Origin: Lachnospiraceae bacterium
GTDB taxonomy: Bacteria; Bacillota; Clostridia; Lachnospirales; Lachnospiraceae
Assembly: GCA_016282915.1 (NCBI GenBank)
Contig: JAEELW010000159.1
Coordinates: 1 to 64,000, forward strand
DNA: 64,000 nt
Direction of reading: 5' to 3'
Shown: one piece after another, positions 1 to 64,000 of the stretch
Layout of the letters: every line of letters begins with the position of its first letter
Position numbering within the stretch: position 1 is the first letter of the stretch
Notes under the pieces: model-generated
What the model saw: the letters and a program-made list of their open reading frames with translations, nothing else
The model's database searches: none
What the model was told of the DNA's origin: nothing
Position numbers and translations under genes: made by a program

Positions 1-127
1 CCGACATGGCCAGTGACGGGTCGATGGTATAGTAATAGCTCCCGGGGAGCAGTCCCTCGGTCACCGTCACGTTCTGACCGGCTTCAAGGAGTCCCGGCCT
101 CTCCATTTTAAAATCCATACTGCGCAT
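1..127 (-). CDS. Partial CDS, N-terminus only ([42 protein letters not shown]...), product unknown
   Basis: Open minus-strand frame from ATG at 127 running off the window start. Confidence 0.45.
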
Positions 128-273
128 GACAAATACTCCGTGTTCCCTATGATGATTGCGGATCCGATGCTTACGGATCGCCCCGTGCAGCGCATTCCCG
201 CATCTGCATAACTCACGTGATTTTATATTATACTACATTTTTCCGATACTTGCAAAAAACTCTCTCTCTGTTA

Positions 274-442
274 TACTAGTATAACGATTCTTAAATACCT
301 GGGCCAAATGCTTGCCTGCTTATCCCGATAGCACGCAACTGAAAGCCTCAGCGTAGCCCGCTACGCCTGCGTTTTCAGATACGCACTCTCGGGCAGGCAT
401 ACTTCGCATTAGTCCAGATATTTTGCGATCGTTATACTAGTA
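274..442. repeat. MITE/REP-like ~169-bp imperfect palindrome with 15-bp perfect terminal inverted repeats (TACTAGTATAACGAT ... ATCGTTATACTAGTA)
   Basis: Arms 274-357 and 360-442 are near reverse complements; apex GCGTAGC-CC-GCTACGC at 351-366. Confidence 0.75.
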
Positions 443-641
443 CATCGAATATTAAGTAAGCGGCCATTCCCTTGTTCGACAGCCCGTATGCGGCTTCATC
501 GTCAGCCGCCCCGGTTCACGTTATACCGCGGAAACAGGATCGAAACGGCAGTCAATCCCGATCGCGGGTATAAAACAGGGAATCGCAGGCTTCCGGATCA
601 TATAAATCCGAATAAAAATGAAATGCGGAGGATAAGTAATT

Positions 642-2354
642 ATGAATAAAAAGTTTTTGGGAATCCTTCTGTCCGCCCTTCTACTTACGGGCTGCGGCAG
701 CGATCCCGCGGATCCCGGCACGGGAAATGCGGATAAGACCGATCCCACTCCCACAAAGGAGGAAGCACCCACACAGGCGGCAGAGTCTCCTTCTCCCACT
801 GTTCCGAAGGAAGTAAAGGAAGATACCGGGGTATTTGCGAGATATTTCGAAAACGGCGAAGTGGAAGGAAACGGCGGCTACTTTATCCGCCTCGGCCGGA
901 AAGTCTATTACCGCGAATTTGCACCCGAGGCTTTTCCCGAATTTGCCTCTTTCGCCGAGTATCTGAGCAGTGTGGACGGCAGTATCGCATCAAAGCTCTG
1001 CGTATACGATCTGGACAGCCTGAAAGACGAAGCGCTTCTTGACTGCTATGGAGAAGGTCCCATATTTGCCGGTACGGATGGCCTTTTTTTCGGTGATGTC
1101 AGAAACGACACGACCTGGCTGGTCAATCCGGACAGCGGCGATATCCAAAGCTACTGTTCCGGCTCCCCCATCGCGGTATCCGCGGACGGCCGTCAGCTGG
1201 CGGTAATGCGCTGGGATGGCAGCGATCTGACCTACGACGTTCTGGAAGGCGGTGAACTTCTTTATGCGGTCGATTTTAAGGAAAACAAGGAGCTCTACGG
1301 CTTCTGCGGCAGTGATCTCATCCTGAGACGTGAGCTCGAAGACGGCAGTCACGAGCTGCTCTCCTATGATAAGAACGGGAACAGTACCCTGCTCGGTACC
1401 ATCCCCGAACGAAGCTCCGAAACAAGCTATCCCTTCCCGGAAGTGATCCAGTTCCTTCCCGACAGCCACGGCTGCTTTATCTGCCTCGGCTACTATGAAG
1501 GCACGGGGCATTTCCTTTCGGAATGGTTTGTCGTGAGCGTCCGCCCCGGGGAAGCCGGCAGCCTGACAACGCTGCAGCAGTCCGGCGATACCGAATATCC
1601 GCCCACCATGTATATGGAAGGGGACCAGCCTGCCGTATACCAGACCTATAACAAAAGCATAGAACTCAGCAACGGGACTTACGGTGACCTGATCTGGCAT
1701 GACAGCCCCCGCGGCGTGACCGTGCTGGAAAAAGATTTCATCAGCGATCTCGATTACTTCTCCGAGGATGATCCTCTCTACTGGTCGGAAAACATCCAGA
1801 ACGCCGTCGTTCTGGACAAGACCGCCTTTGTCATCCGGGCCAGAGGCGAACACTTTGAGGAAATGGATATCGGCTGGCGGCCCGCCTATATCCCTTACTA
1901 CTATGAATACCGCGTCATCCCCTTCGGCGAAGAGATGCGGGATGACGAAGGCAATCCGGACCAGATCCGCAATCTCTGCACGCATTATATCGAACCAGCA
2001 GAGATCGATACCGAACTTCTCCGGGGACGCTGGGAAGAGACCGCCTATATCACGGAAGGCAGTCACGGTTATGTCATGGAAGATCTGAAGGAATATCTGG
2101 AATTTCATGAAGACGGCAGCATCACCCTGGAGATGAAGGACTCGGATACGAACCGGTATAAAGAATATACGCTGGAAGAATCGGTCAGCGAATACGGCGA
2201 GCGCTGCTATACCACAGAGGTCGGTTCCTGGGGCACCTATACTTTCACACTCTACCGCCGGATCGAAGACCGTCTCGAGGTATCCGTGATGTGGCATTAC
2301 AGTGACGGTACTCCCGGAAGCAGCACGCACATCTACCGGAAAATGGAGGAATAA
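642..2354 (+). CDS. Putative lipoprotein with Thr/Pro-rich linker, function unknown
   Basis: Lipobox LLLTGCGS, linker DPTPTKEEAPTQAAESPSPT; followed by terminator. Confidence 0.75.
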   Translation: MNKKFLGILLSALLLTGCGSDPADPGTGNADKTDPTPTKEEAPTQAAESPSPTVPKEVKEDTGVFARYFENGEVEGNGGYFIRLGRKVYYREFAPEAFPEFASFAEYLSSVDGSIASKLCVYDLDSLKDEALLDCYGEGPIFAGTDGLFFGDVRNDTTWLVNPDSGDIQSYCSGSPIAVSADGRQLAVMRWDGSDLTYDVLEGGELLYAVDFKENKELYGFCGSDLILRRELEDGSHELLSYDKNGNSTLLGTIPERSSETSYPFPEVIQFLPDSHGCFICLGYYEGTGHFLSEWFVVSVRPGEAGSLTTLQQSGDTEYPPTMYMEGDQPAVYQTYNKSIELSNGTYGDLIWHDSPRGVTVLEKDFISDLDYFSEDDPLYWSENIQNAVVLDKTAFVIRARGEHFEEMDIGWRPAYIPYYYEYRVIPFGEEMRDDEGNPDQIRNLCTHYIEPAEIDTELLRGRWEETAYITEGSHGYVMEDLKEYLEFHEDGSITLEMKDSDTNRYKEYTLEESVSEYGERCYTTEVGSWGTYTFTLYRRIEDRLEVSVMWHYSDGTPGSSTHIYRKMEE

Positions 2355-2382
2355 GAAAAAATCTCTGTCCGTTAAAAAAGGG

Positions 2383-2413
2383 CTGCCCCGCAAAATGCGG
2401 GGCAGTTTTTTTT
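2383..2413 (+). terminator. Intrinsic terminator CTGCCCCGCAAAATGCGGGGCAG + T-run
   Basis: 9-bp GC-rich stem followed by T8 immediately after the lipoprotein ORF. Confidence 0.85.
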
Positions 2414-2449
2414 GACCACGGAAAATCACGGAGACGGCCCCGGCGGTCT

Positions 2450-4069
2450 TTATTTTTTCCTGTATCTTCTCCCTATGATCGGAAGGCTCGCCAGCTCTTC
2501 ACGGCTTAAGGTACGCAGCGCCGAGAGCATCACCACGTAGATCAGCAGCGCCCAGATCAGGGCAACCAGAAACGATCCCGTCATTCCAAAATGCGGCTTC
2601 AGAAACTGGTAAACGCTGAGACAGACGATCCCCATGACCCCGGCTGCCATGAGCGGTTTGATAAAGCTGTCCATGATACGGAAACGGTAGGAAAGTATCC
2701 TGTGAACGCTCCTGCAGTTTAAGATACATACGAGCAGCGGGAAGGTCACGTTTCCGATGACGAGTCCGTAGACACCCAGATCGGTAAAATACACCAGCCC
2801 CGCCACCAGCAACACATGGAAAAAGAGCGAGATCCCGGAATGGATCACCGGCAGGCGCATATTGTCACAGCCCTGCAGGATCGAGGTGCTCAGTGTGGAA
2901 AGCGCATAAAAGACCACTGCGGCAGATCCGCTGCGCAGGAGCCATACCGCCTCATCCATATATTCATCCAGTCTCGGGAAAAGCACGCCCATGATGGGTT
3001 CGGCCAGAACGGCCAGCCCCACTGCCGAAGGGATGGCGACCAGCATGTTCACCTTCAGCACGGTATCGATCTTTTTCTTTACCTGAGGATATTCCTTCCT
3101 CGTAAAAGACGCTACGATGCTGGGCAGCGTTGCGCTGGCCATGGCGGTAGCGATAGCTGCAGGCAGATTGATCATCTGGTTGTACTGGGTATTGAAAACA
3201 CCTTGCAGATCCGTGACCGCGCTCTCTTCCGCTCCCTTTGCCGCCATCAGATTGCCGAAGAGCAGATCATCCAGGGTATAGCCGAGCTGGTAGATGCTCT
3301 GGCTGATGATGACGGGAAGTATCGTCAGCACAATGGCCTTCATCAGAATGCGGTGTTCCTCAAGCACCCTGTCATCTTCCTTCGGCTGCAGATACATCGG
3401 ACGTTTCCAGCTCCGCAGGATCGCAAAAAGAAGCAGAAAGAGTATCAGCGCCGTAAGGGCGCCGGCCAGCGTTCCCATGGTCCCGCCCATGGCGCCGTAG
3501 GGACCTTTTTCCTCCCCCCGGCGCAGTGCAAGCTGAACAAAATAGGAACTTGCCGCTACGCTGACCACAGCGTTCACGATCTGCTCGATCACCTGCGAGA
3601 CCGCCGTAGGCACCATATTGCGCTGTCCCTGGAAATAGCCGCGGCAGGTACCCAGAAGGGCCACGACAAAGACCGTCGGCGCCAGAACCCTGAGGGGCTG
3701 TTCCAGTCCCGCTTTCTTATACAGACCGGCAAAGGCTCCCGCTCCGAACCAGAGTACCAATGCCGCACAAAGACCGCTGATAAAAGCAAAAAGCAGCGCA
3801 TCATGAAACAGCCGCTTTGCATTCTTCACTTCTCCCTTTGCCAGCCGCGCGCTCATAAGCTTTGAGACTGCCAGGGGCATACTGTAGGAAGACAGGGTGA
3901 GCGCGATGTTATAGATCCCGAAGGCCACGGAATAAAGCCCGTTTCCCGTATTCCCCATGATATTGGCCATGGGGATACGGTAAATAAAGCCGATCAGCTT
4001 GCTGACCAGCCCTGCCATCGCCAGTATTCCTCCCTGTACCACCAGGGATTTACGAAGCTTTTCCGACAT
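2450..4069 (-). CDS. Polysaccharide biosynthesis / MurJ-SpoVB-type MOP-superfamily flippase
   Basis: 539 aa polytopic; N-terminus LVVQGGILAMAGLVSKLIGFIYRIPMANIMGNTGNGLYSVAFGIYNIALTLSSYSMPLAVSKLMS typical of the family. Confidence 0.88.
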   Translation of the reverse strand: MSEKLRKSLVVQGGILAMAGLVSKLIGFIYRIPMANIMGNTGNGLYSVAFGIYNIALTLSSYSMPLAVSKLMSARLAKGEVKNAKRLFHDALLFAFISGLCAALVLWFGAGAFAGLYKKAGLEQPLRVLAPTVFVVALLGTCRGYFQGQRNMVPTAVSQVIEQIVNAVVSVAASSYFVQLALRRGEEKGPYGAMGGTMGTLAGALTALILFLLLFAILRSWKRPMYLQPKEDDRVLEEHRILMKAIVLTILPVIISQSIYQLGYTLDDLLFGNLMAAKGAEESAVTDLQGVFNTQYNQMINLPAAIATAMASATLPSIVASFTRKEYPQVKKKIDTVLKVNMLVAIPSAVGLAVLAEPIMGVLFPRLDEYMDEAVWLLRSGSAAVVFYALSTLSTSILQGCDNMRLPVIHSGISLFFHVLLVAGLVYFTDLGVYGLVIGNVTFPLLVCILNCRSVHRILSYRFRIMDSFIKPLMAAGVMGIVCLSVYQFLKPHFGMTGSFLVALIWALLIYVVMLSALRTLSREELASLPIIGRRYRKK

Positions 4070-4328
4070 CTTTCCTCACATGTACCGTTCGCAGCGGAGC
4101 TTACCGCAGCCTGCGTCCCGTTCTGTCCCGGCCACGCCATCCGCTGCGTGGCTTTCGGCCGGTATCTTTCCCGGAGAATACCGTTTCCCCGCTGACCGGC
4201 TTTCCTCTCCGCATTCTGCGTCCGCTCACGGAAACGGGGCCGGTTATCACCCCAGCCCCGTTTTATCGCTTTTTCTTAATTTGCCATAAGCAATTCATTA
4301 ACTGCCTGAAGCAAAGCATAAGTCCCGG

Positions 4329-4541
4329 TCAGGCCAGAGCCTTCTCCTTGTACTGCCGGCATTCTTCAGGCGTACCGATCTCGCGGTATTCCGCCAGTTC
4401 CTGTAAAAGGGAAACCAGGAAATCCACATCCTTCTGACGCATCACGGAACTGGCACTCTGCACCACTCCGGCACCTTCATCCGCAATGGAAAGGGAATCC
4501 ATCAATATCCTGAGTTCTTCATTTGTGTTATCTTCAGCCAT
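4329..4541 (-). CDS. Small conserved-type acidic protein, unknown function (MAEDNTNEELRILMDSLSIADEG...)
   Basis: Short ORF with internal Met at 4541 as likely start. Confidence 0.5.
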   Translation of the reverse strand: MAEDNTNEELRILMDSLSIADEGAGVVQSASSVMRQKDVDFLVSLLQELAEYREIGTPEECRQYKEKALA

Positions 4542-4637
4542 AGCGTCCACCTCCCGTCGCACATGCAAAACTTTCGGATATTATAACATTTGCAGAGCCT
4601 TCTTGTCCAGCAAATATAAGAAACATGGAAAAAAACG

Positions 4638-4929
4638 TTACTGTTCAGTCCTTAGCCGGATACTGATCTTCTGCATGCAGATATAGTCCGTGGCGCTCGA
4701 TTCCGTCGCTAAGCCACTCTGTGAAACTGCCTCTGCATAATTTAAACCGTACGAAACCGGGGGACATTCGGCATCCATGCCTCAGGTCCCCCTTGCTCAG
4801 CCATGCCGGCTTCGCATTCCTGATATTTATGCAGTTTCGAGAGTGGCTAAGCTCCTCCATAGGCGGCCACGTCCTATATCATGCCTGCAGTGATCTTTAT
4901 CCACAACCGGCTAAGGTCTGAACAATAAC
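4638..4929. repeat. ~290-bp imperfect palindrome (TIRs TTACTGTTCAGTCCTTAGCCGG / CCGGCTAAGGTCTGAACAATAA)
   Basis: Left arm and reverse complement of right arm align over most of their length; central GGGGGAC...GTCCCCC hairpin at 4759-4792. Confidence 0.75.
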
Positions 4930-5016
4930 TAAAAAAAGTGTTAGCGTTCCGTGTCCCGCCAGCCTCGGAACGTAACGTGCTTGCCGCCGTTTTGTGACTA
5001 TGCTATAGTTAATGCT

Positions 5017-6804
5017 ATGGAGAAAAACGTTGAAAAAATCGACAGACGAAGCCGTGGGATCATCGTGATAACGCTCGTAAAAGCCTTCCTTGCCTGCTGG
5101 GCGCTGGTGCTCCTCGCGGGCTGGCGGGTGCGGGATCCCCTGAGTATCTTTTCCTTTGCGGCTCTGCTTGCCCTCTTCCTTCATGAAGCAAAAATCGAAA
5201 AGAAGGCGGCGAAGACTCCTTACCTGCTCACGGCTGCTCTTTTCAGCCTGGCCACAGTTCTCGTAAAATATGCTTCTGTGGTCTCTGCTTTTGAAAACAG
5301 CCTCTTCCGTCTGGCCTGTATCCTGATCCTGGCCGCCGGTTTGTTTCTCTTTTATGCAGCTTTGCTGCACAGCGCCTATGAAGCCCTTGCCTGCGCGGAT
5401 CTTCCGAAGCTCCTCTGCAGGGAAGCCGGGAAAAGCTTTCCGGAGCGCCATATCCTGCTCTTTTCTTTCCTGCTCCTCTTCGTTCTGTATCTGCCCTGGT
5501 TCCTGTACAGTTATCCCGGGATCTTTGATCCCGATCCGATCAACCAGATCGAGCAGATCCTCGGGCTGGACCTGCCTTCGGATCACCACCCCTATGTACA
5601 TACCCTGCTGATCTCGCTCTTTTATCATATCGGACATATCTTCAGCTCCGATATCAATTTCTGCATAGGGCTCTATACCTTTTTCCAGCTGTGCTTCTTT
5701 GCCTTCTCGTCGGCTGCGGTCGTATATACGCTGCATCGTTATCTGAAGCTGCGTTTCGGCCTCTGCATGGCAGTGCTCGCCTTTTACGCCCTGCCCTTCA
5801 TGGCCGTTCTCTCGATCCAGGTCTGTAAGGATACGCCCTTCGCCTCGGCACTGATGCTCTTTGTCTGCATCCTGACAGCCATGGTCACGGAGCAGAGGAT
5901 CTCACTTCCGGCCGCCGCAGGCTTCATCCTTTCCGGCATCGGCATGTGCACACTGCGTACCAACGGCTTTTACGCCTTTCTGCTCTTTATGCCCTTCTTT
6001 CTCTTTCTTTTCAGGAGGGATTGGAAAAAAACACTGCCCCTGCCCGTGCTGACCGTACTCGTCGTTCTGCTGCTCAAAGGACCTGTTTTCAATGCCCTGG
6101 GCGTGCAGAAAGGCGATCTTGTCGAATCCCTGCATGTTCCGATGCAGCAGGTCGCCTGCGTGGTGGCCCGGGGACGTGCGATCGATGAGGAAGACAGAGT
6201 CCTGATCGGAGAGCTCTGTGATTATGATCAGATCCCGGACCGCTATGTTTCCTGGCTGGCCGACAGTATCAAGGAACTGATCCGCGGCTGTAATCCGAAG
6301 ATCCTGGAAGAACGAAAAGGTGACTTTTTCCGTCTGTGGCTGAAACTGGGCCTGCGCTATCCGAAAGACTATATCGACGCCTGGACAGGCCTGACCGAAA
6401 CCCTGATCTGGCCGGACGGCGAATATGAGGTGGCCGTCATCGAAGGTGTCTTTCCCAACGGACTGGGGCTGGAATCCCATCCGCTGATCGGAGGAAAATT
6501 CCTTACCAAGGCCCGTGAGCTGCTGCTCAAACTCGGCAGTTTCGTGCCCCTCTACGGCTTTTTCTTCAGCATGGGAAGCTACGCCTGCATCATGCTCTTT
6601 TTTGCCGGCTATCGCCTTCAGTTGAAAACACAGCGGCGCCGGCTGCTGATCCTCATGCCGGCCTTCTGCCTGATCTTCACGCTCTTTCTGGCCATCCCTG
6701 TCGGAAAATACTTCCGCTATGCCTGGTCTTATGCGGTACTCCTTCCCTTCGTGTTCATCACTCTCATCCCCGGGAAGGAAGATAAAAAGGAGGAAAACGC
6801 ATGA
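5017..6804 (+). CDS. Large polytopic membrane protein (DUF6020-like)
   Basis: Start at MEKNVEKIDRRSRG; multiple hydrophobic segments; stop overlaps the next gene by 4 nt. Confidence 0.7.
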   Translation: MEKNVEKIDRRSRGIIVITLVKAFLACWALVLLAGWRVRDPLSIFSFAALLALFLHEAKIEKKAAKTPYLLTAALFSLATVLVKYASVVSAFENSLFRLACILILAAGLFLFYAALLHSAYEALACADLPKLLCREAGKSFPERHILLFSFLLLFVLYLPWFLYSYPGIFDPDPINQIEQILGLDLPSDHHPYVHTLLISLFYHIGHIFSSDINFCIGLYTFFQLCFFAFSSAAVVYTLHRYLKLRFGLCMAVLAFYALPFMAVLSIQVCKDTPFASALMLFVCILTAMVTEQRISLPAAAGFILSGIGMCTLRTNGFYAFLLFMPFFLFLFRRDWKKTLPLPVLTVLVVLLLKGPVFNALGVQKGDLVESLHVPMQQVACVVARGRAIDEEDRVLIGELCDYDQIPDRYVSWLADSIKELIRGCNPKILEERKGDFFRLWLKLGLRYPKDYIDAWTGLTETLIWPDGEYEVAVIEGVFPNGLGLESHPLIGGKFLTKARELLLKLGSFVPLYGFFFSMGSYACIMLFFAGYRLQLKTQRRRLLILMPAFCLIFTLFLAIPVGKYFRYAWSYAVLLPFVFITLIPGKEDKKEENA

Positions 6805-9113
6805 ACGCCTTAAACTATGTCTACTCCCACGCCCCCATCCCCGGCGGCGGCTATGTAAGCGGCTTTGCTTTTGATCCCGGAGATCCGGAGCTCCTGTACT
6901 GCCGCACGGATATCGGCGGGACCTACCGTTTCTCCCGTACGGACCGGCGCTGGTACAGTCTGAACGAACATGTGGGGATGGAGGACTTAAGTGAGACCTT
7001 CCCCATCGCCCTCGATGCCTCCGAAGGCGTGCTTTATATCGCCTGCGGCGACGGCCGGAGTGCCCCCTGGAACGCGGGTCCGGATTATGAAGCAGCCCCC
7101 TGCGGGCGTCTCTGCATCTCGGAAGACGGCGGGAAGAGTTTCCGCTATGAGGAGATGCCCTGTTATATCCACGGGAACCTGAGCGGACGCGGGACGGGAA
7201 AACGCCTCGTCCGTGCCGCCTCCGGCCGCTTATATTTTGCTTCCCAGCGGGACGGCCTGCTGATCCGCGAAACGGACGGCAGCTGGAAAAAACGCGAGAT
7301 CTGCGGGGAACGTTTTCTTACTTTTGTCTGGCTTTCGCCGGATGAAAAAGTGATCGTAGCCGGCACGGCCGGTATTTCCCTCCGCAAGGGAGAACGGCGC
7401 AGCCACAGCCTCTATTACTCCACGGACGGCGGAAAATCTTTTGCGCCTCTGGCTGAGCCTTCCGACCCATCAGACGGACGCTTTGCCGGATATGCTGCGC
7501 ACCGCTGTGCTTCCGACGATCGCTACCTTTATGTAAGCATAAACTGCAACGCGTCCTTTGCCTATGCCGGCTGGATGGCCTATTCCTGCGACGGCGGCGG
7601 GCTGAGGGACGGACGGGTGATCCGCTACGCCCTTTCGGAGGACGGACATATCCAGGATCCCGCTTCTTTTGAAGACATCACGCCGGAATACAAAGGAAAA
7701 GAGATCCCCTTCGGTTTCGGCGGCATCAGCTGCTCTCCGGACCGTCCCGGCTTTCTGCTGAGCGCAAGTATCTGCGACTATTCCGGTGATACGCTCTGGG
7801 TCTCTTATGACTACGGAAACAGCTGGCAGCGCGCGCTGCACGACCTCGATACCGGCCGCCTGAATATACACACTTCCTATCTGAAAGCGGAAAACCACGG
7901 CGGCCACTCCCCGCTTCACTGGATGAGTGCAGCGGAACTGAACCCGCATGATGCGGATGAACTGTGGATCAACAGCGGTACCGGCGTCTTTCTCGGGACG
8001 GATATGACAAAGGATACACGCAGCTTTTCCGACTGCTGCGAGGGGATCGAGGAGACCGTTCATCTGAATCTCTACAGCCCTCCCGCCGGAGATGTGCTGC
8101 TGATCGATATCCTGGGTGATCTGGGCGGCTTTGCCTTCCGCGATCTGACGAAGCCCTGCGACAATTCCTTTGCGGACGAAAACAATAACCGCTATATCAC
8201 CTGCCTGAACGCGGATTATCCGGATGCCGATCCTTCCCTGATCGTGGTCACGGCCCGCGGCAACTGGACAGGGCTTACGAAAGGCGGCATGATCCTTTCC
8301 CGCGACAACGCAGGAAGCTGGGAACGTCTGCCGCTGCCTTACGGTTTTTCGGAAGAACTGGACCGTCTATGCGCCGGCATTGAAAAGCCGAATGTCAATC
8401 CCGGCTGGGCCGCCATCAGCGCAGACGGAAAAACCCTTATCTTCACAGTGGTCGACGGTCTGAAGCTCTGGCGCCGCAACTGCGTGCGCTACATGATCTC
8501 CGACAGGCAGTACAGCGCCGTCCGTCTTCCGGAGGATAACGCCGAAGCTCCCGCCGCCATGAAGGTATACGCCGACCGTACGGATCCGCGGTATTTTTAC
8601 GGTTTCGGCGAAAACAGCCGGCTCTATGTTTCGGACGACGGCGGACAGAGCTTCCGCGAACTGCCTTCGCCGCTTCCCGCAGGCATCGATTTTTCCATGG
8701 TCGACTGTGCCGATAAGACCGAGGTACGCGGGGATTCGGGCTTTTTCGGGCGCTTTTATCTGGCGCTTGAAAAACACGGCCTCTGGCTTCTGGAATATGA
8801 TAGGGACAGCGATGCCTTTTCTGCCCGCCGCTTAAGCGCCGAAGGCGATACCGTCTTCCGCTGCGGCCTGGGCATATTAAAAGCTCCCTATATCGGGAGC
8901 CCCAAAATGATCTATATCTGTGCGATCCTGGGCGGACATTACGGTTTCTACCGTTCCGCGGATGAAGGAAAAAGCTGGCAGCTTCTGAATGATGAAAAGC
9001 AGCGTTTCGGCGAGGTCAACAGCATCGAAGGCGACAGCCGCGTCTTCGGCCGCTTCTTCATCGCAAGCGGAAGCTTCGGCGTGCTTTACGGCGAGGAACA
9101 GCGCGGAGACTGA
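6801..9113 (+). CDS. BNR-repeat / GH74-like glycoside hydrolase, no signal peptide visible
   Basis: VYSHAPIPGGGYVSGFAFDPGDPELLYCRTDIGGTYRF resembles the GH74 N-terminus; repeated S.DGG.SF Asp-box motifs. Confidence 0.75.
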   Translation: MNALNYVYSHAPIPGGGYVSGFAFDPGDPELLYCRTDIGGTYRFSRTDRRWYSLNEHVGMEDLSETFPIALDASEGVLYIACGDGRSAPWNAGPDYEAAPCGRLCISEDGGKSFRYEEMPCYIHGNLSGRGTGKRLVRAASGRLYFASQRDGLLIRETDGSWKKREICGERFLTFVWLSPDEKVIVAGTAGISLRKGERRSHSLYYSTDGGKSFAPLAEPSDPSDGRFAGYAAHRCASDDRYLYVSINCNASFAYAGWMAYSCDGGGLRDGRVIRYALSEDGHIQDPASFEDITPEYKGKEIPFGFGGISCSPDRPGFLLSASICDYSGDTLWVSYDYGNSWQRALHDLDTGRLNIHTSYLKAENHGGHSPLHWMSAAELNPHDADELWINSGTGVFLGTDMTKDTRSFSDCCEGIEETVHLNLYSPPAGDVLLIDILGDLGGFAFRDLTKPCDNSFADENNNRYITCLNADYPDADPSLIVVTARGNWTGLTKGGMILSRDNAGSWERLPLPYGFSEELDRLCAGIEKPNVNPGWAAISADGKTLIFTVVDGLKLWRRNCVRYMISDRQYSAVRLPEDNAEAPAAMKVYADRTDPRYFYGFGENSRLYVSDDGGQSFRELPSPLPAGIDFSMVDCADKTEVRGDSGFFGRFYLALEKHGLWLLEYDRDSDAFSARRLSAEGDTVFRCGLGILKAPYIGSPKMIYICAILGGHYGFYRSADEGKSWQLLNDEKQRFGEVNSIEGDSRVFGRFFIASGSFGVLYGEEQRGD

Positions 9114-9116
9114 AGC

Positions 9117-10933
<1,817 letters not shown>

Positions 10934-10986
10934 TCAGCGCATCCCTTTTATTCCGTACGGCAGCTTTATCCCTGCCCGTATACGCT

Positions 10987-11928
10987 TCAGCGTTCCGCCT
11001 CCTCCGAAGCGTTTTCTTTTTTCTTTCTTTTCTTTCTCTGTGCCCTGGCTCCGGCCGAGACCTCCGTGATCTCCTGCGTGATGCCGGCCTGCCGCACACG
11101 GTTGTATTCGATCTTCAGTTCACCGAGCAGTTCTTCCGCATTTTTATTCGCATTGCTCATGGCGTTCATGCGCGCGCTCTGCTCCGCGCAGAAGGAATCC
11201 ACCATGGCGCCGTATACAAAGCCCGCCACATAGGAGGGGATCATGCGCTCCAGAACCACCTTCGGCGAGGGTTCAAAACGATAGCTCCGGTCGGAAAAAT
11301 CCCTTATCCCCTTTTTCTCGAGAAAATCCCTTCTGGAAAAAGGCAAAAGCCGCACTTTCCGTACTGTGTTCTCCCTGTCGTTTTCCATGTTGGAATAGAT
11401 CACGCGGATCTCGTCCACATTGCCGCTGTCATATTCCTCCAGAAGCTTTGCCGCGATCTCCCTGGCCCTGGGAAAGGTCGGATCCTGGGCCGTATAATAA
11501 AAGGCTTCGACCATGGGTCTTTTGTGCTTTTTGAAATACCGGCGTCCGTAATCCCCGATCACGTAAAGCCGCGAGATCTTCCGCCGTTTCAGCTCCGCCT
11601 CTGCCAGTTTGATCACATTGGAATTGTAGGCACCTGCCAGTCCCCGGTCCGCCGTGATCACCAGATAGGCGTAGACCTTTTCCTCTGCGGGCTTTGCCTT
11701 CCCGTTTTCATCCTCCGGCGGATAAAAATATACGGAATCGATATCCGAACTGCTCTGGAAGATCCTTTTGATCTCGTATTCGGTGCTTTCAAAATAGGGC
11801 CGTGTTTTTTCCAGCCCTTCTTTTGCCCTGCGCATCTTTGCGGAAGAGATCAGATACATGGCGTTTGTGATCTTCCGCGTATTCTGCACACTTCCGATTC
11901 GGTTTTTCAGCTCCTTGATGTTTGCCAC
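10987..11928 (-). CDS. atpG: F1 ATP synthase gamma subunit with charged C-terminal extension
   Basis: [33 protein letters not shown]-terminal [35 protein letters not shown]. Confidence 0.95.
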
Positions 11929-13658
11929 TGCTTCAGATACTCCTTTGCGATCTCAAGGATCTCCTCCTTACGGCCTTCCTCCAGATCTCCCTTTTCATCG
12001 ATACCGCTGCAGATCTCGTCATGCATGCGCGCAAACTCGGAAAGCAGATCCTTTGTAAATGCGCCGATCTCTTCCACCGGCAGATCCTGCAGGATATGTC
12101 CCGTAGCAGTGAGCAGAAGGATGACCATCTGATGCAGACGGTAGGGCTTTCCCTGAGGCTGCCTCAGAATGCGCATCAGGCTCTGGCCGTACGCAAGCTG
12201 ACGCCTGGTCGTTTCATCCAGATCCGAAGAAAACTGGGTAAAGATCTCCATCTCGCGGTATTGCGCCAGATCGAGACGTATGGTACCCGCCGCCTTTTTC
12301 ATGGCCTTTTTCTGGGCGGCACCGCCCACACGGGAAACGGACAGCCCCACATTTACGGCGGGCCGCTGCCCCGAGAAAAAGAGGTCGCTCTCCAGAAAGA
12401 TCTGACCGTCGGTAATGGAGATGATATTGGTCGGGATATAGGCGGATACATCGCCCGCCTGGGTTTCCACGATAGGCAGCGCCGTCAGGCTGCCGCCTCC
12501 GAGTTCTTCCGAAAGATGTGCGGAACGCTCCAGCAGTCTGGAATGAAGATAGAACACGTCGCCCGGATAAGCCTCGCGTCCCGGAGAACGTTCCAGCAAA
12601 AGGGAAAGCGCGCGGTAGGCGATGGCGTGCTTGGAGAGGTCGTCATATACGATCAGCACGTCCTTTCCTTTGTACATGAAATATTCCCCAAGGGCCGTCG
12701 CCGCGTAAGGCGCCATGTACTGGATCGGTGCCGTTTCACTGGCCGTCGCGCTCACGACGATGGTATGCTTCATGGCGCCGGCGCGTCGCAGGTTTTCCAC
12801 CAGCTGGGCTACGCTGCTGGCTTTCTGTCCGATAGCTACATAAATGCAGATCACATCGTCCTGGTTCATGATGGCATCCAGAGCGATGGCCGTTTTTCCT
12901 GTCTGACGGTCGCCGATGATCAGCTCACGCTGTCCTCGGCCGATGGGAAACATGGAATCAATGGTGATCAGCCCCGTATACATGGGCTCGCAAACCGGCT
13001 GGCGGTCGATGATGCCCGGTGCCGGACTTTCTATGGCGCGGTATTCCTCCGCAAGGATGGGACCGGCTCCGTCGATGGGATCTCCCAGGGCGTTGACCAC
13101 GCGTCCCAGATACTGTTCACTGACAGGGATCCCGGCCGTTTTCTTTGTACGGCGTACACGGCTTCCTTCCGTCACGCCTTCATCATCACCGAAAAGGATG
13201 ACCCCCAGGCTGTCCCTGCGGATATCCTGCACCATACCCTTCACGCCGGATTCAAAGACCAGGATCTCTCCGTAAACCGCCTTGGAAAGGCCTTCCACCA
13301 CAACGATCCCGTCACCGACGGTAAGGACCTTCCCCTCTTCCGCCGGAAGCGTCTCGACGTTCCAGCTGTCGATGGAGCTTTTGAACAGGCTGATCACATC
13401 CTGTCCGTCATTTTCCGAAGTGACCAGCTCCCGGAGTCTTTCCTTCAGCTGATGGAAACGCCCCTCTCTGGTACGGTCATATACATCGTCACCCGCCACA
13501 AGACGAAAGCCTTCCGTGATGCTCTCATCCTCACGGAAGACCAGTTCAAATGCTTTGGAATAGCGCTTCCCCAGAAACGCGAGAAGCTTTTCCTTCTGCT
13601 CGTCATTCGGCTCGGCGGCGGCATAGAGATACGCGCGCCTCGGCTTTTTCTCAGCCAT
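11907..13658 (-). CDS. atpA: F1 ATP synthase alpha subunit with N-terminal delta-subunit C-terminal-like domain (fusion)
   Basis: Residues ~10-80 match a delta C-terminal pattern ([62 protein letters not shown]); remainder is canonical alpha ([15 protein letters not shown]). Confidence 0.93.
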
Positions 13659-14139
13659 CGCTCCGGCTCCTTTCCGCCTCTTTCACAAAACTGTCGTAAG
13701 GATCCCCCTCACTTCCGTCGCCGATCAGCTTGCGTGCCGCCTCCTCGATCATCCCGGCGATATCCTCTTTTGCGCCGGATACGATGGCCTTGCGCTCGCG
13801 CTCTCCCTGCTCGCGCGCATCCGAAAGGATCTGCTTCGCTTCGGCTCTTGCTTCGGCCGTCTGGCGCTTCTTCATCTCTTCCAGTTCCTTCGCGGCGTCC
13901 TTCTTCTGCTGTGCGATCTCTTCTTCGGCCTTTTTGATCTTTTCGGTATATTCCGCCTCTTTTGCTTCCGCCTTTTCCCTTGCCTGCTCCGTATCCTCAA
14001 AAAGCTCGCGGAGCTGCTTCGTACGCGCATCCATGAACTTCTTTACCGGCGCATACAGAAGGATGTAGAGTCCTCCGAAGAGGATCACCACATTAAAGAA
14101 ATGCAGAAGGATCTGTACAAAATCAATCCCTAAAGGCAT
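13651..14139 (-). CDS. atpF: Fo ATP synthase b subunit
   Basis: N-terminal TM helix plus long charged coiled coil, position in operon. Confidence 0.9.
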
Positions 14140-14154
14140 TGTATCTTCCTCCGT

Positions 14155-14565
14155 TTATAAGACAAACACGATCAGGATCGCAACGATCAGCGCATAGATA
14201 ACGACGGTCTCGATAAATACCAGGCCCAGCATCAGCTGTGTCTGGATCTTTCCGGCCGCTTCCGGCTGTCTTGCAACGCCTTCATTACTCTTCGCGATAG
14301 CGTGAGCCATGCCGAGCGCACCTGCGATCGCAGCAACGCCGATGGCGATGGCCGCCGCAATGGCCTTGGTTCCCGTAACGCTGTCCGCCGCATCCTCTTC
14401 AGGTCCCTCCGCGATGAGCATCGGAGCGTCCTCCGACGCCGCATAGCTTACCGGCGCATCCGCAGCCTTAGCCTTAAGCACGCCGGCCGCCATAACACCG
14501 ACGAGCAGCAGGCAGAATGCCGCCAGAACGACCGCCAGATTCCTGATCTTTTTCATTTTCTTCAT
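14155..14565 (-). CDS. atpE: Fo ATP synthase c subunit with N-terminal hydrophobic leader
   Basis: C-terminal VARQPEAAGKIQTQLMLGLVFIETVVIYALIVAI is canonical c subunit; start chosen at MKKMKKIRNL. Confidence 0.9.
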   Translation of the reverse strand: MKKMKKIRNLAVVLAAFCLLLVGVMAAGVLKAKAADAPVSYAASEDAPMLIAEGPEEDAADSVTGTKAIAAAIAIGVAAIAGALGMAHAIAKSNEGVARQPEAAGKIQTQLMLGLVFIETVVIYALIVAILIVFVL

Positions 14566-14679
14566 CCTCGCTTTCTTTTTTCTGTATACAGAATGATCTT
14601 TATTTATCTTCTCTGGATAATTTATACCGTATCCGGGATGCGTTTCCCGCGTGAGAAACACCCTTCCCTTGTGCAGGCA

Positions 14680-15510
14680 TCACCCGCTGCCGGCGCTCTT
14701 TTCTTCCATATGCTTATGATGCACCTCGCTGACCTCGCCGTAGTAAAAACTGGTGAGCATCGTGAGCACGTATGCCTGGATCAGCGCATGGATCACGGTA
14801 AACATCACGCCCACCACGACGGGCAGGGCAAAACTCAGTGTGATGAAATAATAGACAAGTTCGGTGGTGAGCATGCCGGAAAGCAATGCTCCGAACAGAC
14901 GGAAGGTCATGGAGACCGGCAGCGAGAAGTCCTTCAGCGTCTTGAATACCCCCTTGATGCCGTTTCCGGCGATGCCGCCGCTCATGATAAAGAAAAACGA
15001 AAGAAAGCCCATGCAGATCGCACCGTTCATATTGGCAAGCGGTGCGGGCAGGGAAATGGAATGTCCCTCCGTGGTCACGGCCTGAAAACCGAAAAGCTCA
15101 AACATGGTACCGACAAAGATATAGGAACCCGCGCCGAAGATATAGCCGCCCAGCGCGCGGTTCCGGTGCGGCGAATTTGTTTTTGCGAGATCGTCAAAAA
15201 AGCCTACCCAGCTTTCGATGATAAGCTGCAGTCTTCCGGGGATCATCTTAAATCTCGGGATCACAAAGATACGCAGGAGCAGCGCAATGAACAGGAGGAC
15301 TCCCGTCACGACAAAACCTGCGATCAGGGAAGGATCGACGGCAAAGCCGAAAAAGTTCACTTTGTTCGCATCGTGCAGGACCGCATCACGCATGGCTTCC
15401 TTGATACCCTCATGCTTCTCCGAAGCGGGCAGAAGGATCACTCCCACGACGATGAGCGCGAGCGTTGCCAGACAGAGCAGTAATACGGTGATTTTTTTCT
15501 TTTTCGTCAA
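14680..15510 (-). CDS. atpB: Fo ATP synthase a subunit
   Basis: Polytopic; FRLFGALLSGML and ALIQAYVLTMLTSFY motifs. Confidence 0.93.
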   Translation of the reverse strand: MTKKKKITVLLLCLATLALIVVGVILLPASEKHEGIKEAMRDAVLHDANKVNFFGFAVDPSLIAGFVVTGVLLFIALLLRIFVIPRFKMIPGRLQLIIESWVGFFDDLAKTNSPHRNRALGGYIFGAGSYIFVGTMFELFGFQAVTTEGHSISLPAPLANMNGAICMGFLSFFFIMSGGIAGNGIKGVFKTLKDFSLPVSMTFRLFGALLSGMLTTELVYYFITLSFALPVVVGVMFTVIHALIQAYVLTMLTSFYYGEVSEVHHKHMEEKSAGSG

Positions 15511-15593
15511 GATCAGAAGCTCCTTTTTCTATAAAGACCTGTTTCTTCTTTATTCTTAAGATTATACGACCGGCTGTCAAAAAATGCAACCGA

Positions 15594-15908
15594 TCAGAAA
15601 CAGCCCAGGATCAGATCCGTCACAAAGACAACGGCACAGGAAACAAAGGCGACCACGGGAAGACTCTGCTTTTTCCAGGAGAGCAGCAGCGCCGTGAGCA
15701 GTCCCGCTGCCCCGGTACGCAGATCTCCGGTCGCGGTAAGGATGGCCGGAAAAGTCATGACCGTGAGCGTTACATAAGGAACATAATAGAGAAAAGAACG
15801 CAGGGTCCTGTTTTTGATCTCTTTTCTGAGGAGCACCAGCGGCAGCATGCGGATCAGGTAGGTGACCAGCGCCATGACCGCGATATAGATCCATATCCTT
15901 TCAGGCAT
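15594..15908 (-). CDS. azlD: AzlD-type branched-chain amino acid exporter small subunit
   Basis: 104 aa, ALVTYLIRMLPLVLLRK, follows azlC with overlap. Confidence 0.85.
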   Translation of the reverse strand: MPERIWIYIAVMALVTYLIRMLPLVLLRKEIKNRTLRSFLYYVPYVTLTVMTFPAILTATGDLRTGAAGLLTALLLSWKKQSLPVVAFVSCAVVFVTDLILGCF

Positions 15909-16674
15909 TGCTCTCCTCCTCTCCGCTCTCTTCTGCTTTTATCTTAGCGGCATCCCTGTCCTTCTCCGTCCCGCTCTCTTCACTGACCGGCCAGATCAGC
16001 GCCGCGATGAGCGACAAAACGATCGTAAGGATGATGATGCGTGTGCCGCCGGAGATATCCCTTACCACCGGCAGGTAAGTGCAGAGGCAGCTGGCGGCGA
16101 CCGCCACAAGGCAGACCAGCGCCACATGCTTATCCTCTCTCGCCTTCGGCATGATGATCGCAAGGAACATACCGTACAGCGCAAGGCTCAATGCGCTGAC
16201 CAGCCGGTCCGGCAGCACATTTCCCATGACCACGCCCAAAAGCGTCCCCAGCGTCCATCCCGGGACCGCCACCGCTATCGCTCCGTAGGAATAAAAGGGG
16301 CTCAGTCTTCCCTTCCGTCCCACGGAGATGCCGAAGATCTCGTCGGTCACGCCATAGGAGATCCCCAGGCGGTGTCCCACGCCCAGCTTCGGATCCACCT
16401 TCTGGGAAAGCGCAAAACTCATGAGCATGTAACGCAGATTGATGATCAGCTGCGAGATGGCCAGCTCCAGATAGGACGAAGCCGCCTTTATGATCGTCAG
16501 CGCGGCGAATTCCCCGGCGCTGGTCAGGTTCACCAGGGACATGACCGTGGCTTCCAGCGCGGAAAGTCCGGCCTCCCTGCACTGTATCCCGAGGGTAAAG
16601 CTCACCGCAAGATAGCCGAGTCCTATCGGTATCCCGTCACGCAGCCCTTCCTTAAATTGTGTGCTTCTCTTCAT
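15901..16674 (-). CDS. azlC: AzlC-type branched-chain amino acid permease
   Basis: FKEGLRDGIPIGLGYLAVSFTLGIQCREAGLSALEATVMSL; start chosen near MKRSTQFKEG. Confidence 0.87.
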   Translation of the reverse strand: MKRSTQFKEGLRDGIPIGLGYLAVSFTLGIQCREAGLSALEATVMSLVNLTSAGEFAALTIIKAASSYLELAISQLIINLRYMLMSFALSQKVDPKLGVGHRLGISYGVTDEIFGISVGRKGRLSPFYSYGAIAVAVPGWTLGTLLGVVMGNVLPDRLVSALSLALYGMFLAIIMPKAREDKHVALVCLVAVAASCLCTYLPVVRDISGGTRIIILTIVLSLIAALIWPVSEESGTEKDRDAAKIKAEESGEEESNA

Positions 16675-16783
16675 TTCCATATTTTGATCCGGAAGACAGG
16701 ATAATGACAACGTTACATAATATACATCAAAAAAAGCAGGCATGCAAGCGATAAACTTCCTCTGCAGAGGTTCAAGGTTTGAA

Positions 16784-16812
16784 TTGACGAACTAATGCCC
16801 CTGTGCTATAGT
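16784..16812 (+). promoter_or_regulatory. Promoter TTGACG-17 bp-TATAGT driving the riboswitch/btu-like operon
   Basis: -35 at 16784-16789, -10 at 16807-16812. Confidence 0.7.
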
Positions 16813-16814
16813 AG

Positions 16815-17020
16815 GCGGGTACATTGGTGCCGCCGTTGCAGACAGGCGTCTGTTCCGGGGCGGGTCAAATGGGAACCGGGTGGGACTCCCGGACAGTGCC
16901 GCTACCGTATAGCCGGATACCAGCCAGTGAACAGGTACACAAGGCTCCCCGATCCAGGGAGCCGTGCCGTCGGGTCTTGTGGGAGGCCCTGGTTTTGTGT
17001 GCCGCTGATGCGGCTTTTTT
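16815..17020 (+). promoter_or_regulatory. Cobalamin (B12) riboswitch with downstream intrinsic terminator
   Basis: GGGAACCGGGTGGGACTCCCGGACAGTGCCGCTACCGTAT ... GCCAGTGAACAGGTACAC matches the B12-box/core layout; GCCGCTGATGCGGC+T6 at 17001-17020. Confidence 0.9.
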
Positions 17021-17098
17021 CTTTCCGTAACGCTTCTGTGTCACGGTCTTATTTTGCCGCTCAGCAAAAACATAATTCCATTACAATAAGGGAGGAGA

Positions 17099-18178
17099 AT
17101 GAAAATGAAACTGAAGAAAATGCTTTGCGCTGTTTTTGCGGTCGCGCTTCTTGCCGGCTGCGGAGACAAAACACCCGCGGCGGAGGCCACGCCTACCCAG
17201 GCTCCTACGGCTGCGCCCACTGAAGAAGCGGAACCCACCGAGGCTCCGGAAGCTGATGAAGAACCCGATGACGAGGAGCTGGAAGCTCAGGGCTTCGGCC
17301 TGAAGGACCGCAGCGGAAACGATATCATGGTTCCCGCAGAAGCGGAAAAGATCATCTCCATGGCGCCTTCCACCACCCGCGTACTCATCGACCTGGGTCT
17401 CGCCGACAGGATCATTGCAGCGGATACCAATTCCCAGGGAAGCTATGGTGCCGAACTTGCCGATGATGTGGTATACTTTGATATGATGGCTCCCGACCAG
17501 GAACAGATCGTTGCCATGGAACCGGACATTGTCTTTACCTCCGGAATGAGCTCCTATGACGGCACCGACGCCTACGGCTCCGTTCGCGAAGCCGGTCTGT
17601 GCGTAGCAGATATCCCCAGCAGCGCATCCCTTCAGGACATCGCTCTGGATATCCTGTTCATCGGACAGTGCACCGGTACGGACGATGAGGCACAGGGGCT
17701 GGTAGACGAGATGGACGCCGCCCTCGAGCAGCTCTCTGCCATCGGAAAGACCATCCCGGAAGAAGAGAAGAAGACCGTGCTCTTTGAGCTCTTTACACCT
17801 TCGGCAGATTATCCCACGATCTATACCGCAGGCCCCGGGACCTATATCAACGAGATGCTTGAGCTGATCGGCGCAAAGAACATCGCCGCGGATGCCGATA
17901 CGGACTGGCCTGCCCTCAGTGAGGAAGCCTGCATCGCAGCAGATCCCCAGGTGATCCTTACTGCGGATATGTACACTCCGGACGTGATCAACGTACTTCT
18001 TACCATGACCGGCTGGGAAAATGTGAGCGCCATAAAGGATAAGGCCGTCTACCAGCTGGATTCGGATCAGGTGAACCAGCCGAACCATCATGTGATCGAC
18101 GCACTGATCGACATGGCCCGCTACATCTATCCCGAGTATTATGATGAAAGCTTCGAGGAACTGCGTCCCGCAGCATAA
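17099..18178 (+). CDS. BtuF/FecB-type periplasmic-binding lipoprotein, cobalamin uptake predicted
   Basis: Lipobox LLAGCGD; DLGLADRIIAADTNSQG and related BtuF/FecB motifs; downstream of B12 riboswitch. Confidence 0.87.
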   Translation: MKMKLKKMLCAVFAVALLAGCGDKTPAAEATPTQAPTAAPTEEAEPTEAPEADEEPDDEELEAQGFGLKDRSGNDIMVPAEAEKIISMAPSTTRVLIDLGLADRIIAADTNSQGSYGAELADDVVYFDMMAPDQEQIVAMEPDIVFTSGMSSYDGTDAYGSVREAGLCVADIPSSASLQDIALDILFIGQCTGTDDEAQGLVDEMDAALEQLSAIGKTIPEEEKKTVLFELFTPSADYPTIYTAGPGTYINEMLELIGAKNIAADADTDWPALSEEACIAADPQVILTADMYTPDVINVLLTMTGWENVSAIKDKAVYQLDSDQVNQPNHHVIDALIDMARYIYPEYYDESFEELRPAA

Positions 18179-18229
18179 AGAAGAACCGGGCGGCCGGCTC
18201 TGCGGGCCGCCCTCTTTCCGAAAGAACGT

Positions 18230-19261
18230 ATGCGTGAAAAAAGAACAGGTCTGAAAATCCTATCTGCGATCCTGTTTTCGGTGATCGTCATGATCCTGGC
18301 CGTGGGGCTCGGGAGCGTCTCCCTGTCCCCCGGAAAGATCATGGCGATCCTTTTTCATAAGCTTTTCGGCCGGGAGCTTCCCGGCGGCATCACTGCCTCC
18401 ATGGTTTCGATCCTCTGGGATATCCGTATCCCCCGCGCAGCCTGTGCCTTTATCGTCGGCGCGATGCTCTCGCTGAGCGGCGCGGTCGTACAGTCGCTTC
18501 TGCAGAATCCGCTTGCTTCCTCCTACACGCTGGGCGTCTCTTCCGGCGCTTCCCTGGGCGCGGCCATCATCATCGTCAGCGGCATTACGCTGCCGATCCT
18601 GAACTACCTGCTCCTGCCCCTGACCGGCTTTGTTTTCGGTCTGGCAACGGTATTGCTGGTACTCTTCTGTTCCGTGCGTCTGGACCGCAACCTGCGCAGC
18701 CATACCATCATCCTCTTCGGGATGATACTCTCTCTTTTTGTCAACGCCATACTGACGATGCTGAGCGCCGCTTTTTCCCAGCATATGCAGAGGCTGATCC
18801 TCTGGCAGATGGGATCCTTTTCGGGACGCCGCTGGGAGCATGCGGGGATACTGCTGGCCATATGCGTCGCAGGCACATTTCTCACCTGCATGTTTCACCG
18901 TGAGCTGGATCTGATGAGCTTCGGCGAGGAAGACGCCTCCTCCGTGGGCGTGGATACCTCCCGCTCCCGCTTCCTCCTGCTGATCCTTTCCTCCGTCCTG
19001 ACCGGCGCTGCCGTCTGCTTCACCGGCGTGATCGGCTTTATCGACCTTGCGGCTCCCCATGCGGTGCGCAGGCTTTTCGGCGCCTCTCACCGTATCCTGC
19101 TTCCCATGAGCGCGCTGATCGGCGGCGCTTTCCTGGCACTGGCGGATCTGCTTGCAAGGACCGTTCTCTCTCCCCAGGAAATCCCCGTAGGCGCGGTAAC
19201 GGCCCTTCTGGGTGCCCCCTTCTTCCTTTGGGTATATTTCGGATCAAGGAGGCGGACATGA
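18230..19261 (+). CDS. FecCD/BtuC-family ABC permease
   Basis: DIRIPRAACAFIVGAMLSLSGAVVQSLLQNPLASSYTLGVSSGASLGA. Confidence 0.95.
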   Translation: MREKRTGLKILSAILFSVIVMILAVGLGSVSLSPGKIMAILFHKLFGRELPGGITASMVSILWDIRIPRAACAFIVGAMLSLSGAVVQSLLQNPLASSYTLGVSSGASLGAAIIIVSGITLPILNYLLLPLTGFVFGLATVLLVLFCSVRLDRNLRSHTIILFGMILSLFVNAILTMLSAAFSQHMQRLILWQMGSFSGRRWEHAGILLAICVAGTFLTCMFHRELDLMSFGEEDASSVGVDTSRSRFLLLILSSVLTGAAVCFTGVIGFIDLAAPHAVRRLFGASHRILLPMSALIGGAFLALADLLARTVLSPQEIPVGAVTALLGAPFFLWVYFGSRRRT

Positions 19262-20031
19262 TCGCAGTACAATGCAAAAACCTGCATGCAGCCTATGAGC
19301 GAAACGCACTGAAAAACGGCGAAAGCATCTTAAAAGGGATCAGTTTCTCCCTGGAAAGCGGGACAAAGCTTGCCATACTCGGAAGCAACGGCAGCGGAAA
19401 GAGTACGCTCCTAAAAGCCATCTGCTCCATGATCCCGACGGAGGGCGAAGTGCTTCTGAACGGCCGCGACAGTTCCGGAATGAAACGCAGGGAGATCGCT
19501 TCCTGCGTATCCTACATGACGCAGGTCTCCCGGATCTTCTTTTCCTATACCGTCTATGAGACCGTACTGATGGGGCGTTACCTCTACGGCTCCGGCCTCT
19601 TCGGCGGCGTCAGTGATAAGGACCGTGAGGTCGTTGAAAACTGCCTTCGCCGCACCGGTATCTTCCATCTGGCAAAACGCCAGCTTTCGGCCCTTTCCGG
19701 CGGCGAGCTGCAGCGGACCTTCCTTGCAAGGACCTTTGCCCAGGAAGCGCCGGTCCTCATGCTGGATGAGCCCGCCAATCATCTGGATCTGAAGGTTGTT
19801 GCCGGCATGACGGATTACCTGCTGGAATGGAGCAGTGAAGAAGGGCATACACTGATCGGCGTCTACCACGATATCCCGCTGGCCATGCGTCTTTCGGATT
19901 CCCTGCTGCTTCTGAAAGACGGAAAGCTCTGCGGTTTCGGCAAAAAAAAGGAGCTCCTTGATCAGGGACTCCTTGAAGATACTTATGATTTTGATGTGAT
20001 CTCCTATCTGAAACAGCAGGTTCTTTTCTGA
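19258..20031 (+). CDS. BtuD/FecE-type ABC ATPase
   Basis: Walker A GSNGSGKST, signature LSGGELQR; ATG at 19258 overlaps the permease stop. Confidence 0.95.
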   Translation: MIAVQCKNLHAAYERNALKNGESILKGISFSLESGTKLAILGSNGSGKSTLLKAICSMIPTEGEVLLNGRDSSGMKRREIASCVSYMTQVSRIFFSYTVYETVLMGRYLYGSGLFGGVSDKDREVVENCLRRTGIFHLAKRQLSALSGGELQRTFLARTFAQEAPVLMLDEPANHLDLKVVAGMTDYLLEWSSEEGHTLIGVYHDIPLAMRLSDSLLLLKDGKLCGFGKKKELLDQGLLEDTYDFDVISYLKQQVLF

Positions 20032-20033
20032 AA

Positions 20034-20107
20034 AACGATCCTTAGATCCCCGGGCCAAATGCCTGCTTATCCCGATAGCATGTATCTGAAAACCTCAGCG
20101 CAGCTAA
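20034..20107. repeat. Solo half-copy of the 274-442 palindromic element
   Basis: GGGCCAAATGC..CTGCTTATCCCGATAGCA.....CTGAAA..CTCAGCG shared with 301-353. Confidence 0.7.
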
Positions 20108-22350
20108 AACCCGATCACAAATTCTTCCCCTTTATCGGAAGGCCTGCGGATCAGTCCGTCTTCGGGAATACAGCTTATTCCGTTGACCGTAAGCGGCACT
20201 TCGCTCCTTATCCGCAGCTCGTTTCCCGCAAGGGAACGTACCACGGCTCTCTGCGCTTTTCCGTCCTTCCAGGAAAGTTCCGCCTCAAAGCCGCCGCGTG
20301 CCCGCAGACCGCGGAAGCTTCCGTTCTTCCAGGAGGACGGCAGCGCCGGCAGGAAACGCAGTTCTCCTTCCATGCTCTGCAGGAGCGCCTCACAGATCCC
20401 CGCGCCTCCTCCGAAATTCCCGTCGATCTGGAAAGGCGGATGCATGTCCAGAAGACTGTCTGCCGTGGAATGTGAGAACAAAGCCTTCAGATTCTGTTCC
20501 ACCTCTTCTCCCTCTTTCAGCCGTGCCCACATATTGATGATCCAGGCTCTGGACCAGCCGGTATGTCCGCCGCCGTGCGAAAGCCTTCTTTCAAGAGTCG
20601 TACGCGCCGCTTTCCGCAGGATATCGTCCTCATAACGGATGAGATGTGCAGGATACAGACCGTAAAGATGCGAGATGTGCCGGTGTCCCGGCTCCGTTTC
20701 CTCATAATCCTCCGCCCATTCCATGATCTGCCCGTACTGCCCGACCTCGGGTCTCGGCAGTCGTTCCTTCACTTTTGCGATCTCTTCGAGCAGCTTTTGC
20801 TGACGCACGTCCGTACTTATGATACTGCCGGCTTCGAGCAGCGCCCCGAAGAGGGTATGCAGGATCTGCGAATCCATGGAAGGCCCTTCGCAGAGATTTC
20901 CGCTCTCCCCGCTCTTTGTCCGGTAGGTATTTTCGGGCGATAAGGAAGGGCAGGTCACCAGCTGTCCCTTTTCGTTTTCCGTCAGGAAGTCCAGGAAGAA
21001 TTCTGCCGCCTCCAGCATCGTATCAAAGCTTTCCTCCAGAAATGCTTTATCCTGCGTAAAGAGATAATGCTCCCAGAGATGCGTGCAGAGCCAGGCCAGA
21101 CCCATGGGCCAGAGCGTTGCGGGCAGCCAGTAGTCCTGCGGTGCCGTATCTCCCCAGATATCCGTATTGTGATGGCAGACCGCACCGCGGCAGCCGTACA
21201 TCTTCCGCGCCGTCTCCCGGCCGTGCTCACGCATACGTTCGATCAGATCAAACAAAGGCCTGTGGCATTCCGAAAGATTCTGCACTTCCGCTCCCCAGTA
21301 ATTCATCTCTGCATTGATGTTCACCGTATATTTGCTGCCCCAGGCCGGCCGCATATCCGCATTCCATATCCCCTGCAGGTTTAAGGGCAGGCTCCCTTCC
21401 CGTGAGCCCGCGATGCAGAGATAACGTGAAAAGTTGAAATAAAGCTCCGAAAGTGCGGCAAAGGCTTCCTCATCACCCTCCCTTACTTTTTCAAGCAGGG
21501 CGTCCGTCGTAAGCCCGTCACACTCCGCACCAAGCGAAAGCGCGGCACGCCCGTACAGCGCGCTGTGATCCGCGCGATGCCGTCTGCGCAGCGCATCCGC
21601 TCCCAGCCGCATCCCCCGGTGCAGTTCGCAGAGGGCCCGGTTCTTATAATCCGATCCGCGGAAAGCCGTCTGTGCCGTAAGAAAGATACAGGCCCGGGAA
21701 GCGCCCCGGCAATAGAGACGGTTTGCTTCCGTCCCGCACTCTCCATCAGCTTCGATCGCAGCCACGCATACAAAGGGTATCCCCGCGCTTCCGCCGAAAA
21801 GTATGGTCTTCTCATCATAAGCCCGGTTCTCGTCATAACGTTCCTCACGTCCGCCGAGATACGCCGTAAATTCCAAAGCACCCTTCGTTTCGGAAATGAG
21901 TTCCACGACCATCAGCGCATCCGGGAAAGAGATAAAACTCTTCCGCAGGATCCTGTTCCCGTCCCTGCAAAACGAGACCGTATCCTCCGCCACGGAAAGA
22001 TCCAGCTCATGCCGGTAATCCGACACCTCCCCCGGCATATCGATCCGCAGATCGCCCAGCGGCTCATAATGTCGCTGCTGCGAATCACAGCCGTAAAAAG
22101 CTTTCTCACAGATTTTTTGCGCTTTTTCCGGATCCCCGTTCCGTATGGCCGAACGGATCTCCTCCAAAGCAGAAAGCGCCAGCGGATTGTTCCGCTCGCG
22201 CCAGTAACCGGACCACAGCGAGTCCTCGTTCAATGCAAAACGTTCATGCTCCGCGTTCCCGAACACCATGGCGCCGAGACGGCCGTTTCCCAGAGGAAGC
22301 GCATCATGCCATTGTTCCGCAGGCCGTTCATAGGATAAGATATGGGGCAT
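20104..22350 (-). CDS. GH95-family glycoside hydrolase (alpha-L-fucosidase-like)
   Basis: N-terminus [55 protein letters not shown]. Confidence 0.93.
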
Positions 22351-22356
22351 AAGCTC

Positions 22357-23844
22357 CTACCTCCCGCTCCGTTTTTTATGAAGACGATATGCCGAAAAAG
22401 CGGCGACAGCCCCGAGTATCGCAAGGGCGATCATCATACGCCAGAACATCGGGATCCTTTCCAGATTAAAGCAGCGCACATTGATCCACATATGATTGAT
22501 CCGCGCATTGGCCTCATCATCAAAATAACACATGATCGAGGAACGTTCCATCACTTCCGGCGTAGGATACTGTGCGAAAAGCTGCCGCGTGATCTGATCC
22601 TCGCTGGTCTCGATCATATACTCCTCATCTTCACCCCGGTCAAAAAACCAGCTCAGATCATATTCCTCCGGCTCTTCCTCATCATCCTCGGCACCATAGG
22701 TCCACTCGGCATATTCAAATACCGCATCTCCGTCAGTACCGCCGGAGATCGACGAGGTGTAGCCGATATAGTACATGTTACGCACCGCATTATCCGGTCG
22801 GGAAATGAAATTGACAAAAGCTTCCGCGGCTTTCTGTTTTTTTTCATCGGCGCCGACTCCGTCCTTCAGCATGACCCAGCCGTCGAACCAGAGGTTTGTA
22901 CATTCCTCGGGAACGGAATAGGCCAGCAGGAAGCCGTCTTCCTCTGCCTGATCCATCGCGTAGACCGCATCTCCGCTCCATTGCACATTTGCAAGCACCT
23001 TGCCGCTCACGATATCGGCCTTGCCGCTGTCGGTTTCAAAAGAATATGCGTTGTCTTTCGCTGCCTGCAGCCAGCCGAGCGCCGCATCCACCGTCTCCTC
23101 AGAATTGTCGTTCATCTCACTCTCCAGAAGCGCGGCATAATCGGGATCAGCGATAAAAGCCGGATCGGTCAGGTGCTCTCTCTTAAGCCCGGCAAGTGCG
23201 GGAAAATACGCATCACGCACATTATCCTTGATCGTGATCTGACGCTTCAGTTCTGGATCGCAGAGTGCGTTCCAGCTGTTCATCTTCTCCGCATCCACCT
23301 TTTCGGGATCATAGAGAAAACCGGTAACGCCCCACATATAGGCGGCAGCATATTCCGACCAGCGTTCTCCGCCGATCTCGTGATCGTCAAACTTCTCCCG
23401 GATGAACGGAGACACGTTTCTTACATAATAGTTTTCCGGGATATCCTCGTCAAAAAAGCCGTCGGAAAAAGCCGTGAGCTTATCTTCGGTCATCAGCTTC
23501 ATGAACATGTAATCGGAAGGGCAGACCAGATCGAACTCATCCCCGAGCGTGAGCATATTATACAGTTCCTCATTCGTACCGAAGCAGCTGTATTCCACCT
23601 TCACATGCTCGCCATAGGTCTCGTAATACCATTCCTCAAAATCTTCATAAAGTGCATTTTCACCTATGATATCGCCGCTCTCCAGATCGATGGTCTCCTC
23701 TTCATCCCAGTCGCCCAGGTCGATATATTCTTCCCAGTTGCAGACACGCAGGACCACGCCCTCATCGGCACTGTCGCCGGAAGACGAACAGCCCGCGATG
23801 AGCACGGAAAATATCATACTTAAGAAAAAGGCTCTTTTTTTCAT
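22357..23844 (-). CDS. potD: Spermidine/putrescine ABC substrate-binding lipoprotein with C-terminal TM segment
   Basis: Lipobox LIAGCSS; LRVCNWEEYIDLGD; C-terminal RMMIALAILGAVAAFSAYRLHKKR. Confidence 0.9.
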   Translation of the reverse strand: MKKRAFFLSMIFSVLIAGCSSSGDSADEGVVLRVCNWEEYIDLGDWDEEETIDLESGDIIGENALYEDFEEWYYETYGEHVKVEYSCFGTNEELYNMLTLGDEFDLVCPSDYMFMKLMTEDKLTAFSDGFFDEDIPENYYVRNVSPFIREKFDDHEIGGERWSEYAAAYMWGVTGFLYDPEKVDAEKMNSWNALCDPELKRQITIKDNVRDAYFPALAGLKREHLTDPAFIADPDYAALLESEMNDNSEETVDAALGWLQAAKDNAYSFETDSGKADIVSGKVLANVQWSGDAVYAMDQAEEDGFLLAYSVPEECTNLWFDGWVMLKDGVGADEKKQKAAEAFVNFISRPDNAVRNMYYIGYTSSISGGTDGDAVFEYAEWTYGAEDDEEEPEEYDLSWFFDRGEDEEYMIETSEDQITRQLFAQYPTPEVMERSSIMCYFDDEANARINHMWINVRCFNLERIPMFWRMMIALAILGAVAAFSAYRLHKKRSGR

Positions 23845-24656
23845 ACTTCCGCTTTTCTTCCTCCTGCCTCACGTCTGCGTCCGCCGCTCCGGTTTCCGAA
23901 AAGCGCGATGATGAGAACGATCAGAAAGATGATGGTCGACAGAGCCCAGAGTGCCGTCTTTACTTCGGTCTGGGAACCCCTTGTCGCATTCACAACATAA
24001 GTGGAGATCGTATCAAAGGTAGCAGGCTTGGTGTAGGTCGCCACAAAATAATCATCCAGCGACAGGGTCACCGCCATGGCAAAGCCCGACAGCACTCCGG
24101 GCATCACATGGGGCAGAACGATGCGTCGCAGCGCGACTGCCGGGGAAGCGCCCAGATCCAGTGCCGCCTCATAGATACTGGGATCCATCTGGCCCAGTCT
24201 CGGATAGACCGAAAGAAAGACAAAGGGTGCGCACAGCGTCACCTGTCCGGCCACCAGCGGGAAGAACGTATCCTTGCTGATGCCGAAAACAACGACCAGT
24301 AAGATACATACGGAAAAACCGGTCACCACATCCGCGTTTACCACCGGGATCTGGTTGACGGCGGAAAGCAGCTTCTGACTGCCGCGCCGGGAATAAAACA
24401 CGCCGATGGCACCTATGGTGCCGAGCACGGTCGAGATCACAGCTACGACCAGGGCCAGCAGCACGGTTCCCCAGATCATCTCGGAAAGTTCCGGTGTGGT
24501 AAAGAGCGTGATATAATTATTTAAGGAGAACGATCCGCTGAAGCCGATGGCCGTCGCGTCCGTAAAGCTGTACACCGCAAGGATCAGGATCGGAGCATAG
24601 ATCAAAAGCAGCGCCAGTACAAGGATCAGAATGAATATCCCCTGCTTTTTCTTCAT
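23841..24656 (-). CDS. potC: Spermidine/putrescine ABC permease
   Basis: EAALDLGASPAVALRRIVLPHVMPGVLSGFAMAVTLSLDDY. Confidence 0.95.
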   Translation of the reverse strand: MKKKQGIFILILVLALLLIYAPILILAVYSFTDATAIGFSGSFSLNNYITLFTTPELSEMIWGTVLLALVVAVISTVLGTIGAIGVFYSRRGSQKLLSAVNQIPVVNADVVTGFSVCILLVVVFGISKDTFFPLVAGQVTLCAPFVFLSVYPRLGQMDPSIYEAALDLGASPAVALRRIVLPHVMPGVLSGFAMAVTLSLDDYFVATYTKPATFDTISTYVVNATRGSQTEVKTALWALSTIIFLIVLIIALFGNRSGGRRREAGGRKAEV

Positions 24657-25444
24657 ACCAGGCTCCCTCCTCTCGCATTTTCTTCTTTATTCCCGCCGCC
24701 AAGAAGCGTAAAGATACAGATCAGCGCCAGAAGGATCAGGCTGATCATGGAACCGCCGTGCCAGTCATACGCCGAGAAGTAGCTGCCGATCAGGCTTCCC
24801 ATGATATAGGTGGAATTGTAGAGCATCTCCAGTACCACATAATTGGTCATGGCCGGTAAGAACACCATGGCGATGCCGCTCACTACCCCGGGTATCGAAA
24901 GCGGGAAGGTCACGCGCAGGAATACTTGCTTACGGTCGGCTCCCAGATCCGAGGCCGCCTCCATAAGGCTTTTATCCATCCGCTCCAGCTGGTTGTAGAT
25001 CGGAAGTATCATAAACGGAAGAAAATCGTAACTCATGCCGATCACGGAATTCAGAAAAGGATGAAAGGCAAGATTGCCCTCGATCAGCGTAAGGATCTCT
25101 TTCAAAGCCGTAAGCCGCAGAGTAAAGTTGATCCACATGGGCATGATGAAGAGCAGAAGGATCACGGAACGCCTTTTTATCTGCGAAAAAGCCAGTGCAT
25201 ATGCCACAGGATAGGCAATGAGCAGACAAACCGCCGTTGTCACCAACGCCAGCATAAGGCTGTACAAAAGTGTTCCCATGGTATTGGGATCGGAGAAAAA
25301 TCCCGCAAGATTCTTCAGACTTACATGTCCGTCGCTTCCGGTCAGCGCATAACTTATGATGACTACCAGCGGCGCAATGACAAAAACAAGCAGGAAAAGC
25401 GCATAGGGTATGGCCAGCTGTTTTCTGGTAAAACGATATTTCAT
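24653..25444 (-). CDS. potB: Spermidine/putrescine ABC permease
   Basis: EAASDLGADRKQVFLRVTFPLSIPGVVSGIAMVFLPAMTNYV. Confidence 0.95.
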   Translation of the reverse strand: MKYRFTRKQLAIPYALFLLVFVIAPLVVIISYALTGSDGHVSLKNLAGFFSDPNTMGTLLYSLMLALVTTAVCLLIAYPVAYALAFSQIKRRSVILLLFIMPMWINFTLRLTALKEILTLIEGNLAFHPFLNSVIGMSYDFLPFMILPIYNQLERMDKSLMEAASDLGADRKQVFLRVTFPLSIPGVVSGIAMVFLPAMTNYVVLEMLYNSTYIMGSLIGSYFSAYDWHGGSMISLILLALICIFTLLGGGNKEENARGGSLV

Positions 25445-25452
25445 GGCTCCCT

Positions 25453-26889
25453 CTATTTTTTCAGAGCAAAGCTCATCTTTTCCTCAGGCAGGATCAGACC
25501 GACCTGGTCGCCCATATTCCAGAGGTATTCATCGTCCACGATCAGGTCATGACCATGATCGGTACGAACCACATAGCAATAGTGGTCACCTTTATAGATC
25601 AGATTGATGATATGGCCTCTCGTGAGACCCGCATCCACATCATCGCTCATCTCGATATCGCCGGGCTCGATGGACACATGTACCTTAAGTCTGTCCGTAT
25701 CGATGGCGCTGCCGGCCGAATCCGTCAGCACACCTTCCACGATGCGGCTGCCGGGTATGATATCGCAGATATCGCATTCGATGGTCTTGCCGTTATAATC
25801 CAGCTTCAGATCCGCCGTCACCGTTGCTTCAAAACGCGTGGTATGGTCTTCGGCGATCATGACATGGATCCCGTCGGGTTCGAGGCACATTCCCACCGTA
25901 TCGCCGACTTTCTGCGCGCGTGTGGAGACGATGACCATCTCATACTTTCCGCTTTCCACCGTGATCTCGTAGTGCATTCCTTTAAATGTCACGGCAGTAA
26001 CGGTACCTACTACCGTCCCCTCTTCCGGCGCCGTGAGGATCACATCCTCCGGACGCACCACCACATCCACGAGTGTACCTTCATCCACATCATCCATACA
26101 GACAAACTCACCGCCGCAGAAACGGCACTTGAGCTTTCCGGTCATGATGCCCTTGAAGATATTGCTTTCACCGATAAAGTCCGCCACATAAGCGTTTTTC
26201 GGCTCATTATAGATATCCTCGGGCGTGCCGATCTGCTGGATGGATCCGCGGTTCATCACCACGATCTTATCCGACATCGTCAGCGCCTCTTCCTGATCAT
26301 GCGTTACATAGATAAAGGTGATGCCCAGCTGCTGGTGCATGGCTTTCAGCTCGATCTGCATCTCCTTGCGCATCTTCAGATCCAGTGCTCCCAGCGGTTC
26401 GTCCAGAAGCAGTATCTTGGGTTCGTTCACCAGAGCCCTGGCAATGGCGATACGCTGCTGCTGTCCGCCGGAAAGAGTCGCTACGCTGCGCTCTTCAAAA
26501 CCCTCCAGATCCACGAGATCCAGCACATGTTTCACCTTATTCACGATCTCTTCGCGCGGAAGCTTTTTCAGCTTCAGCCCGAAAGCGATGTTTTCGAAGA
26601 TGTTCATGTGAGGGAAAAGCGCATAACGCTGGAATACCGTATTGATCGGCCTCTTATTGGGCGGGAGCAGGGTGATATCGCTCCCGTCCAGAAGGATCTT
26701 TCCCTCCGTAGGCATATCAAAACCGGCGATCATACGGAGCGTCGTGGTCTTTCCGCAGCCGGAAGGCCCGAGGAAGGTGACAAACTCACCGCGGCGCACC
26801 GAGAGATTAAAATCCCTGACGGCGATGGAACCATCGTCATCAAAGCGCTTGGTTATATTTTTCAGTTCTATGATATTATCTTCAGCCAT
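25453..26889 (-). CDS. potA: Spermidine/putrescine ABC ATPase with extended C-terminal region
   Basis: Walker A GPSGCGKTT, LSGGQQQRIAIARAL; 478 aa. Confidence 0.95.
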   Translation of the reverse strand: MAEDNIIELKNITKRFDDDGSIAVRDFNLSVRRGEFVTFLGPSGCGKTTTLRMIAGFDMPTEGKILLDGSDITLLPPNKRPINTVFQRYALFPHMNIFENIAFGLKLKKLPREEIVNKVKHVLDLVDLEGFEERSVATLSGGQQQRIAIARALVNEPKILLLDEPLGALDLKMRKEMQIELKAMHQQLGITFIYVTHDQEEALTMSDKIVVMNRGSIQQIGTPEDIYNEPKNAYVADFIGESNIFKGIMTGKLKCRFCGGEFVCMDDVDEGTLVDVVVRPEDVILTAPEEGTVVGTVTAVTFKGMHYEITVESGKYEMVIVSTRAQKVGDTVGMCLEPDGIHVMIAEDHTTRFEATVTADLKLDYNGKTIECDICDIIPGSRIVEGVLTDSAGSAIDTDRLKVHVSIEPGDIEMSDDVDAGLTRGHIINLIYKGDHYCYVVRTDHGHDLIVDDEYLWNMGDQVGLILPEEKMSFALKK

Positions 26890-27413
26890 CAGAACAGATC
26901 CGTAATGAAACGCGTCGTCTTGGTTGTGAAACGGTCGTAAACAAGCTCCACGGTCATTTCGGCCCTGGTCACACGGGATATACGTATCTTCATGCTCTTC
27001 TGATCCCGTTCATTCTTGTCCTTATAGCTTCCGGGTTCGGGAACAAGCCACAGCTCCGGATGGGTCTTTCCTTCTGCAGGCGGATGGATCGTAAAGGTAT
27101 AACGGGTGCTTTCCCCGTTTACATTGGTACTCGCATTCTGCTTATAGGTCTTTGCGATCCCTTCGTAAACCCCGTTCACATTTTCACCGGGCTGATCGAT
27201 AAACTCCCAGTATTCAATTTCTTTTCCGTCTACATCCTTGGGTATATGCCACACTTTTGCGATGTTTTCCACCGTCACCTCACGTGAGATGATCAGATTA
27301 TCCGCTACAAACCAGCCTACCGCGATCAGCACGGCAAGAAAGATCAGGCCGATGATCATTCCGCCGATATCTTTCTTCTCCGTTTTTTTCTGCTTAACCT
27401 TGATCGTCTGCAT
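26889..27413 (-). CDS. Membrane-anchored protein of unknown function, first gene of the pot operon
   Basis: Single N-terminal TM segment; stop overlaps potA start. Confidence 0.65.
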   Translation of the reverse strand: MQTIKVKQKKTEKKDIGGMIIGLIFLAVLIAVGWFVADNLIISREVTVENIAKVWHIPKDVDGKEIEYWEFIDQPGENVNGVYEGIAKTYKQNASTNVNGESTRYTFTIHPPAEGKTHPELWLVPEPGSYKDKNERDQKSMKIRISRVTRAEMTVELVYDRFTTKTTRFITDLF

Positions 27414-27456
27414 AGTTGCTTTTCCTCCTTATGTAAACTCAGTTTTTAAGCGTTTT

Positions 27457-28860
27457 TTATTCTCCGATAGCCTCCAGACGCTGTCTCGCTTTGTCTGCCT
27501 GGGCACTGTCCGGAAATCTGGTCAGAAGATCGTTAAAGATATCTGCCGCCTGGTTCACGTCCCCGCTCTCATAACAGCATACCCCGAGATAATATAACGC
27601 ATCATCATTGTTCGGATCATATTCGCAGGCCTTTTTCAGGTATGCGATAGCATTGACGTAATCCTGCTGATGGAAAGCGTCCATGCCGTTATTGTAATAA
27701 CTCTCGCCCACCGTTCCGCCGATGTGATCACGAAGATACTCATACAGCTCCTTAAACTTCGGAGGCGCACTCTGCTCCACGTAATCGTCGGTGATCCGGG
27801 AAAGATACTGATCCACATCCATCCCGCCGGAATCCGCAAGGAATGCCAGAACCGCCGAATGAAGGTTCTCATTTGCCGCAATGGCCCCGTCCTCACCGCT
27901 GTATCCGTCGATCAGATCGGACTGCTTCGCAACATTTCCTTCCAGTTCCCGGATACGGGTATTCAGATCCGTGATCTCGCTGTTTTTCTGCTCGATCTGC
28001 TTGGTGTATTCCTGTGTTTTTTCGCTTTCCTCGCTCCGGACCTGTGCTTCCCGGCCGGGTATGATCAGAAACCAGGTCGCAAGCACGCCTACCAGTATAC
28101 CCAGAGCGATCTCCAGAAATACATGCAGTCCCAGGGGTTCCTTCCCAGCCACCGGCTGGATGAGCACATCGCTCCCGTTCCTGGTGTAGACCGCCGCCGG
28201 TTCTTCCCTGTGCCTGTGCCGTCGTCCCTGACTGCGTTCGTCGCCATAAAGCTTTTCCTGGCACTCCTGCAGGTAGAGCAACGCATCCACATCGCCCACA
28301 TCCATCCGCCGGCAGCGTTCCAGTTCACGCTTGGCATGCTCCCAGTCCTGACTCTGCATATATAAGAGTCCCAGAAGACGATGTGCCTTTATGAAACCGG
28401 GATTCAGGCTGATGACTTTCTTCAATTGTATAACCGCGAGATCATTATTGCCCTGCCGGCAATATTCCAAAGCCACATTATACTTCTTTAATGTGGTATT
28501 GATCGTTTCCTGACGACCCTTGTCCGCCGGGATCATATTGAGATACTCTTCCGCGACATTTCTCTCCGAGTGGTAATTCATACTTACGACCCACTGGACG
28601 AGCGCGGAACCCGCTTCCCCCATCTCATAATAAATGAGGCCAAGCAGATTTCTGGCATCTGTATGATTCTTATTGCACTTCAGGCACTCTTTCAGGACAC
28701 GGATCGCACCGCTCAGATCCCTGACGCGGGCACGATCGATCCCTTCATTATAAAGCCGGTTCGATGTATAACAGATCTTCTTATACCGGCTGACATCCGC
28801 GCCGCAATTGGTACAATAATCCAGTTCGGACAGGGCAGCTCCGCATAAATAGCAGTCCAC
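27457..28860 (-). CDS. Zinc-ribbon + TPR membrane protein
   Basis: CYLCGAALSELDYCTNCGAD ribbon, TPR-like repeats on both sides of a TM helix (LEIALGILVGVLATWFLIIP). Confidence 0.8.
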   Translation of the reverse strand: MDCYLCGAALSELDYCTNCGADVSRYKKICYTSNRLYNEGIDRARVRDLSGAIRVLKECLKCNKNHTDARNLLGLIYYEMGEAGSALVQWVVSMNYHSERNVAEEYLNMIPADKGRQETINTTLKKYNVALEYCRQGNNDLAVIQLKKVISLNPGFIKAHRLLGLLYMQSQDWEHAKRELERCRRMDVGDVDALLYLQECQEKLYGDERSQGRRHRHREEPAAVYTRNGSDVLIQPVAGKEPLGLHVFLEIALGILVGVLATWFLIIPGREAQVRSEESEKTQEYTKQIEQKNSEITDLNTRIRELEGNVAKQSDLIDGYSGEDGAIAANENLHSAVLAFLADSGGMDVDQYLSRITDDYVEQSAPPKFKELYEYLRDHIGGTVGESYYNNGMDAFHQQDYVNAIAYLKKACEYDPNNDDALYYLGVCCYESGDVNQAADIFNDLLTRFPDSAQADKARQRLEAIGE

Positions 28861-28866
28861 GCCTTA

Positions 28867-29031
28867 TCACCCCTGTTGGTTATTTATGACTGTTGCCTGA
28901 TCATAGTTCTCGGACATATTCAGAAGTATATCCATCATGTCCGAGAGGTCTTCCTTGTTCAACGTCTCCTGAACGTCATCGACTTCCAGGCTTTTATGAA
29001 ATTTCTTCAATTCTTCTTCAAATACGATCAT
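28867..29031 (-). CDS. Small protein of unknown function (MIVFEEELKKFHKSLEVDDVQETLNKEDLSDMMDILLNMSEN...)
   Basis: Short ORF directly upstream of the zinc-ribbon/TPR gene. Confidence 0.55.
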   Translation of the reverse strand: MIVFEEELKKFHKSLEVDDVQETLNKEDLSDMMDILLNMSENYDQATVINNQQG

Positions 29032-29200
29032 CTTTTTCCCCTTTGTCAGTCTGCCGTACAAAAAACACCGGCCAGAACTGTCCGCTTTTTATAATACATA
29101 ATCAAAGGACAAAAATCAATCTATATTTTATGTAAATGATGCCAGGGTCAAAAGCTCATCTAAAGTGAATAAAAAACAATTGGCCTTAACATCATGTAAA

Positions 29201-31864
29201 CTATTTCCCGGAAAGATGGCTGATCTGCTCGCGCACCTGTTCCAGCATACGGCTGTATTTTTCCTTCTTGGCGCGCTCTTCGGCCAGCTTGCTCTCGGGA
29301 GCCTTTGCAAGGAATTTTTCATTGGACAGCATGCCGTCCACGCGCTTCAGTTCGCCAAGCAGCCTTTCCTCTTCCTTCTTCAGACGCTCCGCTTCCTTTT
29401 CGATATCCACAAGCTCACCCAGAGGCAGGTAGATGTTCACATCTGCGATCACTACGGAAACCGCATCCTCTCCGATCCCGCTCTTATCCTCCTGTATATG
29501 CACCTCAGATGCATATGCGAGTACGCGGAAGAAATCACGGTTCTTTTCAAAGATGCTGCGCTTCTCCTCCAGTGCGCTCACGACAAAGACCTGTGCCTTC
29601 TTTGAAGGCGGAACGTTCAGTCCCGTTCTTGCATTACGGATGCCGCGGATGGCTTCTTTTACGGTCTCGATGGCATGCTCCTCTTCGGGATAGTTCTTGC
29701 TTTCCGTATAAAGCGGCCAGGAGCTGACCATGATGGATTCCTCTTCGTCCTGGAGCGTACAGAAGATCTCCTCGGTCACGAACGGCATATAAGGATGCAG
29801 GAGCTTCAGCGCATCGATGAGCACGCTCTTTAATGTGTAAAGCGCAGCATTCCTGCTTGCCGCATCTTCCTTTTCATAAAGACGGGGCTTCACCATCTCG
29901 ATGTACCAGTCGCAGAACTCATCCCAGATAAAGTCATAGATCTTCTGGACCGCAACACCCAGTTCGTATTTCTCCATATTCTCCGTCACATCGCGCACCA
30001 GGCTGTTGGCCTTGGAGATGATCCAGCGGTCGGCAGGTGCCAGTTCTTCCTGCGCGGGCTTCGTGGGAGCTGTCTCACCGAGGTTCATCATGATGAAACG
30101 GGAAGCGTTCCAGATCTTGTTGGCGAAATTCCGGTTAGCCTCCACTTTTTCATAGTAGAAACGCATGTCGTTTCCGGGGGCGTTTCCGGTCACCAGCGTA
30201 AGCCGCAGTGCATCGGCGCCGTATTTTGCGATGATCTCCAGGGGATCGATACCGTTCCCGAGGCTCTTGCTCATCTTCCGCCCCTGGGCGTCACGTACCA
30301 GACCGTGGAAAAGCACGGTATGGAAAGGTTTCTCACCCATCTGCTCATAGCCGGAAAAGATCATGCGGATGACCCAGAAGAAGATGATGTCATAACCGGT
30401 CACCAGCACATCCGTCGGATAGAAATAACGGAGCTCCGGTGTATCATCCGGCCAGCCCAGGGTTGAGAAAGGCCACAGTGCCGAAGAGAACCAGGTATCC
30501 AGCGTATCCGGATCCTGCGAAAGCTTCCTGCTGCCGCATTTCGGGCAGCACTCGGGATCCGTCCTCGACACCACGGTCTCGCCGCAGTCCGCACAGTACC
30601 AGGCAGGGATACGGTGTCCCCACCAGAGCTGGCGCGAGATGCACCAGTCACGGATATTGTCTGTCCAGTTGAAGTAATTCTTCTGCATGCTCTCGGGCAC
30701 CAGACGGATCTCACCCTTTTTTACCGCCTGCTGCGCCGGCTTGATCAGCTCGTCCATGCGCACGAACCACTGTGCCTTCACCATGGGCTCCACGGTGGTC
30801 CCGCAGCGGTCATGGGTTCCTACATTATGTACATGGTCCTCGATCCCGACAAGGAGCCCCATTTCTTCCAGTTCCTTAACGATGGCTTTTCTCGCCTCGT
30901 AGCGGTCCATTCCTTCAAACTTCCCGCCGTTGGCGTTGATGGTGGCATCATCGTTCATGATGTTGATCACCGGCAGGTCATGGCGCTTGCCTACTTCAAA
31001 GTCGTTGGGGTCGTGTCCCGGGGTGATCTTCACCACACCCGTACCGAACTCGCGATCCACATATTCATCCGCGATCACGGGGATCTTCCTGTTCATCAGC
31101 GGCAGCATCAGCTCTTTTCCGATCAGATGACGGTAACGCTCATCCTCGGGATGAACGGCCACTGCGGTATCGCCCAGCATCGTTTCGGGCCGGGTCGTTG
31201 CAAATTCCAGATATTCACCGCTCTCGCTCCCGTCCTCGTTCAGCACCGGATAACGGATGTGCCAGAAATGGCCGGCCTGTTCCTCATATTCCACTTCCGC
31301 ATCGGATATGGAGGTATTACATACCGGACACCAGTTGATGATGCGGGAGCCTTTGTAGATATAACCTTTCTCGTACATCTTGACAAAGACTTCCTTCACG
31401 GCACGGTTGCAGCCCTCGTCCATGGTAAAACGCTCGCGGTCCCAGTCACAGGAACTGCCCAGCTTCTTCAGCTGGTTCACGATCGTCCCGCCGTATTCCT
31501 TTTTCCAGGCCCAGGCGCGTTCCAGGAAACCTTCGCGGCCGAGATCTTCCTTATTTATGCCTTCCTCTTTCAGCTTATTGATGATCCGGACTTCCGTTGC
31601 GATGGAAGCATGATCCGTCCCCGGCTGCCAGAGGGCATTGTAACCCTGCATCCTCTTGAAGCGGATCAGGATGTCCTGCATGGTCTCGTCCAGCGCGTGT
31701 CCCATATGCAGCTGTCCCGTGATATTGGGGGGCGGGATCACAATGGTAAACGGCTTTTTCGTTTCATCGACTTCCGCATGGAAATACTTTTTGTCAAGCC
31801 ATTTCTGATACAGCCGGTCTTCAATGCCGGCGGGGTCATAGGTTTTCGCCAGTTCTCTGCTCAT
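29201..31864 (-). CDS. valS: Valyl-tRNA synthetase
   Basis: [38 protein letters not shown]. Confidence 0.98.
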
Positions 31865-31873
31865 AATTCCTCC

Positions 31874-33187
31874 TTACCTTTCCATCAGCCAGAATGCTGC
31901 GCTATAGGGCGGAAGCTCGGATCCTCCGCCGAAATCATGAAGTGCTCCCGTGATCAGATCCGTTGCCTGCCCGCAGCCGGCATCAAAATGTGCCGTGTAG
32001 GGATTGCTGTCCATATTGATGGCAACCAGCACGCGTTCACCGTCGCACTTTCTTTCAAAGATACACTGTTTGTTCTGTAATAAAACACTGCGCATACCGC
32101 CGTGATTCAGCGCCCTGCTCTTTTTCTTTGCCTCAGCCAGGCGCGAGATCCAGTCGGTCAGCGCCGTCCACTTCGGCTCGTCAAAGCAGGGACGGAGCGC
32201 CGGATCGCCCTGACTCTTATCCGCCTTTGCTCCCCATTCGCTTCCGTAATATACACAGGGGATGCCCGGCATGCCGAAGACCATGGCATAGACCAGCGGC
32301 AGGCAGTTCTCATCCTGCAGGATCGAAGCGATACGGCTCACATCGTGATTATCCGCAAAGGACAGAAGATGTGCTCCTCTGCATACCGTCCAGTCCTCGG
32401 GTCCGAAGAGCCGCAGCAGCGAATGGATGATCTCGAACATATTGGACGAATTAAATGCGGAATGGAGCCCTTTATAGCACTGGTAATTGGTCAGCGAATG
32501 AAGATGCATCTCATTCAGCATGCGCCCGTATTCTCCGTGGAGCACCTCGCCGAGCAGGAAGAAATCTTCCTTTTTGGAATCGGTGAATTCCCGCAGCCTT
32601 CTCAGGAAATCCCGGTCAAGGCAGTAAGCCACATCCAGACGGATCCCGTCGATATCAAACTCATTGATCCAGCCCTCCACCGCACGGAAGATATGTGCGA
32701 TCACATCTTCATTGCGAAGGTTGAGCTTCACCAGATCAAAATTGCCTTCCCAGCCCTCGTACCAGAGACCGTCGTTATAGCAGGAATTCCCGCCGAAATC
32801 GATACGCGAAAACCAGCCCGTGTAAGGAGAATTCTCACGATTCTTAAGCACATCCTGAAATGCAGGGAAACCTCTGCCCACATGATTGAACACACCGTCC
32901 AGCACCACGCGTATGCCTTCCGCATGCAGCGCGTCGCAGACCTCTTTAAAGTCAGCATTCGTCCCCAGCCGGGTATCGATGCGGCTGTAATCCCTGGTAT
33001 TGTAACCATGGGTATCCGACTCGAATACCGGCGAAAAATAAACGGCATTGCATCCCAGCTTCTTTATATGCGGGATCCACTCCTTCACCTTCAGGATCCT
33101 GGACTGCGCCACACCGTCATTTTCAAACGGCGCTCCGCAGAAACCGAGCGGGTAGATCTGATAAAACACACTGTCGTAAGCCCACAT
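31874..33187 (-). CDS. GH13 alpha-amylase family protein
   Basis: VVLDGVFNHVGR, DGIRLDVAYCLD, FADNHDVSRI conserved regions. Confidence 0.92.
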   Translation of the reverse strand: MWAYDSVFYQIYPLGFCGAPFENDGVAQSRILKVKEWIPHIKKLGCNAVYFSPVFESDTHGYNTRDYSRIDTRLGTNADFKEVCDALHAEGIRVVLDGVFNHVGRGFPAFQDVLKNRENSPYTGWFSRIDFGGNSCYNDGLWYEGWEGNFDLVKLNLRNEDVIAHIFRAVEGWINEFDIDGIRLDVAYCLDRDFLRRLREFTDSKKEDFFLLGEVLHGEYGRMLNEMHLHSLTNYQCYKGLHSAFNSSNMFEIIHSLLRLFGPEDWTVCRGAHLLSFADNHDVSRIASILQDENCLPLVYAMVFGMPGIPCVYYGSEWGAKADKSQGDPALRPCFDEPKWTALTDWISRLAEAKKKSRALNHGGMRSVLLQNKQCIFERKCDGERVLVAINMDSNPYTAHFDAGCGQATDLITGALHDFGGGSELPPYSAAFWLMER

Positions 33188-33317
33188 AAATTCGTCCTCC
33201 CGAACCGTTAATTAAGTAAAGACTTTTCGGACGTATTCCCAGCCTGCGTTCAATAAGTCATATAAAGGATAGTTTATCCTATTTTGAATGCGTTTGCAAG
33301 AAAAAACACAAACGGAG

Positions 33318-35849
33318 CTAGTCCTTCTCCCAGAAACTTTCCAGCCCGTCCGCGATACCGGACAGACCGGTGACCGTATAGCCCTTCCACTCCCGCGGGA
33401 ACATCCGCTGATAGGAATTGTCCGTAAACCTCTCATCCAGAAGCAGCACCACACCCTTATCCCTCTCCGTCCGTATCACACGGCCGGCCGCCTGCAGCAC
33501 CTTGTTCATCCCCGGAAAACGGTAAGCATAATCAAAACCGTTTTCTTCGAAATAATCCCGGATGATCTCCCTCTCATTGCAGATCTGCGGAAAGCCGACA
33601 CCCACGATGATGCTCCCGATCAGGGCATCCTCCTTCAGATCAATGCCTTCGGAAAAGATCCCTCCCAGTACACAGAAGCCGAGTAGAGTCGGCGGAGTTA
33701 TCGACATAGTTTTAAACAAATTGTCCATGGGGATAAGTTCTTTCCGCGTAAACCTGGCAAGAAATGCTTCACGATCCTCTTCCGACATCCTTTCCTGCTG
33801 GATCAGCATCTCATCCCTGTCTTCTTTGTGAAAATGTCTTTGGAAACTGTCGATAACATTGTTCATAAATAAATATGAAGGGAAAAAGATCAGGTATTTA
33901 CCCTCCCTTCCGGAGATAGCCCGGTCGATATAGGAGGCGATCCGGTAGTAGGTATCTTCGTTTCTCCGCTTGTACCGGCTGGTCACATCACGGCCGACGA
34001 AGACCCCGAGACGTTCCCGGTCAAATGAGGATTCAGCATATACGGCAGCGTCCTCCGGAGCTGCGCCCAGCAGTTTCTTATAATAGGATATAGGCAGCAG
34101 GGTCGCGGAAAAAAGGACTCCTGCCCTGCCCTTTTCCATGCACTCCGAAAGATTTTTCGCAGGGTTGACGCATAAAAGTTTTAAACAAAATCCACTATTC
34201 TCCGTCTGTTCTGTGTAAATGCGATAATTCTCATCCAGCTTCTCATAGATCAGAAGGAAGTGGGCAAGAGCAAAATAAAACTCCAGAAGAGGCTCCCGCA
34301 TTCCAGTGTTTTCCTCTTCGTCCATAAACTTTGTCATCGCAGTGTACAGGCCCTGTACCTGACCCGCAAAGGTGTCGATCTCCTCCAGCACGCGAAAGCC
34401 GCTGCACTCCCTCTTCAGCTGCAGCAGATCGCGGTTACAGCGTTCCAGGCCGCGTATCATCGCAGGCACGTGCTGCATGCCGCGCACACGTTTCGTCTTC
34501 TTTCCGGAAAGCTGCTCCGAAGCAGCATTGATCTGCCTTTTTACCGCAAGAAAGTCCTCTTTTTTCAGCACGGCACTGTACATATCCCGGCCTCTATCCA
34601 CAAGGTTATGCGCTTCATCCACAAGAAAAACATAGTCTCCGTGAACACCATCGGCAAAATAGCGCTTCAGAGAGACATGGGGATCGAAAACGTAATTATA
34701 ATCGCATATTAATATATCGCATAACAAACTTAGGTCGAGGCTTAATTCAAACGGACACACCTGGTACTGGCGCGCAGTCAACGTTATCGTTTCCCGGTCT
34801 AAGTTGTCATAAGTCATGATACTGTGGAAAACCGCATCATTGATCCGGTCATAATGCCCCTTTGCATAGGGGCAATTGTCCGGGTTACATTCACATTTAT
34901 CATTTAAACAGACCTTTTCCTTCGCTGTGATCACCACACTCTTGATCTTCAGCCCTTTTTGGCGTAAAAGTTCGATCGCATCCCCCGCTACCGACCTGGT
35001 GATGGTCTTGGCCGTGAGGTAGAATACCTTTTCTGTCAGATCCGCCCCCATGGATTTGACCGCAGGGAACAATGTCGTCAGGGTCTTGCCAACGCCTGTG
35101 GGAGCCTCCAGAAACAGCTTTCGCCCCTCCCTTACGGTACGGTATACCTGGGCTGCCAATTCGCGTTGACCCTTGCGGTAAACAAAGGGAAATTCGAGGC
35201 TCTGTATACTGCTCTGGCGCTGTATAAGCCACTCCCTCTGCCGCTCCGCCCATTTCATATAATCCTGCATTAAACGCCCGAACCACTCCTCGATCTGTGC
35301 AAAGGAAAACTCGTCGATGAAGTATTTCAAATCTTCAGTCTCTATATTACAGTAAGTCATCCTTATACGTATCGAAGGCAATTCCTTCTGCTTTGCATAA
35401 ATGAAGGCATACACCTTAGCCTGTGCCAGATGAACCGGCAGCGGCGAACTGATCCGATCGAGCCGTCGTGCAACACATTTGATCTCATCGATCGTGATCT
35501 GAGGATATTCCTCATTTGTATAGTATTGATTAAATGAGAGCTGATTGCCGGAGATACGGTTCTGTGCTTCGACGGCGATACTTTCATTTATGATACCGTC
35601 CGCTCTCCCGTCCAGAAAAATCGTGCAATGTTCCCCCACATAACTGTAACGGAGAGGGACCTCCGCTTCATATCCGGCTCCCATGCTCTTCTGGATCATC
35701 CGGTGCAGACGGCTGCCTTCCTGCATGGCACGTTCGGGTGAGGTACCGCGCCGGTTGTCGATGTCGCCGGAACGGAACATAAACTCCACCAGCTCCCGGA
35801 CCGAGAGGCGGATCTCAAAATGTTCATATTTTTCGAGCAGCTCTTCCAT
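33318..35849 (-). CDS. DinG/XPD-like DEAD2 helicase with N-terminal nuclease-like region and Fe-S cysteines
   Basis: EAPTGVGKTLTTLFPAVK, VDEAHNLVDR, CLNDKCECNPDNCPYAKGHYDR; ATG at 35849 preferred. Confidence 0.9.
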   Translation of the reverse strand: MEELLEKYEHFEIRLSVRELVEFMFRSGDIDNRRGTSPERAMQEGSRLHRMIQKSMGAGYEAEVPLRYSYVGEHCTIFLDGRADGIINESIAVEAQNRISGNQLSFNQYYTNEEYPQITIDEIKCVARRLDRISSPLPVHLAQAKVYAFIYAKQKELPSIRIRMTYCNIETEDLKYFIDEFSFAQIEEWFGRLMQDYMKWAERQREWLIQRQSSIQSLEFPFVYRKGQRELAAQVYRTVREGRKLFLEAPTGVGKTLTTLFPAVKSMGADLTEKVFYLTAKTITRSVAGDAIELLRQKGLKIKSVVITAKEKVCLNDKCECNPDNCPYAKGHYDRINDAVFHSIMTYDNLDRETITLTARQYQVCPFELSLDLSLLCDILICDYNYVFDPHVSLKRYFADGVHGDYVFLVDEAHNLVDRGRDMYSAVLKKEDFLAVKRQINAASEQLSGKKTKRVRGMQHVPAMIRGLERCNRDLLQLKRECSGFRVLEEIDTFAGQVQGLYTAMTKFMDEEENTGMREPLLEFYFALAHFLLIYEKLDENYRIYTEQTENSGFCLKLLCVNPAKNLSECMEKGRAGVLFSATLLPISYYKKLLGAAPEDAAVYAESSFDRERLGVFVGRDVTSRYKRRNEDTYYRIASYIDRAISGREGKYLIFFPSYLFMNNVIDSFQRHFHKEDRDEMLIQQERMSEEDREAFLARFTRKELIPMDNLFKTMSITPPTLLGFCVLGGIFSEGIDLKEDALIGSIIVGVGFPQICNEREIIRDYFEENGFDYAYRFPGMNKVLQAAGRVIRTERDKGVVLLLDERFTDNSYQRMFPREWKGYTVTGLSGIADGLESFWEKD

Positions 35850-35857
35850 AGTATATA

Positions 35858-35886
35858 AGCATAACATATCCGAACATATGTTTCAA
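35858..35886 (-). promoter_or_regulatory. Promoter TTGAAA-17 bp-TATGCT for the helicase gene
   Basis: -35 at 35886-35881, -10 at 35863-35858, spacer 17 bp; -10 ends 8 nt before ATG. Confidence 0.65.
35871..35884. promoter_or_regulatory. LexA/DinR-type SOS box CGAACATATGTTTC
   Basis: Matches the Gram-positive SOS-box pattern CGAACRNRYGTTYS; overlaps -35 and spacer. Confidence 0.8.
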
Positions 35887-35890
35887 CACA

Positions 35891-36223
35891 TTTACATAAG
35901 AATGTCCTTTACGTAAATAATTTATGTCAACCCATCCCCTTTATAAGACCTTTTGTTTTATGTAAACCGTCTGAGTTATGTTAACTATTCTATGTCAATG
36001 CAATTCATTTTCAACTATGTTTTTTCCCTGGATTATTTCAATTGAATTAATGAAAATATCACATTTTATGTCAATTGTTTGCCTTGGTCATTTTTATCGA
36101 AGCCGGCATAAATATTGTATTTTTATAATTTATATATTCTGCACTTAATTCATTCACACAAAACTCTTATGTCACCCCGGATCACTTTGATTCGGATATT
36201 TTGCGTAAATGTTTTATGTTAAC
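35891..36223. repeat. Cluster of TTATGTNAAC-like motifs in an AT-rich intergenic region
   Basis: TTATGT(A/C/T)A(A/C) at 35922, 35958, 35976, 35990 (CTATGT), 36066, 36167, 36214 plus a reverse copy at 35891. Confidence 0.6.
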
Positions 36224-36280
36224 CACACTCTTTCTCTGGGCAGTGTCTCTCATAATAGATTATTGTAAACCTGCAAAAAA

Positions 36281-36304
36281 AACAGACCTCTCAGGAGATC
36301 TGTC
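36281..36304 (-). terminator. Intrinsic terminator on minus strand (ACAGATCTCCTGAGAGGTCTGT + T-run)
   Basis: Inverted repeat followed by T8 in minus orientation, downstream of the zinc-type operon. Confidence 0.75.
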
Positions 36305-36330
36305 TCTGTCCCCGGCTGTATGAATACATG

Positions 36331-36432
36331 TTCCGGGCTTTTATATGTTCCGGGCTTTTATATGTTCCGAGCTTTTATATGTTCCGGGCTTTTATATGTT
36401 CCGGGCTTTTATATGTTCCGGTCTTTTATATG
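36331..36432. repeat. Six tandem copies of a 17-bp unit TTCCGGGCTTTTATATG
   Basis: Units start at 36331, 36348, 36365, 36382, 36399, 36416 with few substitutions. Confidence 0.97.
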
Positions 36433-36481
36433 TCCTGCTCCATACCGGTGAGATCTGTTATGTGCTGCCTCAGTGCCGTCG

Positions 36482-37063
36482 TTACAGCACCGTCGCCTCC
36501 CGAAGTGTACAGTAAGTGTAATCCCCTTCGATATAGGTTGCAAAGGTACCCTCTACGGTCACCATCCCGCCTTCTTCGGGACATTTCTCTGGGTTCAGCG
36601 GCACAAATTCGAGGCCCTGGGCACAGCAGGCCGTGGCATCCTGTATGACGCAGGCGTAATAATCCATGCCGCTTTCTTCGTCATGGAAAAAGCTGTAGGT
36701 TCCTTCCATACGCACACGCTTCCCCACATATTCTTCCGGCGTGTACATCATGTTATAAACTTCCGAATAGACCATGGTCGCTGACATAATGGTAAGATCA
36801 ACATCAACCCCCTCTGCAGCCGTCCCGGAAGCTTCTCCCTCTGCCTGTCCATCGGCAGCGTCCGCAGAAGGCATCGGCGTCGGCGTAGAGGTCGCATCCG
36901 GAGTACTGATGGTCCCTTTCTTTTCTTCCTGCATTCCGGCTTCCAGCACATCCGATACGCTCTGCGTGCCACCCCCGGTACGCGGTCCGGCTGCTTCAGT
37001 TCCGCAGGCCGAAAGGCCCAAAAAAGATATTGCCGTAAATAAAGTCAGGATTTTATATTTCAT
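36482..37063 (-). CDS. Lipoprotein, last gene of zinc-transport-like operon
   Basis: LGLSACGT lipobox, Pro/Thr linker, C-terminal Cys-containing domain (DATACCAQGLEFVPLNPEKCP). Confidence 0.75.
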   Translation of the reverse strand: MKYKILTLFTAISFLGLSACGTEAAGPRTGGGTQSVSDVLEAGMQEEKKGTISTPDATSTPTPMPSADAADGQAEGEASGTAAEGVDVDLTIMSATMVYSEVYNMMYTPEEYVGKRVRMEGTYSFFHDEESGMDYYACVIQDATACCAQGLEFVPLNPEKCPEEGGMVTVEGTFATYIEGDYTYCTLREATVL

Positions 37064-37905
37064 CAATTTCTCCTTTTTATCACATTTCCAAGCACCCAGC
37101 AGACCAGAAATGCAAAGGCGTCCACGGCTACGATCGTTGAGCCTACCGGCGTCCCCGCAAGTATGGAAATGATCAGTCCGGCCAGCGCACAGAATACGGA
37201 AAGCACCGCCGAACATACAGTGACCGAAAGAAAGTTCCTGAACAGCCGCATTGCCGACAGCGCCGGGAAGATCACCAGTGCCGAGATCAGCAGCGAGCCT
37301 ACGAGGTTCATTGCCAGCACAATGATCACTGCCGTGATAACGGCTATGATCAGGTTATAAAGCCTTGCTTCGGTACCGCTGGCCCTGGCAAAATCCTCAT
37401 CAAAGGTAATTGCAAAGATCTTGTTGTAAAAGAGCACAAAGACCAGTACCACGACAGCGGACAGCACGATGCAGAGCCATACCTCTCCTGCAGTCAGTGT
37501 GAGTATCGAAGTAGAACCGAAAAGGGTGCTGCATACATCGCCGGACAGATTGGAAGAGGTCGGAAAGATATTCATGATCAGATAACCGAAGGCCAGGGCC
37601 CCCACAGAGATCATGGCGATCGCCGCGTCTCCTTTGATCTTTGTATTCTGACCGGTGCGCAGGAGCAATACTGCGCAGATCACGGTCACCGGCATCACCA
37701 GCAGCATATCGTTGGACAGCTGCAGCACCGAAGCGATGGCCATCACGCCAAAGGCCACATGCGACAGGCCGTCACCGATAAATGAAAAACGTTTCAGTAC
37801 AAGGTGCACTCCCAGGAGAGAGGAACAAAGCGCGATCAGCACCCCGACGATCAGCGCATAATGTACCATGGGCATCTGCAGGTACAGGACGAGCTTGTCG
37901 ATCAT
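37063..37905 (-). CDS. znuB: Zinc/manganese-type ABC permease
   Basis: GVHLVLKRFSFIGDGLSHVAFG; ABC-3 family. Confidence 0.92.
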   Translation of the reverse strand: MIDKLVLYLQMPMVHYALIVGVLIALCSSLLGVHLVLKRFSFIGDGLSHVAFGVMAIASVLQLSNDMLLVMPVTVICAVLLLRTGQNTKIKGDAAIAMISVGALAFGYLIMNIFPTSSNLSGDVCSTLFGSTSILTLTAGEVWLCIVLSAVVVLVFVLFYNKIFAITFDEDFARASGTEARLYNLIIAVITAVIIVLAMNLVGSLLISALVIFPALSAMRLFRNFLSVTVCSAVLSVFCALAGLIISILAGTPVGSTIVAVDAFAFLVCWVLGNVIKRRN

Positions 37906-38609
37906 AATGCCTGCCCTCCCATCTTTTCCGTAAAATATCTTCCCACGGGACTTTTTGCATATTCATCACGGGTCCCGAAAAAGATATCCTCGCCGATATG
38001 CAGGATATGGCTGGCATAACGAAGGGCCGCCGATATATCATGCGTGATCATGATCACGGTGATGCCGTCGGCGTTAAGCCCGGCGATCAGCTCATACATC
38101 TCGACAGTCACTTTCGGATCCAGACCGGAAACCGGTTCATCCAGCAAGAGGATCTTCCGTGTGGCACAAAGTGCCCTGGCAAGCAGTACCCTTTGCTGCT
38201 GGCCTCCCGAAAGCTCACGGTAGCAGCGATTCCGCAGATCCGTCAATTCCAGCTTCTCCATATTCTCCAGTGCACGTTTTTTTTCTTCCCTGTTATAAAA
38301 CGGACGCAGGCCGCAATGTGCCTGGCAGCCCGAAAGAACGATCTCATAGACGGATGCCGGAAAATCCTTTTGCACCTGCGTCTGCTGTGGCAGATAACCG
38401 ATCTCGTTCTTCTTAAGACCATCAAAACGGATCTGTCCGCCGGTCGGCGCCAGCAGCTTCAGGAGCGTCTTCATGAGCGTGCTCTTTCCTGCCCCGTTCT
38501 CACCGACAATACAAAGATAATCTCCCTCATTCACGGAGAAATTCAGATCTTCTATGATATTATGTGAATCATATCCAAGAGACAGATGCTCTGCCCGGAT
38601 CAGTTCCAT
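37902..38609 (-). CDS. znuC: Zinc/manganese-type ABC ATPase
   Basis: GENGAGKSTLMKTLL, LSGGQQQRVLLARAL. Confidence 0.93.
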   Translation of the reverse strand: MELIRAEHLSLGYDSHNIIEDLNFSVNEGDYLCIVGENGAGKSTLMKTLLKLLAPTGGQIRFDGLKKNEIGYLPQQTQVQKDFPASVYEIVLSGCQAHCGLRPFYNREEKKRALENMEKLELTDLRNRCYRELSGGQQQRVLLARALCATRKILLLDEPVSGLDPKVTVEMYELIAGLNADGITVIMITHDISAALRYASHILHIGEDIFFGTRDEYAKSPVGRYFTEKMGGQAL

Positions 38610-38683
38610 ATCTTCCCTCCGGCCGGCAGTACCTGAAAAGCATCGGCAGCTGCAGACACTGCCGGCGTTCTGATAATTGCTTC

Positions 38684-39664
38684 TTATTTCAATGCCTGCT
38701 CGATCACCTTAAGGTTTTCTTCCATCACTTTCAGATAGCTTGTACCCGATTTTGATGTCGCGGACTGCAGGGAATCCAGCGCTACGATCTTCACATCCTT
38801 TGTCTGCATGTTATCAATGACGGTCTTTGCGATCTTCTGGTCTCCGCTCTCGATGGTCAGGATCGTTTTTGTTCCCAGTTCATCCGCTTTCTTTGCCAGA
38901 AATACGATCGTGTCGAAACTGGCCTCCGTTTCTGCGGAACAGCCGGCAAAGGCAGCATAATACTCAAGACCATAGTCGTCTGTCAGATAGCGGAACGGAA
39001 AGCGGTCCGCAAAAACAAGCGTATCGTTCTCCGCTTCCCCGATCACATCATAATACCTGCTGTCGAGCTCATCGAGTTTCTCGTAATAAGCCTCCGCATT
39101 GCTCTCATAGGCTTCCGCATGCTCGGGATCGACCGTTTCCAGCGCAGCCAGGATATCGTCGCAGAAGATCATGGCATTCTGAAGGGAAAGCCAGACATGC
39201 TCGTCATATTCGGGTTCATCATCTTCTTCCTCATCCGCCTCTTCTACATCTTCCTCATCTTCTTCCTCTTCTTCCGGCTCCATGCCTTCCACCATTTCTT
39301 CTTCCTTTACGCCGCTTCCGAGGGAATCCATAAGATTGATGACGATCATATCCTTATTTGTCGCCTGTTTCAGCGCATCATCAACCCAGGCGTCCGATTC
39401 TCCGCCCACATAGATAAACACATCGCAGGAAGAGATCTTTGCGATATCATCCGCCGACGGCTGATAGCTGTGCAGATCCACCCCGCTGTTCATGAGCAGT
39501 GATACGCCCACATCCTCTTTGCCTGCGATATTCTTTGTCCAGTCGTAGACCGGAAAGATCGTAGTCACAACCTTGTACTTCCCGTTCTCGGAATCATCGC
39601 CGCAGGCAGTCAGCAGCCCGAACGCAAGCATCATACAGAATAAAGTGATCAGTTTCTTTTTCAT
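38684..39664 (-). CDS. znuA: Zinc ABC substrate-binding lipoprotein with acidic insertion
   Basis: LLTACGD, TIFPVYDWTKNIAG, DEHVWLSLQNA. Confidence 0.92.
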   Translation of the reverse strand: MKKKLITLFCMMLAFGLLTACGDDSENGKYKVVTTIFPVYDWTKNIAGKEDVGVSLLMNSGVDLHSYQPSADDIAKISSCDVFIYVGGESDAWVDDALKQATNKDMIVINLMDSLGSGVKEEEMVEGMEPEEEEEDEEDVEEADEEEDDEPEYDEHVWLSLQNAMIFCDDILAALETVDPEHAEAYESNAEAYYEKLDELDSRYYDVIGEAENDTLVFADRFPFRYLTDDYGLEYYAAFAGCSAETEASFDTIVFLAKKADELGTKTILTIESGDQKIAKTVIDNMQTKDVKIVALDSLQSATSKSGTSYLKVMEENLKVIEQALK

Positions 39665-39796
39665 CTTTTATTTTCCTCCATACTTTTACGGAATGCGGCG
39701 CAATGGCCACATCCTCTTTTTCAGGGATATCCCCCTGCAGATTTTGTACTCAGATTAATATACGAGAACAATAAACCGAAATAATGGCAGAATTGC

Positions 39797-40114
39797 TTAA
39801 TTATTCAGACGTACCTTACGAAGGACCGGTGTATCCCTGGTCAGGAACTGCTGAAACAGAGCAACAAAGATAAGCGCACAGAAAAACATCACAAAACAGA
39901 GAGACGCCTCCGGCAGACTCCCCGCCAGACGATGCAGCTGCTCCTCACACATCTGCATGCAGGCACAGACCGGGCAGTCGTCGTCATCGCACACATGCCC
40001 CGATTCTGCCAGCAGGAAAAGAAGCACCGAAAAAACAGCCAGGAGTGCCGTGATGCACACTGCCGACGAAACGATCTTCCCTATCCTTTTATTTCCTGCA
40101 TATCTCTTACACAT
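39797..40114 (-). CDS. Small membrane protein with Cys/His/Asp cluster (HVCDDDDCPVCACMQMC)
   Basis: Two hydrophobic segments flanking the cluster; immediately upstream of znuA. Confidence 0.65.
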   Translation of the reverse strand: MCKRYAGNKRIGKIVSSAVCITALLAVFSVLLFLLAESGHVCDDDDCPVCACMQMCEEQLHRLAGSLPEASLCFVMFFCALIFVALFQQFLTRDTPVLRKVRLNN

Positions 40115-40237
40115 ACTTTCTGCCTTGCAGCTGTCCTTTCACGGCTTTTGCCGCTCCGGGATCAATACCGACAAGATTTTACCCGTAATGCAGCAGAATG
40201 TCAAGGGAGGTGACACCAAAAGCACCGTCTGCAAAAA

Positions 40238-40267
40238 AAGATCCGCGGCCGTAAAGCCGCGGATCTC
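40238..40267 (-). terminator. Intrinsic terminator GATCCGCGGC-TTTACG-GCCGCGGATC + T7 (minus orientation)
   Basis: Strong hairpin downstream of the GH94 gene. Confidence 0.8.
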
Positions 40268-40288
40268 AAGCATTTTTACTGTTCAGTC

Positions 40289-42772
40289 TCAGCCCATCAC
40301 CACTTCCACCACATGGGTCTTTCCGTCGCCGTAGGCGGGGATCAGATTGCCTTCGATGGCAGTGCCGTCCACGCTGACGCTCTTGATGCCCTTGCATACG
40401 TGGGAAGGATTGCTCACGCGGATATCGTAGGTCGCGTTACGGAACTGTCTGGAAGCCTTCAGGCCGTCCCATGCGGAAGGAATGGAAGGATCGATGCGCA
40501 GGCCGTCGAAATCCGGCTGCACGCCCAGGATGTACTGGGAGATCGCCACCATATTCCAGGCTGCCGTACCCGTAAGCCAGGAGTTCTTGCCCTGACCGAA
40601 GTTCTTGCCGGTACGGCCGATATCGGAACCGGCATCCTTGCCGCCGATCATCTGCCCGTATACATAGGGTTCCGTCTTATGGATATCGGAGGTCTCTTCG
40701 GTAAAGGCCGGAGCGATCTCAGAATAGTACTTAAAGGCCTGGTCGCCCTTGCCGGCATAAGCCGCAGCACAAATGATCCAGGCATTGTTATGGGTGAAGA
40801 TACCGGCGTTCTCCTTATAGCCGCCCGGATAGGTCGAGATCTCACCGTACTGGATATAATACTTCGAGAATGCGGGATTATTGAGCACGAGACCGTACTG
40901 CGTGTTCAGGCGCTCGTCAATGGCTGCCAGGGTCTTTTCCACAGTTCCCTGCTCTTTGCCCACATCCGACATGATGGCAAAGCCCTGGGGCTCGATGAAG
41001 ATCTGGCCTTCCTCACATTCTTTCGATCCCATCTTCTCGCCGTTGGCATCATAGGCACGCAGGAACCAGTCGCCGTCCCAGGCGGATTCCATCATATTCT
41101 TCTTCATCTTGTCGATCTCGGCCTGTGCCGCTGCCGCCTCATCATCTTTCCCGAGGTGCTTCAGGATCGCCACATAGTTGGGACCGGTATAGGTGAAGAG
41201 CGCCGCTACCATAACGGACTCCGCCGTCTTGGAATAGCCTCCCTCTGCTGCAAACTTCGGATTGGTATAGGTCTGGAAGGACTCACCCGGCGTGTCGGAG
41301 AAACAGGACAGGTTGATGCAATCGTTCCAGTCGGCGCGCATGGCCAGAGGCAGACCGTGAGGCCCCAGATTCTTTACGATATGATAGAAGGAAACCTTCA
41401 GGTGCTCAAGCATGGTCTGCGCTACGGACATATCATTATCATAAGGTACCATCTCGTCCAGGATCGTCCAGTCACCGGTCTCCTTGATATAAGCGGAAAC
41501 GGAAAGGATGAGCCAGAGGGGATCGTCGGAGAAATCGCCGCCGATATCCGCATTGCCCTTCTTGGTAAGGGGCTGGTACTGGTGATAGCAGCCGCCGTCC
41601 GGGAACTGCGTGGATGCGATGTCGATGATGCGCTCCTTTGCACGGTCCGGGATCTGATGCACGAAGCCCAGGATATCCTGGTTGGAATCACGGAAGCCCA
41701 TGCCGCGGCCGATGCCGGATTCAAAATAGGACGCTGAACGGGAAAGGTTAAAGGTGACCATGCACTGGTACTGGTTCCAGATATTGACCATACGGTTCAC
41801 CTTGTCGTCCGGCGTATCCACACTGAGGATGCCCAGGAGCTTATCCCAGTATGCACGGAGCTCTTTCATTCCGTCGGCAAATTTCTCGGGAGTATCGTAC
41901 TTTGCGATCATCTCCTTTGCCTTCACCTTGTTGATGGTCTTCCCGTCGGCCTCAAACTTCTGATCCGCCGGCATCTCCACATAACCGAGAACAAATACCA
42001 GCGTCTTGCTCTCGCCGGGCTTCAGTGTGATCTTCTTGAAATGGGAAGCGATCGGTGCCCAGCCGTCCGCGAAAGAGTCGGTGGCTTTTCCGGCCAGAAC
42101 TGCCTCGGGATTATTGAACCCGTTGTAAAGTCCGATGAAGGCATCGCGGTCGGTATCGTATCCGTCAATGCTGTCATTTACGGAATAAAAAGCATAGTGA
42201 TTGCGGCGGTCGCGGTATTCCGTCTTGTGATAGATCACCGAGCCGTCGACCTCCACACGGCCGGTGGAGAAATTACGCTGGAAGTTGTTGGAATCGTCCT
42301 GTGCATCCCAGAGGCACCACTCCGCAAAGGAGAAGAGAGAAAAGCTCTTTTCCGCACTCCCCTCATTGGTAAGGACCAGCTGCTGCACTTCCCCGTCGTA
42401 ATCCTGGGGAACAAAGAAGGTCAGTTCCGCCTTCAGATCGTTCTTCTTACCGCAGATCACGGTATAGCCCATACCGTGGCGGCATTCATAAGCATCCAGC
42501 TCCGTCTTGACCGGTGACCAGCCGGGGTTCCATACGGTACCGTTTTCATTAATGTAGAAATAACGTCCGCCCATATCGATCGGAACGTTGTTGTAGCGAT
42601 AACGCGTGATCCTGCGGAGACGCGCATCCTTATAGAATGAGTAACCTCCGGCAGTATTGGAGATCAGTGAAAAAAAGCCCTGGGTCCCGAGATAATTGAT
42701 CCAGGGGTAGGGCGTCCTGGGGGTCGTGATGACATACTCCCGTCTGGCGTCATCAAAGGTACCGAATTTCAT
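40289..42772 (-). CDS. GH94 cellobiose phosphorylase-like enzyme
   Basis: [87 protein letters not shown]. Confidence 0.93.
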
Positions 42773-42886
42773 ACGTCTTTCTCCTTTTTTATGTGGTTTT
42801 GATCATGTTTCCGGGCAGATCCTCGCCCGTACGATTGGTATTATACAAAATTCCGCAAGAAATAACAAGATGAATAGCAATATTTG

Positions 42887-43240
42887 CTAAATTTTATTTT
42901 TTTTCCATTCTCTGTACTTTTTAAGTTCGCCTCCGACACCCTTGTCCATGATAAAGCCTACGACCAGCACATCATCGAGAAAGCCCGGAAGCAGATCGAT
43001 GGGACTGACCACATAGATCAGTGCCGTCACGATCGCCGCAAGAAAGAGTTTCGGGATCTCGCGGTAATTCCCCTCCGCATAATCGTTAACGAGATCGATC
43101 ATATCACACAGATCCCGGGCCGTATCCCCCAGGACAGGTTTGTCTTTAAACTTCTCCAGCCACTGCTGCGCCCCGTCCGAGATCTTCCGGAGAGCTCCGG
43201 GATCCTCCGTGGCACGCTTTGCTTTCCCGCTGACGATCAT
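42887..43240 (-). CDS. DUF1232 (YkvA-like) membrane protein
   Basis: LFLAAIVTALIYVVSPIDLLPGFLDDVLVVGFI. Confidence 0.85.
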   Translation of the reverse strand: MIVSGKAKRATEDPGALRKISDGAQQWLEKFKDKPVLGDTARDLCDMIDLVNDYAEGNYREIPKLFLAAIVTALIYVVSPIDLLPGFLDDVLVVGFIMDKGVGGELKKYREWKKNKI

Positions 43241-43250
43241 AGCCTCCTCC

Positions 43251-44240
43251 TTATTTCAGACTGCCGTTCACGTCATGGATCGTGATGCTCACCATGCCGT
43301 TTTCCTGATGAAAATCAAAGATGTTCTTGTCTTCAAGCAGATCCACGGGTACCAGGATCTCGATCCCGTTCTCCGTGACGATACGCTGTTTTTTCTTAAG
43401 ACTCCTCGTGGTCTTCGGGCTGACGGGCAGGGGCGTATCCTTCAGCTCCATCTCCCGGCTCCGTTCTTCATAGCGTTCCTGTGCTTTCGGATTATCGGCA
43501 AACACACGCTGCGGGATCCTTACCGGATTGATCTCACCGCGGCTGCCCGCATCCTCCGATACTTCACGGCGGTATTCGAAAAGCTTTTTCGGGGCCTCAT
43601 CCTCATAACATTCTCTGATCGTATCGATCACTGCCTCCTGAAAAGTCTGTACCGTCTCTTTTTCCGAGCGCTTCAGGTCCACCTTCAGGATACGCTCCGC
43701 CATATAACAGACGCTCTCGCCTCCGATCATGCATCGCATATCGGACATCCATACACGGCGCTCATATACATTAATAAAGAAATAATCATATTCCTTCTGC
43801 GTATGGGCAGGCAGAAGACGGCGGTCTTTCTTCCATACCACCTTTCCGTCACTCTGTGCACAGGTAAATCGGCTCTGGTAATTCAGCTTGAAGAATGCCA
43901 CGATGGGCTGTTCCTCCACGGTCGCATAGACATAAAGTCCGCTGCCGGGCTGCAGGCCGTAGGCCTCCTTCAGCAGTTCGTGCATCTCATCGCTGATCAC
44001 ATCCACAAAAGCATCAAAGAGCTCCGGATCGTCGGGAACGACTCCGGCCAGAAAGGAATCCTCCGCAAAATTTGCGGATCTCGCGCTGACAGAATCGTAA
44101 TTATGTGCAAAAAGCTGCAGGATGTACTGATAGATCTCGCCATCCGGATCGATGGTCCACTCGTTATAGTCCACATATTCCTGCGCGGCATCTATGGCAC
44201 TGATAAAACAGCGCTCGATCTCTATCGCCGATTTATTCAT
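43251..44240 (-). CDS. Possible nucleoid-associated (NdpA/YejK-like) protein
   Basis: Weak overall resemblance; EYDYFFINVYERRVWMSDMRCMIGGESVCYMAERILKVDL. Confidence 0.45.
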   Translation of the reverse strand: MNKSAIEIERCFISAIDAAQEYVDYNEWTIDPDGEIYQYILQLFAHNYDSVSARSANFAEDSFLAGVVPDDPELFDAFVDVISDEMHELLKEAYGLQPGSGLYVYATVEEQPIVAFFKLNYQSRFTCAQSDGKVVWKKDRRLLPAHTQKEYDYFFINVYERRVWMSDMRCMIGGESVCYMAERILKVDLKRSEKETVQTFQEAVIDTIRECYEDEAPKKLFEYRREVSEDAGSRGEINPVRIPQRVFADNPKAQERYEERSREMELKDTPLPVSPKTTRSLKKKQRIVTENGIEILVPVDLLEDKNIFDFHQENGMVSITIHDVNGSLK

Positions 44241-45240
44241 TTTCCGAATCTCCCTCTCCCCGGACCGTTACCGGTATCTTCACGGACTTGCAGCCGGAAC
44301 CGCTGATCGTCAGTTCCGTTTCGCCTTCTGCCACACCTTTGATGATAAATGCATCATCAAATTCACGGACGATCGTCACGATCTTCGTATCGGCAGATTC
44401 ATAATTCAGGCGGACATCCGAAAGCTCGTCATCGAAATTGTCGATCCTTATGGCAAGTTCCTCCCCCACTGCGATCGAGGCCGAGGTTTTGGCAGGCAGT
44501 ATCTCTTTATTGCCTCCCATGAGGATCACAAGTGCCACAACGCCGCCGGCCAGAAGCACCCCAAGCAGGATCAGCAGAAAGATGATCAGTCCTTTATTGC
44601 TCTTATTCTTTACGGTTGCTGCGCCAGCCGTATCGGCCAGCACAGGCTTTCCGGCTGCCGGCATCGGCGGCACAGCTTTCCCCGGCTCAGCCCCGGCCGG
44701 CTTAAATGCCGTATTTCCCGGCTGTGCGGAAGCGTTTGCCGCCGGAGATCCCTGCATATGCCCCAGCAGAAGGGTTCCTGACGATCCTGACGGATTTCCC
44801 GGCCGGGCGTAGCCCGGATTCATTCCGGCAGGATTTGCTGCCTGAGCGTAGCCCGGATTCATTGCCGCAGGATTTGCTGCCTGAGCGTAGCCCGGATTCA
44901 TTCCGGCAGGATTCACTGCCTGACCGTAGCCCGGATTCATTCCGGCAGGATTCACTGCCTGAGCGTAGCCCGGATTCATTCCGGCAGGATTCACTGCCTG
45001 ACCGTAGCCCGGATTCATTGCCGCAGGATTCACTGCCTGACCGTAGCCCGGATTCATCCCCGGCGGATTCATGCCCCGGCCGTAAGCTCCCATCCCCTGG
45101 CCTGCAGGCTGCCCCTGGGCTGCTCCGGGATACTGCACTCCCATACCCATGTTCTGCGGCATGCCCGGTCCCATATTTTCCGTTGCCCGTATACCTGTCC
45201 TTGCCCCCGAGGGGACTCCGTTCCCGTAATGTCCGTCCAT
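44233..45240 (-). CDS. Repeat-rich membrane protein with N-terminal PGY repeats and C-terminal Ig-like domain
   Basis: 13-aa repeats NPAGMNPGYGQAV, TM helix GLIIFLLILLGVLLAGGVVALVILM, BIG-like C-terminus. Confidence 0.75.
   Translation of the reverse strand: MDGHYGNGVPSGARTGIRATENMGPGMPQNMGMGVQYPGAAQGQPAGQGMGAYGRGMNPPGMNPGYGQAVNPAAMNPGYGQAVNPAGMNPGYAQAVNPAGMNPGYGQAVNPAGMNPGYAQAANPAAMNPGYAQAANPAGMNPGYARPGNPSGSSGTLLLGHMQGSPAANASAQPGNTAFKPAGAEPGKAVPPMPAAGKPVLADTAGAATVKNKSNKGLIIFLLILLGVLLAGGVVALVILMGGNKEILPAKTSASIAVGEELAIRIDNFDDELSDVRLNYESADTKIVTIVREFDDAFIIKGVAEGETELTISGSGCKSVKIPVTVRGEGDSENE
44807..45079. repeat. About 7 tandem copies of a 39-bp coding repeat
   Basis: GNGTAGCCCGGATTCAT recurs at 44807, 44846, 44885, 44924, 44963, 45002, 45041. 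Confidence 0.95.
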
Positions 45241-45361
45241 AAATATCTCCGTTCAAAATGCTCTGTTACCAGATGATCCCCGTTTTCCGGGGCAGTTCCT
45301 AATATACTACACTTTCCATTTTTCGTCTATGAGAAGAATTTACGAGCGGCCGAATAATTTC

Positions 45362-45390
45362 TTGACTTTTCTTTTTTAATGTGGTATCTT
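45362..45390 (+). promoter_or_regulatory. tRNA promoter TTGACT-17 bp-TATCTT
   Basis: Upstream of tRNA-Arg with optimal spacing. Confidence 0.7.
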
Positions 45391-45423
45391 TTCATCTGGA
45401 CGTCAGCGAAAGCCGAATGTCAT

Positions 45424-45497
45424 GTGCGCGTAGCTCAGCTGGATAGAGCGTCTGGCTACGGACCAGAAGGTCGTGGGTTCGAATCCTGTCGCGCACG
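45424..45497 (+). tRNA. tRNA-Arg (anticodon ACG)
   Basis: GTGCGCG...CGCGCAC acceptor stem, TCTGG-CTACGGA-CCAGA anticodon arm, GGTTCGAATCC T-loop; CCA not encoded. Confidence 0.95.
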
Positions 45498-45500
45498 CGG

Positions 45501-45533
45501 AAAGGGTCATCTGAAGCAGATGATCCTTTTTCA
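45501..45533 (+). terminator. Intrinsic terminator GGGTCATCTGAAGCAGATGATCC + T5
   Basis: Immediately follows tRNA-Arg. Confidence 0.8.
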
Positions 45534-45585
45534 TTATCCCGGCAAAAAAATACTATCCTTTATCCGAAATCGTGGTAGAATACAT

Positions 45586-46452
45586 ATGGATATGGAGAGA
45601 ACTGATAACAGGAAAAAAAACAGATGCCTTCCCGTACGGACAGCAATGCTGCCTTTCTTTTTGCTGTGTGCTTTCTTCCTGTCCGCCTGCGGCCGTGAGG
45701 TCTGCGATTTCTGCGGTGAGAATAAATTCTGCAAGGAATTCGATATCCTGGGAAAGACCCGCTTTATCTGCCGGGACTGCTTAAACGACCCCCGGATCGC
45801 CATCTCCGGTAATATGGTCCGCACTTATTCCGAGATGTACGAAAACGGCACTCTGGAATATCCCGAGGGCTCTCCTCTGCGTCCGGACAGCGGCACTCCC
45901 ACACCCACGCCGGAAGTTTCGCCCGCTCTTCCCACACTCACACCCGATATCCATATAAATAATCCCGAGGCTCCCACGCCTTCTTCCGATACAGACGCTC
46001 CCGATGCGTCAACGCCCACGCCGACGGCCGCTCCTGCCTCCGGCAGCTTAAACGGCCAGGCCCTGATCGACAGGCTCAACGAATCCCTGGCCGCCGACAA
46101 CTGCATACTGCTCGCCAAAAATGAGCAGGCAAAAGAATATAAGCTGTACACCGGCAATACGGATCTGAACATCACCTTCCGTCCCACTGCCGGCGCGGAA
46201 GGAAAAAGTGACAGTCTCGTGATCGAACTGGGCGAAAACGCCTCTTCTTCCGATTATGTGAAGGCCGTGATCCGCTCCATACTGGTCTATGCAAAAAGCT
46301 CGGATTACGACGGACTCGGACATGATATCTATAATCAGGTCATACAGAACGGAGAATTCCGTTATGACGGTGTAGTCTACCGCTCCTCCGTCCATACGGC
46401 GGATGAGATCGAAAAAGGCGCCGCTGTATCTGATTTTTCCATTACGCCCTGA
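45586..46452 (+). CDS. Lipoprotein with zinc-finger-like Cys cluster and Thr/Pro linkers
   Basis: FFLSACGREVCDFCGENKFCKEF...FICRDCLNDPR. Confidence 0.75.
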   Translation: MDMERTDNRKKNRCLPVRTAMLPFFLLCAFFLSACGREVCDFCGENKFCKEFDILGKTRFICRDCLNDPRIAISGNMVRTYSEMYENGTLEYPEGSPLRPDSGTPTPTPEVSPALPTLTPDIHINNPEAPTPSSDTDAPDASTPTPTAAPASGSLNGQALIDRLNESLAADNCILLAKNEQAKEYKLYTGNTDLNITFRPTAGAEGKSDSLVIELGENASSSDYVKAVIRSILVYAKSSDYDGLGHDIYNQVIQNGEFRYDGVVYRSSVHTADEIEKGAAVSDFSITP

Positions 46453-46586
46453 TCCTTTTGTGAATTTTTACCAAAAATCCCATCTTACAGCACTTTTTCG
46501 TAGTAAAAGAGAACAGTTTCTGATATAATAATCGTTGTGACATCTGTACAAAATGCACAGAGAAAACAGGAAAGGTGGTTAGTTCA

Positions 46587-47450
46587 ATGGCACAAAACGC
46601 GTACTACAAAGAGATCATGGCTCTTCGCGGTCTGGACGAGTTCAAGGAAGTGATCGAAGCCTGGCAGCGGCTGAGCGAAAACGTGGAGAAATTTCACGCG
46701 AAATCAAAATTGATCCTCCCGAATCTCTTATGGGCTTCCGACAACGGCCTGGATCGGGAAAATCTGTTAAGCCTTTTGACAAATTTCATGTACAGCTCCG
46801 GCAATCTTCTGGAATTCTACGGCAATGTACGTTGCCTGGAATACTTCATGGATTATGTTCCCGCCGAAAAGGAATGCCACGAGATCGAAAAGATCGGTGA
46901 AAAGATCCGTGATGCTGCGGGCTTCCGTTCCGAATACCGCGGCCTGCTCTCCGTCGATGTGAGCGAGTGGACCGGCCATTTTGAAGATGCGCATTTCATC
47001 GATGTCATGAAATATCTTGCCACCATGGATGATGATATCACCTACATCTTCCAGATCCCGAATTACAACACGCAGGCTGTGGAACAGCTGACACAGCTTC
47101 TGGTGCTTTTCTTCCGCATCCAGCCGATCTCCATGAAGCTCCCGGATTCCACGGATCTCTGCAATTATATCTGTCAGGAGATCTCCGCTTTCGGTCTGAA
47201 CCTCGACCCCGAAGCCGAGCAGATGATCGTCGCTTCCGTGAACCGTCTGCGTGAAGACCAGTATTTCGCCGGTTATGATATGCTCGACCGTCTGGCCGCA
47301 GATATCGTTTATTCCGTATATACTTCCACGCCTCCTTATGACGGAGTCGTGACCAAGGGCATGATCAGCGCCTTCGCACCAGATGCGATCTATGTGACCG
47401 AGCTGATCCAGAACAATGCCCGCGTATTTACGGCACAGTTCAATTATTAA
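46587..47450 (+). CDS. Protein of unknown function, possible AAA+-like pseudo-ATPase
   Basis: Layout resembles an AAA+ core (LPNLLWASDNGLDRENLLSLL; GLLSVDVSEW; DDITYIFQIPNYN) but lacks Walker A and the Walker B Glu. Confidence 0.6.
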   Translation: MAQNAYYKEIMALRGLDEFKEVIEAWQRLSENVEKFHAKSKLILPNLLWASDNGLDRENLLSLLTNFMYSSGNLLEFYGNVRCLEYFMDYVPAEKECHEIEKIGEKIRDAAGFRSEYRGLLSVDVSEWTGHFEDAHFIDVMKYLATMDDDITYIFQIPNYNTQAVEQLTQLLVLFFRIQPISMKLPDSTDLCNYICQEISAFGLNLDPEAEQMIVASVNRLREDQYFAGYDMLDRLAADIVYSVYTSTPPYDGVVTKGMISAFAPDAIYVTELIQNNARVFTAQFNY

Positions 47451-47549
47451 AGAAGCCGCGCAGCGCCGGTGCCGTATAGCATAAGCTCAAGGCACAGACA
47501 GGCAGGCGGAATTATTCAGATATAAATATTTAATAAGAGGAGGACCTCC

Positions 47550-49046
47550 ATGAGCAGCAGTCAGATCAAAAATACAAGATATAAGAGTAATATGGGTACG
47601 ACCCGCTGGGCAACCATCGAAGAGATCCAGCAGTCCGCCACCCGCGTGGATATCGACGCTCCCGTCTATCCCATCGGCGGCGTTCCCATCATGAGCGACG
47701 GCCATACGGCCTATCTGGACGGCCGTGATACGCATACGCTGATCTTCGGTGCCACCGGTTCCAAGAAAACGCGTATCTTCTGTATGCCCACCCTGAACAT
47801 GTTCATCCGTGCGGGCGAGTCTTTCGTCGTTACCGACCCCAAGGCAGAGCTTTATGTACGTACCGGCGGTTTCGCAAAGGAACACGGCTACAAAACCGTG
47901 GTGCTGAACTTCCGTGATATCGGTTACGGCGACATGTGGGATCCCCTGGCACTGCCTTACGAGTATTACCGCACCGGACGCCGCGATGAAGCCAACAACC
48001 TGGTCAACGACCTTGCGGCTACGCTTTCCGCCCGTCAGAAGGAAAACACCACCGACCTGCTCTATCCCCTGATGGCTGAGACCCTGCTGACCGCAAATAT
48101 GTATCTGCTCTTTGAAGCAGCCGCTGCGGAAAACGCAGTGAATATGCGTTCGCTGACTGCCCTCTGTTCACAGGCCGCTCTGGAATCCTTAAAGACCCTG
48201 GCCGGTAAGATGAGCACCCAGAATACCATCGGTATGCTGTTCAAGGGTACGCTGCTGGGTGAAAACGAAAAGACCATCGCTTCCATCATGAGCGTGCTTT
48301 ACGGTATGGTCTCCATCTTCAACCTGAACAAGCGTCTGACCGACATGCTCTGCCACAACACTTTCGACATCCGTATGTTCGGCCATGAAAAGACCGCCGT
48401 TTACGTCATCGTCCCCGATGAAAAGACCACCTGCCACTTCCTGGTGACCATGTTCATCAAGCAGGTATACGAGATCCTGATCGGTGAGGCACAGCGTCAG
48501 GCTACGCTTTCCCTTCCGGTCCGTGTGAACTTCGTTCTGGACGAGTTCTGTAACATCCCGAAGGTTCCGGATATGCCTTCCATGATATCCGCAGCCCGAA
48601 GCCGTAACATGCGTTTCTATCTGGTCGTTCAGTCCCTGCACCAGTTAAAGGGCCGCTACGGCGAGGATGCCGATACCATCAAAGGTAACTGTGACAACTG
48701 GATCTTCCTGACCAGCCGCGAGCGCGACCTCCTGAACGAGATGAGCTTCCTCTGCGGCGAGATCGATGCCTGGGGTCCGGGCGGTGCGGAAAAGAGAAAA
48801 CTGATCTCTGTCACCGAGCTGCAGCGCTTCAGTAAGGAACGGGGCGAATGCCTGATCCTTCACGGACGTGAGTATCCTTTCATCACCTATATGGCGGATA
48901 TCGACCAGTATCCTGCCTTCTCAAACTACAAGGTTGTGCCGATCCCGCCCATCGAGATCCCGCACCCGCCCACCTTCGACGTCATCAAATTCACGACCAA
49001 GTTCGCGTTCATCGCCGACGGTGTACCTTTCTCCAATCCGGACTAA
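47550..49046 (+). CDS. VirD4/TraG-like coupling-protein-type ATPase
   Basis: HTLIFGATGSKKTRIF, VVTDPKAELY, VNFVLDEFCNIPKVPDMPSMISAARSRNMRFYLVVQSLHQL. Confidence 0.85.
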   Translation: MSSSQIKNTRYKSNMGTTRWATIEEIQQSATRVDIDAPVYPIGGVPIMSDGHTAYLDGRDTHTLIFGATGSKKTRIFCMPTLNMFIRAGESFVVTDPKAELYVRTGGFAKEHGYKTVVLNFRDIGYGDMWDPLALPYEYYRTGRRDEANNLVNDLAATLSARQKENTTDLLYPLMAETLLTANMYLLFEAAAAENAVNMRSLTALCSQAALESLKTLAGKMSTQNTIGMLFKGTLLGENEKTIASIMSVLYGMVSIFNLNKRLTDMLCHNTFDIRMFGHEKTAVYVIVPDEKTTCHFLVTMFIKQVYEILIGEAQRQATLSLPVRVNFVLDEFCNIPKVPDMPSMISAARSRNMRFYLVVQSLHQLKGRYGEDADTIKGNCDNWIFLTSRERDLLNEMSFLCGEIDAWGPGGAEKRKLISVTELQRFSKERGECLILHGREYPFITYMADIDQYPAFSNYKVVPIPPIEIPHPPTFDVIKFTTKFAFIADGVPFSNPD

Positions 49047-49070
49047 ACGAAAGCAAAGAAAAATCAAAAA

Positions 49071-49103
49071 GATCAGCGGTTTCAAAGCCGCTGATCTTTT
49101 TTT
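49071..49103 (+). terminator. Intrinsic terminator AAAGATCAGCGG-TTTCAAAG-CCGCTGATCTTTTTTT
   Basis: Perfect stem plus T-run after the VirD4-like gene. Confidence 0.85.
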
Positions 49104-49199
49104 GTCTGTCTCGATTTATCGATATCACCCGCGGGATCCGCTCCCGTATACTCCCGGTGTCCGCTCTCCCTGCTCCCCTTTTCCGGGGTGATCTTTAAA

Positions 49200-51725
49200 C
49201 TATTTCTCGGCCTTCTCCTCTTCGTCTTCCGCCCAGATCCTGCGGTTTAAGGCCTCATCCCTGGCACCGATCATATCCAGCACGGCTTTCGCCTTCTGCT
49301 GCTCCTCGATGGCCTTGTTTTCGTCCTTGATCAGAAGCTCCAGGCTGCCGGAGATGGTATCGATATTGTTGCGGAATTCTTCCACCATCTGCGCCGTACG
49401 CTGCTGCGCCACCTTGATCACTTCTTCCTTGTAGGCGATGAACTGTTCCACGGTCTGCGCATTGAAGGCACGCTCCAGATCGCGCTTATAGGCTTTCTTA
49501 TCCATCGTATTAAAGATCAGGATGGCCTTCTGCTCATTGATGTAGTCATTCATCTTCAGGGCCACGATCTCCGAAGGCGGGATCTCGGTATCCGAAATAT
49601 TGGCGATCCTGCGGATCAGTTCTTCATCGATACCTTTATATTCCTTGATCTTCTTGATGATGATGCTCTTCAGCTCCTGCACCTGCGAATTCAGGATATT
49701 ACCGCGTATGCGCTTGTAATAATCATCGATCTCCTGCAGATAGCGGTTCAGCTCGCTGATGATGATCGTATTCTTTTTCTCAAAGATCTCCGGCTTCAGC
49801 GCGATCCATTGCATCTTATCCGCCTGGCGGCTGGCCAGTTCCTGACGCTTCTCGATCTCCTTGACCAGATCCTTGATCTCTTCCACCTGGGTCTCAAGGG
49901 AATCGTCGGTGATCCTCGCCACAAACTCTTCGTGGGCATTCTCGATATCCTGGACCATGCTGGTCTTCATGATCTCGATGTTCTTTTCAATATGTTCCTT
50001 GGAAAGACGCGCCTGGTTTTCGATCGCCTGATAGTCGACACGCACAAAATCGATCAGGCCTTCGATCCCGTCATACAGTCCCTTTGCCTTCACGGCCAGG
50101 GCATATTTCTGCGCATATTTGATGATCTCCTGCTCTATGGCGTACATACCGGAATTCACATAGATCCTGCGCACCACGCCTTCCAGGGAATCGTCACAGT
50201 TTGCCGCTGCCTTCTCGCAGTCCGAGATCAGCTGCTTGGTCTCGAAATCCGCATCGGAAAGCTTATCATAGCGGTAAAATACGCCGCTGTCCGAGGAGAT
50301 ATCGGTCGGTTTCGACGTGAAAGGATCGCGGGTCGGCTCATTATTGATCTCGTTCTTGTGGTTTGCCAGCCAGGTACGCTCGTCCTCCAGATCCACGTTG
50401 CTCTCGATCGCCTTGCTGATATAGGCAGCCTTGGAAGAGGCAAAGAAAAGCCTTGCACCGGCCAGATCGATCTCCATATCTTCCTCGCCGTAGATCTTGT
50501 CTTCTTCCTTCAGGCTCACCAGCACCTTTTTATTCCGGAGGAGCTTCAGATCCTTGCTGGACTTGGTGTCGGCCTGGTTGATCACATGGAAGGAACGGTC
50601 CAGATCGATGGATACGCCGTTCTCATTCTTTTTGCTGTCGCGGAAACCGCCGATCAGCTTGTACAGAACGGAATTACCGGTACCTTCCATCTTGGTCGGC
50701 TCATAGATCACGATCAGGATGGAATTGGTCTGCTGCTGCAGTGCTTCCTTGAGGATCAGAAGATGCTCGCTGGAATTGGAATCCGTTCCCGGCGTATCAA
50801 AGAAGGTGAAATTGATATTCCGGCACATGGGAATGGGATAGCCCACTTCGATGATGCCGTTCACATAGCCCGAACCGTCTTTCTGCTCATGGTTGGGCAC
50901 GTCGTTCAGTTTTTTCAGTATCCTGCAGAGCTGTTCATGCTGCTTCAGTCCCAGCTCGGCTGCCGCCGTTGCCTCGATGGCCAGCTGTTTGCGGATATGC
51001 TCTTCCGAGGTACCGATGCCGCGCAGCACTTCAAACTGACCGATGGCATCATTCCAGAGCACCTGGACAAAATCCGGGCGTGTATCCCTGGTGGTATGTA
51101 CGCTGAACGCCACACGAGGAATGGACTCGTTACGGATCTTGAACATCTTTGCCGTTTCGGAATTGATGCTCTCGGGAAGGATGCGCTTACCGATGATCGC
51201 ATTGATGAAGGTGGACTTTCCGGCCGAATAGGTACCTACCAGACAGAGGTTCACCTCGTTGCTGTTCAGGGCTTCCTTCCGCTCCTCAAACTGTCCGCGG
51301 CGTTTGTGGAACATCTGCTTGGTCTCGTTATTGGTCAGCTGCTGGTCAAACTGCTCGATCGTCTCGTCGCAGAATTCCAGGATCTGCTCGTAGATCTCGT
51401 CCACGCTGGGAAGCTCGATATAATCCACGATCTTGAAGATCTGCTTCCCTTTTGTGTCATTATAATCCTGGATCTTCTTCTGAAGATCCTCATAATCGAT
51501 CTTGGTCCCTTTAAATGTGAGATTTACATTATCCTTGGCGAACTGCTCCCAGATATCGTCGAAGAAACGGCTGCCCTGATTCTGCAGAAGGAATTCGGTC
51601 CCGGGCCCGTATTTCTGAAGCCTCGGGCACTCCTCATAAGGGATCTCGACAAAAGCCCCCTTAAACCGTCCGCAAAAACGTATCTCCTTCTTCACAGGAT
51701 GATACATGACCATCAGTTCCTTCAT
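49200..51725 (-). CDS. Dynamin-family GTPase (bacterial dynamin-like protein)
   Basis: GTYSAGKSTFINAIIGKRILP, FFDTPGTDSNSSEH, long coiled-coil C-terminus. Confidence 0.88.
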   Translation of the reverse strand: MKELMVMYHPVKKEIRFCGRFKGAFVEIPYEECPRLQKYGPGTEFLLQNQGSRFFDDIWEQFAKDNVNLTFKGTKIDYEDLQKKIQDYNDTKGKQIFKIVDYIELPSVDEIYEQILEFCDETIEQFDQQLTNNETKQMFHKRRGQFEERKEALNSNEVNLCLVGTYSAGKSTFINAIIGKRILPESINSETAKMFKIRNESIPRVAFSVHTTRDTRPDFVQVLWNDAIGQFEVLRGIGTSEEHIRKQLAIEATAAAELGLKQHEQLCRILKKLNDVPNHEQKDGSGYVNGIIEVGYPIPMCRNINFTFFDTPGTDSNSSEHLLILKEALQQQTNSILIVIYEPTKMEGTGNSVLYKLIGGFRDSKKNENGVSIDLDRSFHVINQADTKSSKDLKLLRNKKVLVSLKEEDKIYGEEDMEIDLAGARLFFASSKAAYISKAIESNVDLEDERTWLANHKNEINNEPTRDPFTSKPTDISSDSGVFYRYDKLSDADFETKQLISDCEKAAANCDDSLEGVVRRIYVNSGMYAIEQEIIKYAQKYALAVKAKGLYDGIEGLIDFVRVDYQAIENQARLSKEHIEKNIEIMKTSMVQDIENAHEEFVARITDDSLETQVEEIKDLVKEIEKRQELASRQADKMQWIALKPEIFEKKNTIIISELNRYLQEIDDYYKRIRGNILNSQVQELKSIIIKKIKEYKGIDEELIRRIANISDTEIPPSEIVALKMNDYINEQKAILIFNTMDKKAYKRDLERAFNAQTVEQFIAYKEEVIKVAQQRTAQMVEEFRNNIDTISGSLELLIKDENKAIEEQQKAKAVLDMIGARDEALNRRIWAEDEEEKAEK

Positions 51726-51986
51726 TGCAGCGTAACCTCCATCCTTTTGGCGTCCGATTCTATAGCATAACAGGCCGGCAAAAAAAGCCGGACACATTGT
51801 AAAACACAATTTCACAGACCATTATATCGAAAAGCCCGTCAAAATACAAGTATTTGTATATATAATATTATAAAAACGCAATATTATGTTACCCTCTGCC
51901 ATCTTCCGACGGCAGCCGGGCAACAGATCATTCCTTATTATCCCGGATCACGGTGATGAAAGCCGCGGCGTCCCTATGCATCCGCG

Positions 51987-52709
51987 TCAATCCATCGCGG
52001 CCGCCGTCTTCAGCGCCACTTCCATCATCTGGGTAAAGCTGTTCTGCCGTTCCTCTGCCGACAGTGCCTCCCCGCTCAGGATATGGTCCGATACGGTAAA
52101 CATTCCCAGAGCGCGCTTCCCTGCTTTGGCGGCGTTCATATAAAGCCCCGCCGTCTCCATCTCGATCGCCAGCACGCCCATGGCGATCCAGCGTTCGTTG
52201 GCATCTTCCTGAGCATCGTAGAAGGTGTCGGAAGAAAGGATATTTCCCACATGATAGGAGGCCTTCAGCGTTTCCGCCTGAGCGACCGCCGTCTTTAAGA
52301 GCGTATAATCCGCCACCGGTGCAAAGGTCCCGGGCAGCTCAAACTGGCGGGCGTAATTGGAATTTGTGGAGGCACCCATGGCAAAGACCAGGTCGCGTAC
52401 CTTCACATCATTGTTGATGGAGCCGGCGGATCCGATCCGGATGATATTTTCCACACCGAAGATATTGAAAAGCTCCCAGCTGTAGATCCCGATGGAAGGG
52501 ATCCCCATGCCGCTGGCCATCACCGTGACCCTGTGGCCGTCGTACGTTCCGGTATAGCCCTGTATGCCGCGTACATTATTGATCAGCTTTGCTTCCGTAA
52601 GGAAGTTCTCCGCAATAAACTTCGAGCGTAAGGGATCCCCGGGCATCAGCACGGTCTTTGCAAAATCTTCGGGACTTGCCGCGATATGCGGCGTAGGGTA
52701 AGCTGCCAT
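51987..52709 (-). CDS. deoD: Purine nucleoside phosphorylase
   Basis: TPHIAASPEDFAKTVLMPGDPLRSKFIAENFL; DeoD-type. Confidence 0.96.
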   Translation of the reverse strand: MAAYPTPHIAASPEDFAKTVLMPGDPLRSKFIAENFLTEAKLINNVRGIQGYTGTYDGHRVTVMASGMGIPSIGIYSWELFNIFGVENIIRIGSAGSINNDVKVRDLVFAMGASTNSNYARQFELPGTFAPVADYTLLKTAVAQAETLKASYHVGNILSSDTFYDAQEDANERWIAMGVLAIEMETAGLYMNAAKAGKRALGMFTVSDHILSGEALSAEERQNSFTQMMEVALKTAAAMD

Positions 52710-52725
52710 CTTTTTCTCCTCCTGC

Positions 52726-53319
52726 TTACAGACATGAAATGATCAGTTCCAGACACTTGTCGATCCCGAGCTTTCCGGTATTGAGACACAGGTCATAATA
52801 CCGGCTGTCTCCCCACTCGTGATCGGAATAGTAATTGTAATATGCCGCACGGTCCTTATCCCCGCGCAGGCACAGCGACTCCGCCTCCCGGCGCGTCACC
52901 CCGTTCCTTTCCATGATCCTCCCGGTGCGGAAATCCATATCCGCATGAAGGAAGATGTGGAGCGCATCCTTATGATCCGCCAGCACGTAATCCGCGCAGC
53001 GTCCCAGAAAGATCCCCGGCCCCTCCTCCGCCAGCTTCCGCATCGTATTGAACTGGGCCAGATACAGTTCCAGAGCCAGCGGTTTCTGATAGGCCCCGTA
53101 GCCTGAAATGCCCATGGCCAGAGCATACAGAAAGCTGTTGGTCGGCTTTTCATCATGCCGTTCAAAGATCTCCCGGCTGTAGCCGCTCTTTTTTGCCGCC
53201 TCATCCAGCAGGGCACGGTCATAAAACGGGATCCCCAGCTTTTCCGAGAGTTTCCGGCCGATCTCCCGGCCACCGCTTCCCAGCTGACGTCCGATGGTGA
53301 TGATCTGCTTTTCTTTCAT
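52726..53319 (-). CDS. Cytidylate kinase-like family protein
   Basis: IITIGRQLGSGGREIGRKLSEKLGIPFYDRALLDEAAKKSGY. Confidence 0.92.
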   Translation of the reverse strand: MKEKQIITIGRQLGSGGREIGRKLSEKLGIPFYDRALLDEAAKKSGYSREIFERHDEKPTNSFLYALAMGISGYGAYQKPLALELYLAQFNTMRKLAEEGPGIFLGRCADYVLADHKDALHIFLHADMDFRTGRIMERNGVTRREAESLCLRGDKDRAAYYNYYSDHEWGDSRYYDLCLNTGKLGIDKCLELIISCL

Positions 53320-53507
53320 AACGTAAGCCCCCTTTCCTCAATATTATCAGGAAATACCGGCCGCCGGCATAAGGTTCCGCAAGCCCGGCCTCCATGTTCA
53401 GTATATCAAAAACGTCAAAAAAAAGATAGACAAAAGCTCTTTTTTGGTGTAATATATCCGTAGTGCTTTGTAACAGGCAGACTATGTATTAAAGAGGTGT
53501 ATTGGAT

Positions 53508-53867
53508 ATGGCAAAGATACTGGTAGTGGATGATGCGGCGTTCATGCGCATGATGATCAAGGACATCCTGACGAAGAACGGGTACGAAGTAGCCGGTGAA
53601 GCGGAAAACGGTGCGGTCGCAGTTTCCAAATACAGCGAGTTAAAGCCAGACCTGGTACTGATGGATATCACGATGCCCGAAAAGGATGGTATCCAGGCTC
53701 TGAAGGATATCAAAGCAAATGACGGCGGTGCAAAGGTGATCATGTGCTCCGCTATGGGGCAGCAGGCCATGGTCATCGAGGCGATCCAGTCCGGTGCAAA
53801 GGATTTCATCGTGAAGCCTTTCCAGGCTGATCGTGTTATCGAAGCCGTAAAAAAAGTTGTAGGCTGA
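53508..53867 (+). CDS. cheY: CheY-like single-domain response regulator
   Basis: ILVVDDAAFMRMMIKDIL, PDLVLMDITMPEKDGIQAL, FIVKPFQ; no output domain. Confidence 0.93.
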   Translation: MAKILVVDDAAFMRMMIKDILTKNGYEVAGEAENGAVAVSKYSELKPDLVLMDITMPEKDGIQALKDIKANDGGAKVIMCSAMGQQAMVIEAIQSGAKDFIVKPFQADRVIEAVKKVVG

Positions 53868-53884
53868 TCGGAAAAAGAAGCAAA

Positions 53885-53914
53885 AGCCCCGCCTGACGGC
53901 GGGGCTCTTTTTTT
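53885..53914 (+). terminator. Intrinsic terminator AGCCCCGCCTGACGGCGGGGCT + T-run
   Basis: GC-rich stem after cheY. Confidence 0.9.
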
Positions 53915-53920
53915 ATCCTC

Positions 53921-55210
53921 TTATCTTCCGATCCTCTCCATGATCTTTTCGGTCTCGAAAAGGATACGTTCCTCATCCATCGTAAGTACCTTTCCGTTTT
54001 CCATGGTCACTTCGCCGTCGATGATCATGCTCTCGCACTCCGATCCGTTGGCTGAATAGGAAAAAGCGGCCACAGGGTTGTTACGCGGCCACATGGACGG
54101 GCATTTCTGCTTAAAGATCGCCAGATCCGCCTTCTTTCCCACTTCGATCGCCCCGATCTCCGCCTCCAGGCCGAGCGCTTTTGCACCGTTGACCGTTGCC
54201 ATACGGAAGACTTCCTCTGCGCTCACACACTGCGGATCGAGATGTGTCCCCTTGTGGATCAGAGCCAGCAGGCTCATCTCATGGATCAGGTTCAGCGAAT
54301 TGTTGCTCGCAGCTCCGTCCGTTCCCACGCACACATTGATACCGCGCTTCAGCATCTCCGGGACCGGAGCAAAACCGTTCCCCAGCTTCATATTGCTTGC
54401 CGGATTCGTGACTACACTCACATCATGTTTCTTCAGGATGTCCATATCCTTATCATCGATCTGTACACAGTGTGCCGCGATGAAGGGCAGTTCAAACAGG
54501 CCTGTCCGTTCGGCGAGTTCTATGGGCGAGCAGCCGTAATCCTTTCTGCAGTTCTCGATCTCGGTTCTGCTCTCGGAAAGATGCATGTGGATCCCCATGC
54601 CGTTCTTCTTTGCCTCTTCCGCTACGATACGGAGGAAGGCCTCATCACAGGTATAGGGCGCATGAGGCCCCAGGCGGAAGCTCAGGCGGTCGCAGTCCGC
54701 AAATGCATCCCGCTCCTCATAGGCCTGGTGCAGACGGCTCTGCCCCGCTTCATCGTTACCGCTGCCCACCAGCCCGCGGCAGATCACCGCACGCATGCCG
54801 CTCTCTTTCACGGCCTTTGTGGTCTGGCAGATGTTCATCTGCATATCGTTAAAGCAGCTGGTACCGCTCTTCATCATCTCCAGGATCGCCAGACATGCTC
54901 CCCAATAGGCATCCTCATCCGTCATCTTCTGCTCGATGGGATCGACACGGCCGAAGAGCCAGTCCATGAACGCCAGATCATCAGCCACATTGCGCATAAA
55001 GGACATATAGGAATGCGTATGGCAGTTGATCAGCCCCGGCGTAAGGATACGGTCCGTCCCGTCTATGGTCTTTTCCGCTGCGAAGCCTTCCGGAGCCTTC
55101 CCGATGGCTGCGATCTTATTTCCCTGTATGTAAACATCCGTCTTTTCGAGTTTCGCATCCCCGCTTTCCCGGGGACGGATCGCCAGGATATTCTTTATCT
55201 CAATATTCAT
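53921..55210 (-). CDS. mtaD: Amidohydrolase, MtaD-type 5'-methylthioadenosine/S-adenosylhomocysteine deaminase
   Basis: PGLINCHTHSYMSFMRNVADDLAFMDWL, HLSES, CVGTDGAASNNSLNL; start at MNIEIKNI. Confidence 0.88.
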   Translation of the reverse strand: MNIEIKNILAIRPRESGDAKLEKTDVYIQGNKIAAIGKAPEGFAAEKTIDGTDRILTPGLINCHTHSYMSFMRNVADDLAFMDWLFGRVDPIEQKMTDEDAYWGACLAILEMMKSGTSCFNDMQMNICQTTKAVKESGMRAVICRGLVGSGNDEAGQSRLHQAYEERDAFADCDRLSFRLGPHAPYTCDEAFLRIVAEEAKKNGMGIHMHLSESRTEIENCRKDYGCSPIELAERTGLFELPFIAAHCVQIDDKDMDILKKHDVSVVTNPASNMKLGNGFAPVPEMLKRGINVCVGTDGAASNNSLNLIHEMSLLALIHKGTHLDPQCVSAEEVFRMATVNGAKALGLEAEIGAIEVGKKADLAIFKQKCPSMWPRNNPVAAFSYSANGSECESMIIDGEVTMENGKVLTMDEERILFETEKIMERIGR

Positions 55211-55343
55211 TGCATCTGCTCCCTTATATCTGTTTTGTTCCTGTATAGATCCGGGTCCTGCACTTGCCGCATGGCTGCGGGCCGGTACGCGGATCAGCAG
55301 GCTTGTTCCTTCTTCACTTAAGGAACTGCACGCTTTCTTTCTA

Positions 55344-56591
55344 TCAGCCCTCTTTCCCGTACAGATACTCTCTCTGCTCCGGTGTGAGCACGTCGATCTC
55401 CTTGCCAAGGAAGGCCAGTTTCCTTACCGCCACTTCGCGGTCGACCTCCTCAGGCACGTCGATGAGCTTCTCTTTCAGCTCTGCGCCGTGTTCCACAAGA
55501 TATTTTGCGGAAAGCGCCTGGATCGCAAAGCTCATATCCATGATCTCGGCCGGATGTCCGTCACCGCAGGCCAGATTCACAAGCCTTCCCTCCCCGAGCA
55601 CTGCAAGCGTGCGTCCGTTCTCCAGGGTATAACCCGTAATGTTCTTCCGGAGCTCTGCGGCATTCTTTGCCATCTTCTTAAGCCCGGCCATGTCGATCTC
55701 GCAGTCAAAATGGCCGGCGTTGCAGAGGATCGCACCGTCCTTCATCTCGAGGAAATCCTCCTCATCGATGACCTTATCGCAGCCGGTAACGGTCACAAAG
55801 AAATCGCCGAGGGCTGCCGCCTTCTTCATCGGCATCACTTCAAACCCGTCCATGACAGCTTCAATGGCTTTCACCGGATCGATCTCGGTCACGATCACCT
55901 TTGCTCCCAATCCTTTGGCCCGCATTGCCACGCCCTTACCGCACCAGCCGTAACCGGCCACGACCACGGTCTTTCCGGCTACGATCAGATTGGTCGTACG
56001 GTTGATCCCGTCCCATACCGACTGTCCGGTTCCGTAACGGTTATCGAAGAAATGCTTGCACTGCGCATTATTGACCTTTACCATCGGGAAGAGCAGGCTG
56101 CCCTCACGGTTCATGGTCTCCAGCCGCAGGATCCCCGTCGTGGTCTCCTCACAGCCGCCGATCACCTCCGCGATCAGATCCTTATATTCCGTGTGCATCA
56201 TGTGTACCAGGTCGCCGCCGTCGTCAATGATGATATTCGGCCCCACCTTCAGCACCGCACGTATATGGGCATCGTATTCTTCCGGCGTGCTGCCGTACCA
56301 GGCATGGACCTCCAGGCCGTCCGCCACCAGTGCCGCTGCCACATCATCCTGCGTGGACAGCGGATTGGAGCCGGTCACATACATCTCGGCACCGCCTGCC
56401 GCCAGCACCTTGCACAGATAAGCCGTCTTTGCTTCCAGATGCACGGAAAGTGCCACCTTTTTCCCCGCAAAAGGCTCTGTTTTCGAAAAATCCTCCTCCA
56501 GCGTACGCAGAAGATCGCAGTGGTTTTTGACCCAGGCGATCTTTAATGCCCCGGAGGGCGCCAGCGCAATGTCCCTGATCTCACTTCCCAT
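55344..56591 (-). CDS. ahcY: Adenosylhomocysteinase
   Basis: VVVAGYGWCGKGVAMRAKGLGAKVIVTEIDP; CNAGHFDCEID. Confidence 0.97.
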   Translation of the reverse strand: MGSEIRDIALAPSGALKIAWVKNHCDLLRTLEEDFSKTEPFAGKKVALSVHLEAKTAYLCKVLAAGGAEMYVTGSNPLSTQDDVAAALVADGLEVHAWYGSTPEEYDAHIRAVLKVGPNIIIDDGGDLVHMMHTEYKDLIAEVIGGCEETTTGILRLETMNREGSLLFPMVKVNNAQCKHFFDNRYGTGQSVWDGINRTTNLIVAGKTVVVAGYGWCGKGVAMRAKGLGAKVIVTEIDPVKAIEAVMDGFEVMPMKKAAALGDFFVTVTGCDKVIDEEDFLEMKDGAILCNAGHFDCEIDMAGLKKMAKNAAELRKNITGYTLENGRTLAVLGEGRLVNLACGDGHPAEIMDMSFAIQALSAKYLVEHGAELKEKLIDVPEEVDREVAVRKLAFLGKEIDVLTPEQREYLYGKEG

Positions 56592-56956
56592 ATCCTTTAT
56601 CCTCCTGTAACTCTACTGCCGCAGCAGTCTCTCTTATGCCCGTATGCCTCTCCGGCACCGTTCTTCACTTACTGTTAAGCCCCGGGCCACGCAGCTGCTG
56701 CGTGGCTGCGGACCGATACTTTGACCGGCAGGCCTCATAACTTATCCCGTTCCTGCTTCCTTATCCGGATTTCCATCGTATCAAAGGGCGTATCCGCATA
56801 CACCTGAATATTATATAATAAGCTCCCGCTTCTTTCCACCGGAAATTTGATCTTACTGTTCGGACCCGGACCACGCACCTGCTGTCTGCGCTGTTGCTTT
56901 CAGCTACGTATTATCGGGACCGGCAGGCCTGCCATATGCGTACAGCCTCTGCTTTT

Positions 56957-57409
56957 TCAGGCTCCGATCATATCCACGCCAAAAAAGAGGAGCAAAGCAT
57001 TCGCCAGCAGGAAATGCAGGAAAAAAAGCCCGATCAGGACATAGAACTGCCACGCCTTGATCCGATAGCGTTTCAAACGGCCTTTTGAGATCTTTTCCAC
57101 AAGAAAAGACAGGAACCAGATCCAGCAGAGAAAAGCCATATACAGTACCGCCGGATGTTTCAGAACGCTCTGAAGCGGCTGTCCCATCAGGAAAATCCGG
57201 AAAGAACGTGTTCCTCCACAGGCCGGACAGTAATAACCGGTCAGGGAACGGAACACACAGCCTCCCGGCGGCGTAAGAACTGCCGGCATGAAATCTTCCG
57301 CAAGCTCCACGCGCAGAAAACTCACGGCGATGATAAATACAATAAAATACAGGGCGACTCCCAAAAGCCGCCCCGTCAATTCTCTTTTTGATCCGTGTTC
57401 TTTCTTCAT
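56957..57409 (-). CDS. DUF2752 membrane protein
   Basis: GGCVFRSLTGYYCPACGGTRSFRIFL. Confidence 0.85.
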   Translation of the reverse strand: MKKEHGSKRELTGRLLGVALYFIVFIIAVSFLRVELAEDFMPAVLTPPGGCVFRSLTGYYCPACGGTRSFRIFLMGQPLQSVLKHPAVLYMAFLCWIWFLSFLVEKISKGRLKRYRIKAWQFYVLIGLFFLHFLLANALLLFFGVDMIGA

Positions 57410-58581
57410 CAGGGTATGTTCATTAAATTCCGGAACGAGTTAAATGCACTGCCGTATACCGAGCAGGAGTACACCATGATACAGCCGAGGATCAAAAGCG
57501 CCACGCCCGAACATACCACGCCTGCGATCGCCATGCCCTTCCCGTTATCGGATTTGATCCCGATGATACCGAGGATCAGGCTGATGGCTGACAGAGGTCC
57601 GGAAATGTACCAGCAGCAACAGGTCACAAGCGCCAGGATACCAAGAACCATGGATGCGATCCCCAGCCCCATCCCCTGATTGTTCGCCTGCATCATGGAC
57701 ATGTAAGGATCCTGATATCCGTAATACATATCCCCCATGGGCTGCTGATAAGGCGGTATCTGCTGATATCCCATCCCCGGTCCGAACCCGGGACCGCCCT
57801 GAGCATAAGCCCCGCCGCTCTGCACCGGCTCAACCGGCTGCGGAACCGCTCCTCCATACTGGGGGGCCTGCCCGCCATACGGCGAAAACATGGGATCTCC
57901 GTTGGGCATCATCCCTCCAAACTGCGGTCCGGCTCCTCCGAACGGCGAAGCTCCGCCCATCGGCGCCATCCCTCCGGGCTGCATAGGAGCTCCGGGCTGG
58001 ACAGGTCCTCCCATCGACATCGCCCCTGCGGGCTGGGACACTCCGTTCACCGGCACGGCTCCCATAGGCTGGGATACTCCGTTTACCGGTCCCGCTCCCA
58101 TAGACTGGGCTGATCCGTTCACCGGCGCAGTTCCCACAGGCCGGGACACTCCGTTCACCGGTCCCGCAGCTGCAGGCTGCGAAGGACCACTCTGCTCCGT
58201 GCCGGTACTGCCGGCCGACGGCGACGGTCCCAGTGCCTTCGGTGCTTCCGCCGCCGGAGCCGGTGCCGCCTGATACAGAGGCTTACCGAAATCGATCCTC
58301 TTGAAAGGGTCTTTTTCCTCCTCAGCTTTTTTCGTCACTGAGCTGTCCCCCGCAGCATTTTCCGCAGTCGCTGTCATAGCTGCAGGCTCTCCGCCCGTTA
58401 TGGGATCATTTACGGAACTGCCGCTCTTTTCCCCAGCTTCACTTACGGCATCTGCTCCCTTTTCCGCAGCTTCCGCCGCAGCACTTTCCGCCAGCTCCGC
58501 TCCGGCCGTCAGGATGCCGGCCGTGCCTTTCGGCTCGTCATCCTTTTGATCCGTTCCCTGACCAAAAAAGTTATCGTTCAT
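57409..58581 (-). CDS. Low-complexity N-terminus plus DUF4190-like membrane domain
   Basis: GLGIASMVLGILALVTCCCWYISGPLSAISLILGIIGIK; PVNGVSQPMGA repeats. Confidence 0.8.
   Translation of the reverse strand: MNDNFFGQGTDQKDDEPKGTAGILTAGAELAESAAAEAAEKGADAVSEAGEKSGSSVNDPITGGEPAAMTATAENAAGDSSVTKKAEEEKDPFKRIDFGKPLYQAAPAPAAEAPKALGPSPSAGSTGTEQSGPSQPAAAGPVNGVSRPVGTAPVNGSAQSMGAGPVNGVSQPMGAVPVNGVSQPAGAMSMGGPVQPGAPMQPGGMAPMGGASPFGGAGPQFGGMMPNGDPMFSPYGGQAPQYGGAVPQPVEPVQSGGAYAQGGPGFGPGMGYQQIPPYQQPMGDMYYGYQDPYMSMMQANNQGMGLGIASMVLGILALVTCCCWYISGPLSAISLILGIIGIKSDNGKGMAIAGVVCSGVALLILGCIMVYSCSVYGSAFNSFRNLMNIP
58005..58170. repeat. 4-5 tandem copies of a 36-bp coding repeat
   Basis: TCCGTTCACCGG-type unit recurs at 58041, 58077, 58113, 58149. 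Confidence 0.85.
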
Positions 58582-58718
58582 CTCTCTCTCCTTAAATCAT
58601 GCGGTATACTTCCACATACAGGAACAGTATCAATCTAACATAGCATTATGCAAAAGTCAAATCCCCCGGAAATGCACTGTTTACATAAAAGGAAGAAAAT
58701 GGTAATATGTATCTCGTT

Positions 58719-58943
58719 ATGAAAAAGCTGATCCGCAGATTTCTGATATGGCTTGCTCTTACTCTTCTGCTGCTCGCGGTCGGGGGAGCGTTATTTTTGT
58801 ATTTTATTTACAAAGGGCCGTCACCCCACTACCGTGATCACTTTGTAAGGGAAGCTGTCGAAAACGGTACCGACGGTCTGCTGGTAAAACCTTTTCTCGA
58901 CAGCGACGAGATCGATTCGATCCTGAACGACAATAATGGATAA
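58719..58943 (+). CDS. Small single-pass membrane protein
   Basis: MKKLIRRFLIWLALTLLLLAVGGALFLYFIY; overlaps the next start. Confidence 0.6.
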   Translation: MKKLIRRFLIWLALTLLLLAVGGALFLYFIYKGPSPHYRDHFVREAVENGTDGLLVKPFLDSDEIDSILNDNNG

Positions 58944-59721
58944 GAAAACAGACGAAGAACTGAATAAGGAAAAAACTACCGGTGAGCTCTCCGTTGAAAC
59001 AGCAGAAGCCGAGGCTGCGCAGCCGGAGGATGAAGCCTTCGATGAATCGGACTACGATGCGATCCTGAACGATGGCTGGGCCGATGATGTAGAGCTCCAT
59101 TATCCGGAGCCCGCTCCCGATGGCGATGAGGATGCGGATACCGAAAGCGACAGCGCTTCCGCAAAGGATCTTCCGTCTGCCCGGAGTTCCAAAAAGGGAC
59201 ACGAGGCCCCGGAGAAAGACCGCCCGGCTGCATCGGGCCGGTCCCACGTGAAGAAACACGGCTTCCGTCTTTTTATGCTGCTCTGGCTCGGTTCCCTTAT
59301 CGTATTACTCACTTTTGCGCTGAGCTATTTTTATGATTTTCTGACTCACTATGAAGAAAGCTACCCTTCCTCGCTTCCGGAGCGTGAGATGGACCGCATC
59401 ATCGAACTGCTTGCAAGCTCGGATATGGATGATATCTACCGTCTTGCTACCACGCCTCCTCCCGTTGCCGAAGGACGGACGGAAAATGACACAAAAAAGG
59501 CTCTGATGCATCTTTTGAATGATCAAAGCCTTTGCTATCGCGTGCTTACGGTGAGCGAACGCCATCAGCGTGATTATGAGATCCTGGTACAGGATAAAGC
59601 CATCGGGAAAGCCACACTGGTCATCTCGCCGGTTGATACCCTCGAATATGGACTGCCGCTCTGGTATCTTTCCTCGCTGGAATTCTATGCGGTCGAGACT
59701 CCCGACAGCGAAGAAGAATAA
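58936..59721 (+). CDS. Membrane protein with acidic disordered N-terminus
   Basis: LFMLLWLGSLIVLLTFALSYFYDFL TM segment; adjacent small membrane ORF. Confidence 0.65.
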   Translation: MDKKTDEELNKEKTTGELSVETAEAEAAQPEDEAFDESDYDAILNDGWADDVELHYPEPAPDGDEDADTESDSASAKDLPSARSSKKGHEAPEKDRPAASGRSHVKKHGFRLFMLLWLGSLIVLLTFALSYFYDFLTHYEESYPSSLPEREMDRIIELLASSDMDDIYRLATTPPPVAEGRTENDTKKALMHLLNDQSLCYRVLTVSERHQRDYEILVQDKAIGKATLVISPVDTLEYGLPLWYLSSLEFYAVETPDSEEE

Positions 59722-59725
59722 TTCC

Positions 59726-60955
59726 TTATTCCGCCGCCCACTCCCTGATCAGCATGATCAGTATCTCAATCGTCTTCTCCATCTCTTCCACGCAGAGATA
59801 TTCGTGTTTTCCGTGAAAATTCCCGCCGCCGGTACACAGATTCGGACAGGGCAGCCCCAGAAAGCTCAGCCTTGAGCCGTCCGTCCCTCCCCGGATCGGG
59901 GTCACAAGCGGCTCCACGCCGCATTTCTTCATGGCGCTCACCGCTTTCCCCATCACTTCGGGATGCGGATCCAGCCGTTCTTTCATATTGTAATACTGAT
60001 CGTTCATCTCGGGGAAGAGCACGCCGCCGCCATAGGCTTCATCCGTTTCCTTTACGAGTCCGGCGAACAGTTCCTTACGTTCTTCGAAACGCTGCCGGTC
60101 GTGATCCCGGATGATGTATTCCGAAACAGCGCTCTCCACGCCGCCGTTCAGCGAATTCAGATGGAAAAAGCCCTCCCGATCCCTCGTATGTTCCGGCCGT
60201 TCCTTCTTCGGCAGCTTTTCATGGAATTCCGAAAGCAGCTGCACCGCATTGATCATCTTTCCGTATGCGTCGCCGGTATGCGTGCTGCGCCCCTTTGCCG
60301 TAAGCCGCACGCCGGCGGCGTTGAAGGTCTCGCCCGAAAGGTCGCCGAGACGACCGCCGTCCACGGTATAGGCGTAATGCGCTCCGAAACCGGACAGATC
60401 AAAATGATCCACGCCGCGTCCCGTTTCCTCTTCGGCCGTAAAAGCGATACAGATCGTACCGTGCTTTTCCCCGGGATGTTCCGCAAAATACTTCACGCAT
60501 TCCATGATCTCGCAGACGCCGGATTTATCGTCACTGCCCAGAAGCGTGGTCCCATCCGTCACGATCACTGTCTTTCCCTTCAGATCGAGCATCTCCGGGA
60601 AATCTTCCATGCGTGTCACGATCCCCAGTTCCTCATTCAGGACGATATCCTTTCCGTCGAAATCTTCGATGATGCGCGGCCGTACATCCTTACCGCTCAT
60701 GGCTTCGGAGGTATCGACGTGCGCGATCAGCCCGATGGCAGGGATCGTCCGCTCCGGGCAGTTGGACGGCAGGCTCGCATAAACACAGCCGTACTTTTCA
60801 TCCTGCCGCACATCTGGAAGCCCCATCTCCCTGAGCTGCTCCCGCAGATGATCCAGCAGCGCCCGCTGCCCCGGCGTGCTCGGATAAGCGTCGACCGAGC
60901 TGTCCGACATCGTGTCATAATTTACATAATCCAGAAAGCGTTCTACCGCCGTCAT
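59726..60955 (-). CDS. pepT: Peptidase T (tripeptide aminopeptidase)
   Basis: ERFLDYVNYDTMSD, IGLIAHVDTSEAMSGKDVRPRI, LLGSDDKSGVCEIM, TAEEETGRGVDHFD. Confidence 0.96.
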   Translation of the reverse strand: MTAVERFLDYVNYDTMSDSSVDAYPSTPGQRALLDHLREQLREMGLPDVRQDEKYGCVYASLPSNCPERTIPAIGLIAHVDTSEAMSGKDVRPRIIEDFDGKDIVLNEELGIVTRMEDFPEMLDLKGKTVIVTDGTTLLGSDDKSGVCEIMECVKYFAEHPGEKHGTICIAFTAEEETGRGVDHFDLSGFGAHYAYTVDGGRLGDLSGETFNAAGVRLTAKGRSTHTGDAYGKMINAVQLLSEFHEKLPKKERPEHTRDREGFFHLNSLNGGVESAVSEYIIRDHDRQRFEERKELFAGLVKETDEAYGGGVLFPEMNDQYYNMKERLDPHPEVMGKAVSAMKKCGVEPLVTPIRGGTDGSRLSFLGLPCPNLCTGGGNFHGKHEYLCVEEMEKTIEILIMLIREWAAE

Positions 60956-61179
60956 GCCTCTTCCTCCTGATATTTCAGATGCAGATCGGAATAGGCATCC
61001 AGCTCGCCCACGCACTGATTCGCATCCCTGCCGTAAACACGGCAGCCTCTGTGCGACACTTTCTCCGCCTCTTTCTGTTCCGCGTCATATTCCACGCTCA
61101 TCCGCACCGTACCGCCTTCCACCTCTGCGTCCAGCCGCGAAAGCACGCTCTCGATCAAAGCCTGATCTATCTCTTCCAT
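60952..61179 (-). CDS. Small acidic protein of unknown function
   Basis: MEEIDQALIESVLSRLDAEVEGG; stop overlaps pepT start. Confidence 0.5.
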   Translation of the reverse strand: MEEIDQALIESVLSRLDAEVEGGTVRMSVEYDAEQKEAEKVSHRGCRVYGRDANQCVGELDAYSDLHLKYQEEEA

Positions 61180-61192
61180 ATCCAACCTCCAT

Positions 61193-61224
61193 TGAAGACA
61201 CGGGGACGGTCCTTCTGTCCTCAT
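61193..61224. repeat. REP-like 32-bp palindromic repeat, copy 1
   Basis: TGAAGACACGGGGACGGTCCTTCTGTCCTCAT. Confidence 0.85.
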
Positions 61225-61231
61225 CCCTGAT

Positions 61232-61280
61232 AAAAAGAGCGGGGCTCTCCCTGTGACCTGTTCACAGGGATCCTCCCGCT
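61232..61280 (-). terminator. Intrinsic terminator downstream of aquaporin gene
   Basis: GCGGGAGGATCCCTGTGAACAGGTCACAGGGAGAGCCCCGC followed by TCTTTTTA on minus strand. Confidence 0.75.
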
Positions 61281-61293
61281 TTATTCTGAGTTT

Positions 61294-62016
61294 TTACTTC
61301 TTTTTTGCTGTACTGCCGGCTGCCGGCGTCTCCAGCCATTTATACAGGAAAGCGCCGATAGCTGCGCCAAGGAAAGGTCCGACGATAAAGGCCACCACAT
61401 CCGAGATCCCCTTCGTGTTTCCGTTGATCGCCGCTACGATCGCCGGGCCGAGGGATCTGGCCGGGTTGACAGATGTACCGGTGATGCCGATGGATACGAT
61501 ATGCAGTCCCACCAGCGTAAGACCGATGATCAGGCCGCCAAAGGAGCCGTGGCTCTGCTTTTTGGAAGTAACGCCCAGAATAGTCACGATAAAGAGGCAG
61601 GTCGTGATGACCTCCACCAGCACCGCCACAAGAGTCGGCGAAGAAGCCGCGGCGGGAACGCCGTTGCAGGCAAATCCGCCCGTCATATCCTTCAGTCCGC
61701 CCAGGCTGAAGATGCAGGCCAGTACTCCCGAGCCCGTCGTAGCCCCCAGCAGCTGCGCCACGATATAGCCGCCAAGATCCGCTGCACTCATGCCGCCATT
61801 AATAAAAACGGCCAGTGATACCGCAGGGTTGACATGCCCTCCGGAAATGTTGCCAAAACCGTACGCCATCGCTACGATCGCAAGGCCGAAAGCCAGCGCC
61901 GTGAGCAGATAGCCGCTCCCGTTTGCCGAATCGCAGCCTACAAGCATGGCTGTCCCGCAGCCCATGAATACCAGGGTAAACGTTCCGAAAAATTCCGCTG
62001 CATACTTCTTCATCAC
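61294..62016 (-). CDS. MIP-family aquaporin
   Basis: SGGHVNPAVSLAVF and SVNPARSLGPAIV NPA motifs. Confidence 0.95.
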   Translation of the reverse strand: MMKKYAAEFFGTFTLVFMGCGTAMLVGCDSANGSGYLLTALAFGLAIVAMAYGFGNISGGHVNPAVSLAVFINGGMSAADLGGYIVAQLLGATTGSGVLACIFSLGGLKDMTGGFACNGVPAAASSPTLVAVLVEVITTCLFIVTILGVTSKKQSHGSFGGLIIGLTLVGLHIVSIGITGTSVNPARSLGPAIVAAINGNTKGISDVVAFIVGPFLGAAIGAFLYKWLETPAAGSTAKKK

Positions 62017-62098
62017 AAATCCCTCCTCTTTTCTGCCGTTAGTGTTGGCCGGGAATATACCCGCACCCTCATTATACCTTCCGCCAAAGTGGGCGTCA

Positions 62099-62130
62099 AT
62101 GAGGACAGAAGGACCGTCCCCTTGTCTTCA
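62099..62130. repeat. REP-like 32-bp palindromic repeat, copy 2 (inverted)
   Basis: ATGAGGACAGAAGGACCGTCCCCTTGTCTTCA; reverse complement differs from copy 1 at one position. Confidence 0.85.
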
Positions 62131-62195
62131 TAATTCAAATAATGTTCACTACCGCCAAATGGAGGTAATTTGCCTATTTTGATCCTTTTGAAATA

Positions 62196-62230
62196 AAAAA
62201 GCCCCCGAACCATACGTTCAAGGGCTAAAA
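62196..62230 (-). terminator. Intrinsic terminator after tRNA-Leu
   Basis: AGCCCTTGAAC-GTAT-GGTTCGGGGGCT + T6 in minus orientation. Confidence 0.75.
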
Positions 62231-62233
62231 CCG

Positions 62234-62317
62234 TGCGGGTGGCCGGACTTGAACCGGCACGGGATCGCTCCCGAGGGATTTTAAGTCCCTTGTGTCTGCC
62301 TATTCCACCACACCCGC
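62234..62317 (-). tRNA. tRNA-Leu (anticodon TAA)
   Basis: GCGGGTG...CACCCGC acceptor, GGGACTTAAAATCCC anticodon arm, long variable arm, GGTTCAAGTCC T-loop; CCA not encoded. Confidence 0.95.
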
Positions 62318-62352
62318 AAACATTGAGAGTATATCACAAACAAAACCAGAAT

Positions 62353-62967
62353 TCAAATCTTTTCCCGCTCTTCTTTTTCGTGGCTTCGCCGCAGGCTGTT
62401 CTTCAGCCGTATCTTCCGGTCCAGAACGGGAAGTTCCTTGAGAAGCTTGATCGCCGCCCTTCCGAAGACGAAGATGAAGGGCAGATGCACGACCATGAGC
62501 AGGGCATATTGGGCGATCTTTGCCGGCTCAAGCGATTCGATCTGTCCCTGCTTCACCAGCATGGAGATCAGCGCGATCAGGATCCCGCAGAAGACCAGTG
62601 CAAAGAACAGGAATATCAGCCCCATGTTCAGGCAGTGCGTCCGCTGCCCCGCCCTGTCCGAAAAATCCTCCGGCCGCGGTCCGTCTTCATAACTCTTCCG
62701 CCAGACATAACAGTTGAGGCAGCTCCCCATCAGCTCCCAGCCTTCCTCCGTCAGCTTCTTCATATAGCTGTGCTTGTTAATTGTCGGGCAATCTACCACG
62801 TATTTCAGTTTTTCGGGTTTTTCCTCAATGAAACGGAAAGAAAAAACAGACCCTTGTCCCAGCGGACAGAGCCGAAGGCCTTCCGAATTCTTTTCCTCCA
62901 GATAGTTTTCCAGATCCGAGGGCACCACATGCTTCAGTGCAGCAAATAGGCTTCTCCGTAACCCCAT
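62353..62967 (-). CDS. DUF2812-like membrane protein
   Basis: EKLKYVVDCPTINKHSYMKKLTEEGWELMGSCLNCYVWRK; two TM segments follow. Confidence 0.7.
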   Translation of the reverse strand: MGLRRSLFAALKHVVPSDLENYLEEKNSEGLRLCPLGQGSVFSFRFIEEKPEKLKYVVDCPTINKHSYMKKLTEEGWELMGSCLNCYVWRKSYEDGPRPEDFSDRAGQRTHCLNMGLIFLFFALVFCGILIALISMLVKQGQIESLEPAKIAQYALLMVVHLPFIFVFGRAAIKLLKELPVLDRKIRLKNSLRRSHEKEEREKI

Positions 62968-63353
62968 ACCTTCCTCCGTCGGTAATGAACGTACGTGTAT
63001 CGCATCCGTAATAAAAGGATCCTCTCCCCACCGCCCTGCAGTCACGCAGCGGATGCGCGGCTGCAGGGCAAAAAAAAAAATCATATATATAATAACATAT
63101 CCGCGCTTCCTTCACAAGTGCCAGCTCTCCGCTTCCCGGTCTGACCGCTTATCCCTGTACGATCATCCCCCTTCTGTGGACCGGCCCCATCCGGAGCTGT
63201 GGCCGGGTCCCGGCCCCGGAAGAACGCTTTACAGACATGCAGACAGGTTTCATCACGGATCGGTACCGAGATCGGAAGATACATCGCTTTACAGCCTGAC
63301 GTATTCACGCTATACTGAACAGGAGGGGAAATAAAAGAACGGAGGACCGTTGC

Positions 63354-64000
63354 ATGATCCGTGCAGAACATCTCAGCATGGTCTACGGAAAGGATTTCAA
63401 GGCCGTAGACGATCTTTCCTTTTCCATCGGTGCCGGCGAGATCGTCGGCTTTGCGGGGCCCAACGGTGCCGGCAAGACCACAGTCATCAAGATGCTGACC
63501 GGGATCCTGAAACCCAGCGAGGGCAATGCCTTCATCAACGGCCACGATATCCGTAAGGAGCCCCTGGAAGCCAAGACTTCCTTTGCCTATGTTTCCGACA
63601 ATCCGGATGTGCTCTTGCAACTGCGCGGCATCGAATATATCAATTTCATCGCAGATCTCTACAAAGTCCCCGCCGAAGTACGCAAGAAGCGCGTTCCCGA
63701 TCTGGCCGAACGTTTCGGCATCCTGGATTCGCTTGACAGCAAGTTGAAAGAGTATTCCCACGGAATGCGGCAAAAACTCATGATCATCGCCGCCCTGACC
63801 CACGATCCCCCGGCCTGGATCCTCGACGAGCCCATGACCGGCCTGGATCCTTCCGCCGCCTATGAGCTGAAACAGCTGATGCGGGAGCACGCCGCCAAAG
63901 GCAACTGCGTGCTCTTTTCCACCCATGTGCTGGAAGTGGCGGAAAAGCTCTGTGATCATATCATGATCATCAATCATGGCCGCTGCCTCTATCAGGGCAC
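63354..64000 (+). CDS. ABC transporter ATP-binding protein, truncated by window end
   Basis: MIRAEHLSMVYGKDFKAVDDLSFSIGAGEIVGFAGPNGAGKTTVIKML; EYSHGMRQKLMIIAAL; open to the last base. Confidence 0.92.
   Translation, partial: MIRAEHLSMVYGKDFKAVDDLSFSIGAGEIVGFAGPNGAGKTTVIKMLTGILKPSEGNAFINGHDIRKEPLEAKTSFAYVSDNPDVLLQLRGIEYINFIADLYKVPAEVRKKRVPDLAERFGILDSLDSKLKEYSHGMRQKLMIIAALTHDPPAWILDEPMTGLDPSAAYELKQLMREHAAKGNCVLFSTHVLEVAEKLCDHIMIINHGRCLYQG

Follow-up and report, generated by a model that had tools for sequence, protein, structure and literature searches.

The closest described system is an engineered enzyme, the deltaDeltaN-alpha FoF1 of Bacillus PS3, published in 2025 (PMC12229609, structure 9jc1). 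Its particles carried 0, 1, 2 or 3 peripheral stalks in proportions of 15, 51, 26 and 8%, with a mean of 1.26 stalks by cryo-EM; each stalk came with an a subunit, and the content of a and b was about twice that of the wild type. This enzyme had an H+/ATP ratio of 5.8, against 3.0 in the wild type, with the equilibrium pmf halved and pumping activity reduced (PMC12229609). The same authors ascribed the one-stalk rule to the delta N-domain, which sits on the threefold axis, and named natural cases, namely Acidaminococcus fermentans and the UniProt entries G4Q3K6 and A0A1I2C5T3. In our full-text literature searches this was the only paper that dealt with a delta-alpha fusion, and no purified natural enzyme of the deltaDeltaN-alpha type was found in the literature. 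The sequence-only reading of the locus presented here had left undecided whether such a fusion had been described; the architecture is in fact already known, both engineered and noted in nature (PMC12229609). What is new here is its occurrence as one open frame in 33 of the 295 genomes sampled from the order, the present one included, and across many families of Clostridia.

The window, that is the whole stretch of 64,000 nucleotides that was analysed, comes from a gut bacterium and encodes together the alpha, beta, gamma, epsilon, a, b and c subunits of an F-type ATP synthase. The operon lies on the minus strand (15510-9117) in the order atpB-atpE-atpF-[deltaCTD-alpha]-atpG-atpD-atpC, in which no delta gene separates atpF from atpA and a stand-alone delta is lacking altogether. 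Its features are the following:

14680..15510, minus strand: atpB (a), 276 aa, single copy
14155..14661, minus strand: atpE (c), with a signal-peptide-like N-terminal extension
13651..14139, minus strand: atpF (b), 162 aa, single copy, C-terminus retained
11907..13658, minus strand: atpA, deltaDeltaN-alpha fusion subunit, 583 aa (TIGR00962 721 bits, Pfam OSCP 30.6 bits)
13434..13643, minus strand: delta/OSCP C-terminal domain of AtpA, residues 6-75, predicted beta-alpha-beta-beta-beta-alpha (Pfam OSCP 102-172, AlphaFold, Foldseek)
13344..13418, minus strand: linker and retained alpha N-terminal helix, residues 81-105 (helix 88-97)
11928..13337, minus strand: alpha core with beta-barrel, nucleotide-binding and C-terminal domains (Pfam)
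10987..11928, minus strand: atpG (gamma), 313 aa, with a 19-residue basic C-terminal tail at 10990-11046
9530..10918, minus strand: atpD (beta)
9117..9533, minus strand: atpC (epsilon), 138 aa, ordinary length

The atpA frame starts with an ATG served by an AAGGAG-type Shine-Dalgarno sequence and overlaps atpF (13651-14139) by 8 nt; the overlap, the length of 583 aa and the missing delta gene had all been noticed beforehand and are borne out by the ORF coordinates. Within AtpA, Pfam OSCP matches residues 6-75 with 30.6 bits (cut-off 22.3 bits; E 4.3e-7), and the match covers positions 102-172 of the 172-position profile only. As the match is confined to this region, only the C-terminal delta domain is present. 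The families ATP-synt_ab_N, ATP-synt_ab and ATP-synt_ab_C follow it, and AtpA is a delta/OSCP C-terminal domain joined to a complete alpha subunit. The earlier proposal that the delta N-domain was lost and the C-domain fused to alpha stands for this operon.

The predicted structure agrees with the profile. An AlphaFold2 model of the N-terminal region, built from 28 locus-derived sequences, folds residues 7-80 into beta-alpha-beta-beta-beta-alpha and places the N-terminal helix of alpha after them (88-97), with pLDDT values of 76-94 across most of the delta C-domain. The top 47 Foldseek matches of this model were all ATP synthase delta, OSCP or b-delta chains, together with the engineered fusion 9jc1. 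When the whole AtpA model was compared (1,237 structural matches), the best three were chains of 9jc1, and the best match of the N-terminal profile among PDB sequences was 9jc1_I, in an alignment that spans the fusion junction. AlphaFold, Foldseek and profile searches concur in identifying the modelled first ~80 residues as the delta/OSCP C-terminal domain, which the sequence-only reading had recognised from a residue pattern and for which it had suggested this very check. Profile, predicted fold and PDB comparison all place this domain N-terminally on a complete alpha.

The delta N-domain is missing from the genes of this enzyme. The window genome (G000; 3.85 Mb, 181 contigs, 98% complete) contains exactly two OSCP matches, the AtpA fusion and a full-length delta, the latter belonging to a second operon. 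The families listed for the b subunit include no OSCP match, and b is not a b-delta fusion; this and the two genomic OSCP matches rule out that the delta N-domain hides on b or in some other place. An assembly or start-codon artefact is likewise ruled out, by a fusion that is unbroken in the order's 33 fusion genomes and in 80 of 80 named loci.

The second operon, G000:C121, has the canonical order AtpZ-AtpI-a-c-b-delta-alpha-gamma-beta-epsilon, and its atpH encodes a full delta of 184 aa (OSCP 1-172, E 8.8e-48). The statement that there is no stand-alone atpH is thus correct for the window operon but not for the genome. A full-length atpH elsewhere had been named as grounds for abandoning the fusion; one exists, to the letter, but it is part of another enzyme, and in ten relatives no delta besides the fusion was found. 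By the Na+ versus H+ rule for c subunits given in PMC11738941, the one from C121 is Na+-type, its motif being complete (TM1 has GQG, TM2 has AVAETT and Y). The window c carries ET in TM2 and lacks the Na+-translocating motif (Gln/Glu in TM1, Glu-Ser/Thr-Thr in TM2), since Met replaces Gln at the Q32 position, and by this motif rule it is H+-type. Its true start is probably M33 at 14565. The c genes of the window clade have a long signal-peptide-like N-terminal extension (ORFs mostly about 105-170 aa), which is lacking from c in other fusion lineages.

The same pairing was found throughout the order: c motifs are H+-type in 33 of 33 fused operons and Na+-type in the 21 canonical partner operons read, and all 21 two-F-ATPase genomes checked combine an H+-type fused enzyme with a Na+-type partner, counts that are not independent events as each type is largely one clade. 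Fused operons are devoid of AtpZ/AtpI genes, which most partner operons have. Paired Na+ and H+ ATP synthases are reported for rumen butyrivibrios (Schoelmerich 2020, as relayed by PMC11026938). In the window's family, membrane-bound [NiFe] (Ech-like) matches are nearly confined to genomes that have an H+-type F-ATPase. The window genome has RnfC, and no Ech-like match was found in it, so the Rnf/Ech two-circuit account is not directly applicable to that genome.

The gamma subunits also differ. The window gamma ends in a basic tail of 19 residues, against 2-6 residues without Lys or Arg in canonical Na+ enzymes; median lengths of the Lys/Arg-rich tail are 8-19 residues in most fused H+-clade lineages versus 4 in canonical Na+ enzymes, a difference that follows clade and is not independent evidence. 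Such a tail could fill the space vacated by the delta N-domain.

Among the 33 fusion genomes, OSCP counts reveal a second delta in 23, and the fusion is the only delta found in 10 (G053, G119, G127, G103, G181, G030, G220, G201, G216 and G166), some of whose assemblies are just 75-90% complete. In nine of these ten there are, in addition, two rotary-ATPase frames that form a pair of V/A-type size; in the remaining one, G053 (98% complete), the fused alpha and its beta were found and no other rotary ATPase. A class-wide sample of 341 genomes contained more fusions in many other families, of which 20 were retrieved and read. In a scan of GTDB genomes, the fusion is free of stops in all of the best 80 named loci, which come from Lachnospiraceae, Oscillospiraceae, Christensenellaceae, Oscillibacter, Lawsonibacter and Pygmaiobacter and include two Eubacterium ruminantium strains, one of them the cultured type strain ATCC 17233 (locus L235). 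The comparison with relatives that had been called for adds 32 genomes of the order and these 80 loci to the window.

Close relatives show three states: a separate short delta with alpha, a full delta-alpha fusion and the truncated fusion. The full fusions (~670 aa; 669-690 aa) match the OSCP profile from about 11-26 to 167-172 and are found at L077, L079, L080, L081 and L094, and at L179 and L180, with a conserved N-domain. With the Na+ clade as root, trees of alpha and of alpha plus beta unite the order's H+-type enzymes (except that L129, a long branch, fell outside the H+ group in a first tree made from alpha alone); in these trees full and truncated fusions interleave, and L085 (truncated) and L080 (full) are sisters. 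The window-type fused enzyme and its canonical partner belong to distant alpha clades. In topology tests, whose groups were chosen after viewing a first tree and whose p values are indicative, a single clade of all truncated fusions was rejected (p 9.4e-9; without family f17, p 2.6e-4), and a single fusion origin inside the H+ clade was not rejected (p 0.23; without f17, p 0.44). Since one origin of the truncated form is rejected, this form must have arisen more than once. On the class-wide tree, the window is a member of one large truncated clade that extends across many Clostridia families, the full fusions of family f41 (L179, L180) have their own branch, and six truncated fusions (L184, L186-L190) group with canonical enzymes, which adds another independent origin.

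The most economical reading of these sequences is that whole delta was fused first and that its N-domain was then lost repeatedly, though separate fusions of an already truncated delta may have occurred. No decay of the N-domain was seen in the full fusions (log-distance ratio to alpha 4.1, versus 3.9 in separate deltas), and by this measure it is still constrained there, which indicates that fusion by itself need not multiply stalks. Our full-text searches, which covered few subscription journals, turned up no description of full delta-alpha fusions, of a repeated origin or of a Na+ enzyme as partner.

Further peculiarities of relatives were recorded. Four species belonging to one truncated-fusion lineage have a gamma frame that reads without stop into beta (open frames of about 746-842 aa; L177:5397-7757 and L178:5415-7799, also L272 and L274, in genomes G418, G540, G636 and G626), placing a rotor and a stator subunit in one frame. 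These frames contain a conserved internal ATG after a purine-rich, Shine-Dalgarno-like stretch, that of L274 has a GGxQN-repeat linker, and several other genomes of the lineage's order have a stop between gamma and beta. The L174 alpha ORF (638 aa) has three tandem MNEMSDNEFRSRVASATNG(VA) copies N-terminal to the delta domain. Finally, L125, L128, L133 and L134 have two tandem H+-type c genes in separate-delta H+ operons.

We consider it somewhat probable that the window codes for a second ATP synthase/ATPase, one that moves H+ in a low gear and whose three delta C-domains allow it to have more than one peripheral stalk. Delta is cut down to its b-binding C-terminal domain and attached to the alpha N-terminus. 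As F1 is alpha3beta3, it follows that it has three delta C-domains as docking sites, the copy number that the sequence-only reading had deduced, and, with no N-domain on the threefold axis, that b2 stalks dock directly on alpha. By analogy with the PS3 enzyme, one to three b2-a modules could bind per F1, and such a low gear would take more H+ per ATP, allowing ATP to be made at low pmf or many H+ to be pumped per ATP. Because the engineered enzyme has the same architecture, it is reasonable to infer more than one stalk in the natural enzyme. Against this stand the mean of only 1.26 stalks and the reduced pumping of the engineered enzyme; each operon has one a and one b gene, and no sequence sign of a raised a/b dosage was seen. 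These single genes would suit an enzyme in which the fusion merely swaps the clamp of the delta N-domain for a covalent bond, with one b2-a module, two idle delta C-domains and an ordinary H+/ATP. We give this single-stalk arrangement appreciable, if minor, weight: half of the engineered particles have one stalk (PMC12229609), and known FoF1 structures as a rule have one a per c-ring. However, the engineered enzyme of the same architecture also yields particles with two and with three stalks, and its H+/ATP is doubled; its authors regard the delta N-domain as what limits the enzyme to one stalk (PMC12229609), and that this domain was lost repeatedly is in keeping with additional stalks being selected for or at least tolerated.

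A single delta C-domain per F1 could also be restored if internal initiation or proteolysis yielded alpha free of the delta domain, each ring then taking up about one fused subunit. An in-frame start codon is indeed present in the linker region of 85 of 128 fusions (in the window, a GTG at residue 88), but the other 43 have none, a Shine-Dalgarno sequence of at least 5 nt precedes the linker start in only 6 of 128, as opposed to 16 of 41 true separate alpha starts, and there is no conserved internal start. No internal start backed by a Shine-Dalgarno sequence was found in the linker region of the window atpA, the GTG at residue 88 having none before it, and we regard such a mixed ring as very unlikely. 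The presence of a full-length atpH in the genome raises the option that the second operon's delta serves the fused enzyme in trans, the fused domain being vestigial. This is extremely improbable, given that the fusion is the only delta in ten related genomes, that the fused domain is kept in the 33 genomes of the order and in all 80 named loci, and that the two enzymes lie in distant alpha clades. Indeed, the ten genomes, and G053 with no other rotary ATPase, suggest that the fused enzyme works without a delta in trans.

More tentatively, beyond the low-gear, multi-stalk enzyme proposed for the window, many Clostridia may pair two gears, one being a Na+ enzyme that has ordinary delta and a single stalk, the other an H+ fusion enzyme with several stalks, the multi-stalk form having evolved repeatedly via fusion of whole delta and then loss of the N-domain that enforces one stalk. 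The engineered enzyme raised the question of natural multi-stalk ATP synthases in 2025, and a large natural fusion family makes it testable. This family supplies a cultured type strain (Eubacterium ruminantium ATCC 17233), genomes with the fused enzyme as only F-ATPase and evolutionary intermediates, from separate delta through full delta-alpha fusion to delta-truncated fusion. With an H+ fused and a Na+ canonical enzyme in one cell, H+/ATP stoichiometry and division of labour become directly testable.

Compared with the described systems, the window shares with a canonical bacterial F-type ATP synthase containing atpH the subunits a, b, c, alpha, beta, gamma and epsilon and their gene order; it differs in having neither a stand-alone delta nor a delta N-domain, and in three delta C-domains per F1. 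The mycobacterial b-delta fusion and the N-ATPase (PMC11738941) resemble it in that another stator subunit takes the role of delta, but there delta is absent or on b, whereas in the window it is on alpha. The N-ATPase type is ruled out by gene order (a-c-b-alpha-gamma-beta-epsilon in the window, beta-epsilon-X-X-a-c-(b delta)-alpha-gamma in N-ATPases); its extra genes are lacking in the window, where the alt_F1F0 models score below cut-off. The mycobacterial b-delta type is ruled out by gene order and model scores. The butyrivibrios with two ATP synthases (Schoelmerich 2020, via PMC11026938) are, as relayed there, like the window genome in combining H+- and Na+-types in one rumen Lachnospiraceae cell, and the window genome differs in that it has Rnf but no Ech-like match. 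The natural cases of A. fermentans, G4Q3K6 and A0A1I2C5T3, which were reported outside the genome set studied here and are likened by description only, have, as the window does, a delta-alpha gene fusion without the delta N-domain. Finally, the PS3 deltaDeltaN-alpha enzyme and the window AtpA have in common a delta C-domain, a short linker and the alpha N-terminus, with no delta N-domain; the former is designed and has its epsilon C-domain deleted, whereas the latter is natural, with a 138-aa epsilon and a different linker.
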